64,000 bases of DNA from Streptomyces sp. Tu6071 (GTDB lineage Bacteria > Actinomycetota > Actinomycetes > Streptomycetales > Streptomycetaceae): contig NZ_CM001165.1 in NCBI RefSeq assembly GCF_000213055.1, positions 3,618,945 to 3,682,944 of the forward strand. The letters are read 5' to 3'. Positions within the stretch are counted from its first letter, which is position 1, and each line of letters opens with the position of its first letter. Shown piece by piece: positions 1 through 64,000 of this stretch. A program made the position numbers and the translations under genes. The notes beneath the pieces were generated by a model that made no database searches, had not been told where the DNA came from, and was given only the letters and a program-made list of their open reading frames with translations.

Positions 1-2
1 CG

Positions 3-1166
3 GCGGTCGCGGAGGCGCGGCGGTACGGGGACGCGGAACTGACGGCACGGGTCATCGGCGTCTACGACGTACCGGCGCTGTGGACGCGCTCGGACGACCC
101 GGTGCGGGCGGCGCGCCTCGTGGCGGCGGCGCAGGACGCGCTCCGGGAGCTGCCGGAGGAGCGCGAGGCGGAGCGGGCGCGGCTGCTCGCGACGGTGGCG
201 GTGGAGTCGCGGGGCGCGGCGGCGGGAGCGCGCTCGCTGCGCGCGTCCCGCGAGGCGGAGGCGCTGGCACGGCGACTCGGGGACCCGGGCCTGCTCGTGT
301 TCGCGCTGAACGGGGTGTTCGTACAGAGCTTCGCGGGGGCGACGGGGGGTACGGGGCTCGCGGGCGGCGGGGGCGCGGGGTTCGGCGGGACGGGTACGGG
401 GGCTTCGGGCGCGGGCTCCGGGGGCGCGGGCTCCGGCGGGACGGGTGCGGGGGCTTCGGGCGCGGACGGCGGCCGGAACGGGGACGTGGGGCGGGACGCG
501 CTGGGGGCCGAGCTGATCGCCGTCGCGGGGGCGGCAGGGCTCGTCCCGCACGAGGTGCTGGGGCTCCTGGTGCGGATGCAGGCGCGGTGCGGGCTCGGGG
601 ACTTCGCGGGGGCGGAGGGGTGCGCGGCGGCGGCGGACGCGCTGGCCGCGCGGCACGGGCTGCCTCTCGTACGGGTCTTCACGACGTGGTTCCGCGCGCT
701 GCGCGCCTCGCTCGCGGGCGGCGGGTGGGAGCCGTACGAGGAGGCGGTGGCCCTGCTCCCCGGCTGCGGGATGCCGGGCTTCGCCACGGGCCTCCCGGCC
801 CTCGCGCGCCTCACGGTCGCGGTACGGCAGGGCGAACACCCCCCGCCGGACGGCGACTTCGGGCCGTACGAGCCGTGGGTGCGGCCTCTCCTGGGGGCGT
901 ACGGGGGCGCGGCCGAGCGGGAGGCGGCGCGCGAGGCGCTGGCGCGGGTGCCGCAGCCGCGCGAGCGGGAGGCGGCGCGCGAGGCGCTGGCGCGGGTGCC
1001 GCAGCCGCCGGCGGACCACCTGACAGGGGTTTTGCGGGGTCTGGTGGCGGAGGCCGCCCGGGTCCTGGGGACGGGCCCCGGGCCCGGCGGGCTCATGGGG
1101 GCCGGGAGCGGGGTGGTGGCACTGGGGGCTCCGGGGACGCGGGAGCTCCAGGGGCTTCGGGGGTGA
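3..1166 (+). CDS. AfsR/SARP-like regulator, C-terminal part (5' truncated)
   Basis: An open frame enters the window at base 3 and ends with TGA at 1164-1166. The helical, Arg/Ala-rich sequence (AEARRYGDAEL, YDVPALWTRSDD, LLVFALNGVF, FTTWFRALRASL) resembles the TPR-like C-terminal region of large AfsR/SARP-type ATPase regulators; the DNA-binding and NTPase parts would lie left of the window. A Gly/Ala/Ser-rich stretch (about 345-480) interrupts the helical region. A 16-codon unit is tandemly duplicated in frame at 915-1007. The tail is short and low-complexity. Family assignment comes from recognising the C-terminal style only, so it is tentative. Confidence 0.6.
   Translation, partial: AVAEARRYGDAELTARVIGVYDVPALWTRSDDPVRAARLVAAAQDALRELPEEREAERARLLATVAVESRGAAAGARSLRASREAEALARRLGDPGLLVFALNGVFVQSFAGATGGTGLAGGGGAGFGGTGTGASGAGSGGAGSGGTGAGASGADGGRNGDVGRDALGAELIAVAGAAGLVPHEVLGLLVRMQARCGLGDFAGAEGCAAAADALAARHGLPLVRVFTTWFRALRASLAGGGWEPYEEAVALLPGCGMPGFATGLPALARLTVAVRQGEHPPPDGDFGPYEPWVRPLLGAYGGAAEREAAREALARVPQPREREAAREALARVPQPPADHLTGVLRGLVAEAARVLGTGPGPGGLMGAGSGVVALGAPGTRELQGLRG
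915..1007 (+). repeat. Perfect in-frame tandem duplication (48-bp unit)
   Basis: Two adjacent copies encode EREAAREALARVPQP followed by Arg. The first copy starts at 915 and the second at 963. Because the unit is 16 codons, the frame is kept and one helical turn block is added to the protein. Confidence 0.9.
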
Positions 1167-1218
1167 GGCGGGCGCCCCGGCCCGGAGCCGGGAAGAGCGC
1201 GTGTCGCCCGAAAGACGG

Positions 1219-1250
1219 AACCGGCGTCCACCCCGAGGTGGACGCCGGTT
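1219..1250. terminator. Bidirectional hairpin terminator
   Basis: A perfect 14-bp stem (1219-1232 pairs with 1237-1250) with a CCGA loop lies between two convergent genes. It should serve both the upstream regulator gene and the minus-strand gene ending at 1272. It lacks a U-tract, as is usual for high-GC actinobacteria. Confidence 0.8.
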
Positions 1251-1271
1251 CGCGGCGGGGCGGGTGACGGA

Positions 1272-2075
1272 TCAGCCCAGGAGGGGCAGGTACGGGGAGA
1301 GGTCGGCTCGTTCGCCGCTCGCGCTGACGCGGGCGGCGGCGCGCTCGCTCGTCCAGTCGGTGCGGCCCGTGGCCAGGCGAATCCAGGTGAGGGGGTCGGT
1401 CTCGACGACGTTGGGCGGGGTGCCGCGCGTGTGGCGGGGGCCCTCGACGCACTGGACGACGGCGTACGGCGGCACCCGCACCTCCGTCGACGCGCCGGGG
1501 ACGCGGGCGGCGAGCGCGTCGGCGAGCAGGCGCGTGCAGGCGGCGAGCGCCTGCCGGTCGAGGGTCACCTCGTGCCCCGTCGCTCGCGCCAAGTCGTCGC
1601 TGTGCACGACGAGTTCGACGCACCGCGTGACGAGGAGATCGCCGAGGGCCATGGGCCCGGCCGGGGCGGCGACGAGCCGCCCGGGGAGCGCCCCTTCGAG
1701 CACCCGGTCGGCGCGCGTCGCGGTCTCGGCGAGCCAGTCGTCGAGCGCCGCGCGCCCCACGAGCCCGGCCGCCCGCTCCCGTACCCGCTCCTCGTTGAGC
1801 GCGGCTCGTGAGGCGGTCGTGAACGGCCAGTCGGTGAGCGCTACTTGGGGACCCGCCGGGGGCTCCGCCTCCACCGCGCGGGTCACCGACTCCAGGGTGA
1901 GCCCGAGGTGCGTGACCAGCTCCGCGACGGTCCACTCGCCGAGCCCCGAGGGCAGCGCGAGTTCCTTCTCGCCGAACCCGCGCACAGCCGCTCGGGCGAG
2001 CCCGTACTGGGCGAAGAGCGCGGTGCTCGTCTTCCGGAAGTCATAGGTGCGGGGGCGGCGCTTGGCGGGTGGCAT
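1272..2075 (-). CDS. Sterol-carrier / mycothiol-dependent maleylpyruvate isomerase-family protein
   Basis: The 267-residue protein has an N-terminal DinB/MDMPI-like four-helix region (GEWTVAELVTHLG; VELVVHSDDL carries a likely metal-ligand His) and a C-terminal sterol-carrier-like domain with the signature HTRGTPPNVVETDP. Members of this family use mycothiol or are of unknown substrate; the exact reaction here cannot be inferred. The ATG at 2075 gives the usual MPPAKRRPRTYD start; the longer open frame upstream has no family-like sequence. It is transcribed alone and converges on the first gene across a strong hairpin. Confidence 0.75.
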   Translation of the reverse strand: MPPAKRRPRTYDFRKTSTALFAQYGLARAAVRGFGEKELALPSGLGEWTVAELVTHLGLTLESVTRAVEAEPPAGPQVALTDWPFTTASRAALNEERVRERAAGLVGRAALDDWLAETATRADRVLEGALPGRLVAAPAGPMALGDLLVTRCVELVVHSDDLARATGHEVTLDRQALAACTRLLADALAARVPGASTEVRVPPYAVVQCVEGPRHTRGTPPNVVETDPLTWIRLATGRTDWTSERAAARVSASGERADLSPYLPLLG

Positions 2076-2215
2076 GGGACGAGCGTAGGCGGTTCGCGGC
2101 ACCGGCCGCGCCGTGCGGCCGGAAGCGGCCGGGCGGCCGGGCCGGGGGTGCGCGGGCACGGCACGACGGGGCTCCGGCCGCCCTCCTCGCGGCGGCCGGA
2201 GCCCTCGGGCCGTGC

Positions 2216-3073
2216 TCAGATGCGGGGGTCGCTCCCCGGGGCGGCGGGGCCGCGCGCGGACCGGCCCCACGGGGTGCCGGGGCCCTCGGCCGGGCCGACG
2301 CGCGCCGCACCGATGCCGCCGCGTACGGCGCCGTCAGGCGCTCCGGCGGGGCGTCCGTACCCCCCGGTGCCGCGCGCACCCTGCCGGGCCTCCGCCTCGC
2401 GCGTCTCCTGCCGCGCCTCCCCCTCACGCGTCCCCTGCCGCGCCTCCGCCTCGCGCAGCCCGGCGGACCGCTTCGTGGCCCGGCGGACCGCCCAGACGAC
2501 CACGAGGAGCGCGAGGGCGAGCAGCGGATAGCCCATCGCGATGCGGGCGAAGGCGAGCCAGCCGGTGCTGTCGTGGTCGTAGAGCCACTGCTGCACGACG
2601 AAGCGGGCGGCGAAGACGGCGAAGAGGGCGAGCGTCGCGATGTCGTACCCGCGCCGCACGATCCGGTCCTCGCGCCACTCCTGGCCCTGCCCGTTGAGGG
2701 CGCTCCAGACGTATCCGGCGAGGGGCCTGCGGATCAGCACCGAGAGCAGCAGCACGACGGCCGCCGCGAGGCTGAACCAGATGCCGAGCAGGAAGTAGCC
2801 CTTCGCCGAGCCGGTCTTCCAGGCCACGAGGGACGCCGTGCCCACCCCGATGATCCCGCCGATCGCCGGCTGGACCGACTCCTTGCGCACGAGGCGCAGC
2901 ACCGCGAGGCCGACCGCGACCGCCATCGCCGTCACGATGGCGGCGGTGAGCCCGAAGGCCGCGTTGGCGACGACGAAGGCGATGATGGGCAGCCCGGTGT
3001 ACAGCAGGCCCCGGGGGCCGCCGAGCTGGTCCATCATCGTCGGCCGGGGGTTCTTCCCGGGGCGCGCGTTCAC
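2216..3073 (-). CDS. DUF3159 integral membrane protein
   Basis: This 285-residue protein starts with PTMMDQLGGPRGLLYTGLP and contains about six hydrophobic segments between residues 20 and 195, matching the DUF3159 family of actinobacterial membrane proteins of unknown function. The C-terminal tail is cytosolic-looking and holds three near copies of a nine-residue motif (EARQGTREG, EARQETREA, EARQGARG). The GTG start at 3073 overlaps the stop of the upstream methyltransferase gene in a GTGA arrangement, so the two are probably translationally coupled. Confidence 0.8.
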   Translation of the reverse strand: MNARPGKNPRPTMMDQLGGPRGLLYTGLPIIAFVVANAAFGLTAAIVTAMAVAVGLAVLRLVRKESVQPAIGGIIGVGTASLVAWKTGSAKGYFLLGIWFSLAAAVVLLLSVLIRRPLAGYVWSALNGQGQEWREDRIVRRGYDIATLALFAVFAARFVVQQWLYDHDSTGWLAFARIAMGYPLLALALLVVVWAVRRATKRSAGLREAEARQGTREGEARQETREAEARQGARGTGGYGRPAGAPDGAVRGGIGAARVGPAEGPGTPWGRSARGPAAPGSDPRI

Positions 3074-4122
3074 GCCGCCACCCCTTCGACGACCGAGACG
3101 AGCGAGGCCGAGGGCGTCACACCCACGAGCCGCAGGCCCGCCGCCTCGAACAGCTCGGCGAACTCGGCGCGTTCGCGTTCACGGCCGCCGTTGGAGAGGG
3201 TCAGCATGTTGAGGTCCATGAGCGGCGGCAGCCCGCGCGACTCCTCCGGGTCGATGACGAGTTCGGTGACGAGGACACGACCGCCGGGCCGCAGTCCCGC
3301 GCGGCAGTTGCGCAGTATCCGGACGGCGGTCTCGTCGTCCCAGTCGTGCAGCACGTACTTGAGCAGGTAGACGTCGGCGGGCGGCACGACGTCGAGGAAG
3401 TCACCCGCGACGAACGTGAAGCGCTCGGAGAGCCCGGCCGCCGCCGTCGACTCCTCCGCCGCCTTGGCCAGGTGCGGCAGCTCCAGCACGGCTCCGCGCA
3501 GCGCGGGGTGACGTGCCATGAGGGTCTGGACGAAGGCACCGGCCGCGCCGCCGACGTCCATGACGGTCTCGTCCCCCCGGAGCGTGATGACGTCCGCGAG
3601 GTCGTCGGCGACGCCCCGGGTCATCGCCGACATGGCCGCGGCGAAGCGCGTCCCCTCCTCCTCGTGCGCGGCGAAGTACGTGAACAGGTCCTCGCCGAAG
3701 ACGGCTTCGGACTGCGCCCGCCCGGTCCGCACGGCATCCGGGAGCAGGCCCCACGGCTGCCAGTGCGAGGTCATGCCGCCCCACAGGGCCAGGTCGCGCA
3801 GGGAGCCGGGCCGGTCGGCCCGCAGGGTGTCGAGGAGGGGCGTCGCGGCGTACCGCTCGCCGTCCTCGGTGGTGACGAGGCCGAGGGCGTCGCAGCCGCG
3901 CAGGAAACGCCTGGTCGCCGCGGGGTCGAGGGCCGCGGCGCGGGCAAGTTCCGCCGCCGTGCGCGGGCCCTGGCCGAGGTGTTCGGCGAGCCGCAGCTCG
4001 GCCGCCGTGCGGGCGATCTGCGTCGCCCAGTAGCCGGTGATCATCTGGAACATGCGCCCGGTCTCGTCCGGGGCGGCTTCCGGCGAGCCCGCCGGAGTCA
4101 GTGGGCGTTGGTAGAGGGTCAC
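3070..4122 (-). CDS. SAM-dependent O-methyltransferase (acetylserotonin OMT-type fold)
   Basis: The 350-residue protein has an N-terminal winged-helix dimerisation part (TAAELARAAALDPAATRRFL, residues about 54-74), the SAM loop DVGGAAGAF (189-197) and the LHDWDDE motif with the likely catalytic His259, all typical of small-molecule O-methyltransferases from secondary metabolism. I chose the GTG at 4122 because AGGAGAG lies just upstream; a GTG at 4137 is also possible. It is the first gene of a two-gene unit with the DUF3159 gene. The substrate is not evident and no biosynthetic core enzyme lies nearby. Confidence 0.85.
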   Translation of the reverse strand: MTLYQRPLTPAGSPEAAPDETGRMFQMITGYWATQIARTAAELRLAEHLGQGPRTAAELARAAALDPAATRRFLRGCDALGLVTTEDGERYAATPLLDTLRADRPGSLRDLALWGGMTSHWQPWGLLPDAVRTGRAQSEAVFGEDLFTYFAAHEEEGTRFAAAMSAMTRGVADDLADVITLRGDETVMDVGGAAGAFVQTLMARHPALRGAVLELPHLAKAAEESTAAAGLSERFTFVAGDFLDVVPPADVYLLKYVLHDWDDETAVRILRNCRAGLRPGGRVLVTELVIDPEESRGLPPLMDLNMLTLSNGGRERERAEFAELFEAAGLRLVGVTPSASLVSVVEGVAA

Positions 4123-4200
4123 GCGTGCTCTCCTCACGGGGACGGACTCTTTGAAGGCGGGTGCCCCCCAAGTCGCTCCGTACGGCTCCGACTTCTTTTC

Positions 4201-4278
4201 CGCCTTTCCGTCAGCCGTCCCGCCTTTCCGTCAGCCGTCCCGCCGCTCCGTCAGCCCCGCCCCTCCGTCAGCCGTCCC
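4201..4278. repeat. Four-copy 20-bp GC-rich tandem repeat
   Basis: Units of 18-20 bp built around CCGTCAGCC start at about 4201, 4221, 4241 and 4260; the first two are identical. The last copies overlap the 3' end of the decayed methyltransferase gene. Confidence 0.85.
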
Positions 4279-4822
4279 GCCCCTCCCGCTCCGCCGGCAC
4301 GTCGTACCCGACGAACGCGAACAGCGGCGTGTGCGGGGGCGGGAGCGGGGCCGCCGGTCCGGTGCGGCGGTGGGCCGCGACGGCCTGGCGGACCTCGGGG
4401 GGCTGTCGCGGGTGAAGCCGCGCGCTTCGAGCCAGTCGCAGACGCGCGGGACGCGGTCGGGGGCCTTGCGGTCGCGGGTCCGGACGAGCGTGCCGCCGGG
4501 CGCGCGTAGTTCCGTACGAGCGCCGCGTCCCCCGTCACGACCGCGATGCGGTCGCCGCCCGAGCCCGGCCGCGGCGGCGCGCCTCCGCCGCGTTGCGCGG
4601 GTCGAGTTCGACGAGGCGGGCGCGGACGTCGGCGCGGCGCGGGTGCGCGGCGAGGACGCCGAGCAGGTCGTGGCCCTGCCCCGCGCACACGCTCACGGCC
4701 TTGATCCCGCCGGGCGGCGCCGCGTCGAGTGCCTCCGCGATCCGCGCGCGCACCGTCCGCAGGCGGCGCCCGAGGACGGAGTCCGGGTCGTCGTACACGC
4801 GGTGCCAGTCGTGCCGGTCCAT
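4268..4822 (-). pseudogene. Decayed class I SAM methyltransferase gene
   Basis: Reading minus from ATG 4822 gives MDRHDWHRVYDDPDSVLG, then AVSVCAGQGHDLLGVL (SAM loop) and RLVELDPRN, as in Streptomyces SAM methyltransferases. Near 4570 the frame breaks: DRIAVVTGDAALVRNYA continues in another frame. Near 4505 a stretch expected to encode the central strand region (about 30 residues in relatives) is missing out of frame, and GGTLVRTRDRKAPDRVPRV follows. A third shift near 4405 leads to HTPLFAFVGYDVP and a TGA at 4268-4270. At least three independent lesions argue for a pseudogene over a single sequencing error. Its promoter side faces the tetR gene at 4864. Confidence 0.75.
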
Positions 4823-4863
4823 GCGCGGACGGGAGAACGCCGGGGCCGCCGCTGTCCCGCGCC

Positions 4864-5532
4864 TCACCTCAGCGGAACGTCGCCGCCCGCGTCCGTACGC
4901 CCCGGTGCCGCGCGCCCGAAGTTCCCGAGCCCTGACTCCAGTTGACCGAAGGCGCGCTCGGCGAGCGCGAGGCCGTCCGCGATGACGCGGCTCACCTCGA
5001 TGCCCGCGAGCAGGCCGCGGAAGTTGCGGCCGACGAGCGTGTGCCACACGGCGAGGATCTGCGCGGCGGCGAGCGAGGAGCCCGCGTCGTCGCCCGTCGC
5101 CGCCGTCAGCTCGGCCGCGAGCGCCCGCTCGGAGCGGCGGCGCAGGACGAGGACCCGGGCGAGGAGCGGGGGCGTCGACGCGATGAGCCCCTGGAGGCGC
5201 AGCACGAGGGGCAGGTCGCTGCCGCCGAGCGAGGCGTCGCCCGCCGCGAGCGCCGAGAGGTACGTACGGCGCAGCGCGGCCACCGCCGACTCGCCGGGCG
5301 CCCGCTCCCGCACAGCCCGCGCGGTGTCCTCGACGTGCTCTTGGAGCGGCTGGAGGACCAGGTCCTCCTTGCTGCCGAAGTAGTTGAAGACGGTCATCTT
5401 CGAGAACCCGGCCGCCTCCGCGATCTCCGCGACCGAGACCGCGTCGAAACCGCGCTCGGCGAAGAGATCGAGCGCCACCTCGCGCAGCTTCCGCCGCGTC
5501 TCCGCCTTCTTCCGCTCCCGCAGGCTGCTCAT
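4864..5532 (-). CDS. TetR-family transcriptional regulator
   Basis: This 222-residue protein begins MSSLRERKKAETRRKLREVA and has a textbook TetR helix-turn-helix (VSVAEIAEAAGFSKMTVFNYFGSKEDL, about residues 32-55) followed by a divergent ligand-binding domain. The ATG at 5532 fits the family start. It is divergent from the MFS exporter gene across a 160-bp spacer, the classic arrangement for a repressor that controls its neighbouring efflux pump. That role is inferred from position. Confidence 0.88.
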   Translation of the reverse strand: MSSLRERKKAETRRKLREVALDLFAERGFDAVSVAEIAEAAGFSKMTVFNYFGSKEDLVLQPLQEHVEDTARAVRERAPGESAVAALRRTYLSALAAGDASLGGSDLPLVLRLQGLIASTPPLLARVLVLRRRSERALAAELTAATGDDAGSSLAAAQILAVWHTLVGRNFRGLLAGIEVSRVIADGLALAERAFGQLESGLGNFGRAAPGRTDAGGDVPLR

Positions 5533-5612
5533 GCCGCGCACGGTACCAGCGGCCCTCGCGGGGTGCGGACCAGCCGTTTCCCGGCCGCGAGGGACCCGGA
5601 TCACGGACATTG

Positions 5613-5636
5613 ACCGAGATGAAAGATTGACTCGGT
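5613..5636. promoter_or_regulatory. Candidate operator between tetR and MFS gene
   Basis: ACCGAG (5613-5618) and CTCGGT (5631-5636) form an inverted repeat spaced by 12 bp, in the locally least GC-rich part of the divergent spacer. TTGACC and TTGACT hexamers (5610 and 5627) overlap it and could be -35 elements. This is a position-based proposal. Confidence 0.4.
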
Positions 5637-5692
5637 ACACGTATGTGCGTCATCCTCGGCTCGTCGGCGCCCGTCCACCCCGAGGAGCCCCC

Positions 5693-7429
5693 GTGCCCCA
5701 CCCGCCGCCCGCTTCCCCGTCCCGTTTCCGCCTCGTCACGGCGCTCTGCCTCGTCACGATCATCCTGGCCGTCCTGGACTCGAACATCGTCTCGGCCGCC
5801 GCCGTCCCGCTCGTCCGCGATCTCGACCCCGAGGGCGGCCTCGCCAAGGTCCCCTGGCTCGTCACCGCCTTCCAGCTCGCCGCCACCGCCGCGCTCCCCC
5901 TCTACGGGAAGCTCTGCGACACCCTCGGCGCCAAACGCGTCTTCCTCGGCGCGCTCGGCATCTTCCTGCTCGGCTCCGCGCTGTGCGGCTTCGCCCGGTC
6001 GATGCCCCAGCTCCTCGCCTTCCGTGCCCTCCAAGGGGTCGGCGGGGGCGGGCTCATGAGCATCACGCTCGTCGTGATCCGGCTCGCGTCGCAGGCCCGC
6101 AAGGAGGCGGAGCCCGCCGGGGCGGCGGAAGCCGCAAGACCTCCGGAAGCCGCAGGACCTCCGGGAGCCGCAGCGACCACGGGAGCCGCCGTCCCCCCGG
6201 AAGCGGCCGGGACCACGGGAGCCGCACCCCAGGAAACCGCCAAAACCCCGGAACCCCCCGCCACCCCGAAATCCCTGGCCACCCCGGAACCCCCCGCCGC
6301 CCCGGGAGCCCCCAAGACCTCCTCCCCCAGCCGCGGCGCCGGAGCCGGTGGGCTCGTCGCCGGGGCGGGGATGGCGCTCGGGCCCTGGGTCGGCGGGATG
6401 CTCACCGAGCACCTGTCCTGGCGCTGGATCTTCTGGGTCAACCTCCCGGTCGGCCTCGCCGTCCTGCTCACCGCCGCCGCCGTCCTGCGCCTCCCGGACC
6501 GCCCCGCGCGCCGCCGGGTCGACTACGCGGGCGCCGCGCTCGCCGCCGCCTTCGCCTCGGCGTTCCTGCTCACGCTCGAATGGGGCGGGGGCCGCTGGCC
6601 CTGGCTCGCCCCGCAGACCCTCGCGCTCGCGGCGACGGCCCTCGCCCTTCTCGTGCTCTTCCTGTGGCGGCAGGCGACCGCGCCCGAACCGGTGCTCCCG
6701 CTGACCCTGTTCGGCTCCCGCGCCCTGCGGCTCGGCTTCGCCGTGCAGCTCCTCCTCGGCATCGGGCTCACCTCGGCGATCGTGCAGGTCATGCTCTACC
6801 TCCAGGTCGCGCGCGGCCTCGACTCCGCGAGCGCCGGGCTCTTCCTGCTCCCCATGGCGGCCGGCATGACGGTCTCGGGGGTGCTCTCGCAGCGGTACGT
6901 GAACCAGCGCGCCCGCCTGCCCCTCGCCCTCGGCACCTCGGGCGCCGCGCTCGGCCTCGCCCTGCTCGCCACCTCGACCGCGCACACGTCCGCGTGGGCC
7001 ACGCGGGGCGCGCTCTTCGTCCTGGGCTGCGGCTTCGGGCTCCTCGTCGGCCAGCTCGTCCAGTACGCGCAGGACTCCGCGCCCGCCGGGCTCCTCGGCG
7101 TCACGACGACGGCGGCCCGCTTCTTCCAGACGCTCGGCGGCGCGGCGGGCGCGGCCCTCAGCGGCGTGCTCCTCACCCGCCTCACCGGACTCGACGGGGC
7201 GGCGGCACGCGGCCACGACCCCTCCACCACCGTCCCGGGCGCGGCCCTCTCCTTCACGGGCGGCATCGACACGGTCTTCGCGTGCCTCGCGGCCCTCATG
7301 CTCCTCGCGACGGCACTCGTCCTGCGCCTCCCGGTCCCGCCGACCGCGCCCGCGGGGACACCCCCGGGAACGCCGGAGCCCCCACCCGGTCGCAGGGACC
7401 GGGCAGGGGCTCGGGAGCGCGTCAGCTGA
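5693..7429 (+). CDS. MFS drug exporter (DHA2-like, 14-TM type)
   Basis: The 578-residue protein has hydrophobic segments throughout and the DHA2 hallmark LAVLDSNIVSAAAVPLVRDL near the N-terminus, LYGKLCDTLGAKRVFLG (motif A-like loop) and LSWRWIFWVNLPVG. The GTG at 5693 is preceded by GAGGAG at 5682-5687. Unusually, the short loop that normally holds the PPRERG-type motif is replaced by about 80 Ala/Pro/Thr-rich residues (roughly 137-217). Divergent from the tetR gene, it is probably repressed by it. Substrate unknown. Confidence 0.87.
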   Translation: MPHPPPASPSRFRLVTALCLVTIILAVLDSNIVSAAAVPLVRDLDPEGGLAKVPWLVTAFQLAATAALPLYGKLCDTLGAKRVFLGALGIFLLGSALCGFARSMPQLLAFRALQGVGGGGLMSITLVVIRLASQARKEAEPAGAAEAARPPEAAGPPGAAATTGAAVPPEAAGTTGAAPQETAKTPEPPATPKSLATPEPPAAPGAPKTSSPSRGAGAGGLVAGAGMALGPWVGGMLTEHLSWRWIFWVNLPVGLAVLLTAAAVLRLPDRPARRRVDYAGAALAAAFASAFLLTLEWGGGRWPWLAPQTLALAATALALLVLFLWRQATAPEPVLPLTLFGSRALRLGFAVQLLLGIGLTSAIVQVMLYLQVARGLDSASAGLFLLPMAAGMTVSGVLSQRYVNQRARLPLALGTSGAALGLALLATSTAHTSAWATRGALFVLGCGFGLLVGQLVQYAQDSAPAGLLGVTTTAARFFQTLGGAAGAALSGVLLTRLTGLDGAAARGHDPSTTVPGAALSFTGGIDTVFACLAALMLLATALVLRLPVPPTAPAGTPPGTPEPPPGRRDRAGARERVS

Positions 7430-7436
7430 CGCGCGC

Positions 7437-7475
7437 ACGGGGGCAGACGCGCGAGCAGCGCGGCATCGCCCCCGT
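7437..7475. terminator. Hairpin between convergent MFS and purL genes
   Basis: ACGGGGGC (7437-7444) pairs with GCCCCCGT (7468-7475). A second small palindrome, CCCCCGTACGGGGG, overlaps the right arm at 7470-7483. The pair lies in the 58-bp space between two convergent stops. Confidence 0.6.
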
Positions 7476-7487
7476 ACGGGGGAGGGC

Positions 7488-9737
7488 TCAGGCCAGCAGG
7501 CCCGGCACCGTCCCCTCGTGGATCTCGCGCAGCTCCTCCAGCGAGAGCGCGAACTCGCCCTGCACCTCGACCGCTTCGCCGTCCACGACGCCGATCCGGG
7601 TCGCGGGCAGGCCGCGCGCGCCGCACATGTCGGTGAAGCGCAGCTCCTCGCTCCTCGGCACGGCGACGACCGCGCGGCCCGCCGACTCCGAGAAGAGGAA
7701 CGTGAAGGCGTCCAGGCCCTCGGGCACGACGAGCCGCACGCCGTTGCCGCCGAGCAGCGCCGACTCGACGACGGAGGTGACGAGGCCGCCGTCCGAGAGG
7801 TCGTGCGCCGCGTCGACCATGCCGTCGCGCGAGGCCGAGATCAGGATGTCGCCGAGCAGCCGCTCGCGCTCCAGGTCGACGGCCGGGGGCAGGCCGCCCA
7901 GGTGCTCGTGGATCACCTCGGACCACGCCGAGCCGCCGAACTCCTCCTTCGTGTCGCCGAGGAGGTACAGGAGCTGGCCCTGCTCCGCGAAGGCGACCGG
8001 GGTGCGCCGCGCCACGTCGTCGATGACGCCGAGGACGGCCACGACGGGCGTCGGGTGGATCGCGACGTCACCGGTCTGGTTGTAGAGCGAGACGTTGCCG
8101 CCGGTCACCGGCGTGCCGAGCTGCTGGCAGCCGTCCGCGAGCCCGCGCACGGCCTCCGAGAACTGCCACATGACCGCCGGGTCCTCGGGGGAGCCGAAGT
8201 TGAGGCAGTCCGAGACGGCGAGCGGACGCGCGCCGGTCGTCGCCACATTGCGGTACGCCTCGGCGAGCGCGAGCTGCGCGCCCGTGTACGGGTCGAGCTT
8301 CGCGTACCGGCCGTTGCCGTCCGTCGCGAGCGCGACACCGAGACCGCTCTCGTCGTCCACGCGGATCATGCCGGAGTCCTCCGGCTGCGCGAGGACGGTG
8401 TTGCCCTGCACGTACCGGTCGTACTGGTCCGTGATCCACGCCTTCGACGCCTGGTTCGGCGCACCGAGGACCCGCTTGACCTGCTCCTTCAGCTCGGCCG
8501 ACGAGGCCGGGCGGGGGAGCTTGTTCGCGTCGTCCGCCTGGAGCGCGTCCTGCCACTCGGGGCGCGCGAGGGGCCGCTCGTAGACCGGGCCGTCGTGCGC
8601 GACGGTGCGCGGGTCGACGTCGACGATCTTCTCGCCGTGCCAGAAGATCTCCAGCCGGTCCCCGTCGGTCACTTCGCCGACGACCGTCGCGATGACGTCC
8701 CACTTCTCGCAGATCGCGAGGAAGCGCTCGACCTTCTCCGGCTCCACGACGGCGCACATGCGCTCCTGCGACTCGCTCATGAGGATCTCCTCGGGCGAGA
8801 GCGTGGAGTCGCGCAGCGGTACGTCGTCGAGGACGACCGTCATGCCGCCGGAGCCGTTCGAGGCCAGCTCCGAGGTGGCGCAGGAGAGCCCGGCCGCGCC
8901 GAGGTCCTGGATGCCGACGACGAGCTTCTCGGCGAAGGCTTCGAGCGTGCACTCGATGAGCAGCTTCTCCTGGAAGGGGTCGCCGACCTGCACCGCCGGG
9001 CGCTTGCTCGGCTTCGTCGCGTCGAAGGTCTCGGAGGCGAGGATCGAGGCGCCGCCGATGCCGTCGCCGCCCGTGCGGGCCCCGTACAGGATGACCTTGT
9101 TGCCCGCGCCGGACGCCTTCGCGAGGTGGATGTCCTCGTGGCGCATGACGCCCACGGCGCCCGCGTTGACGAGCGGGTTGCCCTGGTAGCAGGCGTCGAA
9201 GACGACCTCGCCGCCGATGTTCGGCAGGCCCAGGCAGTTCCCGTAGCCGCCGATCCCGGCGACGACACCGGGCAGCACGCGCTTGGTGTCGGGGTGGTCG
9301 GCCGCGCCGAAGCGCAGCGGGTCCACGACCGCGACCGGGCGCGCGCCCATCGCGATGATGTCGCGGACGATGCCGCCGACACCGGTCGCGGCGCCCTGGT
9401 AGGGCTCGACGTAGGAGGGGTGGTTGTGCGACTCGACCTTGAAGGTCACCGCGTACCCCTGGCCGACGTCGACGACCCCGGCGTTCTCGCCGATGCCGAC
9501 GAGCATCGCGTCGGACTGCGGGGCCTTGTCACCGAACTGCTTGAGGTGGACCTTGCTGCTCTTGTACGAGCAGTGCTCCGACCACATCACCGAGTACATC
9601 GCCAGCTCGGCGCCCGTGGGCCTGCGGCCCAGGATCTCGCGGACCCGCAGGTACTCGTCCTCCTTGAGGCCGAGCTCCTTCCACGGCAGCGGCGTTTCCG
9701 GGGTCGCGGCCGCGTTCTCGACCGTGTCCAGGCTCAT
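7488..9737 (-). CDS. purL: Phosphoribosylformylglycinamidine synthase, large subunit PurL
   Basis: PurL uses ammonia delivered by PurQ, with PurS as the bridging subunit, to convert FGAR to FGAM with ATP in de novo purine synthesis. The 749-residue length matches the small (three-component) PurL. Recognisable segments include [16 protein letters not shown] near the N-terminus, [38 protein letters not shown] and the duplicated AIR-synthase-like half ([21 protein letters not shown]). The ATG at 9737 overlaps the purQ stop (ATGA, 9734-9737), so the genes are translationally coupled. Confidence 0.98.
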
Positions 9738-10414
9738 GCGGAAACCAGCTTCCTCAGGATCGAGGTGAAGAACCCGAGGCCGTCCGTGCCACCGCTGCCG
9801 ATGAGCGGTTCCACGGCGTGCTCGGGATGCGGCATGAGGCCCGCGACGTTGCCGGCCTCGTTGGTCACGCCCGCGATGTCGCGGAGCGAGCCGTTGGGGT
9901 TCGTGTCCACGTACCGGAAGACGACCCGGCCCTCGGCCTCCAGGGCGTCGAGGGTGCGCTCGTCGGCCGTGTAGCGGCCGTCCATGTTCTTGAGCGGAAT
10001 ACGGATCTCCTGACCCGCCGTGAACTCGGTGGTCCACGCGGTACCCGCGTTCTCCACCCGGAGCTTCTGCTCGCGGCACACGAAACGCATACGGTCGTTC
10101 TGGAGCATCGCGCCGGGCAGCAGGTGCGCCTCGGTGAGGACCTGGAATCCGTTGCAGATACCGAGGACAGGCATTCCGGACTTCGCCTCGGCGATCACGG
10201 ATTCCATGACCGGCGAGAACCGCGAGATCGCGCCGGCGCGCAGATAGTCGCCGTAGCTGAATCCCCCGGGCAGGACCACCGCGTCGACCTGCTTCAGGTC
10301 CTTGTCGCGGTGCCACAGCGGAACGGCTTCCGCGCCCGCGATCCGCACCGCGCGCTGCGTGTCACGGTCATCAAGGGTGCCGGGAAAAGTAACGACCCCA
10401 ATACGTGCCGTCAC
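9734..10414 (-). CDS. purQ: FGAM synthase glutaminase subunit PurQ
   Basis: PurQ is the class I glutamine amidotransferase subunit that releases ammonia for PurL. The 226-residue protein shows the oxyanion region [15 protein letters not shown], the nucleophile elbow GICNGFQ with Cys87, and MPHPEHA with His196 and Glu198 completing the triad. The GTG start at 10414 overlaps the purS stop in GTGA form, and its own stop overlaps purL, giving a three-gene unit with four-base overlaps at both joints. Confidence 0.98.
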
Positions 10415-10656
10415 GATTCCACCTTTACGACGAAGTCCTCGATGACGGTGTTGGCGAGGAAGGTCTCGGCCATCTCGTGGACCCGCGCGAGGACGGCGTC
10501 GTCCACGGGGCCGTCCACTTCGAGTTCGAATCGCTTTCCCTGACGCACGTCGGCGATCCCCTCGAAGCCGAGGCGCGGCAGTGCACGCTGCACCGCCTGT
10601 CCCTGGGGGTCGAGGATCTCCGGCTTGAGCATGACGTCGACTACGACGCGTGCCAC
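10411..10656 (-). CDS. purS: FGAM synthase subunit PurS
   Basis: PurS is the small bridging subunit of the PurSQL complex. The 81-residue product begins [22 protein letters not shown] and ends with EDFVVKVES, matching the family in both sequence and length. The GTG at 10656 is chosen over upstream in-frame codons because it gives the conserved N-terminus and is preceded by GGGAG. It heads the purS-purQ-purL operon. Confidence 0.96.
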
Positions 10657-11110
10657 GGGCACTCCCGGTGTGTGGTGCTTCGTTGAGCTTGTCCGTTCAG
10701 CGTACCGGGCCGGAATTTCTACGCGGGTAGACCGGAAGTGGATCACTTACGGGCGGTAGCGGCCCCGGGGGCGGGACGGAGGGCGCGCACCCGCGGACCT
10801 GTGGCGGTACTCACACAGGAAGTCGTCCGCGCCGGAAAATCCGTGCGCATATACGGGGTGGCAATGCGCACGACTGCCGGTGGAACACCGGCGGGAACAC
10901 GCGGCGGAACTCCTTAAGGACTTCCCCACTCCGCACCCCGGCCTGTAAAAAGGAATCGGCCGGGAAAAGACATTCGGTAAAAGTGCGTACGGGCACGCAT
11001 GATCCCGTACGCGCCACCGCGTGCACAGGGCCGCGCCCCGACCGGGAGCGCGGAACTCCGGCCGTGTACAGGTCGGGCGGCGGGAGCCGCCGACGAAAGG
11101 ACCGATATTC
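10657..11110. other. Divergent control region between purS and lsr2
   Basis: These 454 bp separate the divergent purSQL operon and lsr2 and hold no convincing gene. Short AT-richer patches (TGTAAAAAGGAATC near 10945, GGTAAAAG near 10976) are the best places to look for promoters on the lsr2 side; GAAAGGA just before 11111 is the lsr2 ribosome-binding site. I see no clear PurR-type operator or riboswitch. Confidence 0.6.
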
Positions 11111-11428
11111 GTGGCGCAGCGTGTCGTGGTCACGCTTTACGACGACACCGACGGCAAGGAAGCGGCGGAAACCGTCACTTTCGGGCTGGACGGGAAGTCG
11201 TACGAGATCGACCTGAGCCAGGCCAACGCGGAGAAACTGCGCAAGGCACTGGAGCCCTTCGTGGCCGCAGGCCGCAAACGCTCCTCCTCGGGCCGCGCCT
11301 ACCGGCGCACCTCCGTGGCGGCCGACCCCGCCGCCGTCCGCGCCTGGGCCAGGTCGCACCAGATGGACGTGCCGCAGCGCGGACGCATCCCGAAGAAGGT
11401 TCTTGAGGAGTTCGAGGCGGCCAACTGA
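11111..11428 (+). CDS. lsr2: Lsr2-family nucleoid-associated protein
   Basis: Lsr2 is the actinobacterial H-NS-like protein that bridges AT-rich DNA and silences horizontally acquired and specialised-metabolism genes. The 105-residue product has the N-terminal oligomerisation part (MAQRVVVTLYDDTDGKEA) and the C-terminal DNA-binding domain (VRAWARSHQMDVPQRGRIPKKV) with the minor-groove RGR hook. The GTG start at 11111 follows GAAAGGA at a good spacing. It is monocistronic and ends before a strong hairpin. Confidence 0.95.
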   Translation: MAQRVVVTLYDDTDGKEAAETVTFGLDGKSYEIDLSQANAEKLRKALEPFVAAGRKRSSSGRAYRRTSVAADPAAVRAWARSHQMDVPQRGRIPKKVLEEFEAAN

Positions 11429-11458
11429 GGCGAGCGCCGGGGCGTGAGCCCCGGTGGT

Positions 11459-11505
11459 ACGGGGGCGGGCGGGGCATCGGCTCCTCGCGGCCCGCCCGCC
11501 CCCGT
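11459..11505 (+). terminator. lsr2 terminator hairpin
   Basis: A perfect 15-bp inverted repeat (11459-11473 with 11491-11505) with a 17-base loop starts 30 bp after the lsr2 stop. The stem is almost entirely G:C. Confidence 0.75.
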
Positions 11506-11706
11506 GCCCCTGGCCGCCCCTCCGTACCTCACGGACCGGCCGCCCCCCGTACCTCTCCGGGCCGCCCGCCCCGTACCTCACGGGCCGCACCCCGCCCCCC
11601 TCTCCTGACGGCCCGTCGCCCTCGATTTGCGCTCCACCCCGGGTGATCGGCTAAAGTCTGGAGCACGCCGAAGGGAACGGGCCGAAAGGCCGGAACCCGG
11701 AGCCGC

Positions 11707-11778
11707 GCGGGTGTAGTTCAGTAGTAGAACACCCCCTTTCCAAGGGGGAGGCGCAGTGTGCGATCCCTGTCACCCGCT
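11707..11778 (+). tRNA. tRNA-Gly (anticodon TCC)
   Basis: The cloverleaf folds fully: acceptor GCGGGTG with CACCCGC, D-arm GTTCAGTAGTAGAAC, anticodon stem CCCCC/GGGGG around TTTCCAA, and a T-arm; the discriminator base is T. CCA is not encoded. It reads GGA codons. It lies 66 bp before a tRNA-Gly(GCC). Confidence 0.93.
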
Positions 11779-11843
11779 CTGCACCGCTCGACCGTGAGGT
11801 AGGGTGGTCACCGCACCGCACGACGTGAGTCGTGGGAGCATCT

Positions 11844-11916
11844 GCGGACGTAGCTCAGTTGGTAGAGCGCAACCTTGCCAAGGTTGAGGTCGCCAGTTCG
11901 AACCTGGTCGTCCGCT
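11844..11916 (+). tRNA. tRNA-Gly (anticodon GCC), copy 1
   Basis: The 73-nt cloverleaf has acceptor GCGGACG with CGTCCGC, anticodon loop TTGCCAA flanked by CAACC/GGTTG, and T-loop TTCGAAC. CCA is not encoded. An identical tRNA lies at 16327-16399, and the identity continues into the terminator that follows. Confidence 0.96.
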
Positions 11917-11922
11917 CAGCGA

Positions 11923-11948
11923 AAGGCCCTCCGGGAACGGGGGGCCTT
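11923..11948 (+). terminator. Terminator after tRNA-Gly copy 1
   Basis: AAGGCCCTCC pairs with GGGGGGCCTT (one G:T pair) and is followed by CTTCG. The same hairpin, with one base changed, follows the second tRNA-Gly(GCC). Confidence 0.75.
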
Positions 11949-11979
11949 CTTCGTGTGCGCGCCGGGGTTCGCGGGCCCC

Positions 11980-11995
11980 GATGACAGATGTCATC
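11980..11995. promoter_or_regulatory. 16-bp palindrome, likely NarL-type response-regulator operator
   Basis: GATGACA and TGTCATC are perfect inverted arms separated by GA. The site sits 58 bp before the ABC ATPase start, at the head of the ABC/two-component operon. Many NarL/DesR-like regulators bind short palindromes of the ATGACA-N2-TGTCAT type, so autoregulation by the regulator at 15637 is a reasonable inference. Confidence 0.6.
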
Positions 11996-12052
11996 CGCCT
12001 TGGTGACACCGCGCACTGCCCCGGGCCCCTCGGCGCGGGAAGACTCGAAGAC

Positions 12053-13117
12053 ATGAACAGCGCGAAAGACACCACGCGAGTCATCGATGTGACTGACCTG
12101 CGCCGGGTCTACGGGGGCGGGTTCGAAGCGGTCGGCGGGATCACCTTCCACGTGGACCGGGGCGAACTCTTCGCCCTGCTCGGGACGAACGGCGCGGGCA
12201 AGACGTCCACCGTCGAACTTCTCGAAGGACTGGCCCGGCCCACGAGCGGCACGATCCGCGTCTTCGGCCACGACCCCTACCGCGAGCGGGCCGCGATCCG
12301 CCCGCGCACCGGCGTCATGCTCCAGGAGGGCGGCTTCCCCTCCGAGTTGACCGTCGAGGAGACCGTACGGATGTGGGCGGCCTGCACGAGCGGGGCCCGC
12401 CCCGTCGGCGAGGCGCTCGAACTCGTCGGCCTCGGCAAGCGCCGCACCGTCCGCGTCAAGCAGCTCTCCGGCGGCGAACGGCGCCGCCTCGACCTGGCGA
12501 GCGCCCTGCTCGGCCGCCCCGAGATCCTCTTCCTCGACGAGCCGACGACCGGGCTCGACGCCGAGGGCCGCCGCGCCACCTGGGACCTCGTCCGCGCGCT
12601 GCGCGCCGAGGGCACCACCGTCCTCCTCACGACGCACTACCTGGAGGAGGCCGAGGAGCTGGCCGACCGGCTCGCGATCCTCCACGCGGGCCGCATCAAC
12701 GTCACCGGGACCGTCGACGAGGTCCTCGCGAGCCAGCCCTCGCGGATCTCCTTCCGCCTCCCGGCGAGCCACCGCCCCGAGGACCTGCCCCCGCTCGCCC
12801 GCCTGTGGGCCGAGCCCGCCGGGGCGCGCGCCGACCGGCTCGCGCCGCCCGAGGACGCCGCCGCACTGCGCGCCGCGCTCCTCGACGCGGACGGCAGGAC
12901 CGTCCGGCTCCGCACCCACCGGCTCCAGCACGCGGCGACCGAGCTGCTGCTGTGGGCGCGTGCCGAGAACATCGAGCTGGACGGGCTCGACATCCGCGCG
13001 GCCTCGCTCGAAGAGGCGTTCCTGCGGATCGCGGCCCAGGCCGGCACCCGTACCGGCGGCCCGTCCGCCCCGTCCCCCGTCCCCGCCCCCGCGCTCGCAG
13101 AGGAGACCACCCGATGA
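12053..13117 (+). CDS. ABC-2 exporter, ATP-binding subunit
   Basis: The 354-residue protein energises a drug- or lipid-type exporter with the permease encoded next. It shows Walker A GTNGAGKT (44-51), the signature LSGGERRRLDLA (138-149), Walker B ILFLDEP (158-164) and the H-loop region TTHYLEEAE, followed by the long C-terminal domain of DrrA-like ATPases. I prefer the ATG at 12053 over one at 11981, which would place coding sequence across the operator palindrome. Its stop overlaps the permease start (ATGA). Confidence 0.93.
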   Translation: MNSAKDTTRVIDVTDLRRVYGGGFEAVGGITFHVDRGELFALLGTNGAGKTSTVELLEGLARPTSGTIRVFGHDPYRERAAIRPRTGVMLQEGGFPSELTVEETVRMWAACTSGARPVGEALELVGLGKRRTVRVKQLSGGERRRLDLASALLGRPEILFLDEPTTGLDAEGRRATWDLVRALRAEGTTVLLTTHYLEEAEELADRLAILHAGRINVTGTVDEVLASQPSRISFRLPASHRPEDLPPLARLWAEPAGARADRLAPPEDAAALRAALLDADGRTVRLRTHRLQHAATELLLWARAENIELDGLDIRAASLEEAFLRIAAQAGTRTGGPSAPSPVPAPALAEETTR

Positions 13118-13905
13118 GCACCGTCGCCCCCACAGGTCCCGCCTCGACCGCGCGCAGCCGCATGGGCGCGCTCGCGCGTGCCGAGACGACACTGCTCCTG
13201 CGCGGCAAGGGGACGCTCTTCGCCGCCCTCGTCGTACCGCTCGTCCTCCCGTTCAGCTTCAAGAACGCCATCGACTCGATGGACCTGAGCGGCACGGGCC
13301 TCGATCTCGGCACGGTCCTCCTCCCGACCGCTCTCGGCCTCTCCCTCCTCTTCGCCGTCTACTCGACGCTGGTGAGCACCTACGTGACCCGGCGCGAGGA
13401 GCTGGTGCTCAAGCGGCTGCGCACCGGGGAGGTGCGGGACCCCGAGATCCTCATCGGCTCGGCGGTGCCCGCCGTCGTCACGTGTCTCGTGCAGTGGCTC
13501 GTGGTCATCGTGGGCTTCACCCTGCTCGTGCACCCCGGGGCGCCCTCGAACCCGGCGCTCGTCGTGCTCGGCGCGGTCCTCGGCATCGTCGTGGCCATCG
13601 GCCTCGCCGCCCTCACCGCGACCCTCAGCCGTACCGCCGAGACCGCCGCCGTCATGGCGATGCCGGTCATCCTGCTGACCATGATCGGCTCGGGCGTCGG
13701 CGTCCCCCTCGACGTGATGCCCGACACCCTCGCGGCCGTCGCCCGCTGTCTCCCCTTCACGCCGACGCTCTCGCTCCTGCGCGGTGGCTGGGCGGGGAAC
13801 CTGGACAGCGGCGACACCCTCCTGGCCGTCGTCACCGGCCTCGCCTGGGCCGCCTTCACCGTCTACGGCGTCCGCCGCTGGTTCCGCTGGGAGCCGAGGC
13901 GCTGA
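13114..13905 (+). CDS. ABC-2 exporter, membrane permease subunit
   Basis: This 263-residue protein has six hydrophobic segments (the first near LFAALVVPLVLPFSF, the last near AVVTGLAWAAFTVYGV) and the ABC-2 pattern, including VSTYVTRREELVLKRLRTGEV after TM2 and PFTPTLSLLRGGW before the last helix. It starts at ATG 13114, four bases inside the ATPase gene. With the ATPase it forms a DrrAB-like exporter whose cargo is unknown. Confidence 0.9.
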   Translation: MSTVAPTGPASTARSRMGALARAETTLLLRGKGTLFAALVVPLVLPFSFKNAIDSMDLSGTGLDLGTVLLPTALGLSLLFAVYSTLVSTYVTRREELVLKRLRTGEVRDPEILIGSAVPAVVTCLVQWLVVIVGFTLLVHPGAPSNPALVVLGAVLGIVVAIGLAALTATLSRTAETAAVMAMPVILLTMIGSGVGVPLDVMPDTLAAVARCLPFTPTLSLLRGGWAGNLDSGDTLLAVVTGLAWAAFTVYGVRRWFRWEPRR

Positions 13906-14023
13906 GCGGGGGCGGCGGTACGGGGCCGGGGCGGCCGACGCCGGGTGGCGCCCCGTACCCGTGCTGTCACCGGCGCGACCCCGCACCATGGAGAGACCGA
14001 CCGGAGACAGGAAGGGGTGACCC

Positions 14024-15640
14024 TTGAGCGGCAGCCACGAGGAGACCACGACGGCGACGGCCGTGGTGCCCGCACCGGCCGACGGCAAGGGACCGGGCGC
14101 GTCCGCCGCGTCGGCGGCGTCCGCCGCACCGGCCGAGGACTCGGTCCGGACCGTGGACGCGGTCCCGGCAGTGGACGGGGAGACGACGGTGGACGCGGTC
14201 CCGGCCGGGGAGCCGGAAGCCGCCGTGCGCGCGGAAGCGGCCGTGGCCGGGGAGCCCGTGTCGGTGGCCGGGGAGCGCGGGTCCGTGGCCGGGGAGCGCG
14301 GGTCCGTGGCCGAGCCCCGCTTCCCGCGCTTCGAGCGCCTCTCCTGGCGGCCCCCGTCGCTGACCAGGGGCCACCGCCCCGTCCAGCAGCTCGACCACTA
14401 CACGCGGGCCACCCTCAGCCGCTACGTATGGGGGTTCTTCGCGGGCTGGGTCCTGCCCGATCTCCTCCAGCACTTCGGGCGGGGCGACCGCACCGACCTC
14501 GTGCTCCGCTCCGCGCTGTTCCTCTCCTCGCTCGCGCTCTGCGTCGCCACCCGCCCCGCGCTCCTCGACGCCCTCGACCGCTATCTCGGCAGGACGGACG
14601 CGCTGCGCGCCCCGGCCGCGTGGCGGCTCCTGGCGCTCACCGTCCTCACGGCGGCGCTCTACCTCGTGTGCCTCGGCACGGGCACGATCGACACCCAGGC
14701 GCTCGTGACGGCGGTGATGTTCTTCATCAACCCCGTCTACGCGGTCCTGGCCCTCCGCGTCCCCGTCCCCCGCTTCCTCCTCGCCGTCGTCGGCGGCACC
14801 GCGGCGCTCTCCGCCGCCGCTCTCCTCGCCGACCCCGAGGGCACCCCGAGCGCCGTCCTCGCGATCATCGTCCCGTGCTCGGCGCTCCTCGCGCTCGTCA
14901 TCTGCCGCCCCTCCGGCTGGTCCCTCGCCCGTACCTGGGACATCGAGTACGCGCGCCAGGAGATCGAGAAGGCGAAGGACAAGGTCGAGCGCGCCAAGGA
15001 GACGGAGTCGCGACTCGCCGTCGCCGAGGAACGCCTCCGCTTCGGCCGCGACCTCCACGACGTCCTCGGCCGCAACCTCGCCACCATCGCCCTCAAGAGC
15101 GAACTCGCGGTCCGGCTCGCCCGCCGCGAGCGCACCGAGGACGCCGTGGCGCAGATGGCCGAGGTCCAGGAGATCGCCCAGCGCTCGCAGCGCGAGGTCC
15201 GCGAGGTCGTACGCGGCTACCGGGGCATCGACCTCGGCTCCGAGCTGCTCGGCGCGCGCAGCGTCCTGGAAGCGGCCGGGATCGACTGCGCGACCGCCGC
15301 GGGGGACATCCAGTCCCTCGCTCCGCCCGTGCGGGCCGCCCTCGCCTGGGTCGTCCGCGAGGCCGCGACGAACGTTTTGCGCCACGGCGACGCCCGCCAC
15401 TGCACCATCACGCTCGCCACGAGCCGCTCCGGCACGAGCCTCACCGTCGAGAACGACGGCGCCCCCGAGTCGCCCGGCCCCACCCGGGGCGGCTCCGGGC
15501 TCGCCGGGCTCCGCGAACGCCTCGCGCCCCTCGGCGGCGTACTCGAAGCCGGCCCCACGGCGCCGGGGCGCTTCCGCCTCGCGGCCCACGTACCGCACCC
15601 GCCCGTTCCCGACCCCGCCCCCGGAGGAAACCGCCCGTGA
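14024..15640 (+). CDS. NarL-family sensor histidine kinase
   Basis: The 538-residue kinase has an Ala/Val/Glu-rich N-terminal extension of about 100 residues (including near-perfect SVAGERG repeats), five or six membrane segments (about 135-300), a coiled linker (EIEKAKDKVERAKETE) and a HisKA_3 box FGRDLHDVLGRN with phospho-acceptor His345. The HATPase part is visible as REAATNVLRHG and GSGLAGLRERL. The start is TTG 14024 after AAGGGG; this is uncertain because the N-terminus is low-complexity. Its stop overlaps the response-regulator start, so the two are coupled. Confidence 0.9.
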   Translation: MSGSHEETTTATAVVPAPADGKGPGASAASAASAAPAEDSVRTVDAVPAVDGETTVDAVPAGEPEAAVRAEAAVAGEPVSVAGERGSVAGERGSVAEPRFPRFERLSWRPPSLTRGHRPVQQLDHYTRATLSRYVWGFFAGWVLPDLLQHFGRGDRTDLVLRSALFLSSLALCVATRPALLDALDRYLGRTDALRAPAAWRLLALTVLTAALYLVCLGTGTIDTQALVTAVMFFINPVYAVLALRVPVPRFLLAVVGGTAALSAAALLADPEGTPSAVLAIIVPCSALLALVICRPSGWSLARTWDIEYARQEIEKAKDKVERAKETESRLAVAEERLRFGRDLHDVLGRNLATIALKSELAVRLARRERTEDAVAQMAEVQEIAQRSQREVREVVRGYRGIDLGSELLGARSVLEAAGIDCATAAGDIQSLAPPVRAALAWVVREAATNVLRHGDARHCTITLATSRSGTSLTVENDGAPESPGPTRGGSGLAGLRERLAPLGGVLEAGPTAPGRFRLAAHVPHPPVPDPAPGGNRP

Positions 15641-16281
15641 CCACCGAGCCCCCGCCCGCGTCTCCCGCCACTCCCCGGGTCCGCGTGCTGCTCGCCGACG
15701 ACGAGCACCTCATCCGGGGTGCCCTCGCTGCCCTCCTCGCTCTGGAGGACGACCTCGAAGTCGTCGCGGAGGCCGCCTCGGGCGCCGAGGCCCTCGCGAT
15801 GGCCCGCGCCAAGGGCCCCGACGTCGCCGTCCTCGACCTCCAGATGCCGGACGGCGACGGTGTGAGCGTGGCCACAAGCCTGCGGAGCGAACTGCCCGGC
15901 TGCCGCTGCCTCATCGTGACGAGCCACGGCCGTCCCGGGCACCTCAAGCGGGCCCTGGAGGTGGGGGTGCGCGGTTTCGTGCCGAAGACCGTGAGCGCGC
16001 AGCGGCTCGCCGAGATCATCCGCACCGTCCACGCCGGAAGCCGTTACGTCGACCCCGAGTTGGCCGCCGACGCGATCGCCGCCGGGGACTCCCCGCTCAG
16101 CGCCCGCGAGGCCGAGGTCCTGGAGTACGCGGCGGACGGGGCCCCCGTCGCCGAGATCGCCCAGCGCGCGGGCCTCTCCCCCGGCACCGTCCGCAACTAC
16201 CTCTCCTCCGCCGTGACCAAGCTCGGGGCCGAGAACCGTCACGCCGCCGTGCGCACGGCCCGCTCCCGGGGTTGGGTATAG
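15637..16281 (+). CDS. NarL/LuxR-family response regulator
   Basis: The 214-residue regulator has the acidic pocket LLADDEH, phosphorylation site Asp67 in VAVLDLQMPDGDG, the switch Thr in IVTSHGR, Lys in FVPKTV, and a C-terminal LuxR HTH (LSAREAEVLEYAADGAPVAE, then SPGTVRNYLSSAVTKL). GTG 15637 overlaps the kinase stop in GTGA form after GGAGGAAA. It probably controls the ABC exporter operon through the palindrome at 11980. Confidence 0.94.
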   Translation: MTTEPPPASPATPRVRVLLADDEHLIRGALAALLALEDDLEVVAEAASGAEALAMARAKGPDVAVLDLQMPDGDGVSVATSLRSELPGCRCLIVTSHGRPGHLKRALEVGVRGFVPKTVSAQRLAEIIRTVHAGSRYVDPELAADAIAAGDSPLSAREAEVLEYAADGAPVAEIAQRAGLSPGTVRNYLSSAVTKLGAENRHAAVRTARSRGWV

Positions 16282-16326
16282 TGGTCTCACGCGCTGAACA
16301 CCGCGAGAGCGGCGGAGAAGCGCGGT

Positions 16327-16399
16327 GCGGACGTAGCTCAGTTGGTAGAGCGCAACCTTGCCAAGGTTGAGGTCGCCAGTTCGAACCTGGTCGTCCGCT
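16327..16399 (+). tRNA. tRNA-Gly (anticodon GCC), copy 2
   Basis: Identical to the tRNA at 11844-11916, with the same 3' flank through the terminator for roughly 45 further bases (one difference). It lies 46 bp after the response-regulator stop. Confidence 0.96.
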
Positions 16400-16405
16400 C
16401 AGCGA

Positions 16406-16431
16406 AAGGCCCCCCGGGAACGGGGGGCCTT
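16406..16431 (+). terminator. Terminator after tRNA-Gly copy 2
   Basis: A perfect 11-bp stem (16406-16416 with 16421-16431) closed by a GGAA tetraloop and followed by CTTCG. Confidence 0.85.
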
Positions 16432-16457
16432 CTTCGTGTGCGCGGTGTCTCCGGGCG

Positions 16458-16483
16458 CGCCATGTTTCACGTGAAACATGGCG
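16458..16483. other. parS: parS-like ParB-binding palindrome (consensus core)
   Basis: A 26-bp perfect palindrome is centred at 16470/16471. Its core GTTTCACGTGAAAC (16464-16477) is exactly the parS consensus described for Streptomyces and closely matches the bacterial parS family. ParB would load here for origin-region segregation. Both flanks are intergenic. Confidence 0.88.
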
Positions 16484-16540
16484 GTCGACGGGTGCGGGGC
16501 GATGTTCCACGTGGAACATCGCCCCGCACCCGTCGACCGC
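16481..16540. other. 60-bp perfect palindrome with variant parS core
   Basis: Every base from 16481 to 16510 pairs with 16511 to 16540. The centre holds GTTCCACGTGGAAC (16504-16517), a parS core with one symmetrical substitution per half. The palindrome touches the consensus parS on its left and lies between the tRNA-Gly terminator and the convergent purC stop, so as RNA it could also act as a very strong purC terminator. Confidence 0.85.
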
Positions 16541-16562
16541 TCGGCCCGTGCCGCTCCGGGTC

Positions 16563-17462
16563 TCAGCCCCAGCGCACGCCCGTCAGCTTCTCGTACGCCT
16601 CGACGTACTTCGCCCGCGTCCGCTCCACGATCTCGGCGGGCAGCTCGGGCGGCGGCTGCTCGCTCTTGCGGTCCCAGCCGGAGACGGGGGAGGTGAGCCA
16701 GTCGCGGACGAACTGCTTGTCGAAGGAGGGCTGGGCGTGGCCCGGCTCCCAGGAATCGGCCGGCCAGAAGCGCGAGGAGTCGGGGGTGAGGACCTCGTCG
16801 GCGAGGACGAGTTCCTCCCCGTCGAAGCCGAACTCGAACTTCGTGTCGGCGAGGATGATCCCGCGCTCACGGGCGATGTCCCGGCCCCGGGCGTAGACCG
16901 CGAGGGTCGTCTGCCGGAGCTGCGCGGCGGTCTCGGCGCCGACCCGGCGGGCCACCTCCTCGTAGCTCACGTTCTCGTCGTGCTCGCCGACCTCGGCCTT
17001 CGTCGCCGGGGTGAAGATCGGGCCGGGCAGCTCGGAGCCGTCCTCCAGGCCCTCGGGGAGCGCGAGCCCGCACACCGTGCGGGACGCGTTGTACTCGACG
17101 AGCCCCGAGCCGGTGAGGTAGCCGCGCGCGACGGCCTCGACCGGGATCATGTCGAGCGAGCGGCAGACCAGCGTGCGCCCGGCCCAGGAGGCGGGGGCGC
17201 CCTCGGGCAGCTTCGTCGACAGGACGTGGTTCGGGACGAGGTCGGCGAGCTGGTCGAACCACCACAGCGAGAGCTGCGTGAGCACGCGCCCCTTGTCGGG
17301 GATCTCGCTGGGCAGCACCCAGTCGTAGGCGGACAAGCGGTCGCTCGCGACCATCACGAGCTCGCCGGCCTCGTTCCGGTAGAGGTCGCGCACCTTGCCG
17401 GTGTGCAGATGCACCAGCCCCGGCACCTGTACGGGCTCGGGCTTTTCTACGAATCCGGACAC
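16563..17462 (-). CDS. purC: SAICAR synthase PurC
   Basis: PurC joins aspartate to CAIR with ATP to form SAICAR. The 299-residue protein has the family features GKVRDLY near the N-terminus, SAYDWVLPSEIPDKG, VRGYLTGSG-like VARGYLTGSGLVEY, and IILADTKFEFGFDG. GTG 17462 follows GGAGG. It is monocistronic and converges on the tRNA-Gly, separated from it by the parS-like palindromes. Confidence 0.97.
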   Translation of the reverse strand: MSGFVEKPEPVQVPGLVHLHTGKVRDLYRNEAGELVMVASDRLSAYDWVLPSEIPDKGRVLTQLSLWWFDQLADLVPNHVLSTKLPEGAPASWAGRTLVCRSLDMIPVEAVARGYLTGSGLVEYNASRTVCGLALPEGLEDGSELPGPIFTPATKAEVGEHDENVSYEEVARRVGAETAAQLRQTTLAVYARGRDIARERGIILADTKFEFGFDGEELVLADEVLTPDSSRFWPADSWEPGHAQPSFDKQFVRDWLTSPVSGWDRKSEQPPPELPAEIVERTRAKYVEAYEKLTGVRWG

Positions 17463-17626
17463 GGTTCCTCCACGTGCTTCCGTCCCATGCCCCCCGATTG
17501 TCCCGTACGGGAGCGAGGCGCGACGCCGCAGGGTGCCGGGTGGACGGCGTGAGGGCGGTGGGGCACGCGTGACGCCCGCCCGTACGAGCGGTGCGAGCCC
17601 CCGCCCCCGACGTCGGCGGACGCCGG

Positions 17627-19117
17627 TCAGTCGCGTTTGCAGATGCGGTCGAGGAGGTTCGCCGTCGCGCGCTGGATACGGGTGTCGACGTGGCCCGGCC
17701 GGTCGAGCGCGGGCGACCAGGCGAAGGTGCCGGAGGCGAAGACGAGGGCGCCGCTGGGGGCGCGGTAGAGGGAGGTCTCCTGGTGGCGGACGGCGCCCTG
17801 GTCCTCGTACGGCGAGTGCGCGAGGAGCATCCGGTCCTCGTACGGGGGCAACTGCGTGCGCGGGAAGTAGCGGTCGGCCTCCCCGGCGACGAGCCCGGGG
17901 AGTTCGTCGCCCTCGTGCGCCCCGGTCGCCTCCCACAGCCAGTGCTCCGCGTGCCGCACGACGAGCGGGGCGGGGGCGGGGACCCGGCCCGCATACTGGA
18001 TGCCCATGAGCTCCTGCTCCGGCCGGTCCACCTCGCGCCACAGCGTCGCGCGGCCGGGGCCCCGGCGCTTGCGGCAGGTCAGGAGCCGGTCGGGGACGCC
18101 CGAGGGGGACGCGCTCAGCTCGACCTGCCAGTACATCGTGTTCGCGGAGAGGAAGACGAGCGAGGTCCCGGCCTCCTTCGCGCGCTCGGTCGTGCGGCGC
18201 ATCGGGACGGACCAGTACTCGTCGTGGCCGGGGAAGACGAGGCCCCGGTACCGGGTCGGGTCGACGCGGCCCGCGTGGAGGTCGCGGGCGTCGGCGTAGG
18301 CGAGGTCGTAGCCGTAGCGCTCGGCCCAGCGGATGAAATCGTAGGCGTGGCCCACGTGCAGCGGGAGGCCCGCGCCCGCGAAGGGGCGGTCGAAGGACAC
18401 GGTGATCGCGGCGTCCTCCTCGCCGAGCAGCCCGCCCTTGTCGTCCCAGGCGTGGTACAGGCTCGCGCCCGTCCTGCCGTCCTCCGGGTAGAGGTTGTAC
18501 GCCTGCCAGGTCACGTCCGGGAGCAGGAGGAGCAGGTCGGCGGGCTCGCTGTCGCGGACGGTGAACGGGATGTGCGAGCGGTGCCCGTCGTACGTCGTGA
18601 GGACCGCGACGTACGCGCCCGGCTTCCAGTACGAGGGGATCTGCTGCCGCCACGTGCGCCACCAGTGGTGGCAGGAGACCGTGCGGTCGGCGAGGAGCGG
18701 CTCGGGCTGGGTGAGTCCTTGCAGCCGGGGCGTCGAGGCGATCTTGCTGGCACCGGCCCCCGCGTAGTGGCCGATGCGGTAGAAGTCCATGGAGTACGAC
18801 TGCGGCGGGTTGACCGTGACGTGGAAGTCGATCGACTCGCCGGGGGCGACGGCGCCCGTCGAGGTGAAGCCCTTGATCTGCTGGTGCACGTCGTCGGACG
18901 AACGCGGCGAGCCCTCCTCGCGGCGCGGCCTCGGCATCCGCAGTTCGGCGCCGGGCGCCGGGGCGTGCTCGACGTACCAGGGGACGACCCTGCCGGTGTC
19001 GTCGAAGTACGTCTCGCTCGCGCGCAGCCACGGCAGCGGGCCCTGCCCGAAGGGGTCCGTCGCCGCGTGCGCGACCGCCCCCGACTCCCACCGGCCCTTC
19101 CCGCGTTCCGCCCCCAT
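17627..19117 (-). CDS. N,N-dimethylformamidase beta-subunit-like protein
   Basis: The 496-residue protein carries the large-subunit dimethylformamidase-type domain: GFTSTGAVAPGESIDFHVTV (beta-sandwich part), FYRIGHYAG, SCHHWWRTWRQQIP, TYDGHRSHIPFTVRD, WQAYNLYPEDG, and VFPGHDEYWSVPMRR, in which the last motif belongs to the amidohydrolase-like core. No alpha-subunit gene is present, and no signal peptide is evident. Biochemical activity on DMF is only known for distant relatives. ATG 19117 follows a purine-rich RBS. Confidence 0.75.
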   Translation of the reverse strand: MGAERGKGRWESGAVAHAATDPFGQGPLPWLRASETYFDDTGRVVPWYVEHAPAPGAELRMPRPRREEGSPRSSDDVHQQIKGFTSTGAVAPGESIDFHVTVNPPQSYSMDFYRIGHYAGAGASKIASTPRLQGLTQPEPLLADRTVSCHHWWRTWRQQIPSYWKPGAYVAVLTTYDGHRSHIPFTVRDSEPADLLLLLPDVTWQAYNLYPEDGRTGASLYHAWDDKGGLLGEEDAAITVSFDRPFAGAGLPLHVGHAYDFIRWAERYGYDLAYADARDLHAGRVDPTRYRGLVFPGHDEYWSVPMRRTTERAKEAGTSLVFLSANTMYWQVELSASPSGVPDRLLTCRKRRGPGRATLWREVDRPEQELMGIQYAGRVPAPAPLVVRHAEHWLWEATGAHEGDELPGLVAGEADRYFPRTQLPPYEDRMLLAHSPYEDQGAVRHQETSLYRAPSGALVFASGTFAWSPALDRPGHVDTRIQRATANLLDRICKRD

Positions 19118-19509
19118 CTCCGCCCCTCCCTCGTCCCCCGCATCCCGGTGCCGCGCCCCTCGTCACCGGGGCGGAAGCCAGCACATCACACTAAGCACGC
19201 ACACCGTCACCGTTCCCCCCGAATCCCCGCCAACGGCCCTGTGCCCGAAGCGGTGCAGAACCGCTTCTGCCTGGTGGCGGTGGGCCGGGCGGACGGAAAC
19301 GGAGTTCCTCGTTCGGGTGAGCCCGCACAAACGGCCGCCCCTTTCCCGCCGGGGCGGCGCCCCCGCGCACCCCCGTGCGCTCCCGCGAGACGGCGCCCTT
19401 CCTTCCCGCCGGTCGGGCGCCCGCGCGCACCGCCCTGCCTTCCCGCCGGACGCCCCCGTAAGGCGCCGCGCCTCCCCGCCGGTCGGCGCCCCCGCGCACC
19501 ACCCCGCCC
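19118..19509. repeat. Intergenic spacer with degenerate GC-rich repeats
   Basis: No gene is supported in these 392 bp. The segment from about 19341 to 19502 contains four degenerate copies of a roughly 30-bp module that starts TTCCCGCCGG and ends GCCCCCGCGCAC, at about 19346, 19402, 19440 and 19473. I see no clear promoter. Confidence 0.6.
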
Positions 19510-21210
19510 CTACCCGACCCGTACCCCCACCCGCGCCAGCCAGCGGCGCAGCGGGATCGAGTCGCCGTCCTCCACCAGGCTCCGCACCCGCGCCCCGAGG
19601 TCGCGCACCCGCTCCCCGTCCACCAGGAGCACCGGGCCGTCCAGCCAGTCGAGCCCCGGCATCGCGCCGCCCGCGTCCACCGCCGCGCAGCACACCAGCG
19701 AGGTCACGTGGTCCGCGAGGACCTCCACCCCGCTCCGTACCGGCGGCGGCGCGAAGAGCGGCAGCCCGCCGTTCCCTTCGTAGACCCCCTCCGAGGTGCG
19801 CGTGGCTCCCACGCCCCCGGTGGTCTCCTCGCGCGCGACCCGCGCCGCGAGCCCGGCGGCGAGCGCCGCCGCGCGCGGGTGCGCGAAGCGGTCGGCCTCC
19901 TCCTCGGGCGTCTCGGGGAAGATCTCGGGCTCGGTCCGCGCCGCGTACTCCGTCGTACGGGGCGCACCGCCGCGCGCCCCGCCCTCGCGCAGCGGCGGCG
20001 CCGCCATCACCCCGACCCGCTCGGGCGGGCTGTCGCTCACCGTCAGGTGCTCCAGGACGCGCGCCACCGTGCACGGCCGCCCGTCCTCGCCCAGCACCTC
20101 GCCGAGCCGCGCCACGTCCGCGCGCCACAGCCGCTCCACGACCTCGCGCGGGTAGTCGCGCCAGCTCACCGGCCGCCACTCGCCGCCCCGCTCCCCGTGG
20201 AAGAGCCGCGCGGCGAGCAGGGAGGCGGCCTCGTCGGCGAGTTCGGGCTCCTCCAGGAGTTCGCTCGCGGGCGGCTCGGTGAGCCGCATCGCCTGCTCGT
20301 CGGCGGCGAGCCGGTCTCTGCGGGACAGCTCGGCGAGCGCCGCGGCGACGCCCGCGTCGAGCCGCGCGGGCCAGCGCCCGAGCCGCCACGCGGGCACCGC
20401 GACCCGGCCCAGCAGCCGGTCCCAGCCCGCGTACGCGAGCCCCACCTGCTCCTGCGCGGTGATCCGTCGCCCGTAGTCCACCTTCCTGGCCCGCTCGGCG
20501 CACGCCGCCGCCACGTACCGCTCCATGTCGGCCGCGGCGCCCCGGCACCGGACGAGCAGCAGCCGTGCGAGGCGCGCGGGCACCGCGAGCAGCACCCGGT
20601 GGGCGAGCGGGGCGCGGGGCCCGGCCGTCGCGAGCGCCGCGTCCAGGCCCCGGACGAATTTGCGGGCCTGCGCCGTCGTCGGCTCCGCCGCGGGCTCCGT
20701 GCCCGCGACGACGGGCGCGAGCAGCGCGCGCAGTTCGGCGACGCGCAGCCACCACAGGAAGGGCGAGCCGATCACGAGGACCTGCGCGCGTACCCCGGGC
20801 GCCGCCGCGCGCTCCTCCAGCCAGCTGTCGCAGTCGGGCGTGAGCGCTATCGCCGCGGGGGCCGGGACCCCGAGCCGCTCCGCCAGCTCCCGCACCAGGT
20901 GGTACAGGGCGGGCGCGGCGCGCTCCTCGACCGGCACGGCCGGGGACTCGGCGGGCGCGGCGCGCGCGATGAGCAGCGCGGTCGCCCCGGCGAGGGCGAG
21001 CGCGAGCACGGCGAGCACCGCGACCCACAGTCTCGCCGCGTCCCACCCCGTACCCTCCAGCCGCCCGCCGACCGCGCCCGCCCACAGCACGACGGCGCAC
21101 GCCGCGGGCAGCACCGCCAGCGCGGTCGCCGCGGACTTGACCCGCAGCACCGCGGCGGCCCTGGACCGCGCGGCGAGCGCGCCCACCTCCACACCCGTAC
21201 CCGACGACAC
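19510..21210 (-). CDS. Large membrane-anchored protein of unknown function
   Basis: I do not recognise a named family. The 566-residue protein has two N-terminal hydrophobic helices (about residues 20-45 and 50-75), then a long soluble part with the segments YHLVRELAERLGVP, WLEERAAAPGVRAQVLVIG and ELRALLAP, which recall the fold order of inactive M48-type peptidases but lack an HExxH motif. The C-terminus ends WLDGPVLLVDGERVRDLG. GTG 21210 is the most plausible start, though upstream codons are open. A housekeeping location beside purD suggests a conserved Streptomyces gene. Confidence 0.6.
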   Translation of the reverse strand: MSSGTGVEVGALAARSRAAAVLRVKSAATALAVLPAACAVVLWAGAVGGRLEGTGWDAARLWVAVLAVLALALAGATALLIARAAPAESPAVPVEERAAPALYHLVRELAERLGVPAPAAIALTPDCDSWLEERAAAPGVRAQVLVIGSPFLWWLRVAELRALLAPVVAGTEPAAEPTTAQARKFVRGLDAALATAGPRAPLAHRVLLAVPARLARLLLVRCRGAAADMERYVAAACAERARKVDYGRRITAQEQVGLAYAGWDRLLGRVAVPAWRLGRWPARLDAGVAAALAELSRRDRLAADEQAMRLTEPPASELLEEPELADEAASLLAARLFHGERGGEWRPVSWRDYPREVVERLWRADVARLGEVLGEDGRPCTVARVLEHLTVSDSPPERVGVMAAPPLREGGARGGAPRTTEYAARTEPEIFPETPEEEADRFAHPRAAALAAGLAARVAREETTGGVGATRTSEGVYEGNGGLPLFAPPPVRSGVEVLADHVTSLVCCAAVDAGGAMPGLDWLDGPVLLVDGERVRDLGARVRSLVEDGDSIPLRRWLARVGVRVG

Positions 21211-21667
21211 GACCTGCCGACCCCCTACCCCTGGCGCCCGCCGGACCCCCGCGGGCCCGGCCTGCACCGACGGGCCGCGCACCCGTGCTGGTGCCCGGTC
21301 CGTTTCTGCCTCGTCGCTTGCTTCCCGCGCTGATCCGCGGCGGACCGCGGCCCGTCGCGCTTTCCGGCGTCGCTCACATCCCCCACTGTGACACCGGCCC
21401 CCGACATCGCAATGCCGGTGGGCCAAGTGCCGCAGCCCGCCCGCGCGGCCCGCTCTGCACGGGCCGACCGGCGATGGAGCACGTGCGCCGCACCCTAGTG
21501 GGGGCGCGCGCCGTCGTCAGCCGTATGCGGCTTCGATCACTCGATGGAATGGCTCTGGGCAAAGGTGCTGACAAGCGGACGCCCCGGGGTCCGTACGTGT
21601 GCACGAGGACGTGTACGCGTACGGGCCCCGGGGCGCCCGGCACGTTTTCCGGGTGGTCCCGGGGGCA
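21211..21667. other. Spacer between purD and the membrane-protein gene
   Basis: These 457 bp carry no convincing gene. They include the purD terminator hairpin (21581-21634) and an AT-richer patch near 21530-21570 (TCGATCACTCGATGGAATGG), which may be promoter material, although orientation cannot be assigned. Confidence 0.5.
21581..21634 (-). terminator. purD terminator hairpin
   Basis: A 17-bp stem (21581-21597 with 21618-21634, one T:G pair) enclosing a 20-base loop lies 34 bp past the purD stop on the minus strand. Confidence 0.7.
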
Positions 21668-22933
21668 TCAGCCCGTGGCCACCGCGTCCCGCGCCGCCCG
21701 CTCGGCGATGTCCGTGCGGTGCTGCGCGTCCTTGAGGCCGATCCGCGCCACCGCCGCGTAGGCGCGCTCGCGCGCGACCGTCAGGTCCGTGCCCGTCGCC
21801 GTCACCGAGAGCACGCGGCCCCCGGCGCTCACGACGTCCTCGCCCTCGCGGCGCGTCCCCGCGTGCAGCACGTACGCGTCCGGGGCGTCCTTCGCGGCGA
21901 CCTCGTCGAGCCCGGTGATCACGTCGCCGGTACGGGGCGCGGCCGGGTAGTTCGCGGAGGCGACCACGACCGTGACGGCCGCGTCCTCGCTCCACCGCAG
22001 CGGCTCCAGCGTCGCCAGCTCGCCGCGCGCCGAGGCGTTCAGGAGGCCGGAGAGCGGGGTGCGCAGGCGCGCGAGGACGACCTGCGTCTCGGGGTCGCCG
22101 AAGCGCGCGTTGAACTCGATGACGCGCACGCCGCGCGAGGTGAGCGCGAGCCCCGCGTACAGCAGCCCGCTGAACAGCGCGCCGCGCCGCCGCAGTTCGT
22201 CGACGGTCGGCTGGAGCACCGTGCGCAGCACCTCGTCGACGAGGCCCGCGTCCGCCCAGGGCAGCGGCGAGTACGCGCCCATGCCGCCCGTGTTGGGGCC
22301 CTCGTCGCCGTCGAGCGCGCGCTTGAAGTCCTGCGCGGGCTGGAGCGGGACGACCGTCGTGCCGTCCGTGACCGCGAAGAGCGAGACCTCGGGCCCGTCG
22401 AGGAACTCCTCGATGACGACCCGGCCGCAGGCGAGCGCGTGCTCGCGCGCCCGCGCGCGGTCGTCCGTGACGACGACGCCCTTGCCGGCCGCGAGACCGT
22501 CGTCCTTCACGACGTACGGGGCGCCGAAGGCGTCGAGCGCGGCGTCGACCTCCTCCGGGGTCGTGCACACGTAGGCGCGCGCGGTGGGCACCTGCGCGGC
22601 GGCCATGACGTCCTTCGCGAACGCCTTCGAGCCCTCCAGCAGGGCGGCCTCGCGGCCGGGCCCGAAGCAGGCGATACCCGCCTCGCGCACGGCGTCGGCG
22701 ACCCCGGCGACGAGCGGCGCCTCGGGCCCCACGACGACGAGATCCGCCTCCGTCTCCCGGGCCAGGCGCACGACATCGGCCCCGTCCAGGGCATCGACGG
22801 GCCGCACGGCGGCGACCTCGGCGATCCCGGCGTTCCCGGGGGCACAGTACAGGGCTTCGACGGCTGGGTCGAGCGAGAGAGAGCGGCACAGGGCGTGTTC
22901 GCGGGCGCCGTTTCCGATGACGAGGACCTTCAC
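21668..22933 (-). CDS. purD: Phosphoribosylamine-glycine ligase PurD
   Basis: PurD makes GAR from phosphoribosylamine, glycine and ATP. The 421-residue protein shows the N-terminal MKVLVIGNGAREHAL, ATP-grasp segments VVKDDGLAAGKGVVV and EEFLDGPEVSLFAVTDG, GPNTGGMGAYSP, and the metal-ligand region EFNARFGDPETQ. GTG 22933 gives the conserved N-terminus. It is downstream of dnaX on the same strand with a 231-bp gap. Confidence 0.97.
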   Translation of the reverse strand: MKVLVIGNGAREHALCRSLSLDPAVEALYCAPGNAGIAEVAAVRPVDALDGADVVRLARETEADLVVVGPEAPLVAGVADAVREAGIACFGPGREAALLEGSKAFAKDVMAAAQVPTARAYVCTTPEEVDAALDAFGAPYVVKDDGLAAGKGVVVTDDRARAREHALACGRVVIEEFLDGPEVSLFAVTDGTTVVPLQPAQDFKRALDGDEGPNTGGMGAYSPLPWADAGLVDEVLRTVLQPTVDELRRRGALFSGLLYAGLALTSRGVRVIEFNARFGDPETQVVLARLRTPLSGLLNASARGELATLEPLRWSEDAAVTVVVASANYPAAPRTGDVITGLDEVAAKDAPDAYVLHAGTRREGEDVVSAGGRVLSVTATGTDLTVARERAYAAVARIGLKDAQHRTDIAERAARDAVATG

Positions 22934-23119
22934 ACGGCTCACCCTAACGGGCGGGTGGGGGGCGGGGGGCTCACGGGCGGAGGGGTGGGGTGGGGGCGGG
23001 GGCCGGGGGCGTGATGGGGCGGGGACTCTTGGTCGGGCCGGGCGGCCGGACCTCCGACGGCTCGGGCCCCACATCCCGCTTCGGTCGGCGACGTGCCTCA
23101 GCCGGTGGCCCGGCCCGAC

Positions 23120-23162
23120 CCGTCACCGGTCACCGTCACCCGTCACCCGTCACCCGTCACCG
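23120..23162. repeat. CGTCACC heptamer repeat before purD
   Basis: Six copies of CGTCACC, some with one base of variation, are packed into 43 bp between dnaX and purD. Confidence 0.75.
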
Positions 23163-23164
23163 GC

Positions 23165-23914
23165 TCAGTGCGGCGCCGCGTCGTTGTCGTACTCGTCGAG
23201 CACGGTCGCCCCCAGCTCGCGCACGATCAGCTCGTACCCGCTGAGCGCGCTCTCGACGAGGTCCGGGTCGTCGGCCGCCGGCATGTCGTCCTCGGGCGCC
23301 ACGGGCGGGCGCGCGGGAGCGGCGGCGGGGCGCTGCTCGGGGGCCGGGGCCGGTACGGAGGGGGCGGGCGCGGGCCGCGACTGGGCCTGCGGCGGGGCGG
23401 AGGGGCCACCGGGCGCCGCCGTCGGTGCGCCGCCGCTCTGCGGTGCGGGGGCGGGGCTCGGCGCCGGGGCGGGCGCCGCGGGTGCGCCGCCGTACCCCCC
23501 GTAGCCGCCCCCCGGAGGCGGTGGCGACTGGGGCGCTCCGCCGCCGCCCCCGCCCTGCGAGTCGACGACGGCCTCGATCTTCCAGTTGACCTGGAAGCGG
23601 CTCTGGAGCGCCTGCTTGAGCACGTCCTCGTTGTTGCCGTTGAGGAAGTTGTCCCTGGCCCCGGCGTTGACGAAGCCGATCTGCAAGGTCGTCCCGTCGA
23701 AACCGGCGACCTGCGCGTTCTGGCTCAGCAGCATCCAGGTGAAGCGGCGCGTGTTCTTCACCGTCTCCAGGATCTCGGGCCACAGCGCGCGCGGATCGAG
23801 GCCGCTGCCGGGGGGCGGGGCGGCGGGCTGGGGCGCGGCGGGGGCCTGGGCCTGCGGCTGGGCGTGCGCCGGGACCTGGGCGGCCGGTCCGGGTCGCACG
23901 ATCAGCTCGTACAA
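23165..23914 (-). CDS. dnaX: dnaX, 3' part (tau-type C-terminus) in the -1 frame
   Basis: This frame encodes the C-terminal half of the DNA polymerase III tau subunit: an AP-rich linker, the conserved domain DPRALWPEILETVKNTRRFTW, SQNAQVAGFDGTTLQIGF and LKQALQSRFQVNWKIEAVVD, a second Pro/Gly linker, and the actinobacterial DnaX tail DDPDLVESALSGYELIVREL. It lacks its own ATPase. A TTG at 23914 could initiate it, but it is best read as a continuation of the 5' part after a -1 shift near 23920. Confidence 0.85.
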   Translation of the reverse strand: MYELIVRPGPAAQVPAHAQPQAQAPAAPQPAAPPPGSGLDPRALWPEILETVKNTRRFTWMLLSQNAQVAGFDGTTLQIGFVNAGARDNFLNGNNEDVLKQALQSRFQVNWKIEAVVDSQGGGGGGAPQSPPPPGGGYGGYGGAPAAPAPAPSPAPAPQSGGAPTAAPGGPSAPPQAQSRPAPAPSVPAPAPEQRPAAAPARPPVAPEDDMPAADDPDLVESALSGYELIVRELGATVLDEYDNDAAPH

Positions 23915-25308
23915 CCTGAGCCGCTCTCGACGAGGTCCCAGTCGTCGGGCGGGGGCGCGTGGTCCCCGGAGCCGGGCCCGGTGGGCGCGGGCCAGCCGCC
24001 GGGGGCGGGGGCGTGGGGCGCCGGGGCCTGCGCGGGGGCGGGCGCCTGCGGTTGCGCCGGTGCCGGTGCCGGTGCCGGTGCCTGGACGGGAGCGGGCGCG
24101 GGCGCGGCGGCCTGCGGGTAGGCCGCCCCCGCCACCGCTCCGGCCGGTGGCCCGGACCGCTCCAGGCGGTCGAGTCTGGCGAGGACGGCGCGCTGGTCGT
24201 CGTACGCGGCGGGGAGGAGGATCCGCGCGCAGATGAGTTCGAGCTGGAGGCGCGGCGAGGTGGCGCCGCGCATCTCGGTGAGGCCCTCGTTGACGAGGTC
24301 GGCGGCGCGGCTCAGCTCGGCGGCCCCGAAGACGGACGCCTGCGCCTGCATCCGCTCGACGACGTCGGCGGGCGCGTCGATGAGTCCCTTCTCACCCGCG
24401 TCGGGCACGGCGGCGAGGATCACGAGGTCGCGCAGCCGCTCCAGGAGGTCGGCGACGAAGCGGCGCGGGTCGTTGCCGCCCTCGATGACGCGGTCCACGA
24501 CCTCGAAGGCGGCGGCCCCGTCCCCGGCGGCGAAGGCGTCGACGACGGAGTCGAGCAGCGAGCCGTCGGTGTATCCGAGCAGCGAGGTCGCCATGGCATA
24601 GGTCACACCGTCGTCACCGGCTCCGGCGAGGAGCTGGTCCATGACCGACATGGAGTCACGCACGGACCCCGCCCCGGCCCGTACGACGAGGGGCAGCACC
24701 CCGTCCTCGACCCGTACGTCCTCCTGCCCGCAGACCTGGCCGAGGTAGTCGCGCAGGGTCCCGGGCGGCACGAGCCGGAAGGGGTAGTGGTGCGTACGCG
24801 AGCGGATCGTCCCGATGACCTTCTCGGGCTCGGTCGTCGCGAAGATGAACTTGAGGTGCTCGGGCGGCTCCTCGACGACCTTGAGCAGGGCGTTGAAACC
24901 GGCCGACGTGACCATGTGGGCCTCGTCGATGATGTAGATCTTGTACCGGCTCGACGCGGGCCCGAAGAACGCCTTCTCGCGCAGGTCACGGGCGTCGTCC
25001 ACGCCACCGTGCGAAGCGGCGTCGATCTCGATGACGTCGATGGACCCCGGCCCGTTCCTGGCCAGGTCCTGGCAGGACTGGCACTCGCCGCAGGGCGTGG
25101 GCGTGGGCCCCTGCTCGCAGTTCAGGCAGCGGGCGAGGATGCGGGCGCTGGTCGTCTTGCCGCACCCGCGCGGCCCGCTGAACAGATACGCGTGATTGAC
25201 CCTGTTGTTGCGCAGGGCCTGCGACAGGGGGTCGGTGACATGCTCCTGCCCGATGACCTCGGCGAAGGTCTCGGGACGGTAGCGGCGGTACAGCGCGAGG
25301 GACGACAC
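23902..25308 (-). CDS. dnaX: dnaX, 5' part (clamp-loader ATPase, gamma-like), broken reading frame
   Basis: This is the clamp-loader AAA+ ATPase of DNA polymerase III. The 468 residues include Walker A SGPRGCGKT (44-52), the zinc cysteines C61, C64, C73, C76 and C79, Walker B IIDEAH (126-131), and sensor/lid regions, followed by an Ala/Pro linker. GTG 25308 gives the conserved MSSLALYRRYRP start. The frame ends at a TGA (23902-23904) in a copy of the gene's own 3' end; one extra base would restore the frame to the tau part. The product as written would be a gamma-like protein. Confidence 0.9.
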   Translation of the reverse strand: MSSLALYRRYRPETFAEVIGQEHVTDPLSQALRNNRVNHAYLFSGPRGCGKTTSARILARCLNCEQGPTPTPCGECQSCQDLARNGPGSIDVIEIDAASHGGVDDARDLREKAFFGPASSRYKIYIIDEAHMVTSAGFNALLKVVEEPPEHLKFIFATTEPEKVIGTIRSRTHHYPFRLVPPGTLRDYLGQVCGQEDVRVEDGVLPLVVRAGAGSVRDSMSVMDQLLAGAGDDGVTYAMATSLLGYTDGSLLDSVVDAFAAGDGAAAFEVVDRVIEGGNDPRRFVADLLERLRDLVILAAVPDAGEKGLIDAPADVVERMQAQASVFGAAELSRAADLVNEGLTEMRGATSPRLQLELICARILLPAAYDDQRAVLARLDRLERSGPPAGAVAGAAYPQAAAPAPAPVQAPAPAPAPAQPQAPAPAQAPAPHAPAPGGWPAPTGPGSGDHAPPPDDWDLVESGSGCTS

Positions 25309-25365
25309 ACCTACGAGGTTATAGGCGCCCACCGACAAACGGCCCCGCACACGACAACGCCCCCC

Positions 25366-25455
25366 ACGCACCCGCCAGAGCCGACCTACCCTTGCTGCCT
25401 TCCGGCCCTGGGGGAGTTCAGTCAGATAGCGCCACGTGAGGGGCTGCCCGCCACC
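25366..25455 (-). ncRNA. ffs: Small signal recognition particle RNA (4.5S-type)
   Basis: The minus strand carries the universally conserved SRP apical domain: GGCCGGAAGGCAGCAAGGG with the GGAA tetraloop closed by GCC/GGC and the asymmetric loop bases AGCA (25389-25410). Flanking arms can pair to make the usual short rod. The RNA binds Ffh for co-translational targeting. End points are approximate. Its position just upstream of dnaX is the usual one in streptomycetes. Confidence 0.82.
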
Positions 25456-25546
25456 CTACCCGATCCCGAACCCCACCCTCGACCCCTCTCCCCCACCCCC
25501 GGATCGGGTTCGCGAGCACTCCCCTGCCTCATGTAATGTCTCCTGC

Positions 25547-25634
25547 GGAGGATTCGCCTAGAGGCCTAGGGCGCACGCTTGGAAAGCGTGTTGGGGGCAA
25601 CCCCTCACGAGTTCGAATCTCGTATCCTCCGCCA
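25547..25634 (+). tRNA. tRNA-Ser (anticodon GGA)
   Basis: The class II cloverleaf has acceptor GGAGGAT with ATCCTCC, discriminator G, encoded CCA (25632-25634), anticodon loop TTGGAAA within CACGC/GCGTG, and a long variable arm around TTGGGGGCAACCCCTC. It reads TCC/TCT codons. Confidence 0.96.
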
Positions 25635-25652
25635 TTGCTCTCACCGGGCAAT

Positions 25653-25694
25653 ACGTCGAAGGGCCCCACCGGTTTCGGTGGGGCCCTTCGACGT
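25653..25694. terminator. Strong bidirectional hairpin
   Basis: A perfect 19-bp stem (25653-25671 with 25676-25694) with a GTTT loop lies between tRNA-Ser and the convergent small membrane-protein gene. Confidence 0.9.
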
Positions 25695-25726
25695 TGTGGC
25701 GATCACACCTCAACGTTGGAGTGTGG

Positions 25727-26041
25727 TCAGCGGCCCGTCTTCCAGTCCGTGTCCAGGATCGCGGCGTGGACCGCCGCTGTGATCAGGGTGAGGGCGAGGA
25801 TGCCGCCTACCCAGTTGCCCCCGTTGCCGAGGGCGTCGCCCAGGACGGCCGTGCCGTAGGTCGCCGCCGCGTAGAGGGCCGGGACGGTCATGGGGACGAC
25901 GCGCTTCTTCGCCGCGATGAAGAAGAGGGGTGGGGCCAGCAGGCCCGCGGAGAGGACGACCGCGGAGACCCGGACGAGTTTGTGCCAGGTCTTCGCGTAC
26001 ATGCGCGCCCTGAGGGGGGCGTCGAGGTAGGGGTTGCTCAT
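25727..26041 (-). CDS. Small membrane protein of unknown function
   Basis: The 104-residue product has three likely membrane segments (about 22-42, 50-70 and 75-95), a charged N-terminus (MSNPYLDAPLRARMYAKTWH) and a short polar tail. I do not recognise a family. ATG 26041 is the only sensible start. It is preceded by a 120-bp gap from the phosphatase gene on the same strand and followed by a strong terminator. Confidence 0.7.
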   Translation of the reverse strand: MSNPYLDAPLRARMYAKTWHKLVRVSAVVLSAGLLAPPLFFIAAKKRVVPMTVPALYAAATYGTAVLGDALGNGGNWVGGILALTLITAAVHAAILDTDWKTGR

Positions 26042-26161
26042 GGGGCGGCCTCATTCCTTCAGGCCCCACAGTGTGAGCGGGGGACGGGCGCGCCGGGGAC
26101 AACTCGTGTGTATCGGTCGGTTTCCGGTGGGAAGTTGTCGGGTTCGGGCGGGCGGTGGGCT

Positions 26162-28262
26162 TTACCAGTTCTCCAGGAGTTCTTCCTCGGTCTTCTCTTC
26201 CGGGGTGTCGTCGTCCTCCGATTCGTTCAGTTCGAACCAGACCGTTTTGCCCTCGGGTTCGGGGCGGACGCCCCAGGCGGAGGCGAGGAGGTCGAGGAGG
26301 ATGAGGCCGCGGCCGGAGGAGGCGAGTTCGCCGGGGGCTTGCTGGTGGGGGAGTTCGTCGCCCTGGTCGGTGACCTCGACGCGGAGGTGGCGGGTGCCGG
26401 CGTGGCCGAGGAGGCGGGCGGCGAGGGCGGCGGACTGGTCGGTGTGGACGAGGACGTTGCCGAGGAGTTCGGAGGTGAGGAGGACCGCCGTGTCGACCTG
26501 GTCCTGGCGGGCCCAGTCGTGGAGGAGGAGGCGGAGTTCCGCGCGGGCCTCGGCGAGGCCCTCGGGGCGGTCCTGGCGCAGCGTGAGGACGAGGCGGCGT
26601 TCGGGGATCGCGCCCGTGCCCTGTTCGGGGTGGGCGTCGCGGCGGAGCAGGAGGAGGGCGATGTCGTCGCCGCCGTGCGCGGGGGCCACCTCGGGGTCGG
26701 GGGTCTCGACGGTGGCGAGGAGGCGGTCGGCCATGCCCTCCAGGTCGCCCGGGTCGGCCTCGGTCAGCGCGTCGCGCAGCCGGACCCAGCCGGTGAACAT
26801 GTCGTCGCCGCCGTTCTCGATGAGCCCGTCGGTGCAGAGCATCAGGATCTCGCCGGGGTCGAGTTCGACGAGGTCGACGGGGTAGTCGTTGGCGCCGCCG
26901 AGCAGGCCGAGCGGGAGCCCGCCCCGTACGTGCTTGATCAGGCACGTACCGTCCGGCAGGCGCAGGACGGGGTGCGGGTGGCCCGCGCGGGCGAGCATGA
27001 GGACGCCGGTGGCGGGGTCGGCCTCGACGTACAGGCAGGTCGCGAAGCGGTCCTCGTCGAGGGCGGCGAGGAAGCGCGAGGTGCGGGCGAGGATCGCGTC
27101 GGGCCCGTGGCCCTCGGCGGCGTAGGCGTGGACCGCCGTGCGCAGTTGCGACATGAGGCCCGCCGCGTGCACGTCGTGGCCCTGCACGTCGCCGACGACG
27201 CAGGCGATCTTCCCGCCGGGGAGCTGGATCACGTCGTACCAGTCGCCGCCGACCATGAGGCCGCCGCCGGTCGGCACGTAGCGGTTCGCGACGGTCAGGC
27301 CCTTGCGGACGCCGCCGGCCGCCGCGCCCATGCTGGAGCGCAGGCCGCGCGAGAGGGCGAGTTCGGCGGCGCCCGTGCGGGAGCGTTCGAGCGCGCTCGT
27401 GAGGAGCGCCGCCGCGGTGCGGAGCAGGGCGCGATCGGCGGCGGAGAAGACGCGCGGGGCGCCGAAGGCGGCGAGCCACACGCCCTGGACCTTGCCGCCC
27501 GTCACGAGCGGCAGGTACGCCCACGCCTCGCGGCCCCGGCGCGAGGTGAGGCGCCACATCGCGGGGTAGCCGCGCGCGTACGCCTCGGGGGATTCGAGCC
27601 AGACGGCGCGGCCCGTGTGCGCGACCTCGGTGGCGGGGTGGCGGGTGCTCAGCGGCATCCGCAGTTCGCCGGTGTCCGTCTGGCCGGGGGCGCGGTAGCC
27701 GGACTGGCCCTCGGCGTGCAGGAAGTTCTCGCCGACGCCGAAGACGACCTGCCCGTTGAGGTCGAAGCCCTGTTCGTCGCGGAGCCGGGCGGTGACGCGC
27801 AGGGCCTCGTCCATCGTGACCGTCTCGGCCAGCTCGTGGCCGGTGGCGAGGAGGGCCGCGGCGCGCGAGGGGATGGGGTGCGGCGGGGGCGGGGGCTGCG
27901 GGAGGGGTTCTTCGGAGGGGGCGCTCCGGGTCCTGGACGCGCGTGCTGTCGTTCTTGGCCCACGTGGGGTCGGGCTCGCCCTTCTCCTTGCCCGCGGGGG
28001 TGCGGTGGGGGGCTTCGAGGGCGTTGAGGTGGTCGATCTGGGCGCGCTCGGCGGCGCTGTGACCCTCGTCCGGGACCTGGGCGCCGTCCGCGCCGCGGCT
28101 CTGGCCCTCGTCATGGGCGCCGTCCGCGCCGCGGCTCTCGTCCCCGTCGTGGGCGCCGTCCGCGCCCCGGCCCTCCTCCGGGTCCTGGCCGCCGTCCGGG
28201 TCGTGGCCGCCGGGCGGTTCCTGGCCGCCGGGGGGCGTCGCTCCGCCTCCGCTTCCGGTCAC
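26162..28262 (-). CDS. SpoIIE-type PP2C phosphatase with GAF-like and ATPase domains; probable one-base frameshift
   Basis: The conserved part (26162 to about 27920) has a GAF-like sensor (GHELAETVTMDEALRV, LNGQVVFGVGENF), a PP2C/SpoIIE core with metal motifs MVGGDWYDV, VVGDVQGHD and LMLCTDGLIE, and an RsbW-type HATPase (TSELLGNVLVH). Such proteins act in sigma-factor partner-switching. Upstream, an acidic tail with SRGADGAHD-type repeats reads in another frame from GTG 28262. The two frames join if one base is removed from the G5 run at 27917-27921 (C5 in the mRNA). Alternatively translation starts in the inner frame; family length favours a frameshift or base-call error. Confidence 0.8.
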
Positions 28263-28423
28263 CGTGCCCGCCTCTCGCCGTCCCGCTACGGGTCCGGGCG
28301 GCCATCGCGTGGGGGACGTACCGGCCCGTTCTCCCCATCGTCGGGGGGATGCGGGCCGGGTGCAGTCCGGGAGGGGGCCGATCGGGGGTACGGGGGCGCG
28401 GGGGCGCTACGCGTCGCGCGCGC

Positions 28424-29185
28424 TCACTCCCCCGTACCGGCTGTGAACGGGCCCACGCGCGGGACGCTCGCCTTGCCCGTGTTGCTCACCGGGCCGCCCT
28501 TCCACGCTGCCTTGAGGTAGTCGCGCTCGTCGGGCGGGGTCAGGCGGATCGCGGCCGGGGTGACGGTCGTGACGCCGGTCGCGCGGGGGTTGCTGAAGGT
28601 GAGCGGGGACCAGGCGCTCTTGCCGGGGGTGAGGGAGACGCGTTCCTTGGTGCCGGGGGCGCGTTCCGGGTCCACGGTGACCTGCTCGCCCGCGTCGTTG
28701 ACGAAGGCGAGGCCCGGGTAGCCGTAGACGGTGCAGGTGCGCGACGAGGTGTTGGTGAGGACGAGCGCGAAGTTCTCCTGACCCGCGCCGGGGTGGTTGT
28801 CGCCGAGACGGACGGAGAGTTCCGAGGTGTGGCACTGGGTGCTCGCGGCGGGCTTCGCGTCGGAGCCCGGGTCGCTCGTGGCCGTGCCGCCGCCGGTCTT
28901 CGAGCCGCCGCCACCGCCCGTGCTCTCCTTGCCGCTGGGCGTGGAGGACGCGTCGCCGCCGGGGCTCGCGGGGGCGCTCGGGTCCTTGCCGCCCTCCTCG
29001 CTCGCGCTGGGGTCGGCCTGGTCTCCGGGGAGCGGGCCCGCCTGGCTGTCGACCTTCCGCGCGGCGTCCGTGCCGCCCGTGTCGTTGCCGCCGCAGGCGG
29101 TGAGGAGCAGGGCCGCGGCGGCGAACGCCGCGGCCGTCGTGCCCGCGCGGCGGGCCTTCGTGGTCTTCCCGGTGGTCGTGCGCAT
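28424..29185 (-). CDS. DUF4232 lipoprotein
   Basis: The 253-residue protein has a basic N-terminus, a hydrophobic helix and lipobox LLTAC (lipidation on the Cys near residue 31), a Ser/Gly/Pro-rich linker of about 85 residues, then a DUF4232 domain: CHTSELSVRLGDNHPGAGQ, LTNTSSRTCTVYGYPGLAF and SLTPGKSAWSPLTF. It would be an extracellular lipoprotein of unknown function. It sits between two signalling genes on the same strand. Confidence 0.85.
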   Translation of the reverse strand: MRTTTGKTTKARRAGTTAAAFAAAALLLTACGGNDTGGTDAARKVDSQAGPLPGDQADPSASEEGGKDPSAPASPGGDASSTPSGKESTGGGGGSKTGGGTATSDPGSDAKPAASTQCHTSELSVRLGDNHPGAGQENFALVLTNTSSRTCTVYGYPGLAFVNDAGEQVTVDPERAPGTKERVSLTPGKSAWSPLTFSNPRATGVTTVTPAAIRLTPPDERDYLKAAWKGGPVSNTGKASVPRVGPFTAGTGE

Positions 29186-29287
29186 GGTGGTCTCCGCGTC
29201 TCGTGGGGGGCGTGGCGGGGGCGTGGGGGGCTTCGCCGAGTACGTCCCGCTTACGTACTCCTTCGATGCGTGGTCACCGGGGAAAGT

Positions 29288-30991
29288 TCACGGCCGTTCG
29301 GTGCTTTTTCCCGCGGGGGCCAGTTCCAGCCCGTTCAGTACCTTCCTCGTCGCTCCGTCGCAGGCGTCCCCGTCCTCCGCGCAGCGGATCTGCACGTACG
29401 CGCCGCGCGTGCCTCCGTCCTTCGGGGCCAGGGCGGCCTCGGAGAGGCGGTGGCCCGCGCAGCCCGTCCACGTGCGTACCACTCCTTTCCACTCGCCCTC
29501 GTCCCATTCCTCCTCCTTCGGCGACCGGCAGTCGTTGTGGCGCAGGGCCTCGACGGCGGCCGTGAGGGGCGCGGCGTCCTTCGCGCCGAGGTCGACGGCG
29601 CCCGCGAAGACGCCGTCGACGCCGCTGTCCGGGTCGGACCAGTCCGAGACCTTCGTGGCGACCGTGAGGCCCGGCTCCTTCGCGGCGGGCAGGCCGATCG
29701 CGGCCGGGTCCCAGCCGCCGTCGGCGTACTCGCGCCCCCAGGCGGCGGGGACGGTGAGGTGGAGGGCGCCGGTGGCGTCGGCGATGCGGCGGCTGGTCGT
29801 GCGCTTGCCCGCGCTGGAGTCGTCGCCACTGCCGCCGCTCGCGCGCAGCGCGAGCGTGGTGCCGACGGCGGCCAGGGCGAGGACGGTGAGCGTGGCGAGG
29901 AGCGGACGGAGGCGGCGGCGCGCGGGGGCGGGCTCCGGCGGGGCGGGGGCGGGGTCGGGCTGTACGGGGGCCTGAGCGGCCGGTACGGGGGTCGGGGTGG
30001 CCGGTACGGGGGTGGGCGGTACGGGGCTGGCCGGTGCGGGGGACGGGTCCGGCGAGGGGCTCGGCGTACCGCCCCCTCCCCGGACCGCGCCGTCCTCCGG
30101 CTCCCGTACCGCCTTCCCCTCCCGCTCCCCCGCCCCGTCCGCGACGCCCGTCCCGTCCGCGACGCCCGCCCCGTCCGCGACGGCCGCCCGTACCGCTTCC
30201 AGCTCGCGGGCGAAGTCCGCCGCGTTCGGCGGGCGGTCGTCGGGGGCCGGGGAGAGGGCGCGCAGGGCGAGGGCGCGGACGGGGGCGGGGAGGTCGGGGC
30301 GGAGTTCCGCGGGGTCCAGGACGCGGCCCGCCTGGCCCGGGACCGTACCGGTGACGAGGTGGTAGAGGAGTGCGCCGAGGCCGTAGACGTCGACGCGCGC
30401 GTCGATGCCGCCGGGCGGGGGGTCGGACTGCTCGGGGGCCATGTACCCGGCGGAGCCCGCGACGACGGTGAGGCCCGAGGAGGCGGCGAGGTTCTTGGCG
30501 AGGCCGAGGTCGGCGACGAGGACACGTTCGGTGCCCGCGCGGACGGGGCCGGGGCCGCCGGGGCTCTTGAGCAGGACGTTCGACGGCTTGATGTCGCGGT
30601 GCACGATGCCCGCCGCGTGCAGGGCCGCGACGCCGGTCGCGGCGCCCGCCACGAGGCGGAGGGCCTCGGCGAGCGGGGGCGGTCCGGCCATGAGGAGGTC
30701 CTCGACCGTGCCCGCGTCGGCGTACTCCATGACGAAGTAGGGCCGGTCGTCCTCCAGCTCGCCGATGTCGTAGACCTGCACGACTCCCCCGGAACCGGCC
30801 TGGCGGAGCAGGCGGGCCTCGCTCAGGAAGCGTTCCCTGATGTCGAGGCGGCCCGCCCAGTTGTCGGCGAGGACCTTGACGGCCACGGGGGCTTGCAGGC
30901 GCTCGTCCTGGGCGAGCCAGACGACGGCGAAGGCGCCGGAGCCGAGCCTGCGCTGCACCAGGTATCGGCCGATCCGCTGAGGTGAGGGCAT
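29288..30991 (-). CDS. Membrane-anchored Ser/Thr protein kinase (PknB-like)
   Basis: The 567-residue kinase has the Hanks motifs LGSGAFAVVWLA, VAVKVL (ATP Lys), HRDIKPSNVL (catalytic loop), ADLGLAKN (DLG replaces DFG) and GSAGYMAPEQ. A Pro-rich linker with VADG(T/A)G repeats follows, then one transmembrane helix (LATLTVLALAAVGTTLAL, near residue 390) and an extracellular sensor domain with Cys pairs. ATG 30991 starts directly at the kinase domain. It is divergent from an ECF sigma gene, suggesting a linked signalling unit. Confidence 0.92.
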   Translation of the reverse strand: MPSPQRIGRYLVQRRLGSGAFAVVWLAQDERLQAPVAVKVLADNWAGRLDIRERFLSEARLLRQAGSGGVVQVYDIGELEDDRPYFVMEYADAGTVEDLLMAGPPPLAEALRLVAGAATGVAALHAAGIVHRDIKPSNVLLKSPGGPGPVRAGTERVLVADLGLAKNLAASSGLTVVAGSAGYMAPEQSDPPPGGIDARVDVYGLGALLYHLVTGTVPGQAGRVLDPAELRPDLPAPVRALALRALSPAPDDRPPNAADFARELEAVRAAVADGAGVADGTGVADGAGEREGKAVREPEDGAVRGGGGTPSPSPDPSPAPASPVPPTPVPATPTPVPAAQAPVQPDPAPAPPEPAPARRRLRPLLATLTVLALAAVGTTLALRASGGSGDDSSAGKRTTSRRIADATGALHLTVPAAWGREYADGGWDPAAIGLPAAKEPGLTVATKVSDWSDPDSGVDGVFAGAVDLGAKDAAPLTAAVEALRHNDCRSPKEEEWDEGEWKGVVRTWTGCAGHRLSEAALAPKDGGTRGAYVQIRCAEDGDACDGATRKVLNGLELAPAGKSTERP

Positions 30992-31181
30992 GCCTTTTAT
31001 GATGCCCAGATGGTCTCCGACGCTCCGCGACCCCTCCGTACTTTTGCTTTCGGCACCGGATTTTCTTGGCGCGGCGGGGCGCGCGGGGGCGCACGGGCCG
31101 GGGTCGTGGTGTGCGGGGGCGGGGGCGGGGGTAGCTGGTCCGGGGCCGGGGGGTACGGGGTCGTGGGTTCGGGGTGGGGCG

Positions 31182-31799
31182 ATGAGTGAGGCTGGGCAGG
31201 GCGCGTACGGGTACCGGGAGGTGCCCGACACCGAGGCGCTCGCCGCGGCGGCGGCCGACGGGGACGCGGCGGCGCTGGACGCGCTGCTGCGGGCGGTGGA
31301 GCCCGAAGTGGTGCGGCGTTGCGGGCGGTTCCTGCTCTACCGCGAGGACGCGGAGGAGGCGGCGCAGGACGTGCTGCTCCAAGTGGCGCGGAACATCGGG
31401 CGCTTCGAGGGGCGCAGCAAGTTCAGTACGTGGCTGTACACGATCGTGGCGAACTGCGCGCGGCAGAAGTACCGCGAGCTGAAGCGGCGGGCCGCCGAGC
31501 AGCCGCTGCCCGCCGAGGAGCACCAGCGGCCCGACCCGCGCACGACGAGCGTGATCGCGGGCTCGCGGCTCGACCTCCTCGAAGCGCTCGACCGGCTCGA
31601 ACGCGACAGTCCGCACCTCGTCGCGCCGCTGGTCTACCGGGACATCTGCGAGATGGACTACACGGAGATCTCGGAGCGCACGGGGATTCCGCTGGGGACG
31701 GTGAAGTCGCGGCTGCACCACGCGCGGCGGCAGGTGCGGCCCTGGCTCGTGGTGGGGGACGCGCCCGCGCCGGTACGGGGAGACACGGGGAAGCGGTGA
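31182..31799 (+). CDS. ECF-type RNA polymerase sigma factor
   Basis: The 205-residue protein contains sigma region 2 (EDAEEAAQDVLLQVARNIG, then FSTWLYTIVANCARQKYRE) and region 4 (YRDICEMDYTEISERTGIPL, GTVKSRLHHARRQVR), with no region 1.1 or 3. ATG 31182 is preceded by a GGGGTGGGG purine tract. No anti-sigma gene with a zinc motif lies next to it; the divergent kinase is the only adjacent partner candidate. Confidence 0.9.
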   Translation: MSEAGQGAYGYREVPDTEALAAAAADGDAAALDALLRAVEPEVVRRCGRFLLYREDAEEAAQDVLLQVARNIGRFEGRSKFSTWLYTIVANCARQKYRELKRRAAEQPLPAEEHQRPDPRTTSVIAGSRLDLLEALDRLERDSPHLVAPLVYRDICEMDYTEISERTGIPLGTVKSRLHHARRQVRPWLVVGDAPAPVRGDTGKR

Positions 31800-31815
31800 C
31801 CCCCGGGGCGCCTCC

Positions 31816-32277
31816 TCAGCCCCCCACGCCCCGGAGCACCGTCCCCACGAGCCGGGTCAGCTCCGCCCGCCCTTCCGTCCCGAGGTGGGCCGTCGCCTCC
31901 GTGAGCCGCCGCGCGATCTCCTCGGCCCCCTCCTCCGCGAGGCGCCGCCCCTCCTCGGTCAGGCCGACCAGGACCGCGCGCCCGTCGTGCGGGGACGGGG
32001 AGCGGCGGACCAGGCCGCGTTTCTCGGCGCGGCCGACGAGGCCCGTCATCGAGGACTTGTCCAGGCCCAGGTGACGGCCGAGTGCGAGCATCCCCGCCCG
32101 CCGGTCGCGCAGGACGCCCAAGAGGCGGAGCTGCACGACCGAGAGCTCGTGCGCGGCGCCGGTCGCCGACAGGACGCCTTGGACCAGGAAGGACAGCTGC
32201 ACGAGCGCGTCGACCGTGTTCAGCGGGGCGTCGTCCGGGGGCGGGGTCGGTGCGGGGAGCGGTGCGGGGGTGGGCAC
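31816..32277 (-). CDS. MarR-family transcriptional regulator
   Basis: The 153-residue protein has a MarR winged helix (ELSVVQLRLLGVLRDRR, RHLGLDKSSMTGLVGRAEKRGLV and the wing SPHDGRAVLVGLTEEG). GTG 32277 follows AAGGAG. It is divergent from an oxidoreductase gene; the shared spacer holds two operator-like palindromes, so it probably represses that gene and itself. Confidence 0.92.
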   Translation of the reverse strand: MPTPAPLPAPTPPPDDAPLNTVDALVQLSFLVQGVLSATGAAHELSVVQLRLLGVLRDRRAGMLALGRHLGLDKSSMTGLVGRAEKRGLVRRSPSPHDGRAVLVGLTEEGRRLAEEGAEEIARRLTEATAHLGTEGRAELTRLVGTVLRGVGG

Positions 32278-32298
32278 GGGACGGGACTCCTTGCGTTA

Positions 32299-32342
32299 GT
32301 ACGTGGCACGAACTACTCTCGAATGTAGTACGTGGCACGTAC
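32299..32342. promoter_or_regulatory. Two MarR operator-like palindromes
   Basis: GTACGTGGCACGTAC (32328-32342) is a perfect palindrome with a central G. A near-copy, GTACGTGGCACGAAC (32299-32313), lies 29 bp to its left and both are preceded by TA. They lie between the divergent MarR and oxidoreductase starts. Confidence 0.65.
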
Positions 32343-32438
32343 CAAATTACCGCGCCGTGCCCGCCCCGCACCAGCCCCCCCCCGCACCAGCCCCCCGCGC
32401 CAGCCCCCGCACCCCCCGCCACCCCGAGGAGCCCCCTC

Positions 32439-33395
32439 ATGCGCGCCGCACTCGTCCGCACCTTCGGCACCCCGCCCCGCTACGAGGAGGTCGGGCCCCC
32501 TCCCGCCCCCGGCCCCGGCGACGTGCTCGTCGACGTCCTCGCCGCCGGGCTGCACCCCCGCGTCCGCTCCGCCGCCGACGGCAGTCACTACACCTCGCGC
32601 GACGAGCTGCCCCTCGTCCCCGGCATCGACGGCGTGGGGCGGACCGAGGAGGGTGAACTGCTCTACTTCGTCGCGCCCGACACCGCCCTCGGCACCCTGG
32701 CCGAGCGCGCCCTCGTCGACCGCCGCCGCGCCGTCCCGCTCCCCGCCGGTACGGACCCGCTCGCCGTCGCCGCCGGGATGAACCCCGCCATGTCCTCGTG
32801 GGTCGCGCTGCGCCGCCGCGTCGACTTCGCCCCCGGCTCCTCCGTCCTCGTCCTCGGCGCCACCGGGAACGCCGGGCGGCTCGCCGTGCAGGTCGCGCGC
32901 GGGCTCGGGGCCGCGCGCGTCGTCGGTGCGGGCCGCGACCCGCACCGCCTGGGCCTCCTCGACGCGCTCGGCGCCGAACCGCTCGACCTGCGCGGCGAGG
33001 AGCACGAGGTGGCCGGGCGGCTCGGGGCCGCCGCCGGGGATGTCGACGTCGTGCTCGACTACCTGTGGGGCGCCCCCACCGAGCGCGCCGTGCCCGCCCT
33101 CCTCACCGCCCGCACCGACCGCTCCCGCCCTCTCACCTGGATTCAGCTCGGCTCCGTCGCCGGACCCGAACTCACCCTTTCCTCCGCGTGGTTGCGGGCG
33201 GGCGCGCTGTCCTTCGTCGGGAGTGGGCAGGGCTCCGTCACGACGGCCGGCATCGTCGCCGAACTCCCCGCGCTCGCCGAGGAGATCGTGAGCGGACGAA
33301 TCGATGTGCGGCCCGTCGCGCGGCCGTTGGCGCGCGTGCACGAGGTGTGGGGCGAGGAGGTGGCCGCGGGGGAGCGGGTCGTGCTGGTGCCGTAG
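32439..33395 (+). CDS. Zinc-independent quinone oxidoreductase-like MDR protein
   Basis: The 318-residue protein has the GroES-like N-terminal domain (YEEVGPPPAPGPGDVLVDVL, HPRVRSAADGSHY) and a Rossmann domain with GATGNAGRLAVQVARGLG and DLRGEEHEVAG. Zinc-binding Cys/His ligands of alcohol dehydrogenases are absent. It probably reduces a quinone or enone with NADPH. ATG 32439 follows GAGGAG. It is likely controlled by the divergent MarR. Confidence 0.85.
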   Translation: MRAALVRTFGTPPRYEEVGPPPAPGPGDVLVDVLAAGLHPRVRSAADGSHYTSRDELPLVPGIDGVGRTEEGELLYFVAPDTALGTLAERALVDRRRAVPLPAGTDPLAVAAGMNPAMSSWVALRRRVDFAPGSSVLVLGATGNAGRLAVQVARGLGAARVVGAGRDPHRLGLLDALGAEPLDLRGEEHEVAGRLGAAAGDVDVVLDYLWGAPTERAVPALLTARTDRSRPLTWIQLGSVAGPELTLSSAWLRAGALSFVGSGQGSVTTAGIVAELPALAEEIVSGRIDVRPVARPLARVHEVWGEEVAAGERVVLVP

Positions 33396-33407
33396 CGAGC
33401 GGGGGGC

Positions 33408-33932
33408 TCAGGCGCGGCCCCGGTGGCGGGCCACGGCGTCGTTGTTCGCACAGCGCACGGTGCAGTAGGTGCGGCGGCCCGCGCGCGAGGTGTCGACGTA
33501 CGCCGCGTCGCAGCGGGCGCAGCGGCCGAGGCGGTGCGCGCTCGACGAGCAGATGACGTACGCGAGCGCCGCCGCCGTCGACGCCTTCACGTGCCCTACC
33601 GTCGCCTGGTCCTCGGGGCCGTAGTGCAGGTGCGGGGTGCCGTCGTGGAGAGAGATGCGCGGCAGTGAGGCCGCCTGCTCCAGCGCCGCGTTGGCGTGGG
33701 CGCAGCGCGCCGCCAGCGCCTCGGGGTCCAGGGGCCGGCCGCCGGAGGGGGCGAAGCAGGGGGCGAGGGACGCCGCCGCCCAGGCCCGCAACTCCCGTAC
33801 GCCGCGCGGGGTCGGCGGCGGGCGGTGGATGCCGTGGGCGCGGAGGAGCGGGGCCAGGTCCTCGGCGGGGGCCGCGTTGACCAGGGCCGCCGCGAGGCGG
33901 GCCGCCTCGCCGCCGTAATGGTTGAACTGCAC
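33408..33932 (-). CDS. CGNR zinc-finger protein (ABATE-type)
   Basis: The 174-residue protein has the ABATE-like N-terminal half (NHYGGEAARLAAALVNA, RELRAWAAASLAP) and a C-terminal zinc finger CARCDAAYVD with CTVRCANN, a variant of the CGNR motif. These small regulators bind DNA or RNA; the ligand is unknown. It starts at GTG 33932, only 26 bp from the divergent EamA gene, a common pairing. Confidence 0.85.
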   Translation of the reverse strand: MQFNHYGGEAARLAAALVNAAPAEDLAPLLRAHGIHRPPPTPRGVRELRAWAAASLAPCFAPSGGRPLDPEALAARCAHANAALEQAASLPRISLHDGTPHLHYGPEDQATVGHVKASTAAALAYVICSSSAHRLGRCARCDAAYVDTSRAGRRTYCTVRCANNDAVARHRGRA

Positions 33933-33958
33933 AAGGGCATGACACCACGCTGGCGGTC

Positions 33959-34894
33959 ATGCGTACAGGCATACGAAGCACTCCCCCGCGCACGGGCCCG
34001 CCCCACGCGCCCACCGGCCCGCGAGCGGCCGGTTCCCTCGCGCGCCTCGCCCCGCTCCTCGTGCTCGGGCAGATGTGCAGCCTCCAGCTCGGGGCCGCTG
34101 TCGCCAAGTCCCTCTACGGGCGCGTCGATCCGGTGGTGGTGGCCGGGATGCGGCTCGGCTTCGCGGCGGTGCTGCTCGCGCTGCTCGTCCGGCCCCGCCT
34201 CGCCTCGTACAGCCGTGCGCAGTGGCTCGGGGCCTGCGCGCTCGGGCTCGTCTTCGCGGGCAACAACCTGACCTTCTTCCTCGCGCTCGACCGCCTCCCG
34301 CTCGGTGTCGCCGCGACCGTCGAGCTCCTCGGCCCGCTCCTGCTCGCCGTCGCGCTCTCGCGCAGCGCCGCGCACCTCCTGGCTGGGTTGCTCGGGCTCT
34401 GCGGGGTGCTGCTGCTCGGGGCGCCGGGGGGTGAACTGCCGCTCGCGGGGCTGGGGTTCGGGCTCGCGGCGGCCGGGTGCAGGACCGCGTACGTCCTCCT
34501 GAGCAAGCGTGTCGGGCGGCTCTTCCCCGACTTCGGCGGGCTCTCGCTCGCGCTGCTCGCCGGGGCGTGCGCGCTCGTCCCGCTCGCGGCGGTGCACGGC
34601 GGCGGTCAAGTACGCGCCGATCCGGGGGCGCTGCTGCCCGGGTGCGCGGTCGCGCTGCTCTCCTCGCTCGTCCCGTACGCGCTCGACATGACCGTCCTGC
34701 GCCGCATCGACTCGCGCGCCTTCGGGGTCCTGCTCGCCCTCACCCCGGCGGTCGGCGCGCTCGTCGGGCTCGCCTTCCTCGGGGAACCGCTCGGCGTCCG
34801 CGAGGTCGTCGCGATCGCGCTCGTGGTGGTGGCGGCGGGGTGGTCGGCGCGGGCGGGGAGCGGGGGCGGGGCACGGGCGGCCGGGCAGGATTGA
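33959..34894 (+). CDS. EamA/RhaT-family metabolite exporter
   Basis: The 311-residue protein has about ten transmembrane segments in two EamA repeats, with VAGMRLGFAAVLLALLV, FAGNNLTFFLALDRLPLG, ELLGPLLLAVALS and, in the second repeat, LSSLVPYALDMTVLRRI and ALTPAVGALVGLAFLGE. Such transporters export amino acids or related metabolites. ATG 33959 may be leaderless, because its divergent neighbour begins 26 bp away. Confidence 0.88.
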   Translation: MRTGIRSTPPRTGPPHAPTGPRAAGSLARLAPLLVLGQMCSLQLGAAVAKSLYGRVDPVVVAGMRLGFAAVLLALLVRPRLASYSRAQWLGACALGLVFAGNNLTFFLALDRLPLGVAATVELLGPLLLAVALSRSAAHLLAGLLGLCGVLLLGAPGGELPLAGLGFGLAAAGCRTAYVLLSKRVGRLFPDFGGLSLALLAGACALVPLAAVHGGGQVRADPGALLPGCAVALLSSLVPYALDMTVLRRIDSRAFGVLLALTPAVGALVGLAFLGEPLGVREVVAIALVVVAAGWSARAGSGGGARAAGQD

Positions 34895-34931
34895 AGAACA
34901 CGGGCGAGTTAGGTTAGGCTGACCTAAGTAA
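34891..34931 (+). promoter_or_regulatory. Iron-box promoter (DmdR1/IdeR-type)
   Basis: TTAGGTTAGGCTGACCTAA at 34909-34927 is a near-perfect copy of the 19-bp iron box bound by DmdR1/IdeR (one base off the symmetric TTAGGTTAGGCTAACCTAA). TTGAAG (34891-34896) and TAGGCT (34915-34920) are separated by 18 bp and form a plausible promoter whose -10 lies inside the box. This would switch off downstream transcription in iron-replete cells. Confidence 0.85.
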
Positions 34932-35165
34932 GTGAGTCACGAGCGGCATCCCGGCGGTGGGCGCCAGAGCCAGGAACCCACCGCCGGGACCCGGACCGGC
35001 CACTGGACCCGTACGCGTGCATCCGCCCCGGCCAAACGCGCCCCCGCCGACCGCCACCCCCGCCGCGCGGCGCTCCCGGAAGCCGACCGGGGGCCCTGCG
35101 CGAGGGAAGTCCCCACGGGTGTAGGCGGGGTGGCGTGCCATTACCCGGAGCGGCGGGAGTACTGA
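34932..35165 (+). CDS. Small unrecognised ORF directly behind an iron box
   Basis: GTG 34932 begins 4 bases past the iron box and could encode a 77-residue, Arg/Pro-rich protein without clear domains or a good ribosome-binding site. I do not recognise it. Its existence as a protein is uncertain; the transcript could be a small iron-regulated RNA or lead into the gene at 35191. No typical siderophore or iron-uptake gene follows. Confidence 0.35.
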   Translation: MSHERHPGGGRQSQEPTAGTRTGHWTRTRASAPAKRAPADRHPRRAALPEADRGPCAREVPTGVGGVACHYPERREY

Positions 35166-35190
35166 CCCCCGCAGCGGTTACCCTCCCGCC

Positions 35191-35517
35191 ATGGACGGAT
35201 TCCGCGTCACCTACACGGTGGAGTGCGCCGAGTCGGCGGCGCTGCTCTCACCGGACCGCAGGGAGACCCTCGAACGGGGCCTCGCGGTCCTCGCCCGCAA
35301 CCCGTACCACCCGGCGACGGCCCCCATCGGCACGCACGAGGACAACCGGAAGGCGCAGGTGGCGCCAGGGGTCCTCATCGAATACGTGGTCGCGCACGCG
35401 GTGATGGTCGTCGTCGTCCTGACCGTCTTCGACGAGTCCCTGTACCTGCTGGCGGACGTACCGGGGCAGGTGGAGCGGGGAATGGAGGGGGACGCGGCAC
35501 TGGGGGGCGGGGGATGA
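35191..35517 (+). CDS. RelE/ParE-like toxin-fold protein, orphan
   Basis: The 108-residue product has the RelE-fold pattern: a beta start (FRVTYTVECAESAALL), helices with RRETLERGLAVLARNPYHP, and the strand pair QVAPGVLIEYVVAHAVMVVVVLTVFD. No antitoxin-like gene is adjacent. An inverted repeat, GGCGGGAG (35152-35159) with CTCCCGCC (35183-35190), ends just before the ATG and could occlude initiation or terminate the upstream transcript. Confidence 0.65.
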   Translation: MDGFRVTYTVECAESAALLSPDRRETLERGLAVLARNPYHPATAPIGTHEDNRKAQVAPGVLIEYVVAHAVMVVVVLTVFDESLYLLADVPGQVERGMEGDAALGGGG

Positions 35518-35613
35518 GGCCGTCCCGGTCAACGTCTGGGGTGCGCAAGACGAGTAGGGGTAGTTTTGTACTACTCTGACGCTCTCTGGTAGAACGTCCG
35601 CGAAAGGTGCGGC

Positions 35614-36171
35614 ATGAGCGAGGCAACGTCCGACTACGGTCGGGGCATCGACGCGGAGCAGGCGCTCAAGTACGCCATCCAGCATGTGGCGGGGGAACGC
35701 GCCGAGATCGTCGAAGGGGTCATCACGCCGGTGTCACCGACTTGGTCCCACGAGTCAGCCGCTGACGAGATCCGCGAGCAGATCTACGCCAAGGTGCGGG
35801 AGCTCAACTGCCGCATCGGGTCGGGAGATCTCGATCTGCCGGGCTCCGCCAACTGGTACATCCCCGACCTCGCGGTCGTACCTCGAGACGTCGCCAAGAG
35901 CGCTGACTCCCTCCTGCCCGACCAGACCCTCCTCGTCGTCGAAGTGACCTCCCCCTCCAACGCCGAGACCGACCGCGTGATCAAGCGCCGTCGCTACGCC
36001 GAGTACGGCGCTCCCCTGTACCTCCTGGTCGACCGCCAGGAACGCAGCACGACGCTGTTCTCGGAACCGGGCCCGCTCGGCTACACGCGCGTCGAGGGCC
36101 CCCACCCCTTCGGTACGCCTCTTCCCCTCCCGGCTCCCTTCGACCTCGTGCTGGAGACCGGCGAGCTGTGA
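35614..36171 (+). CDS. Uma2-family restriction-endonuclease-like protein
   Basis: The 185-residue protein has the PD-(D/E)xK core of the Uma2/DUF820 family: Glu34 in AEIVEGVI, PDLAVVP with Asp85, LVVEVTSPS with Glu110, and RRRYAEYGAPLYLLVD. These proteins are abundant in Streptomyces and mostly uncharacterised. ATG 35614 is fixed by the conserved start. A short inverted repeat (GTAG and CTAC arms around 35559-35573) lies in its upstream region. Confidence 0.9.
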   Translation: MSEATSDYGRGIDAEQALKYAIQHVAGERAEIVEGVITPVSPTWSHESAADEIREQIYAKVRELNCRIGSGDLDLPGSANWYIPDLAVVPRDVAKSADSLLPDQTLLVVEVTSPSNAETDRVIKRRRYAEYGAPLYLLVDRQERSTTLFSEPGPLGYTRVEGPHPFGTPLPLPAPFDLVLETGEL

Positions 36172-36195
36172 GGGCGCGGGCCCGTCGCCCGCACG

Positions 36196-36237
36196 ACGGA
36201 ACCGCCCGCGCCCCCTTGAGGGCGCGGGCGGTTCCGT
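36196..36237. terminator. Bidirectional hairpin after Uma2 gene
   Basis: A perfect 18-bp stem (36196-36213 with 36220-36237) with a CCTTGA loop lies between convergent genes ending at 36171 and 36249. Confidence 0.9.
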
Positions 36238-36248
36238 GTCGTTCCGCG

Positions 36249-36686
36249 TCAGTCCTTCGGGGTCAGGACGAAGACCGGGATCGGGCGGTCCGTCTTCTTC
36301 TGGTAGTCGGCGTAGTCCGGGAACGCCTCCACCGCGCGGTCCCACCACTCGGCCTTCTCCGCGCCCGTGACCTCGCGGGCCGTGTAGTCCTTGCGGGTCG
36401 GACCGTCCTGGAGTTCCACCTCGGGGTGGCCCTTGACGTTGTAGTACCAGACGGGGTGTTCGGGGGCGCCGCCCTTGGAGGCGACGACCGCGTACTGGCC
36501 GTTGTGCTCGACCCGCATCAGCGGCGTCTTGCGGATCTTGCCGCTCTTCGCGCCGAGCGTCGTCAGCAGGATGACGGGCATCCCGCGCATCTCCGTCCCG
36601 CGCGTCCCGCCGCTGCCCTCGTACTCCGCGACCTGCTCCCGTACCCACTTCTCCGGGCTCGGTTCGTACTCACCACTCAGAGGCAT
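36249..36686 (-). CDS. DDN-family F420-dependent oxidoreductase
   Basis: The 145-residue protein matches the deazaflavin-dependent nitroreductase (Ddn) family: [36 protein letters not shown] and [22 protein letters not shown]. It would use reduced F420 on a hydrophobic substrate. The start is ATG 36686 after AAAGGGTGG; upstream residues in the open frame are not conserved in style. Confidence 0.93.
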
Positions 36687-36744
36687 CGCGTCCACCCTTT
36701 CGTGTCGGTGCCGACAATCTCTCACCACGCCCCGCGCCGCCAGG

Positions 36745-37965
36745 TCACCGCCGCTTGGCGAGTTCCTCGACGTCCCGGCGGAAGGCCCACCGCATCTCCG
36801 GTTCCATCGCGAACTTGAACAGCCGTTGCACGAGCGGCGTGCACAGCACCGTGATGACGGTCGCCGCGATGAGCGTCACGGCTATCTCGCCCACCGGGCT
36901 GTGCAGCCAGTCCGCCGCGTACCAGTCGCCGAAGCGCGAGCCCTTCGCGAGGAAGCCGTGCAGCAGGTAGCCGTACAGCGTCCCGGCGCCGAGGGCCGTG
37001 AACCACATGTGCCGGCGCGGCACCCACGCGAGGAAGCACGCGGTGAGCACGAGCGAGCAGCCGAAGAGCGCGAGCGTCATGACGACGCCGGTCCAGCCGG
37101 GCGCCCCGAGTTCCTGCGCGCTGTCGCGGTGGTAGAACCAGGCCGCGTTCATGCGCGGCGCCGCCCAGTAGGCGAAGAGCGCGCCGCCCGCGAGGACCGG
37201 CAGGGACAGGAGGCGGGCCTCGCGGCGGCGCACGAGCTGGAAGTGCTCGGGCTTGAGCTTGAGGCCGACGACGAAGAACGGCAGGAACTGAAGGACCCGC
37301 TGCATGTCGAGGTCGTCGCCGATGTCCGGCGAGATCGCCGCGAGGATCGCGATGGCGAGCGAGAGCGGCACCGGCCACCGCACGAGCTTCCAGATCGGTG
37401 TCGTCAGGCGCCACACGAAGAGCGCGATGAGGAACCAGGTCAGGTACCAGGGGTCGAGCAGGCTGAACGGGTAGTCCGGGTCGCCGCCCGCCGTGCGCTT
37501 CAGGAGCGTGTACGCGACCTCGAATATCACGTACGGGACCGCGACCCCGGTGATGAGGCGGCGCAGCCGGTCCGGGCGCATGTCGAAGCTGCGGGACATA
37601 GAGCCGGAGATGATGATGAACGCCGGCATGTGGAAGGTGTAGACGAAGATGTAGAGCGCGGAGGCGGCCCGGCTGTCCCCGCGCAGCGGCTCCCAGGCGT
37701 GACCCATCGCGACGAGGAGGATCGCGAGGTACTTCGCGTTGTCGAAGAAGGGGTCGCGCCGCTTGGCGGCCGGCTTCCCCCCGGTCCCCGCGGGCTTCGC
37801 CGCCGCTTCCCCGGGCGCCCGCACGCGCTTCAGTACGAGGGTGTCGCTGCCGGTACCCGTCGCGAGGGCGCCTCTCGCCCCCCGCTCCGCAGGCAGCGGT
37901 ACGCGCCCCTCGGACGACGGCTCCGTACCGCCCTCTGATCCGTGTCCGCGCGCGGACTCGTTCAC
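36745..37965 (-). CDS. Membrane acyltransferase family 3 protein
   Basis: The 406-residue protein has a charged N-terminal tail of about 70 residues, then ten hydrophobic segments with the family motifs [20 protein letters not shown] (catalytic His region), [13 protein letters not shown] and [11 protein letters not shown]. Such enzymes O-acylate sugars, lipids or antibiotics. GTG 37965 is the annotated start; the tail is low-complexity, so a later start is possible. Confidence 0.87.
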
Positions 37966-38221
37966 AATCCCTCCCCGATGGAACGCCGACGGGTCGGTAC
38001 GCGTCTCACCAGAAATGCGGGAAGTATGTCGGTGGAAGGCATCAGCGGCAGCGTAGTGGCCCCCACCGCACCGGGCACAAGGCCGCCGGGTGTGGCTTGT
38101 CCCACCCTGGAGGCGATGCGTCCGGTTTCGGCCGCGTACTTCTCTCAGCGCCTTCTCAGGGCCCTCACAAACTCGGTACGGGAACGGCCCCGGGCCACCG
38201 GCGGGCGGGCGAGCCGCGCCC

Positions 38222-39241
38222 TCAGCCCGCCGCCGCCGGGCCCACCAGCTCCGTCAGCACGTCCTCCATCGTCACGAAGCCGCGTACCCGCCCCTCCTCG
38301 CCCGTCACGGCCGCGAGGTGGCTGTCGTCGGTGCGCAGCGCGGTGAGCGTGTCGTCGAGCGGGGTGTCGATGCGGACGCGCGTGAGGGGGTGGTAGGCGG
38401 CGCGCGGAAATGGCTTGTCCCGCTCGGTGACGCCGAGCGTGTCCTTGATGTGGAGGTAGCCGAGGAGCGCGCCGCCCTCGCCGGTCACCGGCAGCCGCGA
38501 GAAGCCGGACTCGGCGGCGACGCGTTCGAGGCGGGCCGGGGTGACCGTGCTGTCGACCGTGACGAGCGTCGCGCCGGGCTTGATGATCTCGCCGACGGGA
38601 CGGGTGCCGAGTTCGAGCGCGTCGCGCAGCCGGTCGCGGTCGGCCTCGCTGAGCAGCCCCGCCTCGCTGCTGTCCTCGACCATGCGGGCGAGCTGGTCGT
38701 CGGTGAAGACGGACTCGACCTCGTCCTTCGGCTCGACGCGCAGCAGCCGCAGGAGGTGGTTGGCGAGGCTGTTGATGCCGAACACGAGGGGTTTGAGGAG
38801 GCGGGTGAGCGCGACGAGCGGCGGGCCGAGGAGGAGCGCGGTGCGCACGGGTTCGGCGAGCGCGATGTTCTTCGGGACCATCTCGCCGATGAGCATGTGC
38901 AGGTACGTGGCGAGCGTCAGCGCGATGACGAAGGAGAGCGGGTGCACGAGGCCGTGCGGGATGCTGACCGCCTCGAAGACCGGCTCCAGGAGGTGCGCGA
39001 TCGCGGGTTCGGCGACGGCGCCGAGGACGAGCGAGGAGACGGTGATGCCGAGCTGCGCGGTCGCGAGCATCGCGGAGATGTGCTCAAGTGCCTTGATGGT
39101 GCTGGCCGCCCGCTTGTCCCCGGCCTGCGCGAGCGGTTCGATCTGGCTGCGGCGCACGGAGATGAGCGAGAACTCGCCGCCGACGAAGAAGGCGTTGGTG
39201 AAGAGCGTGAGCAGCCCGACGAGAAGCTGAACGGCGGTCAT
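38222..39241 (-). CDS. CNNM/CorC-type transporter (hemolysin-III-like), short form
   Basis: The 339-residue protein has an N-terminal CNNM (DUF21) membrane domain with the TM segments LLVGLLTLFTNAFFVGGEFS and LGITVSSLVLGAV, then a tandem CBS pair (RPVGEIIKPGATLVTVD; SGFSRLPVTGEGGALLGYL; VRGFVTMEDVL) and lacks the C-terminal CorC_HlyC domain. Family members mediate Mg2+/Co2+ efflux. ATG 39241 overlaps the stop of a 46-codon ORF (ATGA). Confidence 0.88.
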   Translation of the reverse strand: MTAVQLLVGLLTLFTNAFFVGGEFSLISVRRSQIEPLAQAGDKRAASTIKALEHISAMLATAQLGITVSSLVLGAVAEPAIAHLLEPVFEAVSIPHGLVHPLSFVIALTLATYLHMLIGEMVPKNIALAEPVRTALLLGPPLVALTRLLKPLVFGINSLANHLLRLLRVEPKDEVESVFTDDQLARMVEDSSEAGLLSEADRDRLRDALELGTRPVGEIIKPGATLVTVDSTVTPARLERVAAESGFSRLPVTGEGGALLGYLHIKDTLGVTERDKPFPRAAYHPLTRVRIDTPLDDTLTALRTDDSHLAAVTGEEGRVRGFVTMEDVLTELVGPAAAG

Positions 39242-39378
39242 CGGGCGTCCTCCCGGCCGGTACGGATACGGGTGCGGCTAAGGGGGCGGGTGCGGGTAAG
39301 GCGGCGGGTGCGCGGGCCTTGAGCGCCCGTCGCGGCAGTGCTTCGGGCGCCCGTCGCGGCGGTGCCTCGCGTGCTCAT
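39238..39378 (-). CDS. 46-codon bridging ORF between two CNNM genes
   Basis: ATG 39378 overlaps the stop of the upstream CNNM gene (ATGA at 39375-39378) and its own stop overlaps the start of the downstream one (ATGA at 39238-39241). The Thr/Arg/Ala-rich peptide begins MSTRGTAATGARSTAATG and has no domain. It is best seen as a translational bridge keeping ribosomes on the message; a functional peptide is not supported. Confidence 0.45.
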   Translation of the reverse strand: MSTRGTAATGARSTAATGAQGPRTRRLTRTRPLSRTRIRTGREDAR

Positions 39379-40736
39379 CGGCCGTCCTCCTCGACGTGGG
39401 CCGCGTCGTCCTCGGCCGGTTTCACGACCCGTACGCGCTCGGCTCGGTGGTGCTCCACCGACAGGACCGTGAACTCCCAGCCCTGGGCCGTCGCGTCGAG
39501 TTCGCCGAGTTCCACGACGTCCCCGGCCTCCGGGATGCGCCCGAGGCGGGTCGCGAGGAGCCCCGCGACCGTCTCGTAGGGGCCCTCGGGGGCGTCGAGG
39601 CCGATGAGGCGGAGCTGGTCGAGGCGCAGCGAGCCGTCCGCCTCCCACGTCTCGCGGCCGTCGGTGCTCGGCGCGCCGGGCACGAGGTCCTCGGTCTCCT
39701 CGGGGTCGTGCTCGTCGCGCACCTCGCCGACGACCTCCTCGACGATGTCCTCGACCGTGACGACGCCCGCCGTGCCCCCGTACTCGTCGATGACGACGGC
39801 CATCGTGCGCGCGGCGCGCATGCGGGCGAGGAGGGTGTCGGCGGGGAGCGAGTCGGGGACGAGGAGCGGGGGCGTGGCGAGGTCGGTGACGCGGGTCCGG
39901 GCGCGCGCGGCCGGTTCGAGGGCGAGGACGTCGCGGATGTGGACGGTGCCGGTGACCTCGTCCAGGTGCTCGCGGTAGACGGGGAAGCGGGAGAGCCCGG
40001 TCGCGTGCGCGAGGTTCGCGGCGTCGAGCGCGCTCGCGCCCTCGGCGAGGGCCTGGACCTCGACGCGCGGGGTCATGACGTTCTCGGCGGTGAGGTCGTT
40101 GAGGTGCAGCGTACGGATGAACAGCTCGGCCGAGTCCGGTTCGAGCGCGCCCTCGGCGGCGGAGTGCCGGGCCAGCGCGACGAGTTCCTCGGGGCCGCGC
40201 ACGGAGGCGAGTTCCTCGGTCGGTTCGAGCCCGAGGCGCCGCACGAAAAAGTTCGCCGTCGCGTTGAGGCTGTGGATGAAGAAGCCGAAGAAGGCCGAGA
40301 AGCGGCGGTGCGGGCCCGCGACGGCGCGGGCGACGGTCACGGGCCGGGAGATCGCCCAGTTTTTCGGGACGAGTTCGCCGATGACCATGAGGACGACGGT
40401 GGAGACGCCGACGCCGAGGATCGAGCCGATCGTCGAGGTGGCGCCGCGCGGCAGGCCGATCGCGGAGAGCGGGCCGTGGAGGAGTTCGGTGACGGCGGGT
40501 TCGGCGAGCATCCCGATGACCAGGGAGGTCACGGTGATGCCGAGCTGGGCGCCGGAGAGCTGGAAGGTGAGGGAGCGGACGGCGGCGAGCGCGCCCTCGG
40601 CGCCGCGCTCGCCCGCGTCCACGGCGCGCTCCAGGTCGGAGCGTTCGACGGTGGTGAGGGAGAACTCGGCGGCGACGAAGAGCGCGCAGGCGAGGGTGAG
40701 AAGGGCGGCGACGAGGAGCTGGACGACGGCGATCAC
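39375..40736 (-). CDS. CNNM/CorC-type transporter with CBS and CorC_HlyC domains
   Basis: The 453-residue protein has three or four membrane segments (CALFVAAEFSLTTVERS; LGITVTSLVIGML; VVLMVIGELVPKNWA), a CBS pair (AENVMTPRVEVQALAEG; VIDEYGGTAGVVTVEDIVEEVVG) and a C-terminal CorC_HlyC domain (RLDQLRLIGLDAP, LLATRLGRIPEAGD). It is the full-length paralogue of the downstream gene and the first member of the coupled set. GTG 40736 begins MIAVVQLL. Confidence 0.9.
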   Translation of the reverse strand: MIAVVQLLVAALLTLACALFVAAEFSLTTVERSDLERAVDAGERGAEGALAAVRSLTFQLSGAQLGITVTSLVIGMLAEPAVTELLHGPLSAIGLPRGATSTIGSILGVGVSTVVLMVIGELVPKNWAISRPVTVARAVAGPHRRFSAFFGFFIHSLNATANFFVRRLGLEPTEELASVRGPEELVALARHSAAEGALEPDSAELFIRTLHLNDLTAENVMTPRVEVQALAEGASALDAANLAHATGLSRFPVYREHLDEVTGTVHIRDVLALEPAARARTRVTDLATPPLLVPDSLPADTLLARMRAARTMAVVIDEYGGTAGVVTVEDIVEEVVGEVRDEHDPEETEDLVPGAPSTDGRETWEADGSLRLDQLRLIGLDAPEGPYETVAGLLATRLGRIPEAGDVVELGELDATAQGWEFTVLSVEHHRAERVRVVKPAEDDAAHVEEDGR

Positions 40737-41052
40737 GCGGTCACCGGCCGGGGGTGAGCGGGCAGGGCGCGGGCGGTGCGCGGGGCGCGGGCGGCTCGCG
40801 GGGGTTCACCCATCGGTCCTCGGGTTCCTTTCCTCGGGGCACAGGGAGCGGGGTGTGGGGCCCGGCGTGCTGCCGGGCCCCACGGGGGTTCCGCGACTCT
40901 ACGACTGTCCCGGCGATCGTGCTCTACACGGGTGTCGTAGCAAGCGGTCGGCCGCGCGACCGTCCGGCGGGTGGACGGACCGCCCGCCCGGCCGCTCGGC
41001 GGGACGGCGGACCGCAGCCCGGCCGTCCGGCGGGGACGACCGGTCGGCCTGC
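40737..41052. other. Spacer before the CNNM operon with a hairpin
   Basis: These 316 bp carry no gene. They hold a 12-bp hairpin (40855-40883), an AT-richer candidate promoter stretch around 40895-40940, and a GC-rich tail with repeated CCGTCCGGCGGG blocks at 40965-41035. Confidence 0.5.
40855..40883 (-). terminator. Hairpin after alcohol dehydrogenase gene
   Basis: A perfect 12-bp stem (40855-40866 with 40872-40883) with a GTGCT loop lies 170 bp past the alcohol dehydrogenase stop. Confidence 0.7.
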
Positions 41053-42108
41053 TCAGCCGTTCGGCAGGATGACCGCGCGGCCCTGGACCTTCCCGTCGTG
41101 CAGCCGCTCGTACGCCTGGGGGGCCTCGTCGAGCGCGTAGGTCTCGATGTGGACGTCGACCGCCCCGGCGCGCGCGAGGTCGAAGGTCTCGCCCATCTCG
41201 GAGCGGCTGCCCCAGTACGGGGAGGTCACGACGGTCTCGTACGCCTGGAGCCCGAAGCCGACCTCCAGGCTGCCGCCGCCGATGCCGACGATCGTGACGT
41301 CGCCCTCGATCATGGCGCAGGCGCCGGACGCCTTGACGGTCGGCGGGACGCCGACGAAGTCGAAGACGGCCTCGGCGCCCCGGCCCCCGGGGGTGAGCTT
41401 GCGGACGTTCTCGACGGCGTTCTCGTCGGAGAGCACGGCCTCGTGCGCGCCGACCTCCTTGGCGAGGCGCAGCTTCTCGTCGTTGACGTCGAGCGCGATG
41501 ACGCGGGCGGGGGTCAGGGCGCGCAGGAGCTGGATGCCGACGTGCCCGAGGCCGCCGGTGCCGAAGACGACGGCGGTCGAGCCGGGCACGAGCTTGGGCA
41601 GCGAGCGCTTGATGGCGTGGTACGGGGTGAGCCCCGCGTCCGTAAGCGGCACCGTCCTGACCGGGTCGAGGTCGCCGAGCGGCATGAGGTGCCGGGCGTC
41701 GTCCACGATCATGTACTCGGCGATCGCGCCGGGGTTGCCGAGTCCGGGCGGGTAGATGCCGAGGCGGGCCGCTTCGAGGCAGTAGTTCTCCTTGCCCTGC
41801 TGGCACTTGGAGCAGCGCCCGCAGCCCCACGGCCCGTACACCGCGACGGACTCGCCGACGGCGACGTTGCGCACGCCCTCGCCGAGCTTGTCGACGACGC
41901 CCGCGCCCTCGTGGCCGAGGGTGAGCGGGAGCGGGAACGTGAGCTGCTCGGCGCTCCAGCTCATGACGGCGATGTCGGAGTGGCAGACCCCCGCCGCCGT
42001 GACCTTGAGCCGGATCTCGCCGGGCTTCGGCTCGGGCTTCTCGATCTCGACGACCTCGGGTGCGGCGCCGACGGTGCGGTACTGGACTGCCTTCATCGTC
42101 TCTGCCAT
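41053..42108 (-). CDS. Zinc-dependent NAD(P) alcohol dehydrogenase
   Basis: The 351-residue protein has the catalytic zinc ligands C42 and GHE (66-68) plus the structural zinc cysteines C96, C99, C102 and C110 (YGPWGCGRCSKC), and a Rossmann motif FGTGGLGHVGIQLLR. The central motif DAGLTPYHAIK and the C-terminal GRAVILPNG fit the NAD(P)-dependent alcohol dehydrogenase subgroup. ATG 42108 follows AAGGAG. It probably oxidises primary or aromatic alcohols. Confidence 0.92.
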   Translation of the reverse strand: MAETMKAVQYRTVGAAPEVVEIEKPEPKPGEIRLKVTAAGVCHSDIAVMSWSAEQLTFPLPLTLGHEGAGVVDKLGEGVRNVAVGESVAVYGPWGCGRCSKCQQGKENYCLEAARLGIYPPGLGNPGAIAEYMIVDDARHLMPLGDLDPVRTVPLTDAGLTPYHAIKRSLPKLVPGSTAVVFGTGGLGHVGIQLLRALTPARVIALDVNDEKLRLAKEVGAHEAVLSDENAVENVRKLTPGGRGAEAVFDFVGVPPTVKASGACAMIEGDVTIVGIGGGSLEVGFGLQAYETVVTSPYWGSRSEMGETFDLARAGAVDVHIETYALDEAPQAYERLHDGKVQGRAVILPNG

Positions 42109-42122
42109 GAGGGACTCCTTCA

Positions 42123-43469
42123 CTACGGGGTGCGGTCCGCTCCTACGGGGTGCGGTCCGCCGGTGGGGGGGCCGGCCCCGGGTGGGGGGCGGTCCGCCGG
42201 TGGTGCGGGGGACGGCGCGGGGGCCGGTCCGGTACGGGTACGGGTGCGGGCGGGCGGCTCGCGCGGCCAGTCGCTCCCGCCCGCGCGGCGCACGGCGAGG
42301 ATCGTGGTGTCGTCGGTGAGCCGCCCGCCCGTGTGGCGCAGCACCTCGTCCCGGACGACTTCGACGAGCCGCACCGGCCGCACGAGTTCCGCGTCGGCGG
42401 CGACGCGGGCGCCGATCCGCTCCACGAGCGGGAAGAACTCGCCCGCGCGGTCGCGGGCCTCGGTCACCCCGTCCGTCACGAGCAACAGCGTCTCGTCGGC
42501 GGCGACGCGGAAGCGCCGCACGGCGAAGACGGTGCGCACGAGGGCGCTGAGGCCGAGCGGGAGCACGGGGACGGTCTCGATCTCGCGCACCCCGCGCGGG
42601 CTCACGGCGAGCGGCATCTCGTGCCCGAAGTCGACCATCTCCATCTCGTAGGGGGTGGGGCGCGGGAACTGCGAGGGGTCGGCCTGGGCGATCTCGTCGA
42701 GCGGGTCGGCGTCGTGGCCGGACATCGGCGGGAAGCCGAGCAGCGCGGCGGTCGCGAAGCGGTCCTCCTCGGCGGCCAGGCCCATGACGGCGCTGTACGC
42801 CTGGTAACGGCGCATCCGGGTCTCCAGCCGGTCGGCGACCACCGCGAGGTCGGCGGCGTGGTAGCCCCACTCGCGGAAGCAGCCGAGGACGGCGGCGGCG
42901 GCCGTGACGGCCTGGAGGCCCTTGCCCTGGACGTCGCCGAGGATCACCCGGGTGCCGTACCGGGAGGGCTGGATGTCGTAGAAGTCGCCGCCGACGCGCG
43001 CGGTGGTGTCGGCCGGGAGGTAGATCGCGGCCTGTTCCATGCCCGCCCAGTGCGGGGGCAGCGGGCGCAGCACGGTGGAACGGGTCGTCTCCGCGACGTC
43101 CTGGAGGTGGCCCACGTACCGCCCGGCCCGCAGCCGCAGCACGCAGGTGGCGACGGCGACGGCGCCGCCGCCCACGACGAGGACGAAGTCCGGCCAGCCG
43201 GTGCGGTACTGCTCCGACCAGGCCAGGTTCATGAGCACGTACACGGCGCAGGAGACGACGGCGAAGAGGGTGGTCGTCCACACGCCGCAGAGTGCCGCCG
43301 CGATGCCGGGGACGACGATGATCCACGTGATCATCCGGTAGCCGCCGCCGGTGTTCCAGTCCAGGCCGACGACGAGCACGAGCAGCGCGGCGGGCACGAG
43401 CCAGGCGACGCGGTGCCCGCGCAGCCGCAGCGGCTCCCCGCCCCACATGCGGGACGTGAGGGGTCGCAT
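42123..43469 (-). CDS. Membrane SpoIIE-type PP2C phosphatase (ATPase-less)
   Basis: The 448-residue protein has four likely membrane segments in the first 130 residues (AWLVPAALLVLVVGLDW; AALCGVWTTTLFAVVSCAVY; FVLVVGGGAVAVATCVL), a linker, then the PP2C/SpoIIE domain with VGGDFYDIQ, LGDVQGKGL and LLVTDGVTEARD. It lacks the HATPase domain found in the 26.2-kb paralogue. ATG 43469 is preferred because upstream codons are low-complexity. Its 3' end is Pro-rich and lies 15 bp before the alcohol dehydrogenase start. Confidence 0.88.
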   Translation of the reverse strand: MRPLTSRMWGGEPLRLRGHRVAWLVPAALLVLVVGLDWNTGGGYRMITWIIVVPGIAAALCGVWTTTLFAVVSCAVYVLMNLAWSEQYRTGWPDFVLVVGGGAVAVATCVLRLRAGRYVGHLQDVAETTRSTVLRPLPPHWAGMEQAAIYLPADTTARVGGDFYDIQPSRYGTRVILGDVQGKGLQAVTAAAAVLGCFREWGYHAADLAVVADRLETRMRRYQAYSAVMGLAAEEDRFATAALLGFPPMSGHDADPLDEIAQADPSQFPRPTPYEMEMVDFGHEMPLAVSPRGVREIETVPVLPLGLSALVRTVFAVRRFRVAADETLLLVTDGVTEARDRAGEFFPLVERIGARVAADAELVRPVRLVEVVRDEVLRHTGGRLTDDTTILAVRRAGGSDWPREPPARTRTRTGPAPAPSPAPPADRPPPGAGPPTGGPHPVGADRTP

Positions 43470-43713
43470 CGCCGGGCGAGAACTCACCCGCCCAGCGAAA
43501 CACGGGCGGCAGGGGGGCGCCACGGGAGCGGAGCGGGGCGGCGGGGGGCGGTCCGGGAGCGAGGGGCGGGGGCGGCGACGGAGCGGGCCGGGGGACGGCG
43601 ACGGGGGCGGACCGGGGGTGGCGAGGGGGGCGGGCCCGTACCGCTCCCGGCTCCGGTTGCCGCCCCGTACCGGAGGAGGACTCTGGAGACAAAGGACCGC
43701 AAAGGAGACAGCC

Positions 43714-44151
43714 ATGGCTCACGCCGCCGCCCCCGCCACCGCTCCGAAGCCTCCCGCCCCGGCTCAGCGCCACCGCCCGGCCCGCAGGATCACGGCGATC
43801 ACGGCGAGCAATGTCTTCTGGCTCGCGGCCGGGTACGGGCTCTGGGCCTCGGTGACCACGCGCCACGAGCACAGGATGACGGGCTGGAACGTCCTCTACG
43901 GGTGCGTCGCCGGGATCGTCTTCGGCCTCGTGTACCTCGCCCTGCGGCAGGTCACCCCGGCGATCCCGCGCGTGCGCCGCGCGCTCGTGTGGGCCGTCTT
44001 CTGGGGCGGCTCGATCGGCTACCTGCACAGCCTGTCGAACCCGACCATCCTGTGGTCGGTCTTCCTCGGCCTGATCCTCGCGGCGAGCGCGTTCCTCATG
44101 GCCTTCTACCACTTCTACACACGCGAGGTCCCGACGGACGCCCACCTCTGA
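43714..44151 (+). CDS. Small tetra-helix membrane protein of unknown function
   Basis: The 145-residue product has four hydrophobic segments (about 32-50, 63-80, 92-108 and 112-130) and a basic Pro-rich N-terminus; it ends with FYHFYTREVPTDAHL. I do not recognise a family. ATG 43714 follows AAAGGAG. It is divergent from the PP2C gene. Confidence 0.75.
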   Translation: MAHAAAPATAPKPPAPAQRHRPARRITAITASNVFWLAAGYGLWASVTTRHEHRMTGWNVLYGCVAGIVFGLVYLALRQVTPAIPRVRRALVWAVFWGGSIGYLHSLSNPTILWSVFLGLILAASAFLMAFYHFYTREVPTDAHL

Positions 44152-44166
44152 GGGGCCCCGCCCGGC

Positions 44167-44823
44167 TCAGTCCCGCAGCCGCCCGCGCACGCACAGGAAG
44201 CCGAGGCCGACCGCGCACAGCACCCCCGGCACGACGGCGAGGAAGAGCCACGCGCCGGGCGCCGCGCCGTCCCCGGCATCGGCGAGCCGACCGGAGGGGG
44301 AGGCCGGCGCGGAGGCGCGTGTGCGCGCGGACGCGGGCTCGGGTGCGCGGTTCCCGCCGGGCCCCGGCAACCCGGCCCCCGTACCCGTCCTCCGGCCCGC
44401 TCCCGCCGCGACCGGCCGGTTCGTCACCTCGCACCGCACCGCGTCCCCCGCCGCCACCGTGACCTTCCCGTCGCCTGTCGGCAGCGGGCCCGCGCGGCCC
44501 GCGCAGTGCCACAGCGTGGAGGCGTACCCGGGGTGCCCGCCGTACTCGGTGAGCCGGTAGTCCCCCGCCGGAACGCGCGCCCCGGTCACCGCGCGGGAGC
44601 CGTGGGCCCCCTCGATCTCCACGGGCCCGCGCGCGGCCACCGTCCACTCCTCCGCCCGCGCCGCCCCGCCCGGCCCGCCCGGCCCGTCGAGGACGCGCTC
44701 GACGAGGGTGAGGGAGCCGGGCGCGGGCGACGGCGGGGCGGCCGGGGCGGCGGGCGCCGCGGGGCAGAGCGCGGCGAGGGCGAGGAGGGCGGTCGTGCTC
44801 GTACCGGCAAGACGGTGGCGCAT
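44167..44823 (-). CDS. Secreted surface protein with prealbumin-like domain and C-terminal anchor helix
   Basis: The 218-residue protein has a signal peptide (MRHRLAGTSTTALLALAALC), a SpaA/prealbumin-like beta domain (EWTVAARGPVEIEGAHGSRA, VPAGDYRLTEYGGHPGY, DAVRCEVTNRP), a Thr/Ala/Gly/Pro-rich stalk, and a C-terminal membrane helix with a basic tail (LCVRGRLRD). No LPxTG motif is visible. It would be displayed on the cell surface. It is convergent with the gene at 43714 and divergent from the membrane gene at 45154. Confidence 0.72.
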   Translation of the reverse strand: MRHRLAGTSTTALLALAALCPAAPAAPAAPPSPAPGSLTLVERVLDGPGGPGGAARAEEWTVAARGPVEIEGAHGSRAVTGARVPAGDYRLTEYGGHPGYASTLWHCAGRAGPLPTGDGKVTVAAGDAVRCEVTNRPVAAGAGRRTGTGAGLPGPGGNRAPEPASARTRASAPASPSGRLADAGDGAAPGAWLFLAVVPGVLCAVGLGFLCVRGRLRD

Positions 44824-45153
44824 GGGGGCATCCCGTCGGGGTCTGTCGGTTCGGGAGGGGGTGCGGGGGCGGTGCGGGGCGGTGCGGCCGGTTCGAGCGG
44901 CGATGCTGGGCGGTGCGGCCGGTTGAGGCGGCGGGGCGGGGGCGGCGGACGGCTCCGGCAGCAGATCATGCGGCAATCGCCCGATATGCCCATTGGCCCG
45001 CCCGGGGGCGTGTCCGGCCGCGTCCGCGCCGTGTTCCCGCTGCTCACCCGTACGCCCGTGGGACTGGCGCGCACGTGCGGGGGCGCGTTGCCTGGGTAGG
45101 TGCGGGACGTGCACGACGTAGGGATTCACGAGGGCTTTGCGGGAGGCGGCGCG
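44824..45153. other. Divergent spacer between surface-protein and membrane-protein genes
   Basis: These 330 bp hold no gene I can support. They include a GGTGCGGCCGGTT duplication (around 44877-44890 and 44911-44924) and a less GC-rich stretch (44960-44995) likely to contain promoter material for the + strand gene. Confidence 0.45.
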
Positions 45154-46065
45154 GTGGTGGAGGGCGAGGCGCGGGTACGGGGGCGCGGGCGCGGTGCGGG
45201 GCACGTGGTGCGGGCCGTGCTCGCCGTGGTGCTCGCCGTGGTGGCCTGTGTGTGCGTACCGGCCGGGGCGCTCTCCGTGTGGGCGAAGTACGAGATCGGG
45301 GACACGGACACCTTCGTGGAGGCCGTCTCGCCGCTCGCGTCGAACCGGGACGTGCGCGAGGCGGTCGCCGACGCGGTGACGGACGGGGTCATGCGGCAGG
45401 TCGATCTCGGTCCGCTCCAGGACCAGGGGCGGGAGTTCGTGCGCGAGGCGGCGGTGTCCTTCACGGGCTCGCCCGCCTTCCGCGACGCGTGGGACGCGGC
45501 GGCGCGGGGCGCGCACACGGCGGTGCTCGACGCGCTGAGCGACCGCGAGTCGGGCGGGGACATCCGTATCGACCTGGGCCCGGTCACCAAGCAGGTCAAG
45601 CAGCAGCTGATCGACAACCACGTCCCGTACGCGGACCGCATCCCGGACACGGACACGTCGATCACGTTCGTCGAGTCCCGCGAGCTGGGCACGGCCCGGA
45701 AGGTGTTCCACGCCTTCGAGACGGCGGGGCCGTGGCCCGCGATCGCCGCGTTCGTCCTCGGCGGGGCCTCGATCGCGCTCGCCCACCGCAGGCTCCGCGC
45801 GCTCTCGTTCCTGGCCTTCGGGGTCGCCCTCGCGGGTGTCGTCCTGCGCCTGGCGCTGATGGCGGGCCGCGACCAGACCCTCGGCAGCATCCCGTCCGGC
45901 TTCTCGCGCCCGGCGGCGGGCGCGGGGTACGACGCGCTGACCCACGCCCTGACGACGGCCTCGTGGTGGCTGGTGGGGGTCGGTTGCGCGGTGGGCGTGG
46001 CGGGAGCGGTGGGCCTGCTCATCCCCCGGTTCCGCGGTACGCGGTCGTCCCGCAGGGCCGGATAG
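45154..46065 (+). CDS. Membrane protein with large extracytoplasmic domain
   Basis: The 303-residue protein has an N-terminal membrane helix, a roughly 130-residue extracytoplasmic part (KYEIGDTDTFVEAVSPLASN, REFVREAAVSFTGSPAFRD, KQVKQQLIDNHVPYADRI), then three C-terminal helices. I do not recognise a named family, although similar membrane proteins are common in Streptomyces. GTG 45154 follows GGAGG at 45142-45146; an earlier GTG at 45100 is also possible. Confidence 0.7.
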   Translation: MVEGEARVRGRGRGAGHVVRAVLAVVLAVVACVCVPAGALSVWAKYEIGDTDTFVEAVSPLASNRDVREAVADAVTDGVMRQVDLGPLQDQGREFVREAAVSFTGSPAFRDAWDAAARGAHTAVLDALSDRESGGDIRIDLGPVTKQVKQQLIDNHVPYADRIPDTDTSITFVESRELGTARKVFHAFETAGPWPAIAAFVLGGASIALAHRRLRALSFLAFGVALAGVVLRLALMAGRDQTLGSIPSGFSRPAAGAGYDALTHALTTASWWLVGVGCAVGVAGAVGLLIPRFRGTRSSRRAG

Positions 46066-46223
46066 CGCCGGGGGCGCGGCCCGCGTGCACCCGTACGGGT
46101 GACTTCGCCCATCCCCCGCCCCTCCCGCTCCGGACCTTTCACGAGGCCGTCCCCCAGGCGGCCTCACCCCGTGACGGCGCCGCGATCGGCGCGGACCGCG
46201 CGGGTCAGGAACGGAGCACCCTC

Positions 46224-46514
46224 ATGCGACGCATGATCAGGACCGCGAGCCTCGCCCTCGCCGCCGGCGCGGCCATCGTCGGAGCCGCCGGGGCCGCCTC
46301 GGCCGACGCGGGCGCGCAGGGCCTCGCGGCCGGCTCCCCGGGCGTCCTCTCGGGCAACCTGGTCCAGGTGCCGGTCCACGTCCCCGTGAACGCCTGCGGC
46401 AACACGGTCAACGTCATCGGCCTCCTCAACCCGGCCTTCGGCAACACCTGCGTGAACGCCGACGTCCCGAGCCACCACGGCAACCACGGCGGCTGGAACC
46501 ACCAGGGCTGGTGA
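46224..46514 (+). CDS. Chaplin (short-type hydrophobic surface amyloid)
   Basis: Chaplins are secreted, self-assembling proteins that coat aerial hyphae. The 96-residue protein has a signal peptide cleaved near ASA-DAG (residue 27) and one chaplin domain (36-78) with GSPGVLSGNLVQVPVHVPV, Cys58 and Cys76 for the disulfide, and GLLNPAFGNTCVN. The His/Asn/Gly/Trp-rich tail (HHGNHGGWNHQGW) after the core is unusual for short chaplins. ATG 46224 follows GGAG. No sortase signal is present. Confidence 0.93.
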   Translation: MRRMIRTASLALAAGAAIVGAAGAASADAGAQGLAAGSPGVLSGNLVQVPVHVPVNACGNTVNVIGLLNPAFGNTCVNADVPSHHGNHGGWNHQGW

Positions 46515-46520
46515 CCCTCG

Positions 46521-46556
46521 CCCGCGAGGTGAGCGCGTGCCCGCCCACCTCGCGGG
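46521..46556. terminator. Hairpin between chaplin and glxA-type gene
   Basis: A perfect 11-bp stem (46521-46531 with 46546-46556) begins 6 bp after the chaplin stop, between convergent genes. Confidence 0.75.
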
Positions 46557-46665
46557 ACCCCTCCCAGGGACCCGCCTCACGGGCCACCCCTCCCACGAAC
46601 CGCCCCACGGGCCACCCCGCCCAGGGACTGGCCCCACGGGACCCCCCGGACCCGCCCCCGACGCC

Positions 46666-47625
46666 TTACGCCGCCCCCACCCCGCCGAACGCCCGCCGGT
46701 ACCCCTGCGGGCTGACCCCCGTCGTCCGCTTGAACCGCTCCCGGAACGCCCCGGCGGAGCCGAATCCGACCTGCCCCGCGATCCGCTCCACCGAGTACCC
46801 GGTCGTCTCCAGCAGGTGCTGCCCCCGCCGCACCCGCGCCCGGTGCAGCCACCGCAGCGGTGTCGTCCCCGTCTGCTCCTTGAAGTGCCGGATCAGCGTC
46901 CGCGTGCTCGTCCCCGCCTGCCGCGCCATCCGCTCCACGGTCACCTCCTCGTCGAGGTGCGCCTCCAGCCACGCGAGCAGCGGTTCCAGCTCGGCGCCCC
47001 GGGGCGTCGCGGGCCACGGCGCCACGATGAACTGCGCCTGCCCGCCCTCTCGTTCGAGCGGCATCACGGAGAGCCGCGCCGCGTCGGCCGCGACGGCGGA
47101 CCCGTAGTCCCGCCGGACGAGGTGCAGGCAGAGGTCGAGCCCGGCGGCGGCCCCCGCCGAGGTCAGGAACTGCCCGTTGTCGACGTGGAGGACGTCGGGA
47201 TCGACCTCGACGGCCGGGTACGTCTCGGCGAGCAGCGCCGCCGCGGCCCAGTGCGTCGTGGCGCGCAGCCCGTCGAGCAGCCCGGTCGCGGCGAGCGGGA
47301 AGGCGCCCGTGCAGATCGACGCGATACGGGTCCCGCGCGCGGCCACCTCGCGCAGCGCCTCCCGGACGGGAGCGGGCAGCGGGGCGAGCGGCGTCGCGGT
47401 CCCCGGCACGACGACGGTGTCCGCGGTGCGGAGCGCGTCGAGCCCGTACGGGGCGCGCAGCGTGAAGGCCCCGGTGGCCACCTCCTCGCCGGGCGAGAGG
47501 GCACAGACCACGACCCGGTACGCGTCCCGCCCGTCCGGCAGCCGCGTCCGCCCGAAGGTCTCGATGGGGACCGACAGGTCGAAGGGGATGACGTGGTCGA
47601 GGGCGAGGACGGCGACGGTGTGCAT
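46666..47625 (-). CDS. GlxA-family regulator (DJ-1/PfpI plus AraC domains)
   Basis: The 319-residue protein joins an N-terminal class I amidotransferase-like sensor (MHTVAVLALDHVIPFDLSV, TVVVPGTATP, SICTGAFPLAATGLLDG with the conserved Cys) to an AraC-type double HTH (MARQAGTSTRTLIRHFKEQ, ERIAGQVGFGSAGAFRERF). Regulators of this family often control nearby catabolic or stress genes. ATG 47625 is fixed by the MHTVAV start. It is divergent from the membrane gene at 47803. Confidence 0.93.
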   Translation of the reverse strand: MHTVAVLALDHVIPFDLSVPIETFGRTRLPDGRDAYRVVVCALSPGEEVATGAFTLRAPYGLDALRTADTVVVPGTATPLAPLPAPVREALREVAARGTRIASICTGAFPLAATGLLDGLRATTHWAAAALLAETYPAVEVDPDVLHVDNGQFLTSAGAAAGLDLCLHLVRRDYGSAVAADAARLSVMPLEREGGQAQFIVAPWPATPRGAELEPLLAWLEAHLDEEVTVERMARQAGTSTRTLIRHFKEQTGTTPLRWLHRARVRRGQHLLETTGYSVERIAGQVGFGSAGAFRERFKRTTGVSPQGYRRAFGGVGAA

Positions 47626-47727
47626 GGCACGAACGTACTGCGCCGCGCCCACCGCCATCCCGCAGCCCAGCGTCCACGAGCCGTGATTCCCGCAGCTCGG
47701 AGGGCTTACGGGGCCCCTCGTCCCCGC

Positions 47728-47764
47728 GTGGCGGAAAGTCGGCGAAGGGTGTCACTTTTGCCAC
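47728..47764. promoter_or_regulatory. Inverted repeat in glxA-type divergent spacer
   Basis: GTGGCGGAAAGT (47728-47739) and ACTTTTGCCAC (47754-47764) form an imperfect inverted repeat with one gap. It lies between the divergent GlxA-type and 47803 genes and could be the regulator's own operator. Confidence 0.4.
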
Positions 47765-47802
47765 TGGGGGCGGGCGGCGCTCCCCCGTAGCGTCACTGTC
47801 CC

Positions 47803-48234
47803 GTGAAGACCTTTCTCCTCTCCCTGCACGTCGTCGCGGCGATCCTGGCGGTGGGCCCGGTGGCGGTCGCGGCGAGCATGTTCCCCGCGTTCCAGCGCCG
47901 CGAGGCGGGCTCGCCGGGCCCCGCGCTCCTCCACCGCATTTGCCGCGTCTACGCCGCCGTGTCCCTCGCCGTACCGGTCCTCGGCTTCGCGACGGGCGCG
48001 ACGATGGGGGTGCTCGGCGATCCGTGGGTGGGGGCGTCGATCGCGCTGACGGCGCTGGCCGCCGTCCTCCTCGTCCTGGCCGTCCTGCCGGGGCAGGAGT
48101 ACGCGCTGACCGGGGAGGGCCCGGCGACGGGGGCGTGGGCGGCGCCGCGCCTCGGCATGCTCACGGGCGTCTTCAACCTGCTGTGGGTCGCGGTGACGGT
48201 CCTGATGATCGCGCGCCCGGGTTCGAGCGCCTGA
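47803..48234 (+). CDS. DUF2269-like integral membrane protein
   Basis: The 143-residue product has four hydrophobic segments and starts KTFLLSLHVVAAILAVGPVAVAASMFPAFQRREAG, the pattern seen in DUF2269-type membrane proteins. Function unknown. GTG 47803 is the start. It is divergent from the GlxA-type gene and separated from the GNAT gene by 44 bp, so those two may be cotranscribed. Confidence 0.7.
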   Translation: MKTFLLSLHVVAAILAVGPVAVAASMFPAFQRREAGSPGPALLHRICRVYAAVSLAVPVLGFATGATMGVLGDPWVGASIALTALAAVLLVLAVLPGQEYALTGEGPATGAWAAPRLGMLTGVFNLLWVAVTVLMIARPGSSA

Positions 48235-48278
48235 GAAACCGGGTGCGCGCACCGCGCCGGGCGCGGAACGATGCCCCC

Positions 48279-48869
48279 ATGCCTCGACTCACCCCGCTGA
48301 CCCTGCCCCCCGGCACCCTCTCCGGCCACCCGCAGCCGGTCCTCCCCGTCGTGGGGACGGAGGCGGTGCTGCGGCCGTGGCAGGAGGGGGACGCGGAGGC
48401 GGTACGGGCGGCGTACGACGATCCGGCGATCCAGTACTGGCACGCGCGCCGGGCCGACACGGCGGCGGAGGCGGCGGAGTGGATCGCGGAGTGGCGGGAC
48501 GCGTGGCACACGGAGTCCCGGGCCGAGTGGGCGATCGCCTCCGGCGGCACCCTGCTGGGCCGCTGCGGCCTCCACCGGATCGAGGCGCTCGACGGCGAGG
48601 GCGAGGTCGCCTACTGGACGGTCCCCGCCGCGCGCGGCAAGGGCCTCGCCCCGCGCGCCGTGCGGACCCTCACGGACTGGGCCTTCGCGCGCGGCTTCGC
48701 CCGCCTCGTCCTCCAGCACTCCACCGGCAACACCGCCTCGTGCCGCGTCGCGACGAAGGCGGGCTACCCCCTCGAAGCGACCCGCTCCGCGGCGGCCCGC
48801 CACACGGACGGCTGGCACGACATGCACGCCCACGTCTCGCTCAACCCCCGTACGGAACGGGTGGGATGA
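48279..48869 (+). CDS. GNAT-family (RimJ/RimL-like) N-acetyltransferase
   Basis: The 196-residue protein has the Acetyltransf_3 pattern: LRPWQEGDAEAVRAAYDDP, WAIASGGTLLGRCGLHRI, VAYWTVPAARGKGLAPRAVR (the R-G-K-G-L-A acetyl-CoA loop) and VLQHSTGNTASCRVATKAGY. It would acetylate a protein N-terminus or small amine. ATG 48279 is the start; the stop abuts a strong hairpin. Confidence 0.92.
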   Translation: MPRLTPLTLPPGTLSGHPQPVLPVVGTEAVLRPWQEGDAEAVRAAYDDPAIQYWHARRADTAAEAAEWIAEWRDAWHTESRAEWAIASGGTLLGRCGLHRIEALDGEGEVAYWTVPAARGKGLAPRAVRTLTDWAFARGFARLVLQHSTGNTASCRVATKAGYPLEATRSAAARHTDGWHDMHAHVSLNPRTERVG

Positions 48870-48934
48870 CCCGCCCGCCCCGGTGACCCCCAGGGCGAGG
48901 GGCGTCAGCCCTGGGGGCCGCCGGGGCGGGCGGG
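48870..48934. terminator. Two-tier hairpin terminator
   Basis: A 14-bp outer stem (48870-48883 with 48921-48934), a 3-base internal loop on each side and a 10-bp inner stem (48887-48896 with 48908-48917) make an exceptionally stable fold. It begins on the base after the GNAT stop, between convergent genes. Confidence 0.9.
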
Positions 48935-49005
48935 ACGGGCGCAACGGGGGCCGGGCGGGGGCGCGGAACATACCGTGCGCGCGGGACGGGCACGCCGCGG
49001 TGTGG

Positions 49006-49113
49006 GCGGGCGAGCACGCCCCGGCGCGGGCCGGGCGAACAGCCCCAGCGCGGACCGGGCGAACACGCCGCGCCATGAGCCGGGCGAACACGCCGCGCCA
49101 TCAGCCGGGCGAG
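49006..49113. repeat. Four-copy 24-25-bp minisatellite
   Basis: Units starting with (G)CCGGGCGA lie at about 49006, 49030, 49055 and 49080, with a partial fifth at 49105. The third and fourth differ at two bases. They lie between the GNAT terminator and the end of the oxidoreductase gene. Confidence 0.85.
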
Positions 49114-49142
49114 CGGGACCGCCCCCGCCGTCCGCGCGCGGC

Positions 49143-50150
49143 TCAGCCCTCGCTCCCCCGTACCACCGCGCTCACCCGTGCCTCCGACTCCGGCGAGAAC
49201 ACCTCGCGGGCGCGGTGGGCCGTCAGCGCCCGCTCCGTGTCGGCCTCGACCAGTTCCATGTTGAGCTGGGCCGCCGCGAGGACGCCCGCCGCCGCCGAGG
49301 CCCCGACCTGAGCCGAGAGGTCGCTCGCGTTGCCCGCGATCCACAGGCCCGGGACCTCGGTGCGGCCGGTGGGCTCGGCGGGGAGGTGGGTGCCCATGCC
49401 GGAGGGGTGCGGTACGGGGGCGAGACCGAGGCCGGTGAGGAAGCCGGCGCGGGCTTCCATACGGGTCGCGACCGCGAGCGCCTGGCGCGGAACGAACGTT
49501 CTGTCCGCCATCCGTACGCCGCTCAGCCGCCCCTCCGCGTCGCTCTCGACGCCCGCGACCTCTCCCGGCACGACGCGGATGCCGCGCGCGGCGATCCACT
49601 CGTCCTCGGGCACCGGCTGACGGTCCGGGAAGTAGACGAGGTCGTCGGTCCACTGCCGGAAGAGCTTCACCTGGTGCAGCGACATCGGCCCCGTGCCGAG
49701 CACGCCGATCGCCCGCTCGCGCACCTCCCAGCCGTGGCAGTACGGGCAGTGCACGACGTCCCCGCCCCAGTGCTCCCGCAGCCCCGGCACCTCCGGCAGG
49801 CCGTCGACGAGCCCGCTCGCGACGAGCACGGCGCGCGCCCGGACGGTCGTCCCGTCCGCGCACGCCACCGCGAACCCCTCACGGTCCCGCGTCACGTCCA
49901 GCACCTCGCCCGCGACGACCTCGCCCCCGTACCCGCGCACCTCCGCGCGCCCGCGCCGCAGCAGCTCGGTGGGCTTGATGCCCTCCAGCCCGAGCACCCC
50001 GTGCGCGCCCTCGGCGGGCGCGTTGCGCGGCTCGCCGGCGTCCACGACGAGCACGGAGCGCCGCGCCCGCGCCAGCGTGAGCGCCCCACCGAGCCCGGCG
50101 GGCCCACCGCCCACGACCACGACGTCGTACCGCTCCCGTACCCCGGTCAT
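49143..50150 (-). CDS. Thioredoxin-reductase-like FAD/NAD(P) oxidoreductase
   Basis: The 335-residue protein has the FAD motif VVVGGGPAGLGGAL (11-24), the redox-active CPYC (135-138) in DVVHCPYCHGWEV, an NADPH region VLGTGPMSLHQ and a C-terminal FAD segment LWIAGNASD. It belongs with CxxC-containing thioredoxin-reductase-like enzymes such as those acting on holothin-type or other dithiols. No partner thioredoxin is adjacent. ATG 50150 fits the conserved N-terminus. Confidence 0.88.
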   Translation of the reverse strand: MTGVRERYDVVVVGGGPAGLGGALTLARARRSVLVVDAGEPRNAPAEGAHGVLGLEGIKPTELLRRGRAEVRGYGGEVVAGEVLDVTRDREGFAVACADGTTVRARAVLVASGLVDGLPEVPGLREHWGGDVVHCPYCHGWEVRERAIGVLGTGPMSLHQVKLFRQWTDDLVYFPDRQPVPEDEWIAARGIRVVPGEVAGVESDAEGRLSGVRMADRTFVPRQALAVATRMEARAGFLTGLGLAPVPHPSGMGTHLPAEPTGRTEVPGLWIAGNASDLSAQVGASAAAGVLAAAQLNMELVEADTERALTAHRAREVFSPESEARVSAVVRGSEG

Positions 50151-50307
50151 CACGACCACCGCCTCTCATTGCCTTGCCGCCACCGTGCGGCAGCCTCGGC
50201 GCGAGAGGCAAACATGTTTGCCGCCCCGGCAAAGGAGCGGGACCCGCGTCCCGCGCCGGGGCGGCGGGCGGGCGCGCCGGATCAGTCCTTCGCCCCGCCC
50301 CCGCTCC

Positions 50308-51075
50308 TTACGCGTACGGGTCGAAGGGGATGCCCGCCGGCAGCGCCTTCTGGAGGTGGCTCGCGAAGGTGTCGTCGCGGATGCCGAGGAGGGCCGAGCC
50401 GAAGTCGGCGGCGGTCAGCTTCTCGCGGATGCCGGACGGGTAGCCGTCCCAGCCGACGACGGGCGGGCGCTGCCACGTGCCCTTGTGGTTCTCGGGCGGC
50501 TCGTCGCCGCCGTTGTTCTTGGCGGCGCGGAAGCAGTGCGTGCTGATGCCGTCCTTGTGGTAGACGACCTTGGCGTGGGTGCCGTCGAAGGGGAGGCTGT
50601 CGGCGGCGTGGACGGCGAAGCCGCCGTGCTGCGAGGTCGACACGTACGCGACGCGGTCCTCGTGCACCCACACCACGTTGTGCTCCCAGTCGTGCCGGTG
50701 GCCCGCGCTGCCCGGCCCGAGCGCGGCCTGGTCCTTCTCGAAGTACGAGGCGTAGACGATGGCGCACCAGTCGTTGTCGCACTTCGTGCGGGCGTAGACG
50801 TTGACGTTGTCCAGGTCGGAGGCGTCCCTGCACTGGCCGTTGACGTCGCCGCCGAGCTTCAGCCCGCCGTTGAGCGTGCCGTCCGGGCCGATCGCGGTGC
50901 TGGCGTAGCAGCCGTCCTTGTCGTAGTCGTAGGCCGGTTCGTACGTCTTCTCCAGGGCGCTCGCGTTCTCGGGCAGCGCGCCGGGCGGATCGGCGAGCGC
51001 GGTACCGGCGGCTGCGAGGACGGTGACGGCGCTGAGCGCGGCGAGGGTGGCGAGGCGTCTCGTGAGGTGGGGCAC
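50308..51075 (-). CDS. NPP1/NLP-family secreted protein (necrosis-inducing-like)
   Basis: The 255-residue protein has a signal peptide (MPHLTRRLATLAALSAVTVL, cleavage near ALA-DPP), the cysteine pattern of NLPs (C82, C99, C104) and the hallmark heptapeptide GHRHDWE (125-131) followed by HNVVWV. NLPs bind plant sphingolipids and lyse dicot membranes. GTG 51075 is the start. The gene looks complete and monocistronic. Confidence 0.93.
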   Translation of the reverse strand: MPHLTRRLATLAALSAVTVLAAAGTALADPPGALPENASALEKTYEPAYDYDKDGCYASTAIGPDGTLNGGLKLGGDVNGQCRDASDLDNVNVYARTKCDNDWCAIVYASYFEKDQAALGPGSAGHRHDWEHNVVWVHEDRVAYVSTSQHGGFAVHAADSLPFDGTHAKVVYHKDGISTHCFRAAKNNGGDEPPENHKGTWQRPPVVGWDGYPSGIREKLTAADFGSALLGIRDDTFASHLQKALPAGIPFDPYA

Positions 51076-51444
51076 GCGATTCTCCCTTGGACGAGCAGAA
51101 GTGTGGGGTCTGCAAGGGGAGTTATTCACACGCGGACGGCGTCGCAACCACCGTGCGGGGACCGGCACATGACGGCCGGGCAACCGGTCGGGGCCCGCGC
51201 CGGAACGTCCCGGGCGCCCCACGCCGCACTTCGCTCTCTCCCACGGCGTACGGCCCCGGCGGCCACCGGTTTTTCAGCATGGAGGAAGAGGCCGTCAGGG
51301 TTTTTCCGGAGCAGCCTTCTGTACGGGATGCGCCGACCGGCTCGTGCCTCGGCACGAGACGAAGTCCCTTTCTCACAAACCGCGTTCCTCCACGCCCTCC
51401 GAGTGCGGCGGTGCGGTGGGGGGACACCAGGGAAGGAACCTCCT
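51076..51444. other. Divergent spacer between NLP and DUF6008-like genes
   Basis: These 369 bp carry no gene I can support. Less GC-rich patches (51120-51140 and 51275-51310) may contain the two divergent promoters. I found no strong palindrome or hairpin. Confidence 0.5.
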
Positions 51445-52365
51445 ATGGATCACTCAGGCATGCCGGGGATGCCCGGCATGGGACCCACCGTCTCGACGGT
51501 GGACACCCTGGGCGCCGTCCTCTTCATCGGCTGGACCGCCGCGATGTGGGCCGCCGTCGTCGTGCTGGCGGTCGGGAACCGGCGCGCGGTCCGGCCGTGG
51601 ATGTACAAGCTCGCCGTCGCGCTCATCGGCGTCGGCGTCGTGAGCCAGCTCGGGCATTTCCAGGAGCACGTCACGCAGGCCGGTTACTGGGTCGCCCACC
51701 CGTACGCCCCCGCGTGGATGACGCCGTGGGCCGAGAGCTTCTCGCGCGGCCTGGGCCAGGTCGACTCCAGCAAGCCCGCCCTCGGCATGGAGATCCTGCA
51801 TCTGACGGGGAACTTCATGTTCCTCGCCGGGCTCGTCGGCGTCGTGCAGATCACCCACCGGGTCACCGGAGAGCTGAAAGCGCGCAAGTGGGCCCGGATG
51901 GGCGTCTGGATGCAGGGCATCCACGGCCTCGAACACGTCGCCCTGACCCTCTCCGTGGCGTTCGGCGCGAGCCGGGCCATCGGCCTGTCCACGTGGTTCG
52001 GTGCCATCGAGCCCGGCCCGGCGCTGGTGACGTACCGGGTGTGGTGGCACTTCGTGGCCAACCTGGTCGGCACGTTCATCCTCGTGACCGCCGTCTACCA
52101 CCTCTGGAAGGAGAAGCGGAGGGTCAGGGAGAGCTACGGCCTCGTGGAGCCCGGGGACGTCGCGGCCACCGCGGACGTGTCCGAACCCCTCTCCCCGCAC
52201 GGGGAGGACGACCCCGCGCACGCGGATGACGACCTCTCGCGGGCCGACGCCTCCGCACACACGGAAGACGTGCTCGCGCACGCGGACGGCTCCCCGCACG
52301 GGGAAGAGGAGCCCTCGCACGCGGACGACCCCTCGCGCGTACTCGCACCGGCGAAGCACCTCTGA
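51445..52365 (+). CDS. DUF6008-like membrane protein with acidic His-rich tail
   Basis: The 306-residue protein has an N-terminal Met/Gly cluster (MDHSGMPGMPGMGP), then five or six membrane helices with regularly spaced His (QLGHFQEHV, EILHLTGNF, HGLEHVALT), suggesting a membrane metal or haem site, and an acidic tail of about 70 residues rich in HAD/HGE motifs (PHGEDDPAHADDDLSRADAS). The Met/His-rich ends recall copper-handling proteins. ATG 51445 follows GGAAGGA. Function unknown. Confidence 0.75.
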   Translation: MDHSGMPGMPGMGPTVSTVDTLGAVLFIGWTAAMWAAVVVLAVGNRRAVRPWMYKLAVALIGVGVVSQLGHFQEHVTQAGYWVAHPYAPAWMTPWAESFSRGLGQVDSSKPALGMEILHLTGNFMFLAGLVGVVQITHRVTGELKARKWARMGVWMQGIHGLEHVALTLSVAFGASRAIGLSTWFGAIEPGPALVTYRVWWHFVANLVGTFILVTAVYHLWKEKRRVRESYGLVEPGDVAATADVSEPLSPHGEDDPAHADDDLSRADASAHTEDVLAHADGSPHGEEEPSHADDPSRVLAPAKHL

Positions 52366-52706
52366 CGGTGCCCCGCCGCCCGTACGTCCCGTGCGGCTCC
52401 CGGGCCCCGCGCCCCGCGCCACAGGGCCGCGCCTCGCGCCACAGGCCGCGCGCCGTGCCGTAGGGCCACGCCCCGTGCCGTAGGGCCACGCCCCGTGCCG
52501 TAGGACCGCGCCCCGTGCCGTAGGCGCCCGGTCCGGGAGCCCACCGCTTCGATCCGAGAACCCGCGCTCCGACCAGCACCGCCCCGCCCTCGTCCCCGAA
52601 ACATGATCCGTTCATGGGCCGTTCATGGTGCAACCGGGATGGTGACCGCGCATCCGGCGTCCTACCCTGCACCCGTTCGTATCGGAACGGTCCGGGGGAC
52701 GGTTCG
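52366..52706. repeat. Six-copy 20-bp minisatellite and spacer
   Basis: Repeat units ending GCCGTAGG or GCCACAGG cover 52405-52524 (unit starts about 52405, 52426, 52446, 52465, 52485 and 52505; the two at 52465 and 52485 are identical). The rest of this 341-bp spacer shows no gene. Confidence 0.8.
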
Positions 52707-52949
52707 TTGGCGTCGGATGACGCGGTGCTCGGCTGTACGGGGGAAGTCGTCGTGGCCACGCGGGGTTCCGCGGGGCCCGGGGAAGTGCTCGCGGAGGTGC
52801 GCGGCGGGCGGGAGTTGTTCCTCGCCTGGTCCGAGGCGCCGATCCCACGCGGTACCCGCGTCCTCGTCGTCGGCTCGCGCGGTACGCGGCAGATCGACGT
52901 GGTGCCCTGGGAGGACCCGCTCGACGGTCTCCTCGGCCCGCACCCCTAG
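52707..52949 (+). CDS. NfeD-like small protein
   Basis: The 80-residue product holds an OB-fold-like core (LGCTGEVVVATRGSAGPGEV, ELFLAWSEAPIPRGTRVLVV, RQIDVVPWED), which matches the C-terminal domain of NfeD-type partners of SPFH proteins. Start choices are TTG 52707 (with GGGGGA upstream), GTG 52725 or ATG 52614. It ends 27 bp before the SPFH gene, so the two form a typical stomatin/NfeD-like operon. Confidence 0.7.
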   Translation: MASDDAVLGCTGEVVVATRGSAGPGEVLAEVRGGRELFLAWSEAPIPRGTRVLVVGSRGTRQIDVVPWEDPLDGLLGPHP

Positions 52950-52976
52950 ACCACCCAACTAGGGGGGAATCACCGT

Positions 52977-54107
52977 ATGTTCGGCTACCGCGTACCAGCG
53001 CCCGACCAGGCCATGCTCATCTCGGGCGGCAAGCGCGGACTGGGCGGCGCGCCCTTCCGCGTCGTGACCGGGCACGGCAAGCTCGTGCTGCCCATCATCC
53101 GCAAGTCCCGCTTCCTCTCGCTCGCGATGGCCGAGTCCGAGGTGGTCGAGAAGTGCGTGACGCGCCAGGGCATCGCGCTCACCGTGCGCGCGGTCATCGC
53201 CTTCAAGGTCGGCAACGACGTCGAGTCGATCGTCAACGCCGGTCAGCGTTTCCTCTCCGACCAGGAGCAGATGTCGGTCCTCACCGGCCGGATCTTCGCG
53301 GGCCACCTGCGCAGCATCATCGGCTCGATGACCGTCGAGGAGATCGTCACCGAGCGCCAGAAGCTCGCGACCGAGGTGCTGGACACCTCGAAGTCGGAGA
53401 TGGCCTCGATCGGGCTGCACGTCGACTCCCTCCAGATCCAGTCGATCGACGACGGCGACACGGGGTACATCGAGGCGATGTCCGCGCCGCACAAGGCGAA
53501 CATCCAGCGCGCAGCCCAGATCGCGCAGGCGCAGGCCACGCAGGCGGCGGCCCAGGCGCAGCAGGAGGCGACGCGCAAGCAGGCCGAGTACGCGCGCGAG
53601 ACGGCGATCGTGCAGGCCAAGTACAACGCGGAGGTCGACCAGGCCCGCGCCGAGGCGGAGCAGGCCGGGCCGCTCGCGCTGGCCCACGCGCAGCAGGAGG
53701 TGCTCGCCGCGCAGACGGAACTGGCGCAGCGGCAGGCGAAGTTGCGCGAGGAACAGCTCGTGGCCGAGGTGGTCAAGCCCGCGCAGGCGGAGGCGGAGCG
53801 GATCAGGCTCGTGGCGCAGGCCGAGGCGGAGCGGATGCGCGTCCAGGCGGAGGCGGCGGCGTCGAACGACCGGGTGGCGCTGGACCGGATGCTGATCGAC
53901 CAGCTCCCGATGATCGTCAAGGAGGCGGCGGGCGGCCTCTCGGGCGCCAACGTCAACGTCCTCAACGGCGCGGACGGCCTCGGCGAGATCGCGGCCGGTC
54001 TGGTGAGCCAGGGCCTGACCATCCTCGACTCGGTCCGGGGCAACCTGAGCGCCACCGAGGACCGCGAGGAGACACCCCGCCCCGGCACGGCCATCGACAT
54101 CACCTGA
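52977..54107 (+). CDS. SPFH-domain/flotillin-like protein
   Basis: The 376-residue protein has an SPFH domain (GYRVPAPDQAMLISGGKRG, VVTGHGKLVLPIIRKSRFLSL, HVDSLQIQSIDD) followed by a long Ala/Gln/Glu coiled coil (about 175-320) with repeated QAEAERIR-type heptads. Such proteins form microdomain-associated oligomers. ATG 52977 follows GGGGG. Together with the preceding gene it forms an NfeD/SPFH pair. Confidence 0.92.
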   Translation: MFGYRVPAPDQAMLISGGKRGLGGAPFRVVTGHGKLVLPIIRKSRFLSLAMAESEVVEKCVTRQGIALTVRAVIAFKVGNDVESIVNAGQRFLSDQEQMSVLTGRIFAGHLRSIIGSMTVEEIVTERQKLATEVLDTSKSEMASIGLHVDSLQIQSIDDGDTGYIEAMSAPHKANIQRAAQIAQAQATQAAAQAQQEATRKQAEYARETAIVQAKYNAEVDQARAEAEQAGPLALAHAQQEVLAAQTELAQRQAKLREEQLVAEVVKPAQAEAERIRLVAQAEAERMRVQAEAAASNDRVALDRMLIDQLPMIVKEAAGGLSGANVNVLNGADGLGEIAAGLVSQGLTILDSVRGNLSATEDREETPRPGTAIDIT

Positions 54108-54476
54108 CGGACGCCCCGCAGCGGAGCCGGGGAACGCGGCGGCGGGGAACGCGGAGCCGGGGGAACGCGGCAGCGGGGAACGCGTGGGCGGCCCCGTCCA
54201 CGAGCCGCCGCCCGCGCTCGCCCGGCCGTGGCGCCTGGCCGTACGCCCAGCCGTACGCCTAGCCGTTCCCCCGGCCGTACGCCTAGCCGTTCCCCCGGCC
54301 GTACGCCTAGCCCCCCGCCCCCCGCCGCGCGGGTTCCTCGGCTCCCCGCTCGGAGGCGCTCGGCCGCCGCCCGCCCCCGTACGCCCGCCCTCGTCCCCGT
54401 ACGCCCGCCCCCTCCGCACCCCCCAACCACCCGAACCGGGATGCCCTCACCCCCTCCCCCCTGAAAAGCTGTCCCC
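54108..54476. repeat. Spacer with two kinds of tandem repeat
   Basis: At 54131-54182 four degenerate GGGGAACGCGG(C/A)-type units of about 15 bp occur. At 54251-54312 a 24-bp unit that begins CCGTACGCCTAGCCG occurs twice perfectly and then partly. No gene is supported in these 369 bp. Confidence 0.8.
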
Positions 54477-55367
54477 ATGAGCGCCACCACCCGCCCCGTC
54501 TCCCTCGCCCACGACACCTTCGGCGACTCCGCCGATCCGGCTGTCCTCCTCGTCGCCGGTTTCGGTTCGCAGATGATCTCCTGGCATGAGGATCTCTGCC
54601 GCGAACTGGCCGCTCAGGGCCGGTACGTGATCAGGTACGACAACCGGGACTGCGGCCTCTCGACGAAGTTCGACGCGTACCCGGTCGACCTCGGGGAGTT
54701 CGTCGCGGCGGTCAACGCGCGGGACATCGAGGCGGCGAAGGCGATGATCCCGTACCGGCTCGGTGACATGGCCGGGGACGGGATGCGGCTCCTCACCGAC
54801 CTCGGCGTCGAGCGGGCGCACGTCGTCGGCGCCTCGATGGGCGGCATGATCGCGCAGACGATGGCGATCGAACACCCGGACCGCGTCCTGAGCCTCACCT
54901 CGATGATGTCCTCGACGGGCGAGCCCGGTTACGGCGACTCGACGCCGGAGGCGCAGGCCGCGCTCTTCGCGCCGCGGCCGGGCGACCGCGAGGGCTACAT
55001 CGCCTCGGCGGACCGCGAGCTGGTGTGGGCCTCGCGGCGGTACGGGAACGTCAAGGCGCTGCGCGAGCTCGCGGCCCGTGCGTACGACCGCGGCCACTGC
55101 CCGGCCGGTACGGCGCGGCAGCTCGGCGCGATGATCCTCAGCGGGGACCGCGCGGCGGGCCTGCGCGCCCTCACCGTCCGCACCCTGGTGATCCACGGTC
55201 TCGACGACACCCTGATCGACCCGAGCGGCGGCCGTCGCACCGCCCAGCTCGTCCCGGGCGCCCGCCTGCTCCTCGTCCCCGACATGGGCCACGACCGCCC
55301 GCGCGAACTCTGGCCGACGCTCATCACGGCCCTGGCCCGCCACACGGCCCCGCGCCCGACCGCCTGA
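54477..55367 (+). CDS. Alpha/beta hydrolase
   Basis: The 296-residue protein has the fold signature: LLVAGFGSQMISW (oxyanion region), RYDNRDCGLS, the nucleophile elbow GASMGG, VIHGLDDTLIDP (acid) and PDMGHDRP (catalytic His). It resembles the haloperoxidase/esterase-type hydrolases that accompany anthracycline methylesterase families. ATG 54477 is the start. Substrate unknown. Confidence 0.93.
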   Translation: MSATTRPVSLAHDTFGDSADPAVLLVAGFGSQMISWHEDLCRELAAQGRYVIRYDNRDCGLSTKFDAYPVDLGEFVAAVNARDIEAAKAMIPYRLGDMAGDGMRLLTDLGVERAHVVGASMGGMIAQTMAIEHPDRVLSLTSMMSSTGEPGYGDSTPEAQAALFAPRPGDREGYIASADRELVWASRRYGNVKALRELAARAYDRGHCPAGTARQLGAMILSGDRAAGLRALTVRTLVIHGLDDTLIDPSGGRRTAQLVPGARLLLVPDMGHDRPRELWPTLITALARHTAPRPTA

Positions 55368-55381
55368 GCTGCTGCGACCGA

Positions 55382-55439
55382 CCCTCCGGGCGGGACGGCG
55401 GGACCACGTCGGCGCCCCGCTTTCCCGCCCGAAGGAGGG
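55382..55439. terminator. Hairpin between convergent hydrolase and DUF397 genes
   Basis: CCCTCC (55382-55387) pairs with GGAGGG (55434-55439), and GGGCGGGA (55388-55395) pairs with TCCCGCCC (55423-55430); a three-base bulge (GAA) sits on the right arm. Confidence 0.75.
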
Positions 55440-55454
55440 ACCCGGCACCGGGCC

Positions 55455-55769
55455 TCACGTTGACGACACAGCGGCCAGGAACGCGGAGAAGGCGGCAGGG
55501 GCGAGGTGGACGACGGCGGGGGTGCCGGGCTCGGCGGCGCGCTTGCTGTCGCGGACGAGGATGTGGGGGGAGGCGGGAACGGAGCCGATCTCGACGCAGT
55601 CGCCGCCGTTGGTACCGCTGTGACTGGACTTCTGCCACCGGGCGGCGACCTCGGCGCAATCGCCGCCGTTGTTCTCGCTGTAGCTCGACTTGCGCCAGTC
55701 GAAGCCGACTTCGACGCAGTTTCCTCCGTCGTTGCCGCTGTAAATGCTCCGCTTCCAGGACATCGCCAC
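55455..55769 (-). CDS. Triple-DUF397 protein
   Basis: DUF397 proteins are small partners of XRE/DUF5753 regulators. This 104-residue protein has three consecutive DUF397 cores instead of one: W(K/R/Q)(R/K)S..S(G/E)N(D)GGxC(V/A)E, centred on YSGNDGGNCVEV, YSENNGGDCAEV and HSGTNGGDCVEI, then VRDSKRAAEPGTPAVVHLAP and the hydrophobic FSAFLAAVSS end. GTG 55769 follows GGGGAG at a 7-bp spacing. It is downstream of the single-DUF397 gene on the same strand. Confidence 0.88.
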   Translation of the reverse strand: MAMSWKRSIYSGNDGGNCVEVGFDWRKSSYSENNGGDCAEVAARWQKSSHSGTNGGDCVEIGSVPASPHILVRDSKRAAEPGTPAVVHLAPAAFSAFLAAVSST

Positions 55770-55854
55770 GCCGGAACTCCCCTCGGGTACGCGGAAGGCC
55801 ACCTCGGCGCGGATGTACCCGCGAGGAAGTGGCCCTCAAACAACGCCCGTCAGG

Positions 55855-56055
55855 TCAGCGGGACTTGACGACACCCTCAAGAAAGGCCGAAAACGACGCC
55901 GCGCCGACGGTCACGACAGGACCGTCCACGACCTTGCTGTCACGAACGGGGACGAGGCCGGGGAACCCGTACGCGATTTCCACGCAGTTGCCGCCGTTGT
56001 TCTCGCTGTAGCTGCTCTTGGCCCACACGAGCGGGCCGAGGTTCTGCTTTGGCAT
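55855..56055 (-). CDS. DUF397 protein
   Basis: The 66-residue protein has a single DUF397 core: VWAKSSYSENNGGNCVEIAY, PVRDSKVVDGPVVTV and FSAFLEGVVKS. The ATG at 56055 lies inside the 3' end of the XRE gene in another frame (116-bp overlap). With the regulator it makes the XRE/DUF5753-DUF397 pair seen in WhiJ-like loci. Confidence 0.9.
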   Translation of the reverse strand: MPKQNLGPLVWAKSSYSENNGGNCVEIAYGFPGLVPVRDSKVVDGPVVTVGAASFSAFLEGVVKSR

Positions 56056-56899
56056 CCCGGTCGTACCTTTCCATCGCGTCCCTGATCAGGGCTGCGGACT
56101 CCGAAACCGACAGGCAGTCGGCTCGTAGCACATCATAGGTCTGGCAGTGCTTGGCAACAGCTTTCGGATCACCGTTGAAGTGGCCAAGTTCCAGTGACTC
56201 GGAATAGACCCATCGCTCCCCGTCGGGAAGGGTCAGCAGCGTCATCGAAGTAGACGGCGGAACCAGGTGAGTTGCTGTGGCTGGTGCCACGGAGATGTGC
56301 ACATGAGGCCGAGCGCCCTCCGTGAGGAGATACGCCAACTGGTCACGCATGACAGCAGCACTGCCCACCGTGTTCCGCAGGCAACTCTCGTCTAGAACCG
56401 CAACGAGCGTCGGGCCGTCCTGCTGCTGGAAACGCAACTGCCGACTCATGCGAGCCCTCATGCGTTCCTCCGCTATGGCATCGATCTCGATCTGCCCGAA
56501 GAGCGCAAGCGCGTACTCAGGCATCTGGAGCAAGCCAGGGAGCGTAAGTCGCGCGTACTCGTATACCGCCGTTGCCACCGAGTCCATCTCGGCTCGCCGC
56601 TTGAACCAGTCCGGGTGCTCCACCTCCGGATACCAGTCCGTCTCCTTCCACAGTTCCACCAGCGCCCCGCCCGCGTCGAGAAACGCGTCCGCGTCCTCCG
56701 CGTGCTTCAAGTCCGGGACGCGGTCGCCGGACTCGAACTTGGAGACGAGGGACCGTTCCACGTTCAGCGCCCGCGCCAACTCGGCCTGTGTGACACCGGC
56801 CTGCGTGCGGAAGTGGACCTCCATGCGGCCCCAGACCGCCGGTCCCGAGCGCCCCGAACCGGCTCCTTCGCCGTTCCTGAGCCGCTTCACCTTTGCCAT
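55940..56899 (-). CDS. XRE-family regulator with DUF5753 domain (WhiJ-like)
   Basis: The 319-residue protein has an N-terminal helix-turn-helix (MEVHFRTQAGVTQAELARAL, NVERSLVSKFESGDRVPDL), then the DUF5753 ligand-sensing domain (YPEVEHPDWFKRRAEMDSVA, LLQMPEYALALFGQ, SRQLRFQQQDGPTLVAVLDE, LPDGERWVYSESLELGHF). ATG 56899 is the start. The last 39 codons read through the start of the DUF397 gene in another frame; relatives normally stop near that start, so the tail may be a recent extension. Confidence 0.9.
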   Translation of the reverse strand: MAKVKRLRNGEGAGSGRSGPAVWGRMEVHFRTQAGVTQAELARALNVERSLVSKFESGDRVPDLKHAEDADAFLDAGGALVELWKETDWYPEVEHPDWFKRRAEMDSVATAVYEYARLTLPGLLQMPEYALALFGQIEIDAIAEERMRARMSRQLRFQQQDGPTLVAVLDESCLRNTVGSAAVMRDQLAYLLTEGARPHVHISVAPATATHLVPPSTSMTLLTLPDGERWVYSESLELGHFNGDPKAVAKHCQTYDVLRADCLSVSESAALIRDAMERYDRDAKAEPRPARVGQEQLQREQRRQLRGNRVRVPRPRPRS

Positions 56900-57057
56900 G
56901 CGGGCCCTTTCTCGCTGCCCCGATGATCAGTGACGCCGCGCCGTGTCACGTGTCACCCATTGCGCTGCTACCTACCCCACAGAGACGCTGTACTCACCCT
57001 CAGTAGCTGAGGAAATTCTCTTATCAGGATGTACCACCGCACAAGGGATGCACGGTC

Positions 57058-57699
57058 ATGACGGCAACACCGGAAACGCCCGCCCCGCCCGACGCGACGG
57101 AGTGCGCCTCCTCGCTCCATCTCGCGTTGCTGGCGCGAGGGTTCGACGTGCCCGTCAGTCTGGCGGAAGAGGAGGGGCGGGAAGTGGTGTTCTGCGGGCC
57201 GTTGCGGCCGGAGGTGGCGGCGTATCTGGCGCTGCTGCTGGAGCCACCCGCTCCGGCGACGACGTTCGGTGACCCGTGGGAGGAGGCGGAGCGGGCGGCG
57301 GGGCTGCTGCGCAGGGCGCTGTGGCTGGCGGGGGTGGAGACGGAGGTGACGCGGGCCGGGTCGCGGGTGGAGACGCCCGGAGTGCGGCTTGAGGCATTGG
57401 AGGCGCACGAGGCGCTGAGGCTCGCGTCGGTGGTGAGCAGGGGCGCACAGGCGCGGCAGCGGGACGTGGCGGCGCAGCACGTGGGGGCACCGGAGCGGGG
57501 GGCGCTGGTGGTGGACGTGGTGCGGGACCAAGTGGCTGAGTTCCAGGGGGCGATGGGCGGGAAGTGGTGGCTGCGGCCGGTGCGGGGCGGGTGCGAGTGG
57601 AGCGTGGCGCCGGGGGACGTGCGGCCGGCGAGTCCGGAGGAGAGGTTGCGGGGCGGGACGGCGCGCGCGAACGCGAGGAGCAGGGGGGACAGGCTGTGA
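57058..57699 (+). CDS. Unrecognised protein, divergent from XRE gene
   Basis: The 213-residue product (MTATPETPAPPDATECASSLH) shows two mixed alpha/beta parts, LLARGFDVPVSLAEEEGREVV and EAHEALRLASVVSRGAQARQR, then WLRPVRGGCEWSVAPG near the C-terminus. I do not recognise a family. ATG 57058 is the start; the stop overlaps the next gene (GTGA). Its position opposite the XRE gene suggests it may be part of that regulatory locus. Confidence 0.6.
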   Translation: MTATPETPAPPDATECASSLHLALLARGFDVPVSLAEEEGREVVFCGPLRPEVAAYLALLLEPPAPATTFGDPWEEAERAAGLLRRALWLAGVETEVTRAGSRVETPGVRLEALEAHEALRLASVVSRGAQARQRDVAAQHVGAPERGALVVDVVRDQVAEFQGAMGGKWWLRPVRGGCEWSVAPGDVRPASPEERLRGGTARANARSRGDRL

Positions 57700-57860
57700 G
57701 GGCGGAGGAGGGCGAAGTGTGCGTTCGCTGCGCGGAGTTGGCGGAGCGGGAGCGGAGAGCGCGGGCGGTCTTCGACCACAGCGCGGCGACGGACTACCGC
57801 GTCCTGCTGGCCCGCCACCGAGCGGCGACCCACGACGGCCCCCCACCGCGGAGGCCGTGA
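57696..57860 (+). CDS. Small CxxC protein coupled to upstream gene
   Basis: The 54-residue product begins MRAEEGEVCVRCAELAERER and ends with RVLLARHRAATHDGP. The CVRC pair could bind metal or form a disulfide. GTG 57696 overlaps the upstream stop, so translation is coupled. Family not recognised. Confidence 0.65.
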   Translation: MRAEEGEVCVRCAELAERERRARAVFDHSAATDYRVLLARHRAATHDGPPPRRP

Positions 57861-58075
57861 GGACCGGATCGGGGCCGCCGCACTCGCGCCCCCGCTACCC
57901 CACGAGGAGGCGAAGCCCGAGCTCGGCGGCGTCCAGCGAGCCGATCCCGGAGTTACGGGCAGCCCAGCGGCCCGGGCTCGCGAAGGCCGCGCGTACGGCG
58001 GGCGGCGGGGCCACGTAGCCTTGTTCGAAGACGACCACGTCGATGTCGATTCCGCTCTGAGTGAGGAGCACGGCC

Positions 58076-58849
58076 GTGCCCCTGGTTTCTGTGATCATGC
58101 CGGTACACAACGCGGCGGCCACGCTCGGGCCCGCCGTGCGGTCGGTGCTGGGGCAGACGCACGCCGATGTCGAGTTGCTGATCACCGACGACGCGTCCTC
58201 GGACGGCTCCATGGAGCTGCTGCGGGAGCTGGCCCGGCAGGACGAGCGGGTCCTGCCGGAGGCGGCGGCCCAGCAGGGCGGCGCGGCGAAGGCGCGCAAC
58301 CTCGCGATCTCGCGGGCGAAGGGCGACTACGTGGCGTTCCTCGACAGCGACGACATGTGGCTGCCGACGAAGCTGGAGAAGCAGGTCGCCTTCGCCGCGA
58401 CGGCCGGTACGCCGCTGACGTTCACGTCGTACTACAAGATGGAGGCCGAGCACGCGGGCGAGGCGGCCGACTTCGAGCCCAACGGGCGCGTGGTGTGGGC
58501 CCCGGAGCACGTGAACTACCGCGACATGCTCGTCCAGGACCACATCGGCGCCCTCACCGCCATGTACGACCGCGACGCGCTCGGCACCCGCCTGATGCCG
58601 GACATGCCCAAGCGCCAGGACTACGGCCTGTGGCTCTCGATCATGCGCGACGGCCACGACGCCCGCGCCCTGCGCGAACCCCTGGCCGTCTACCGCGCCC
58701 ACCAGGCCGGCTCGCTCTCCTCCAACAAGCTCGCCCTGATCCCCTTCAACTGGGCCCTCTACCGCGAGCACGAACACCTCTCGGTCCCGAGGTCGGCCCG
58801 CGCCCTCGCCGGAGCGGCCTGGAACTCGGTCCGCAAGTCGCGCATCTAG
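58076..58849 (+). CDS. Family 2 glycosyltransferase
   Basis: The 257-residue protein has a GT-A fold: VSVIMPVHNAAATLGPAVRS, ITDDASSDGSMELL (nucleotide-binding), and FLDSDDMW with the metal-binding DSDD (90-93), plus KRQDYGLWLSIMRDG as acceptor region. It would transfer a sugar from a nucleotide donor to a cell-surface glycan. GTG 58076 follows GAGGAG; GTG 58061 is an alternative. It is not linked to other glycan genes here. Confidence 0.9.
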   Translation: MPLVSVIMPVHNAAATLGPAVRSVLGQTHADVELLITDDASSDGSMELLRELARQDERVLPEAAAQQGGAAKARNLAISRAKGDYVAFLDSDDMWLPTKLEKQVAFAATAGTPLTFTSYYKMEAEHAGEAADFEPNGRVVWAPEHVNYRDMLVQDHIGALTAMYDRDALGTRLMPDMPKRQDYGLWLSIMRDGHDARALREPLAVYRAHQAGSLSSNKLALIPFNWALYREHEHLSVPRSARALAGAAWNSVRKSRI

Positions 58850-58900
58850 CCGCGCGTCCAGCGGCCCGAAGCGCCACCGTGCGGGGCCGCCTCGCGGTGG

Positions 58901-60061
58901 TCAGCCGTGGTGCTGGTGGGCATCAAGGCCCTCCCCGGCCTCCAGGAGGCCCGTTGCCGCTCCGTGGAGTTGGGCGGCGATCTCCTCGGAGCGGGGGCGC
59001 ATCGTCGACTCGTAGGCGGTGACCGCCTCCGCCGGGGTCGGGGCGGTCGCGAGGGCGAGGGCCAGATCGGCCGCGTCCAGCATGGCCAGGTTGACGCCCA
59101 CTCCCAGGGGCGGCATCAGGTGGGCCGCGTCGCCCAGCAGGGTCGCGGTGGGCTGGGTGGTCCAGGTGTGGGGGACCGGGAGCGCGTGGATCGGGCGGTC
59201 CACGTAGGGGCCGTCGTTGTCCGTGAGGACGCGGCGCAGGGCGGGGCTCCAGTCGGCGTACTCCGCCAGGAGCAGCGCCCGGATCGCCTCCGTGTCGGCC
59301 GTGGTGAGGCCGCGCGCCGCGAGCCAGTCGGCCGGTACACGGCGGATCAGGTAGACGCGGATGTGGTCGCCGCCGTTGCGCTGCGCGAACATCGCGCGCC
59401 CGCCGTCCGCCGCGTGCGCGCCGCCCTGCCCGACGAGCGCGGCGAGTTCCGGGTGGCGGTTGTCGACGTCGTCGAACCACGCCTCCAGGAACGTCACCCC
59501 GCTGTACGCGGGCAGCGCTCCCGACAGCGCGCGGCGCACCTTCGACCACGCGCCGTCCGCGCCGATCACGAGGTCGGCGACGGCCGTCGTGCCGTCCGCG
59601 AAGCGCAGCGTACGAGGCCCTTCGGCCGGGCCCTCGACGGCCGCGAGCGCGTGGCCCCAGCGGACCGTGCCGGGGGCGAGCGAGTCGAGGAGCAGGTCGC
59701 GCAGGACGCCCCGGTCGATCTCCGGCTTGAACATCTCGTCGGGCTCGGGCACGTGCCGCCCCGTGAGCGCGCCGCTCCTCGCCTCGTACGTGCGCATCTC
59801 CTGGCCCTCCGGGCGGGCCTTCGCGAAGAACGCGTCCAGCAGGCCGGCGGCCTTCAGCGCGACCTGCCCGTTGTCGGCGTGGAGGTCGAGCGTGCCGCCC
59901 TGGTCACGCGCCTCGCGGCCCGCCTCGCGGTCGTACACCGTGACGGGGACGCCGTGGCGCTGGAGGACGCGGGCGCAGGTGAGACCGCCGGGGCCCGCGC
60001 CGATGACGGCGATGCGGGGGGCGGTGGCGGTGGGGTCGGGTGTGGGTGTGGGTGTGGACAT
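58901..60061 (-). CDS. FAD-dependent monooxygenase (TetX-like)
   Basis: The 386-residue protein has IAVIGAGPGGLTCARVL (FAD ADP-binding), VTVYDREAG, the DG motif LVIGADGAWSKVRRAL, and GDAAHLMPPLGVGVNLAMLD. Its closest recognisable relatives are aromatic hydroxylases such as TetX, which can inactivate tetracyclines; that activity is not shown here. ATG 60061 follows AAGGAG. It is divergent from a TetR gene, probably its repressor. Confidence 0.9.
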   Translation of the reverse strand: MSTPTPTPDPTATAPRIAVIGAGPGGLTCARVLQRHGVPVTVYDREAGREARDQGGTLDLHADNGQVALKAAGLLDAFFAKARPEGQEMRTYEARSGALTGRHVPEPDEMFKPEIDRGVLRDLLLDSLAPGTVRWGHALAAVEGPAEGPRTLRFADGTTAVADLVIGADGAWSKVRRALSGALPAYSGVTFLEAWFDDVDNRHPELAALVGQGGAHAADGGRAMFAQRNGGDHIRVYLIRRVPADWLAARGLTTADTEAIRALLLAEYADWSPALRRVLTDNDGPYVDRPIHALPVPHTWTTQPTATLLGDAAHLMPPLGVGVNLAMLDAADLALALATAPTPAEAVTAYESTMRPRSEEIAAQLHGAATGLLEAGEGLDAHQHHG

Positions 60062-60169
60062 GGCGGGCTCCTTGGGGGAGGTGGTGGGTGGGGAGGGCGG
60101 GGAGCTGCGCGCGGCTCTCGCCACGGCTTCGTGCTCGACCCGGCCCGTGCCACCACCGTAGCCACGAAA

Positions 60170-60203
60170 AGTGGTACGCGCAAACTTTTGACTGCGTTCC
60201 ACT
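60170..60203. promoter_or_regulatory. Candidate TetR operator
   Basis: AGTGGTACGC (60170-60179) and GCGTTCCACT (60194-60203) form an inverted repeat with one mismatch, spaced by 14 bp, between the monooxygenase and tetR starts. Confidence 0.5.
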
Positions 60204-60239
60204 TATTTCCTCGTACCACCGGGCGGGTAGCCTGGTGGC

Positions 60240-60887
60240 ATGACCGAGACCCCCGCCCGCCCCGCGACCGGCGGCACCCCGACCGCCCGGTCCGCGCCCG
60301 CCCGCCCCGCCCCCGGCCGCCGTGAGCGGAAGAAGGCCGCGACGCGGCAGTCCATCGCCGATGCCGCGCTGCGGCTCTTCCTGGAGCGCGGGTACGAGCA
60401 CGTGAGCGTGCGCGACGTCGCCGAGGAGGCGGACGTCTCGCCGACGACCGTCTTCAAGCACTTCCCCGGCGGCAAGGAGGCGCTCGTCTTCGACCAGGAG
60501 GAGCACACGGACGCCTCCCTCGTCGCGGCCGTGCGCGAGCGGGACGAGGGCGAGGCCGTGGTCGACGCGCTGCACCGCTACGTCCGCGAGAGGTGGCTCC
60601 CGCACACGAGCCACCCGCAGCACGCGGAGTTCCACGAACTCATCGACTCGACACCGGCGTTGCGCGCCTACTCCGAGCGGATGTGGGTCCGGCACACGGA
60701 CACGCTGAGCGCCGCGCTCGCGGAGGAGTTCGGCGTACCGGCGGGGGACCTGGCGTGCGACGCGCTGGCGCGGTTCGTGCTGGAGGTGCCGGTCCTCGCG
60801 CGGGGGCGGGCGGACCAAGGGGCGGCTGTGGACGCGCTGTTCGGGATGCTGCGGGAGGGGTGGCGGGCGCCCGAGGGGGCCCGGTAG
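60240..60887 (+). CDS. TetR-family transcriptional regulator
   Basis: The 215-residue protein starts with a disordered Pro/Ala-rich tail, then a TetR HTH (SIADAALRLFLERGYEHVSV, RDVAEEADVSPTTVFKHFPG). ATG 60240 is the start. Divergent from the FAD monooxygenase, it likely represses it. Confidence 0.9.
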   Translation: MTETPARPATGGTPTARSAPARPAPGRRERKKAATRQSIADAALRLFLERGYEHVSVRDVAEEADVSPTTVFKHFPGGKEALVFDQEEHTDASLVAAVRERDEGEAVVDALHRYVRERWLPHTSHPQHAEFHELIDSTPALRAYSERMWVRHTDTLSAALAEEFGVPAGDLACDALARFVLEVPVLARGRADQGAAVDALFGMLREGWRAPEGAR

Positions 60888-60987
60888 CCCGACAGGGGAT
60901 ACAGGGGGTCAGGCGGGGGCCCGGTCGGGAGCCGGTGGGGAGCCCGGTCGAAACCCGGCGGGGAGCCCCGTCGGGACGCGCCGGGGA

Positions 60988-61506
60988 TCAGGCAGCCGCG
61001 AGCCATGCCGCCGTCGCGGCGGGGCGCGTGAAGTGGTGCACGCGGAGGGGCGCGAAGGCGGGGTCCGCCGTGCGGCGGGCTATCTCGCGGTGACGGGCCT
61101 GGTGGCCGCGCCAGGAGGACCAGGCCGGGTGGTCGGCGGTGAGCCAGTCGCGCCAGCGCTCGCGGTTCCCCCCGTACAGCGGCGTGCGGCGCAGGCTGCG
61201 GGCGAAGGAGCGGCGGAGGACGCGGGGCAGCACCGTACGGCGAGGGTAGTCGAGCCAGACCACCGTGTCCGCGCGCGTCCACAGCAGGTCCCGCACCTCC
61301 GGATAGCCGAGCGAGTCGACGACCCAGCCCGGCTCCGCCGTGAGGCGGGCCAGGTCCTGTGCGAGGCGGGGGTTGACGGACCAGCCGGGGCCGTCGAAGT
61401 AGAGCGCGTCCATCTCGTGGTACGGGAGACGCAGGCGCTCGCCGAGCGCGCGGGCCAGCGTGGACTTGCCCGCGCCCGTGATTCCGACGATCAGGACGCG
61501 ATTCAT
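60988..61506 (-). CDS. P-loop nucleotide kinase-like protein
   Basis: The 172-residue protein has the Walker A loop GITGAGKST (8-16), the acceptor pattern YHEMDALYFDGPGW, WVVDSLGYPEVRDLL and a C-terminal region RHREIARRTADP. It resembles adenylate-kinase-like small kinases (topology-modulation-like). The substrate is unknown. ATG 61506 is the start. Confidence 0.82.
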   Translation of the reverse strand: MNRVLIVGITGAGKSTLARALGERLRLPYHEMDALYFDGPGWSVNPRLAQDLARLTAEPGWVVDSLGYPEVRDLLWTRADTVVWLDYPRRTVLPRVLRRSFARSLRRTPLYGGNRERWRDWLTADHPAWSSWRGHQARHREIARRTADPAFAPLRVHHFTRPAATAAWLAAA

Positions 61507-61525
61507 GGGCGAAGGCTAACGGCCC

Positions 61526-62134
61526 CTACGACGGCCATGCCCTCATGGCCAGCTCCGCCACCTCTTCCAGGGCCTCCCGGCCCGCGCCTCCCGCCGCCTG
61601 CACCGCGATGCCGTTCGCCACGGTCATGAGGTAGCGGGCGAGAGTCCCGGGGTCGGCCGTGGGCGGCAGGTCGCCCGCCCCGGCCGCCTGCCGGAAGCGG
61701 TCGCGGAGGAGAGTCACGCCGTCCTCGCGCCACGCGGCCAGGGCCTCGCGGGCCGGGCGGCCGGGCTCGCCCGTGGCCAGGGCGCCCTGCACGCCGAGGC
61801 AGCCCGCCGGGCGGCCGGGGCTCGTCGTGGCCCCCACCGCCCCGGCGAGGAACGCCTCGGCGACCTCCCGCGCCGTCGTCTCACCCACGGCGCGCGCCGC
61901 GTACGAGGCCGGGCCCCGCGTGTAGCGCTCCAGGGCCTTGCGGAACAGCGCCTCCTTGTTGCCGAAGGCCGCGTACATGCTCGTGCGGGTGATACCCATC
62001 GCCTCGGTGAGGTCGCTGAGGCCCGCGCCCTCGTAGCCCTTCTCCCAGAAGACCCGCATGGCGCGTTCGAGCGCCTCCTCGGCGTCGAAGCCCCGGGGGC
62101 GGCCGAGAGGGGCCTTCGCTCGCGTCTTCTCCAT
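61526..62134 (-). CDS. TetR-family transcriptional regulator
   Basis: The 202-residue protein has RPRGFDAEEALERAMRVFWE, GAGLSDLTEAMGITRTSMYAAFGNKEAL (HTH) and a TetR_C-type regulatory domain. ATG 62134 is the start. It is divergent from an SDR gene with a perfect palindrome between them. Confidence 0.93.
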   Translation of the reverse strand: MEKTRAKAPLGRPRGFDAEEALERAMRVFWEKGYEGAGLSDLTEAMGITRTSMYAAFGNKEALFRKALERYTRGPASYAARAVGETTAREVAEAFLAGAVGATTSPGRPAGCLGVQGALATGEPGRPAREALAAWREDGVTLLRDRFRQAAGAGDLPPTADPGTLARYLMTVANGIAVQAAGGAGREALEEVAELAMRAWPS

Positions 62135-62211
62135 GTCCCCGAGCCTAGCCCCGGACCCCGCGCATTGCGAACCGGTCGGTACAGATGTGTTACGGTCCCC
62201 CTCGGCACGCA

Positions 62212-62233
62212 TTCAGTACCGATCGGTACTGAA
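62212..62233. promoter_or_regulatory. Perfect 22-bp operator palindrome
   Basis: The palindrome is centred on ACCGATCGGT (62218-62227) and extends to TTCAG/CTGAA ends. A related half-site, ACCGGTCGGTAC, lies at 62171-62182. It sits just upstream of the SDR gene and matches the style of TetR operators; binding by the divergent regulator is inferred. Confidence 0.75.
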
Positions 62234-62253
62234 AAATGAGGAGGTCATCGGTG

Positions 62254-63018
62254 ATGAGCACGGAAGCGGGACAGCTCGCGGGCAAGACCGCCCTGGTCAC
62301 GGGCGGCAGCACGGGAATCGGCTTCGCGAGCGCCAAGCGGCTCGCGGAGGAGGGCGCGCACGTCTTCGTCACCGGGCGGCGCGAGGCCGCGCTCGACGAG
62401 GCCGTGGCGGCGATCGGGCCCGCGCGGGCCACGGCGGTGGTCGGCGACGTGTCCCGCGCCGCCGATGTCGACCGGCTCTACGCGGCGGTGCGCGCGCGGG
62501 GCCGGGGGCTCGACGTCGTCTTCGCGAACGCGGGCACGGGGGCGTTCGCGACGCTGGAGGAGACGACCGGGGAACACCTCGACGCGATCTTCGGCACCAA
62601 CGTGCGCGGCACCGTGCTCACCGTGCGGGGCGCGCTCCCGCTCCTCAACGACGGGGCCTCGGTGATCCTCAACTCCTCGGTGCGGGCCGACGACGGCGTC
62701 CCGGCCTTCGGCGCGTACGCGGCGTCCAAGGCGGCTCTCCGCTCCTTCGCGCGGACGTGGGCCAACGAGCTGAAGGGGCGCGGCGTCCGCGTCAACGCCG
62801 TCTCGCCCGGCACGATCGACACGCCGGGCCTCGACGCGGTCGCCGCGGGGGACGCCGATCCGGCCGCGGTGCGGGCGCGGTTCGCCGGGGCGACGCCGCT
62901 CGGCCGGATCGGACGGCCCGAGGAGGTCGCGGACGCGGTCGTCTTCCTCGCCTCGGCGCGGAGCAGCTTCGTGCTCGGGGCGAACCTGTACGTGGACGGG
63001 GGCGAGAACCAGGTGTGA
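62254..63018 (+). CDS. Short-chain dehydrogenase/reductase
   Basis: The 254-residue protein has the cofactor loop TGGSTGIG (16-23), NAG at 92-94, and the catalytic Ser142, Tyr155 and Lys159 (YAASK). ATG 62254 follows GAGGAGG; GTG 62251 is an alternative start. It is likely repressed by the divergent TetR protein. Substrate unknown. Confidence 0.94.
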   Translation: MSTEAGQLAGKTALVTGGSTGIGFASAKRLAEEGAHVFVTGRREAALDEAVAAIGPARATAVVGDVSRAADVDRLYAAVRARGRGLDVVFANAGTGAFATLEETTGEHLDAIFGTNVRGTVLTVRGALPLLNDGASVILNSSVRADDGVPAFGAYAASKAALRSFARTWANELKGRGVRVNAVSPGTIDTPGLDAVAAGDADPAAVRARFAGATPLGRIGRPEEVADAVVFLASARSSFVLGANLYVDGGENQV

Positions 63019-63038
63019 GGAGGCAGGTGTGAAGTGCG

Positions 63039-64000
63039 CTACTCACTAAGGTCGTTGACCAGCACCGCCGCCCCGTCGAAGCGGCCCGCCTTGAGGTCGG
63101 CGAGGGCTTCGGGGGCGCGGGACATGGGGTACGGGTGGACGGTCGAGCGCACGTCGTACAGCTCGGCGAGGCGCAGGAACTCCCGCCCGTTGGCACGGGT
63201 GTTGGAGGTGACGCTGCGCAACTCCTTCTCGTAGAACAGCTCGTGCTCGTAGTCGAGCGGTGGCGTGTCGCTGAGGTGGATGCCCGCGACGGCGAGGACG
63301 CCGCCGCGGTCGAGGGCGCGGAGCGCCGTGGGGACGAGGTCGCCGACCGGGGCGAAGAGGATCGCGCCGTCCAGCGGTTCGGCGGGGGCGTCGTGGGCGC
63401 CGCCGACCGACACGGCGCCGAGTTCCCGCGCGAGCGCCTGCGCGGCCTCGCCGCGCGTGAGGACGTGGACGCGGGCGCCCTGGGCACGGGCGAGCTGGGC
63501 GCACAGGTGGGCGCTGCCCCCGTACCCGTACAGCCCGAGGCGCCCGCCCTCGGGCAGGTCCGTGCGCAGCAGCGCGCGGTAGCCGATGATGCCGGCGCAC
63601 AGGAGCGGCGAGAGCGCGGCGTCCTCGACGGCGGTGGGCAGGCGGTACGCGAAGTCGGCGGGCACGGTCGTGTACTCGGCGTAACCGCCGTCCGCGTCCC
63701 AGCCGGTGTACCGGGAGGCCGGGCACAGGTTCTCCGCCCGGCGACGGCAGTAGCGGCACGTACCGTCCGTGGAGCGCAGCCAGGCGACCCCGACGCGCTC
63801 GCCGACCTCGAAGCCCGAGACCTCCGCCCCGAGCGCGGCGACGTCCCCGACGACCTCGTGGCCAGGGGTGACGTGCTCCTTGTGCGGCGGAAGATCCCCC
63901 TCGGCGACGTGCAGATCGGTGCGGCAGACCCCGCACGTGCGGACATGCACGAGGAGTTCGGCGGGGGCGGGGCTGGGAACGGGCTTCTCGACGAGCCGCA
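63039..64000 (-). CDS. Zinc-type alcohol dehydrogenase (5' end outside window)
   Basis: The visible 320 residues include [19 protein letters not shown], the catalytic zinc region [17 protein letters not shown] and GHEVVG, structural zinc cysteines ([13 protein letters not shown]), and a Rossmann motif [14 protein letters not shown]. The gene runs past the right edge; the start is missing. It belongs to the zinc-binding alcohol dehydrogenase family that acts on formaldehyde- or cinnamyl-type alcohols. Confidence 0.9.

Follow-up and report, generated by a model that had tools for sequence, protein, structure and literature searches.

The gap between a tRNA-Gly gene and purC raises the question of why a ParB site should form the centre of a flawless 60-bp palindrome just downstream of a gene. 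The window, i.e., the whole 64-kb stretch that was analysed (C1:3618945-3682944, on a contig of 7.36 Mb), carries the tRNA-Gly (GCC) gene, called by ARAGORN and Rfam RF00005, at 16327-16400 on the forward strand as the left neighbour of the gap. Convergent with it on the reverse strand is purC, for SAICAR synthase (16563-17462; stop codon 16563-16565), which matches the NCBIfam models TIGR00081 and NF010568 above cut-off. The best-matching named relatives of this purC are from Streptomyces. A tRNA-Gly (TCC) gene at 11707-11779 accompanies the GCC gene; ARAGORN found no TCC gene in the matching 20-kb locus (L165) of the sister genome G010. Directly 3' of the tRNA lies an ordinary terminator hairpin, AAGGCCCCCCGGGAACGGGGGGCCTT (16406-16431), which is kept in G010 and, with A's at one end and T's at the opposite end, is possibly a two-way terminator. 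It is followed by parS 1, a motif match to the consensus GTTTCACGTGAAAC (16464-16477) with a positional counterpart in G010. A palindrome scan showed that parS 1 is enclosed in a perfect 26-bp palindrome of 2 x 13 nt (16458-16483), which overlaps by 3 bp with the perfect 60-bp palindrome of 2 x 30 nt without a spacer (16481-16540), the proposed parS-cored terminator hairpin. The core of the latter, parS 2 (16504-16517), also a motif match, is the symmetric variant GTTCCACGTGGAAC. The two cores are 40 bp apart from start to start, and the centre of the 60-bp palindrome is located 52 bp downstream of the purC stop codon. The cores, their distance and the palindrome are thus placed exactly as in the sequence-only reading that first drew attention to them. 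When up to two mismatches are allowed, these are the only parS matches in the 64-kb window, while dinucleotide shuffles gave a mean of 0.03.

Both sites belong to a large chromosomal parS set. The GTTYCACGTGRAAC pattern occurs 63 times in the genome, always at 3.635-4.310 Mb, with 16 copies to the left and 47 to the right of position 3787000 in the dnaA-dnaN gap (3786544-3788727). A right-hand bias of streptomycete parS has been published (PMC8743542, available part). The purC-gap pair is the left-most of the 63 sites, at some 152 kb from the dnaA-dnaN gap, which bears out the earlier suggestion that it lies within the oriC domain. The palindromic sequence, the clustering near oriC and the presence of parA and parB all agree with chromosomal parS, as the sequence-only reading had held. 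ParB is recognized by a domain model above cut-off; the ParA matches fall below the equivalog cut-offs, and parA was called from these matches together with the place of the gene between gidB and parB. The parts seen of three papers on Streptomyces chromosomal parS clusters describe the same 14-bp palindrome, clustered around oriC, and large parS sets are already known in streptomycetes: 20 closed genomes have a mean of 22.8 sites (range 11-65), S. albidoflavus J1074 having 65 (PMC8743542, PMC4852455, PMC12511625). Among 392 genomes of the genus and the present one, only G175 (73) and G265 (70) exceed 63 copies; G311 has 63, G010 has 54, and the remaining genomes have mostly about 7-35, as read by eye from the table. 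The ParB proteins of the present genome (L179) and G010 (L180) have a mean identity of 71 % to those of 37 other loci, which are 85 % identical among themselves, and the ParB of G004 (L205) is likewise low in identity. Divergence of ParB as the driver of parS expansion was rejected, since no comparable separation is seen for parB in the further parS-rich genomes considered.

The 60-bp palindrome is one of a class. In the 400 kb of this genome that were scanned, all 13 perfect palindromes of at least 24 bp without a spacer are centred on parS. Six of them are at least 32 bp long, the purC-gap one being the longest; the others follow a dacA-like gene named by eye (34 bp), gidB/rsmG (38 bp) and parB (40 bp), precede trxA (42 bp), or lie at 3843380 (32 bp). 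Upon shuffling the right flanks among the 63 parS sites, a mean of 0.19 palindromes of at least 32 bp was obtained (maximum 3 in 2000 shuffles), against the six seen; in each of four parS-rich genomes treated in this way, 0.05-0.19 were expected on average and 2-6 seen. Most parS sites have no long palindrome.

The long palindromes are concentrated at gene 3' ends. The centres of the six are located 29-69 bp from a predicted stop codon, the one after gidB at 69. The distance to a gene end is at most 70 bp for all six, versus 20 of the 57 other parS sites (Fisher p 0.003), the cut-off having been chosen after these data had been viewed and the gene ends being predictions of a simple custom gene caller. 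For palindromes of at least 24 bp, the numbers are 10 of 13 versus 16 of 50 (p 0.004). Flank symmetry over all parS sites of the genome did not rise significantly near gene ends (7.23 of 14 versus 5.97 elsewhere, p 0.13). Palindromes of at least 32 bp were also found in G311 (3 among 49 scanned of 63 sites) and G137 (5 among 41 scanned of 44). In these two genomes, which had not been used to set the cut-off, 7 of the 8 lie no more than 70 bp from a gene end versus 37 of the remaining 82 sites (p 0.025; not significant for G311 or G137 taken alone, p 0.10 and 0.19), and both palindromes of this length in G010 are near gene ends as well (not significant, p 0.18). In the scanned stretches of the four genomes together, a predicted gene end is followed within 70 bp by 15 of the 16 such palindromes, and at 75 bp by the sixteenth; the 16 represent 13 separate loci, since those at parB and trxA are common to the present genome and G010, and one locus is shared by G311 and G137. 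This recurrence lends indirect backing to the earlier idea of a dual parS and terminator.

It is not a genus-wide trait of the parAB region, a candidate that was rejected: among 154 parS sites near parB in 39 loci, only the present genome and G010 have palindromes of at least 32 bp, two each, yet G311 and G137 have them elsewhere. A parS site near parA, some 2.0 kb ahead of where parB ends, is surrounded by imperfect symmetry reaching 36-46 bp in some genomes of the genus (L179:395 in the present genome and L180:395 in G010; L186, L194 and L199). The only palindrome of at least 24 bp without parS in the scanned parts of G311 and G137 is a perfect one of 40 bp on GAATTC (L233:19176-19215 in G311). 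At G311:C1:1510706-1510753, after a gene end, two neighbouring parS sites have complementary GC flanks and look, by eye, able to form the arms of one hairpin.

Gene orientation around the parS clusters was also considered. In a contiguous region of 340 kb, nine of 28 clusters are in convergent gaps, nine in co-directional gaps and one in a divergent gap; four lie inside called genes and five in gaps of more than 700 bp, which are probably missed genes. When these last nine are left out, convergent gaps hold 9 of 19 clusters versus 16 % of gap bases (p 0.001) or 21 % of gaps (p 0.010). A preference for gene ends is shown by ordinary hairpins as well: perfect ones (arm of at least 9, loop 3-8) were found in 24 of 205 parS-free 3' flanks of genes versus 6 of 180 gene-free 5' flanks. 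The parS palindromes are the only perfect hairpins (arm of at least 7, loop 3-8) found in the gaps at the dacA-like gene, parB and trxA; in the gidB-parA region, and in the gaps at 3843380 and purC, other hairpins are also present.

As a terminator, the 60-bp palindrome offers a stable, GC-rich hairpin shortly 3' of a stop codon; as single-stranded DNA, the 60-mer has a fold energy of -42.5 kcal/mol (z -13.2). It has no U-tract directly after the stem, the tail being CATGTTTCACGT, and a consensus terminator scan did not report it. Hairpin terminators without U-tracts have been described in actinobacteria. The hairpin tails are weak, with a mean of 2.58 T per 8 nt over 19 tails, an uncontrolled value to which adjacent parS sites contribute some of the T's. 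An ordinary hairpin (arm of at least 8, loop 3-8) is present within 150 bp of the stop codon in 55 of the 78 purC loci of relatives that extend at least 100 bp beyond the gene, the centre of the first hairpin being at a median of 30 bp; for the loci numbered up to L101, the count is 52 of 61. In the present gap, the first hairpin met from purC is the parS palindrome. Sequence, symmetry, position and the recurrence of the class at gene 3' ends are plain observations, and the explanation favoured for them, with moderate confidence, is a pair of parS sites, the second of which also serves as the terminator hairpin of purC.

The nearest relative, G010, shares only part of the arrangement. Its purC gap has retained the tRNA hairpin and parS 1 and has neither the second site nor the 60-bp palindrome. 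The latter has therefore either arisen recently or been lost recently, and is not required in G010. Loss of symmetry in close relatives, named in the sequence-only reading as an outcome that would refute it, is thus seen in the sole close relative available, although the first parS is kept there. The flanks of parS 1 differ symmetrically between the two genomes (CATG...CATG here, GATG...CATC in G010). The space of the second parS in G010 (about L165:9805-9910) is taken by a tandem repeat of the 12-bp GGTGCGGATACG, followed by an A/T run, AAATTTTTTTTATTTTTTT, which is unusual for a high-GC genome. No parS-like site was found within 900 bp downstream of purC in any of 80 named loci (77 with the full 900 bp; L060, L091 and L118 are shorter), nor in the purC gap of 28 genus loci from the best 30 of 390 matching genomes, apart from the present genome and G010. 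An ancestral, conserved purC-gap parS was therefore rejected, and the site looks like a gain in the lineage of these two genomes.

The main alternative, judged unlikely though far from negligible, is that the gap contains a plain parS doublet and that the perfect palindrome is a mutational by-product on which no selection acts. As parS is palindromic, a strand being synthesized can turn back on itself at the core and use one arm as the template for the other, by which long perfect palindromes arise in one step. Fast turnover fits this explanation: only the parB and trxA palindromes, two of the six, persist in G010, while those at purC, gidB, the dacA-like gene and 3843380 are absent or shorter there, the last having an imperfect counterpart. 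In addition, similarity to the G010 sequence (12 of 16 bases) is seen in a portion of the left arm of the 60-bp palindrome, and the right arm is without a clear counterpart. The G137 gap matching G311 1485208 is without parS, and no long palindrome exists at the G311 counterparts of G137 102862 and 8182762; turnover of the long parS palindromes is fast. What a mutational by-product does not predict is the concentration at gene 3' ends in separate genomes, nor that the corresponding position behind an orthologue is occupied by an ordinary hairpin, as seen by eye at G137 102862, where G311 and the present genome carry ordinary small-loop GC hairpins instead of the parS hairpin. The kept hairpins also bear on the matter. 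Between the present genome and G010, the hairpin 3' of parB has an internal compensatory change at pair 12 (C-G to G-C), and the trxA-gap hairpin has a paired change at pair 18 (G-C to T-A), the last pair in G010; in the hairpin shared by G311 (1391542) and G137 (97459), the outermost pair changed from G-C to C-G. The shared stems of the three contain no unpaired change. As evidence for selection on pairing, the paired changes are weak: the sample comprised only hairpins that are perfect in both genomes, and two of the three changes are located at the edge of a stem, where they may be due to chance. Fold-back copying may also be the source on which terminator selection acts.

A special role in ParB loading, in which an extruded hairpin (a cruciform parS) or the doublet itself would alter the loading of ParB, is improbable. 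It is suggested by the strength of the DNA hairpin and by the spacing of the cores, as neighbour distances in this genome peak at 38-39 bp. Of 32 distances up to 120 bp, 13 are 37-39 bp (mode 38), and the purC-gap pair is one of two pairs at 40 bp. A Rayleigh test at 10.5 bp was positive for these distances (R 0.46, p about 0.001, n=32), which is due to the 38-39-bp mode: with distinct spacings only, R was 0.32 (n=17), and in G010, the test failed (R 0.23, p 0.26, n=25). The spacings in G311, G137 and G191 (its first ten places) are different again. Helical phasing was thus rejected as a rule, and with it the earlier reading of 40 bp as four helical turns; the spacing fits a lineage-dependent habit. 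An array at G191:C7:33297-33482 has 29-bp steps (29, 29, 29, 56, 29), unlike the 38-bp habit of the present genome. Tandem duplication, as a possible sole origin of the spacing, was weighed by spacer identity: adjacent 38/39-bp spacers gave 0.79, 0.28, 0.44, 0.61 and 0.50, and non-adjacent ones 0.33 on average (maximum 0.61). Besides, a special loading role leaves the gene-end position unexplained, and most parS sites do without a long palindrome.

The variant core itself requires no special explanation. The C-for-T change in it occurs in 17.5 % of the half-sites of this genome, and cores with the change in both halves were seen twice, where independent half-sites predict 1.92 (in G010, once against 3.38 expected). 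Selection for core symmetry, which the sequence-only reading had seen in the symmetric change, was rejected, double variants being no commoner than independence predicts. The same sequence is the perfect parS of P. aeruginosa, the core of parS2 and parS3 with the highest in vitro affinity for ParB, according to the part seen of PMC4368675; that organism is a Proteobacterium, and long GC arms are not described in that part. The least probable reading is that the element is a terminator only and that its second core, 2 of whose 14 bases depart from the Streptomyces consensus, is left unbound by ParB. This core, besides its standing in P. aeruginosa, recurs within parS arrays (3816817 in the present genome, 3537805 in G010) and is found multiple times in the genomes G399 and G402, from a different family within the order.

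A comparable arrangement is known from Neisseria, where a short recognition sequence serving another process, the DNA uptake sequence, likewise lies inside rho-independent terminator hairpins (PMC2397512, available part). There, two closely spaced inverted copies form the hairpin, whereas here, a single palindromic parS is the apex to which GC arms are added. The parts seen of PMC8743542, PMC4852455 and PMC12511625 do not mention terminator hairpins around parS; the word "terminator" is absent from the available text of PMC12511625, and in that of PMC5521831, it refers to cloning terminators only. A search of titles and abstract beginnings, covering few subscription papers, found no paper on parS in terminators.

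In the favoured reading, the parS doublet would delimit the ParB-binding domain on its left side, in a chromosome of the Streptomyces type, and each core, judged by sequence and position, would be a loading site for the ParB clamp. The second parS would be the apex of a GC-rich hairpin where most of the relatives examined carry an ordinary hairpin. This hairpin most likely also ends the purC transcript, as well as read-through from the other side; the ParB-loading site next to it would thereby be spared the passage of RNA polymerase. Alternatively, the benefit may be that gene-end hairpins tolerate new parS copies.

More tentatively, and with rather less confidence than for the purC gap itself, it is proposed that centromere and terminator are fused repeatedly in those Streptomyces that carry enlarged parS sets. 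A parS palindrome would take the place of the loop in a hairpin at a gene end, and a single element of 30-60 bp would both load ParB and stop RNA polymerase. If true, these organisms would possess ParB-loading sites shielded from transcription, and a cheap route for the multiplication of parS across the oriC domain. The proposal bears on how some streptomycetes reach 50-70 parS copies, and on how the loading and spreading of ParB coexist with transcription. A parS that is also a terminator hairpin would give a concrete link between ParB loading and transcription: hairpins at gene ends could be the places in which new parS copies originate, as the copies would do little harm there and the loading site may be protected from RNA polymerase.
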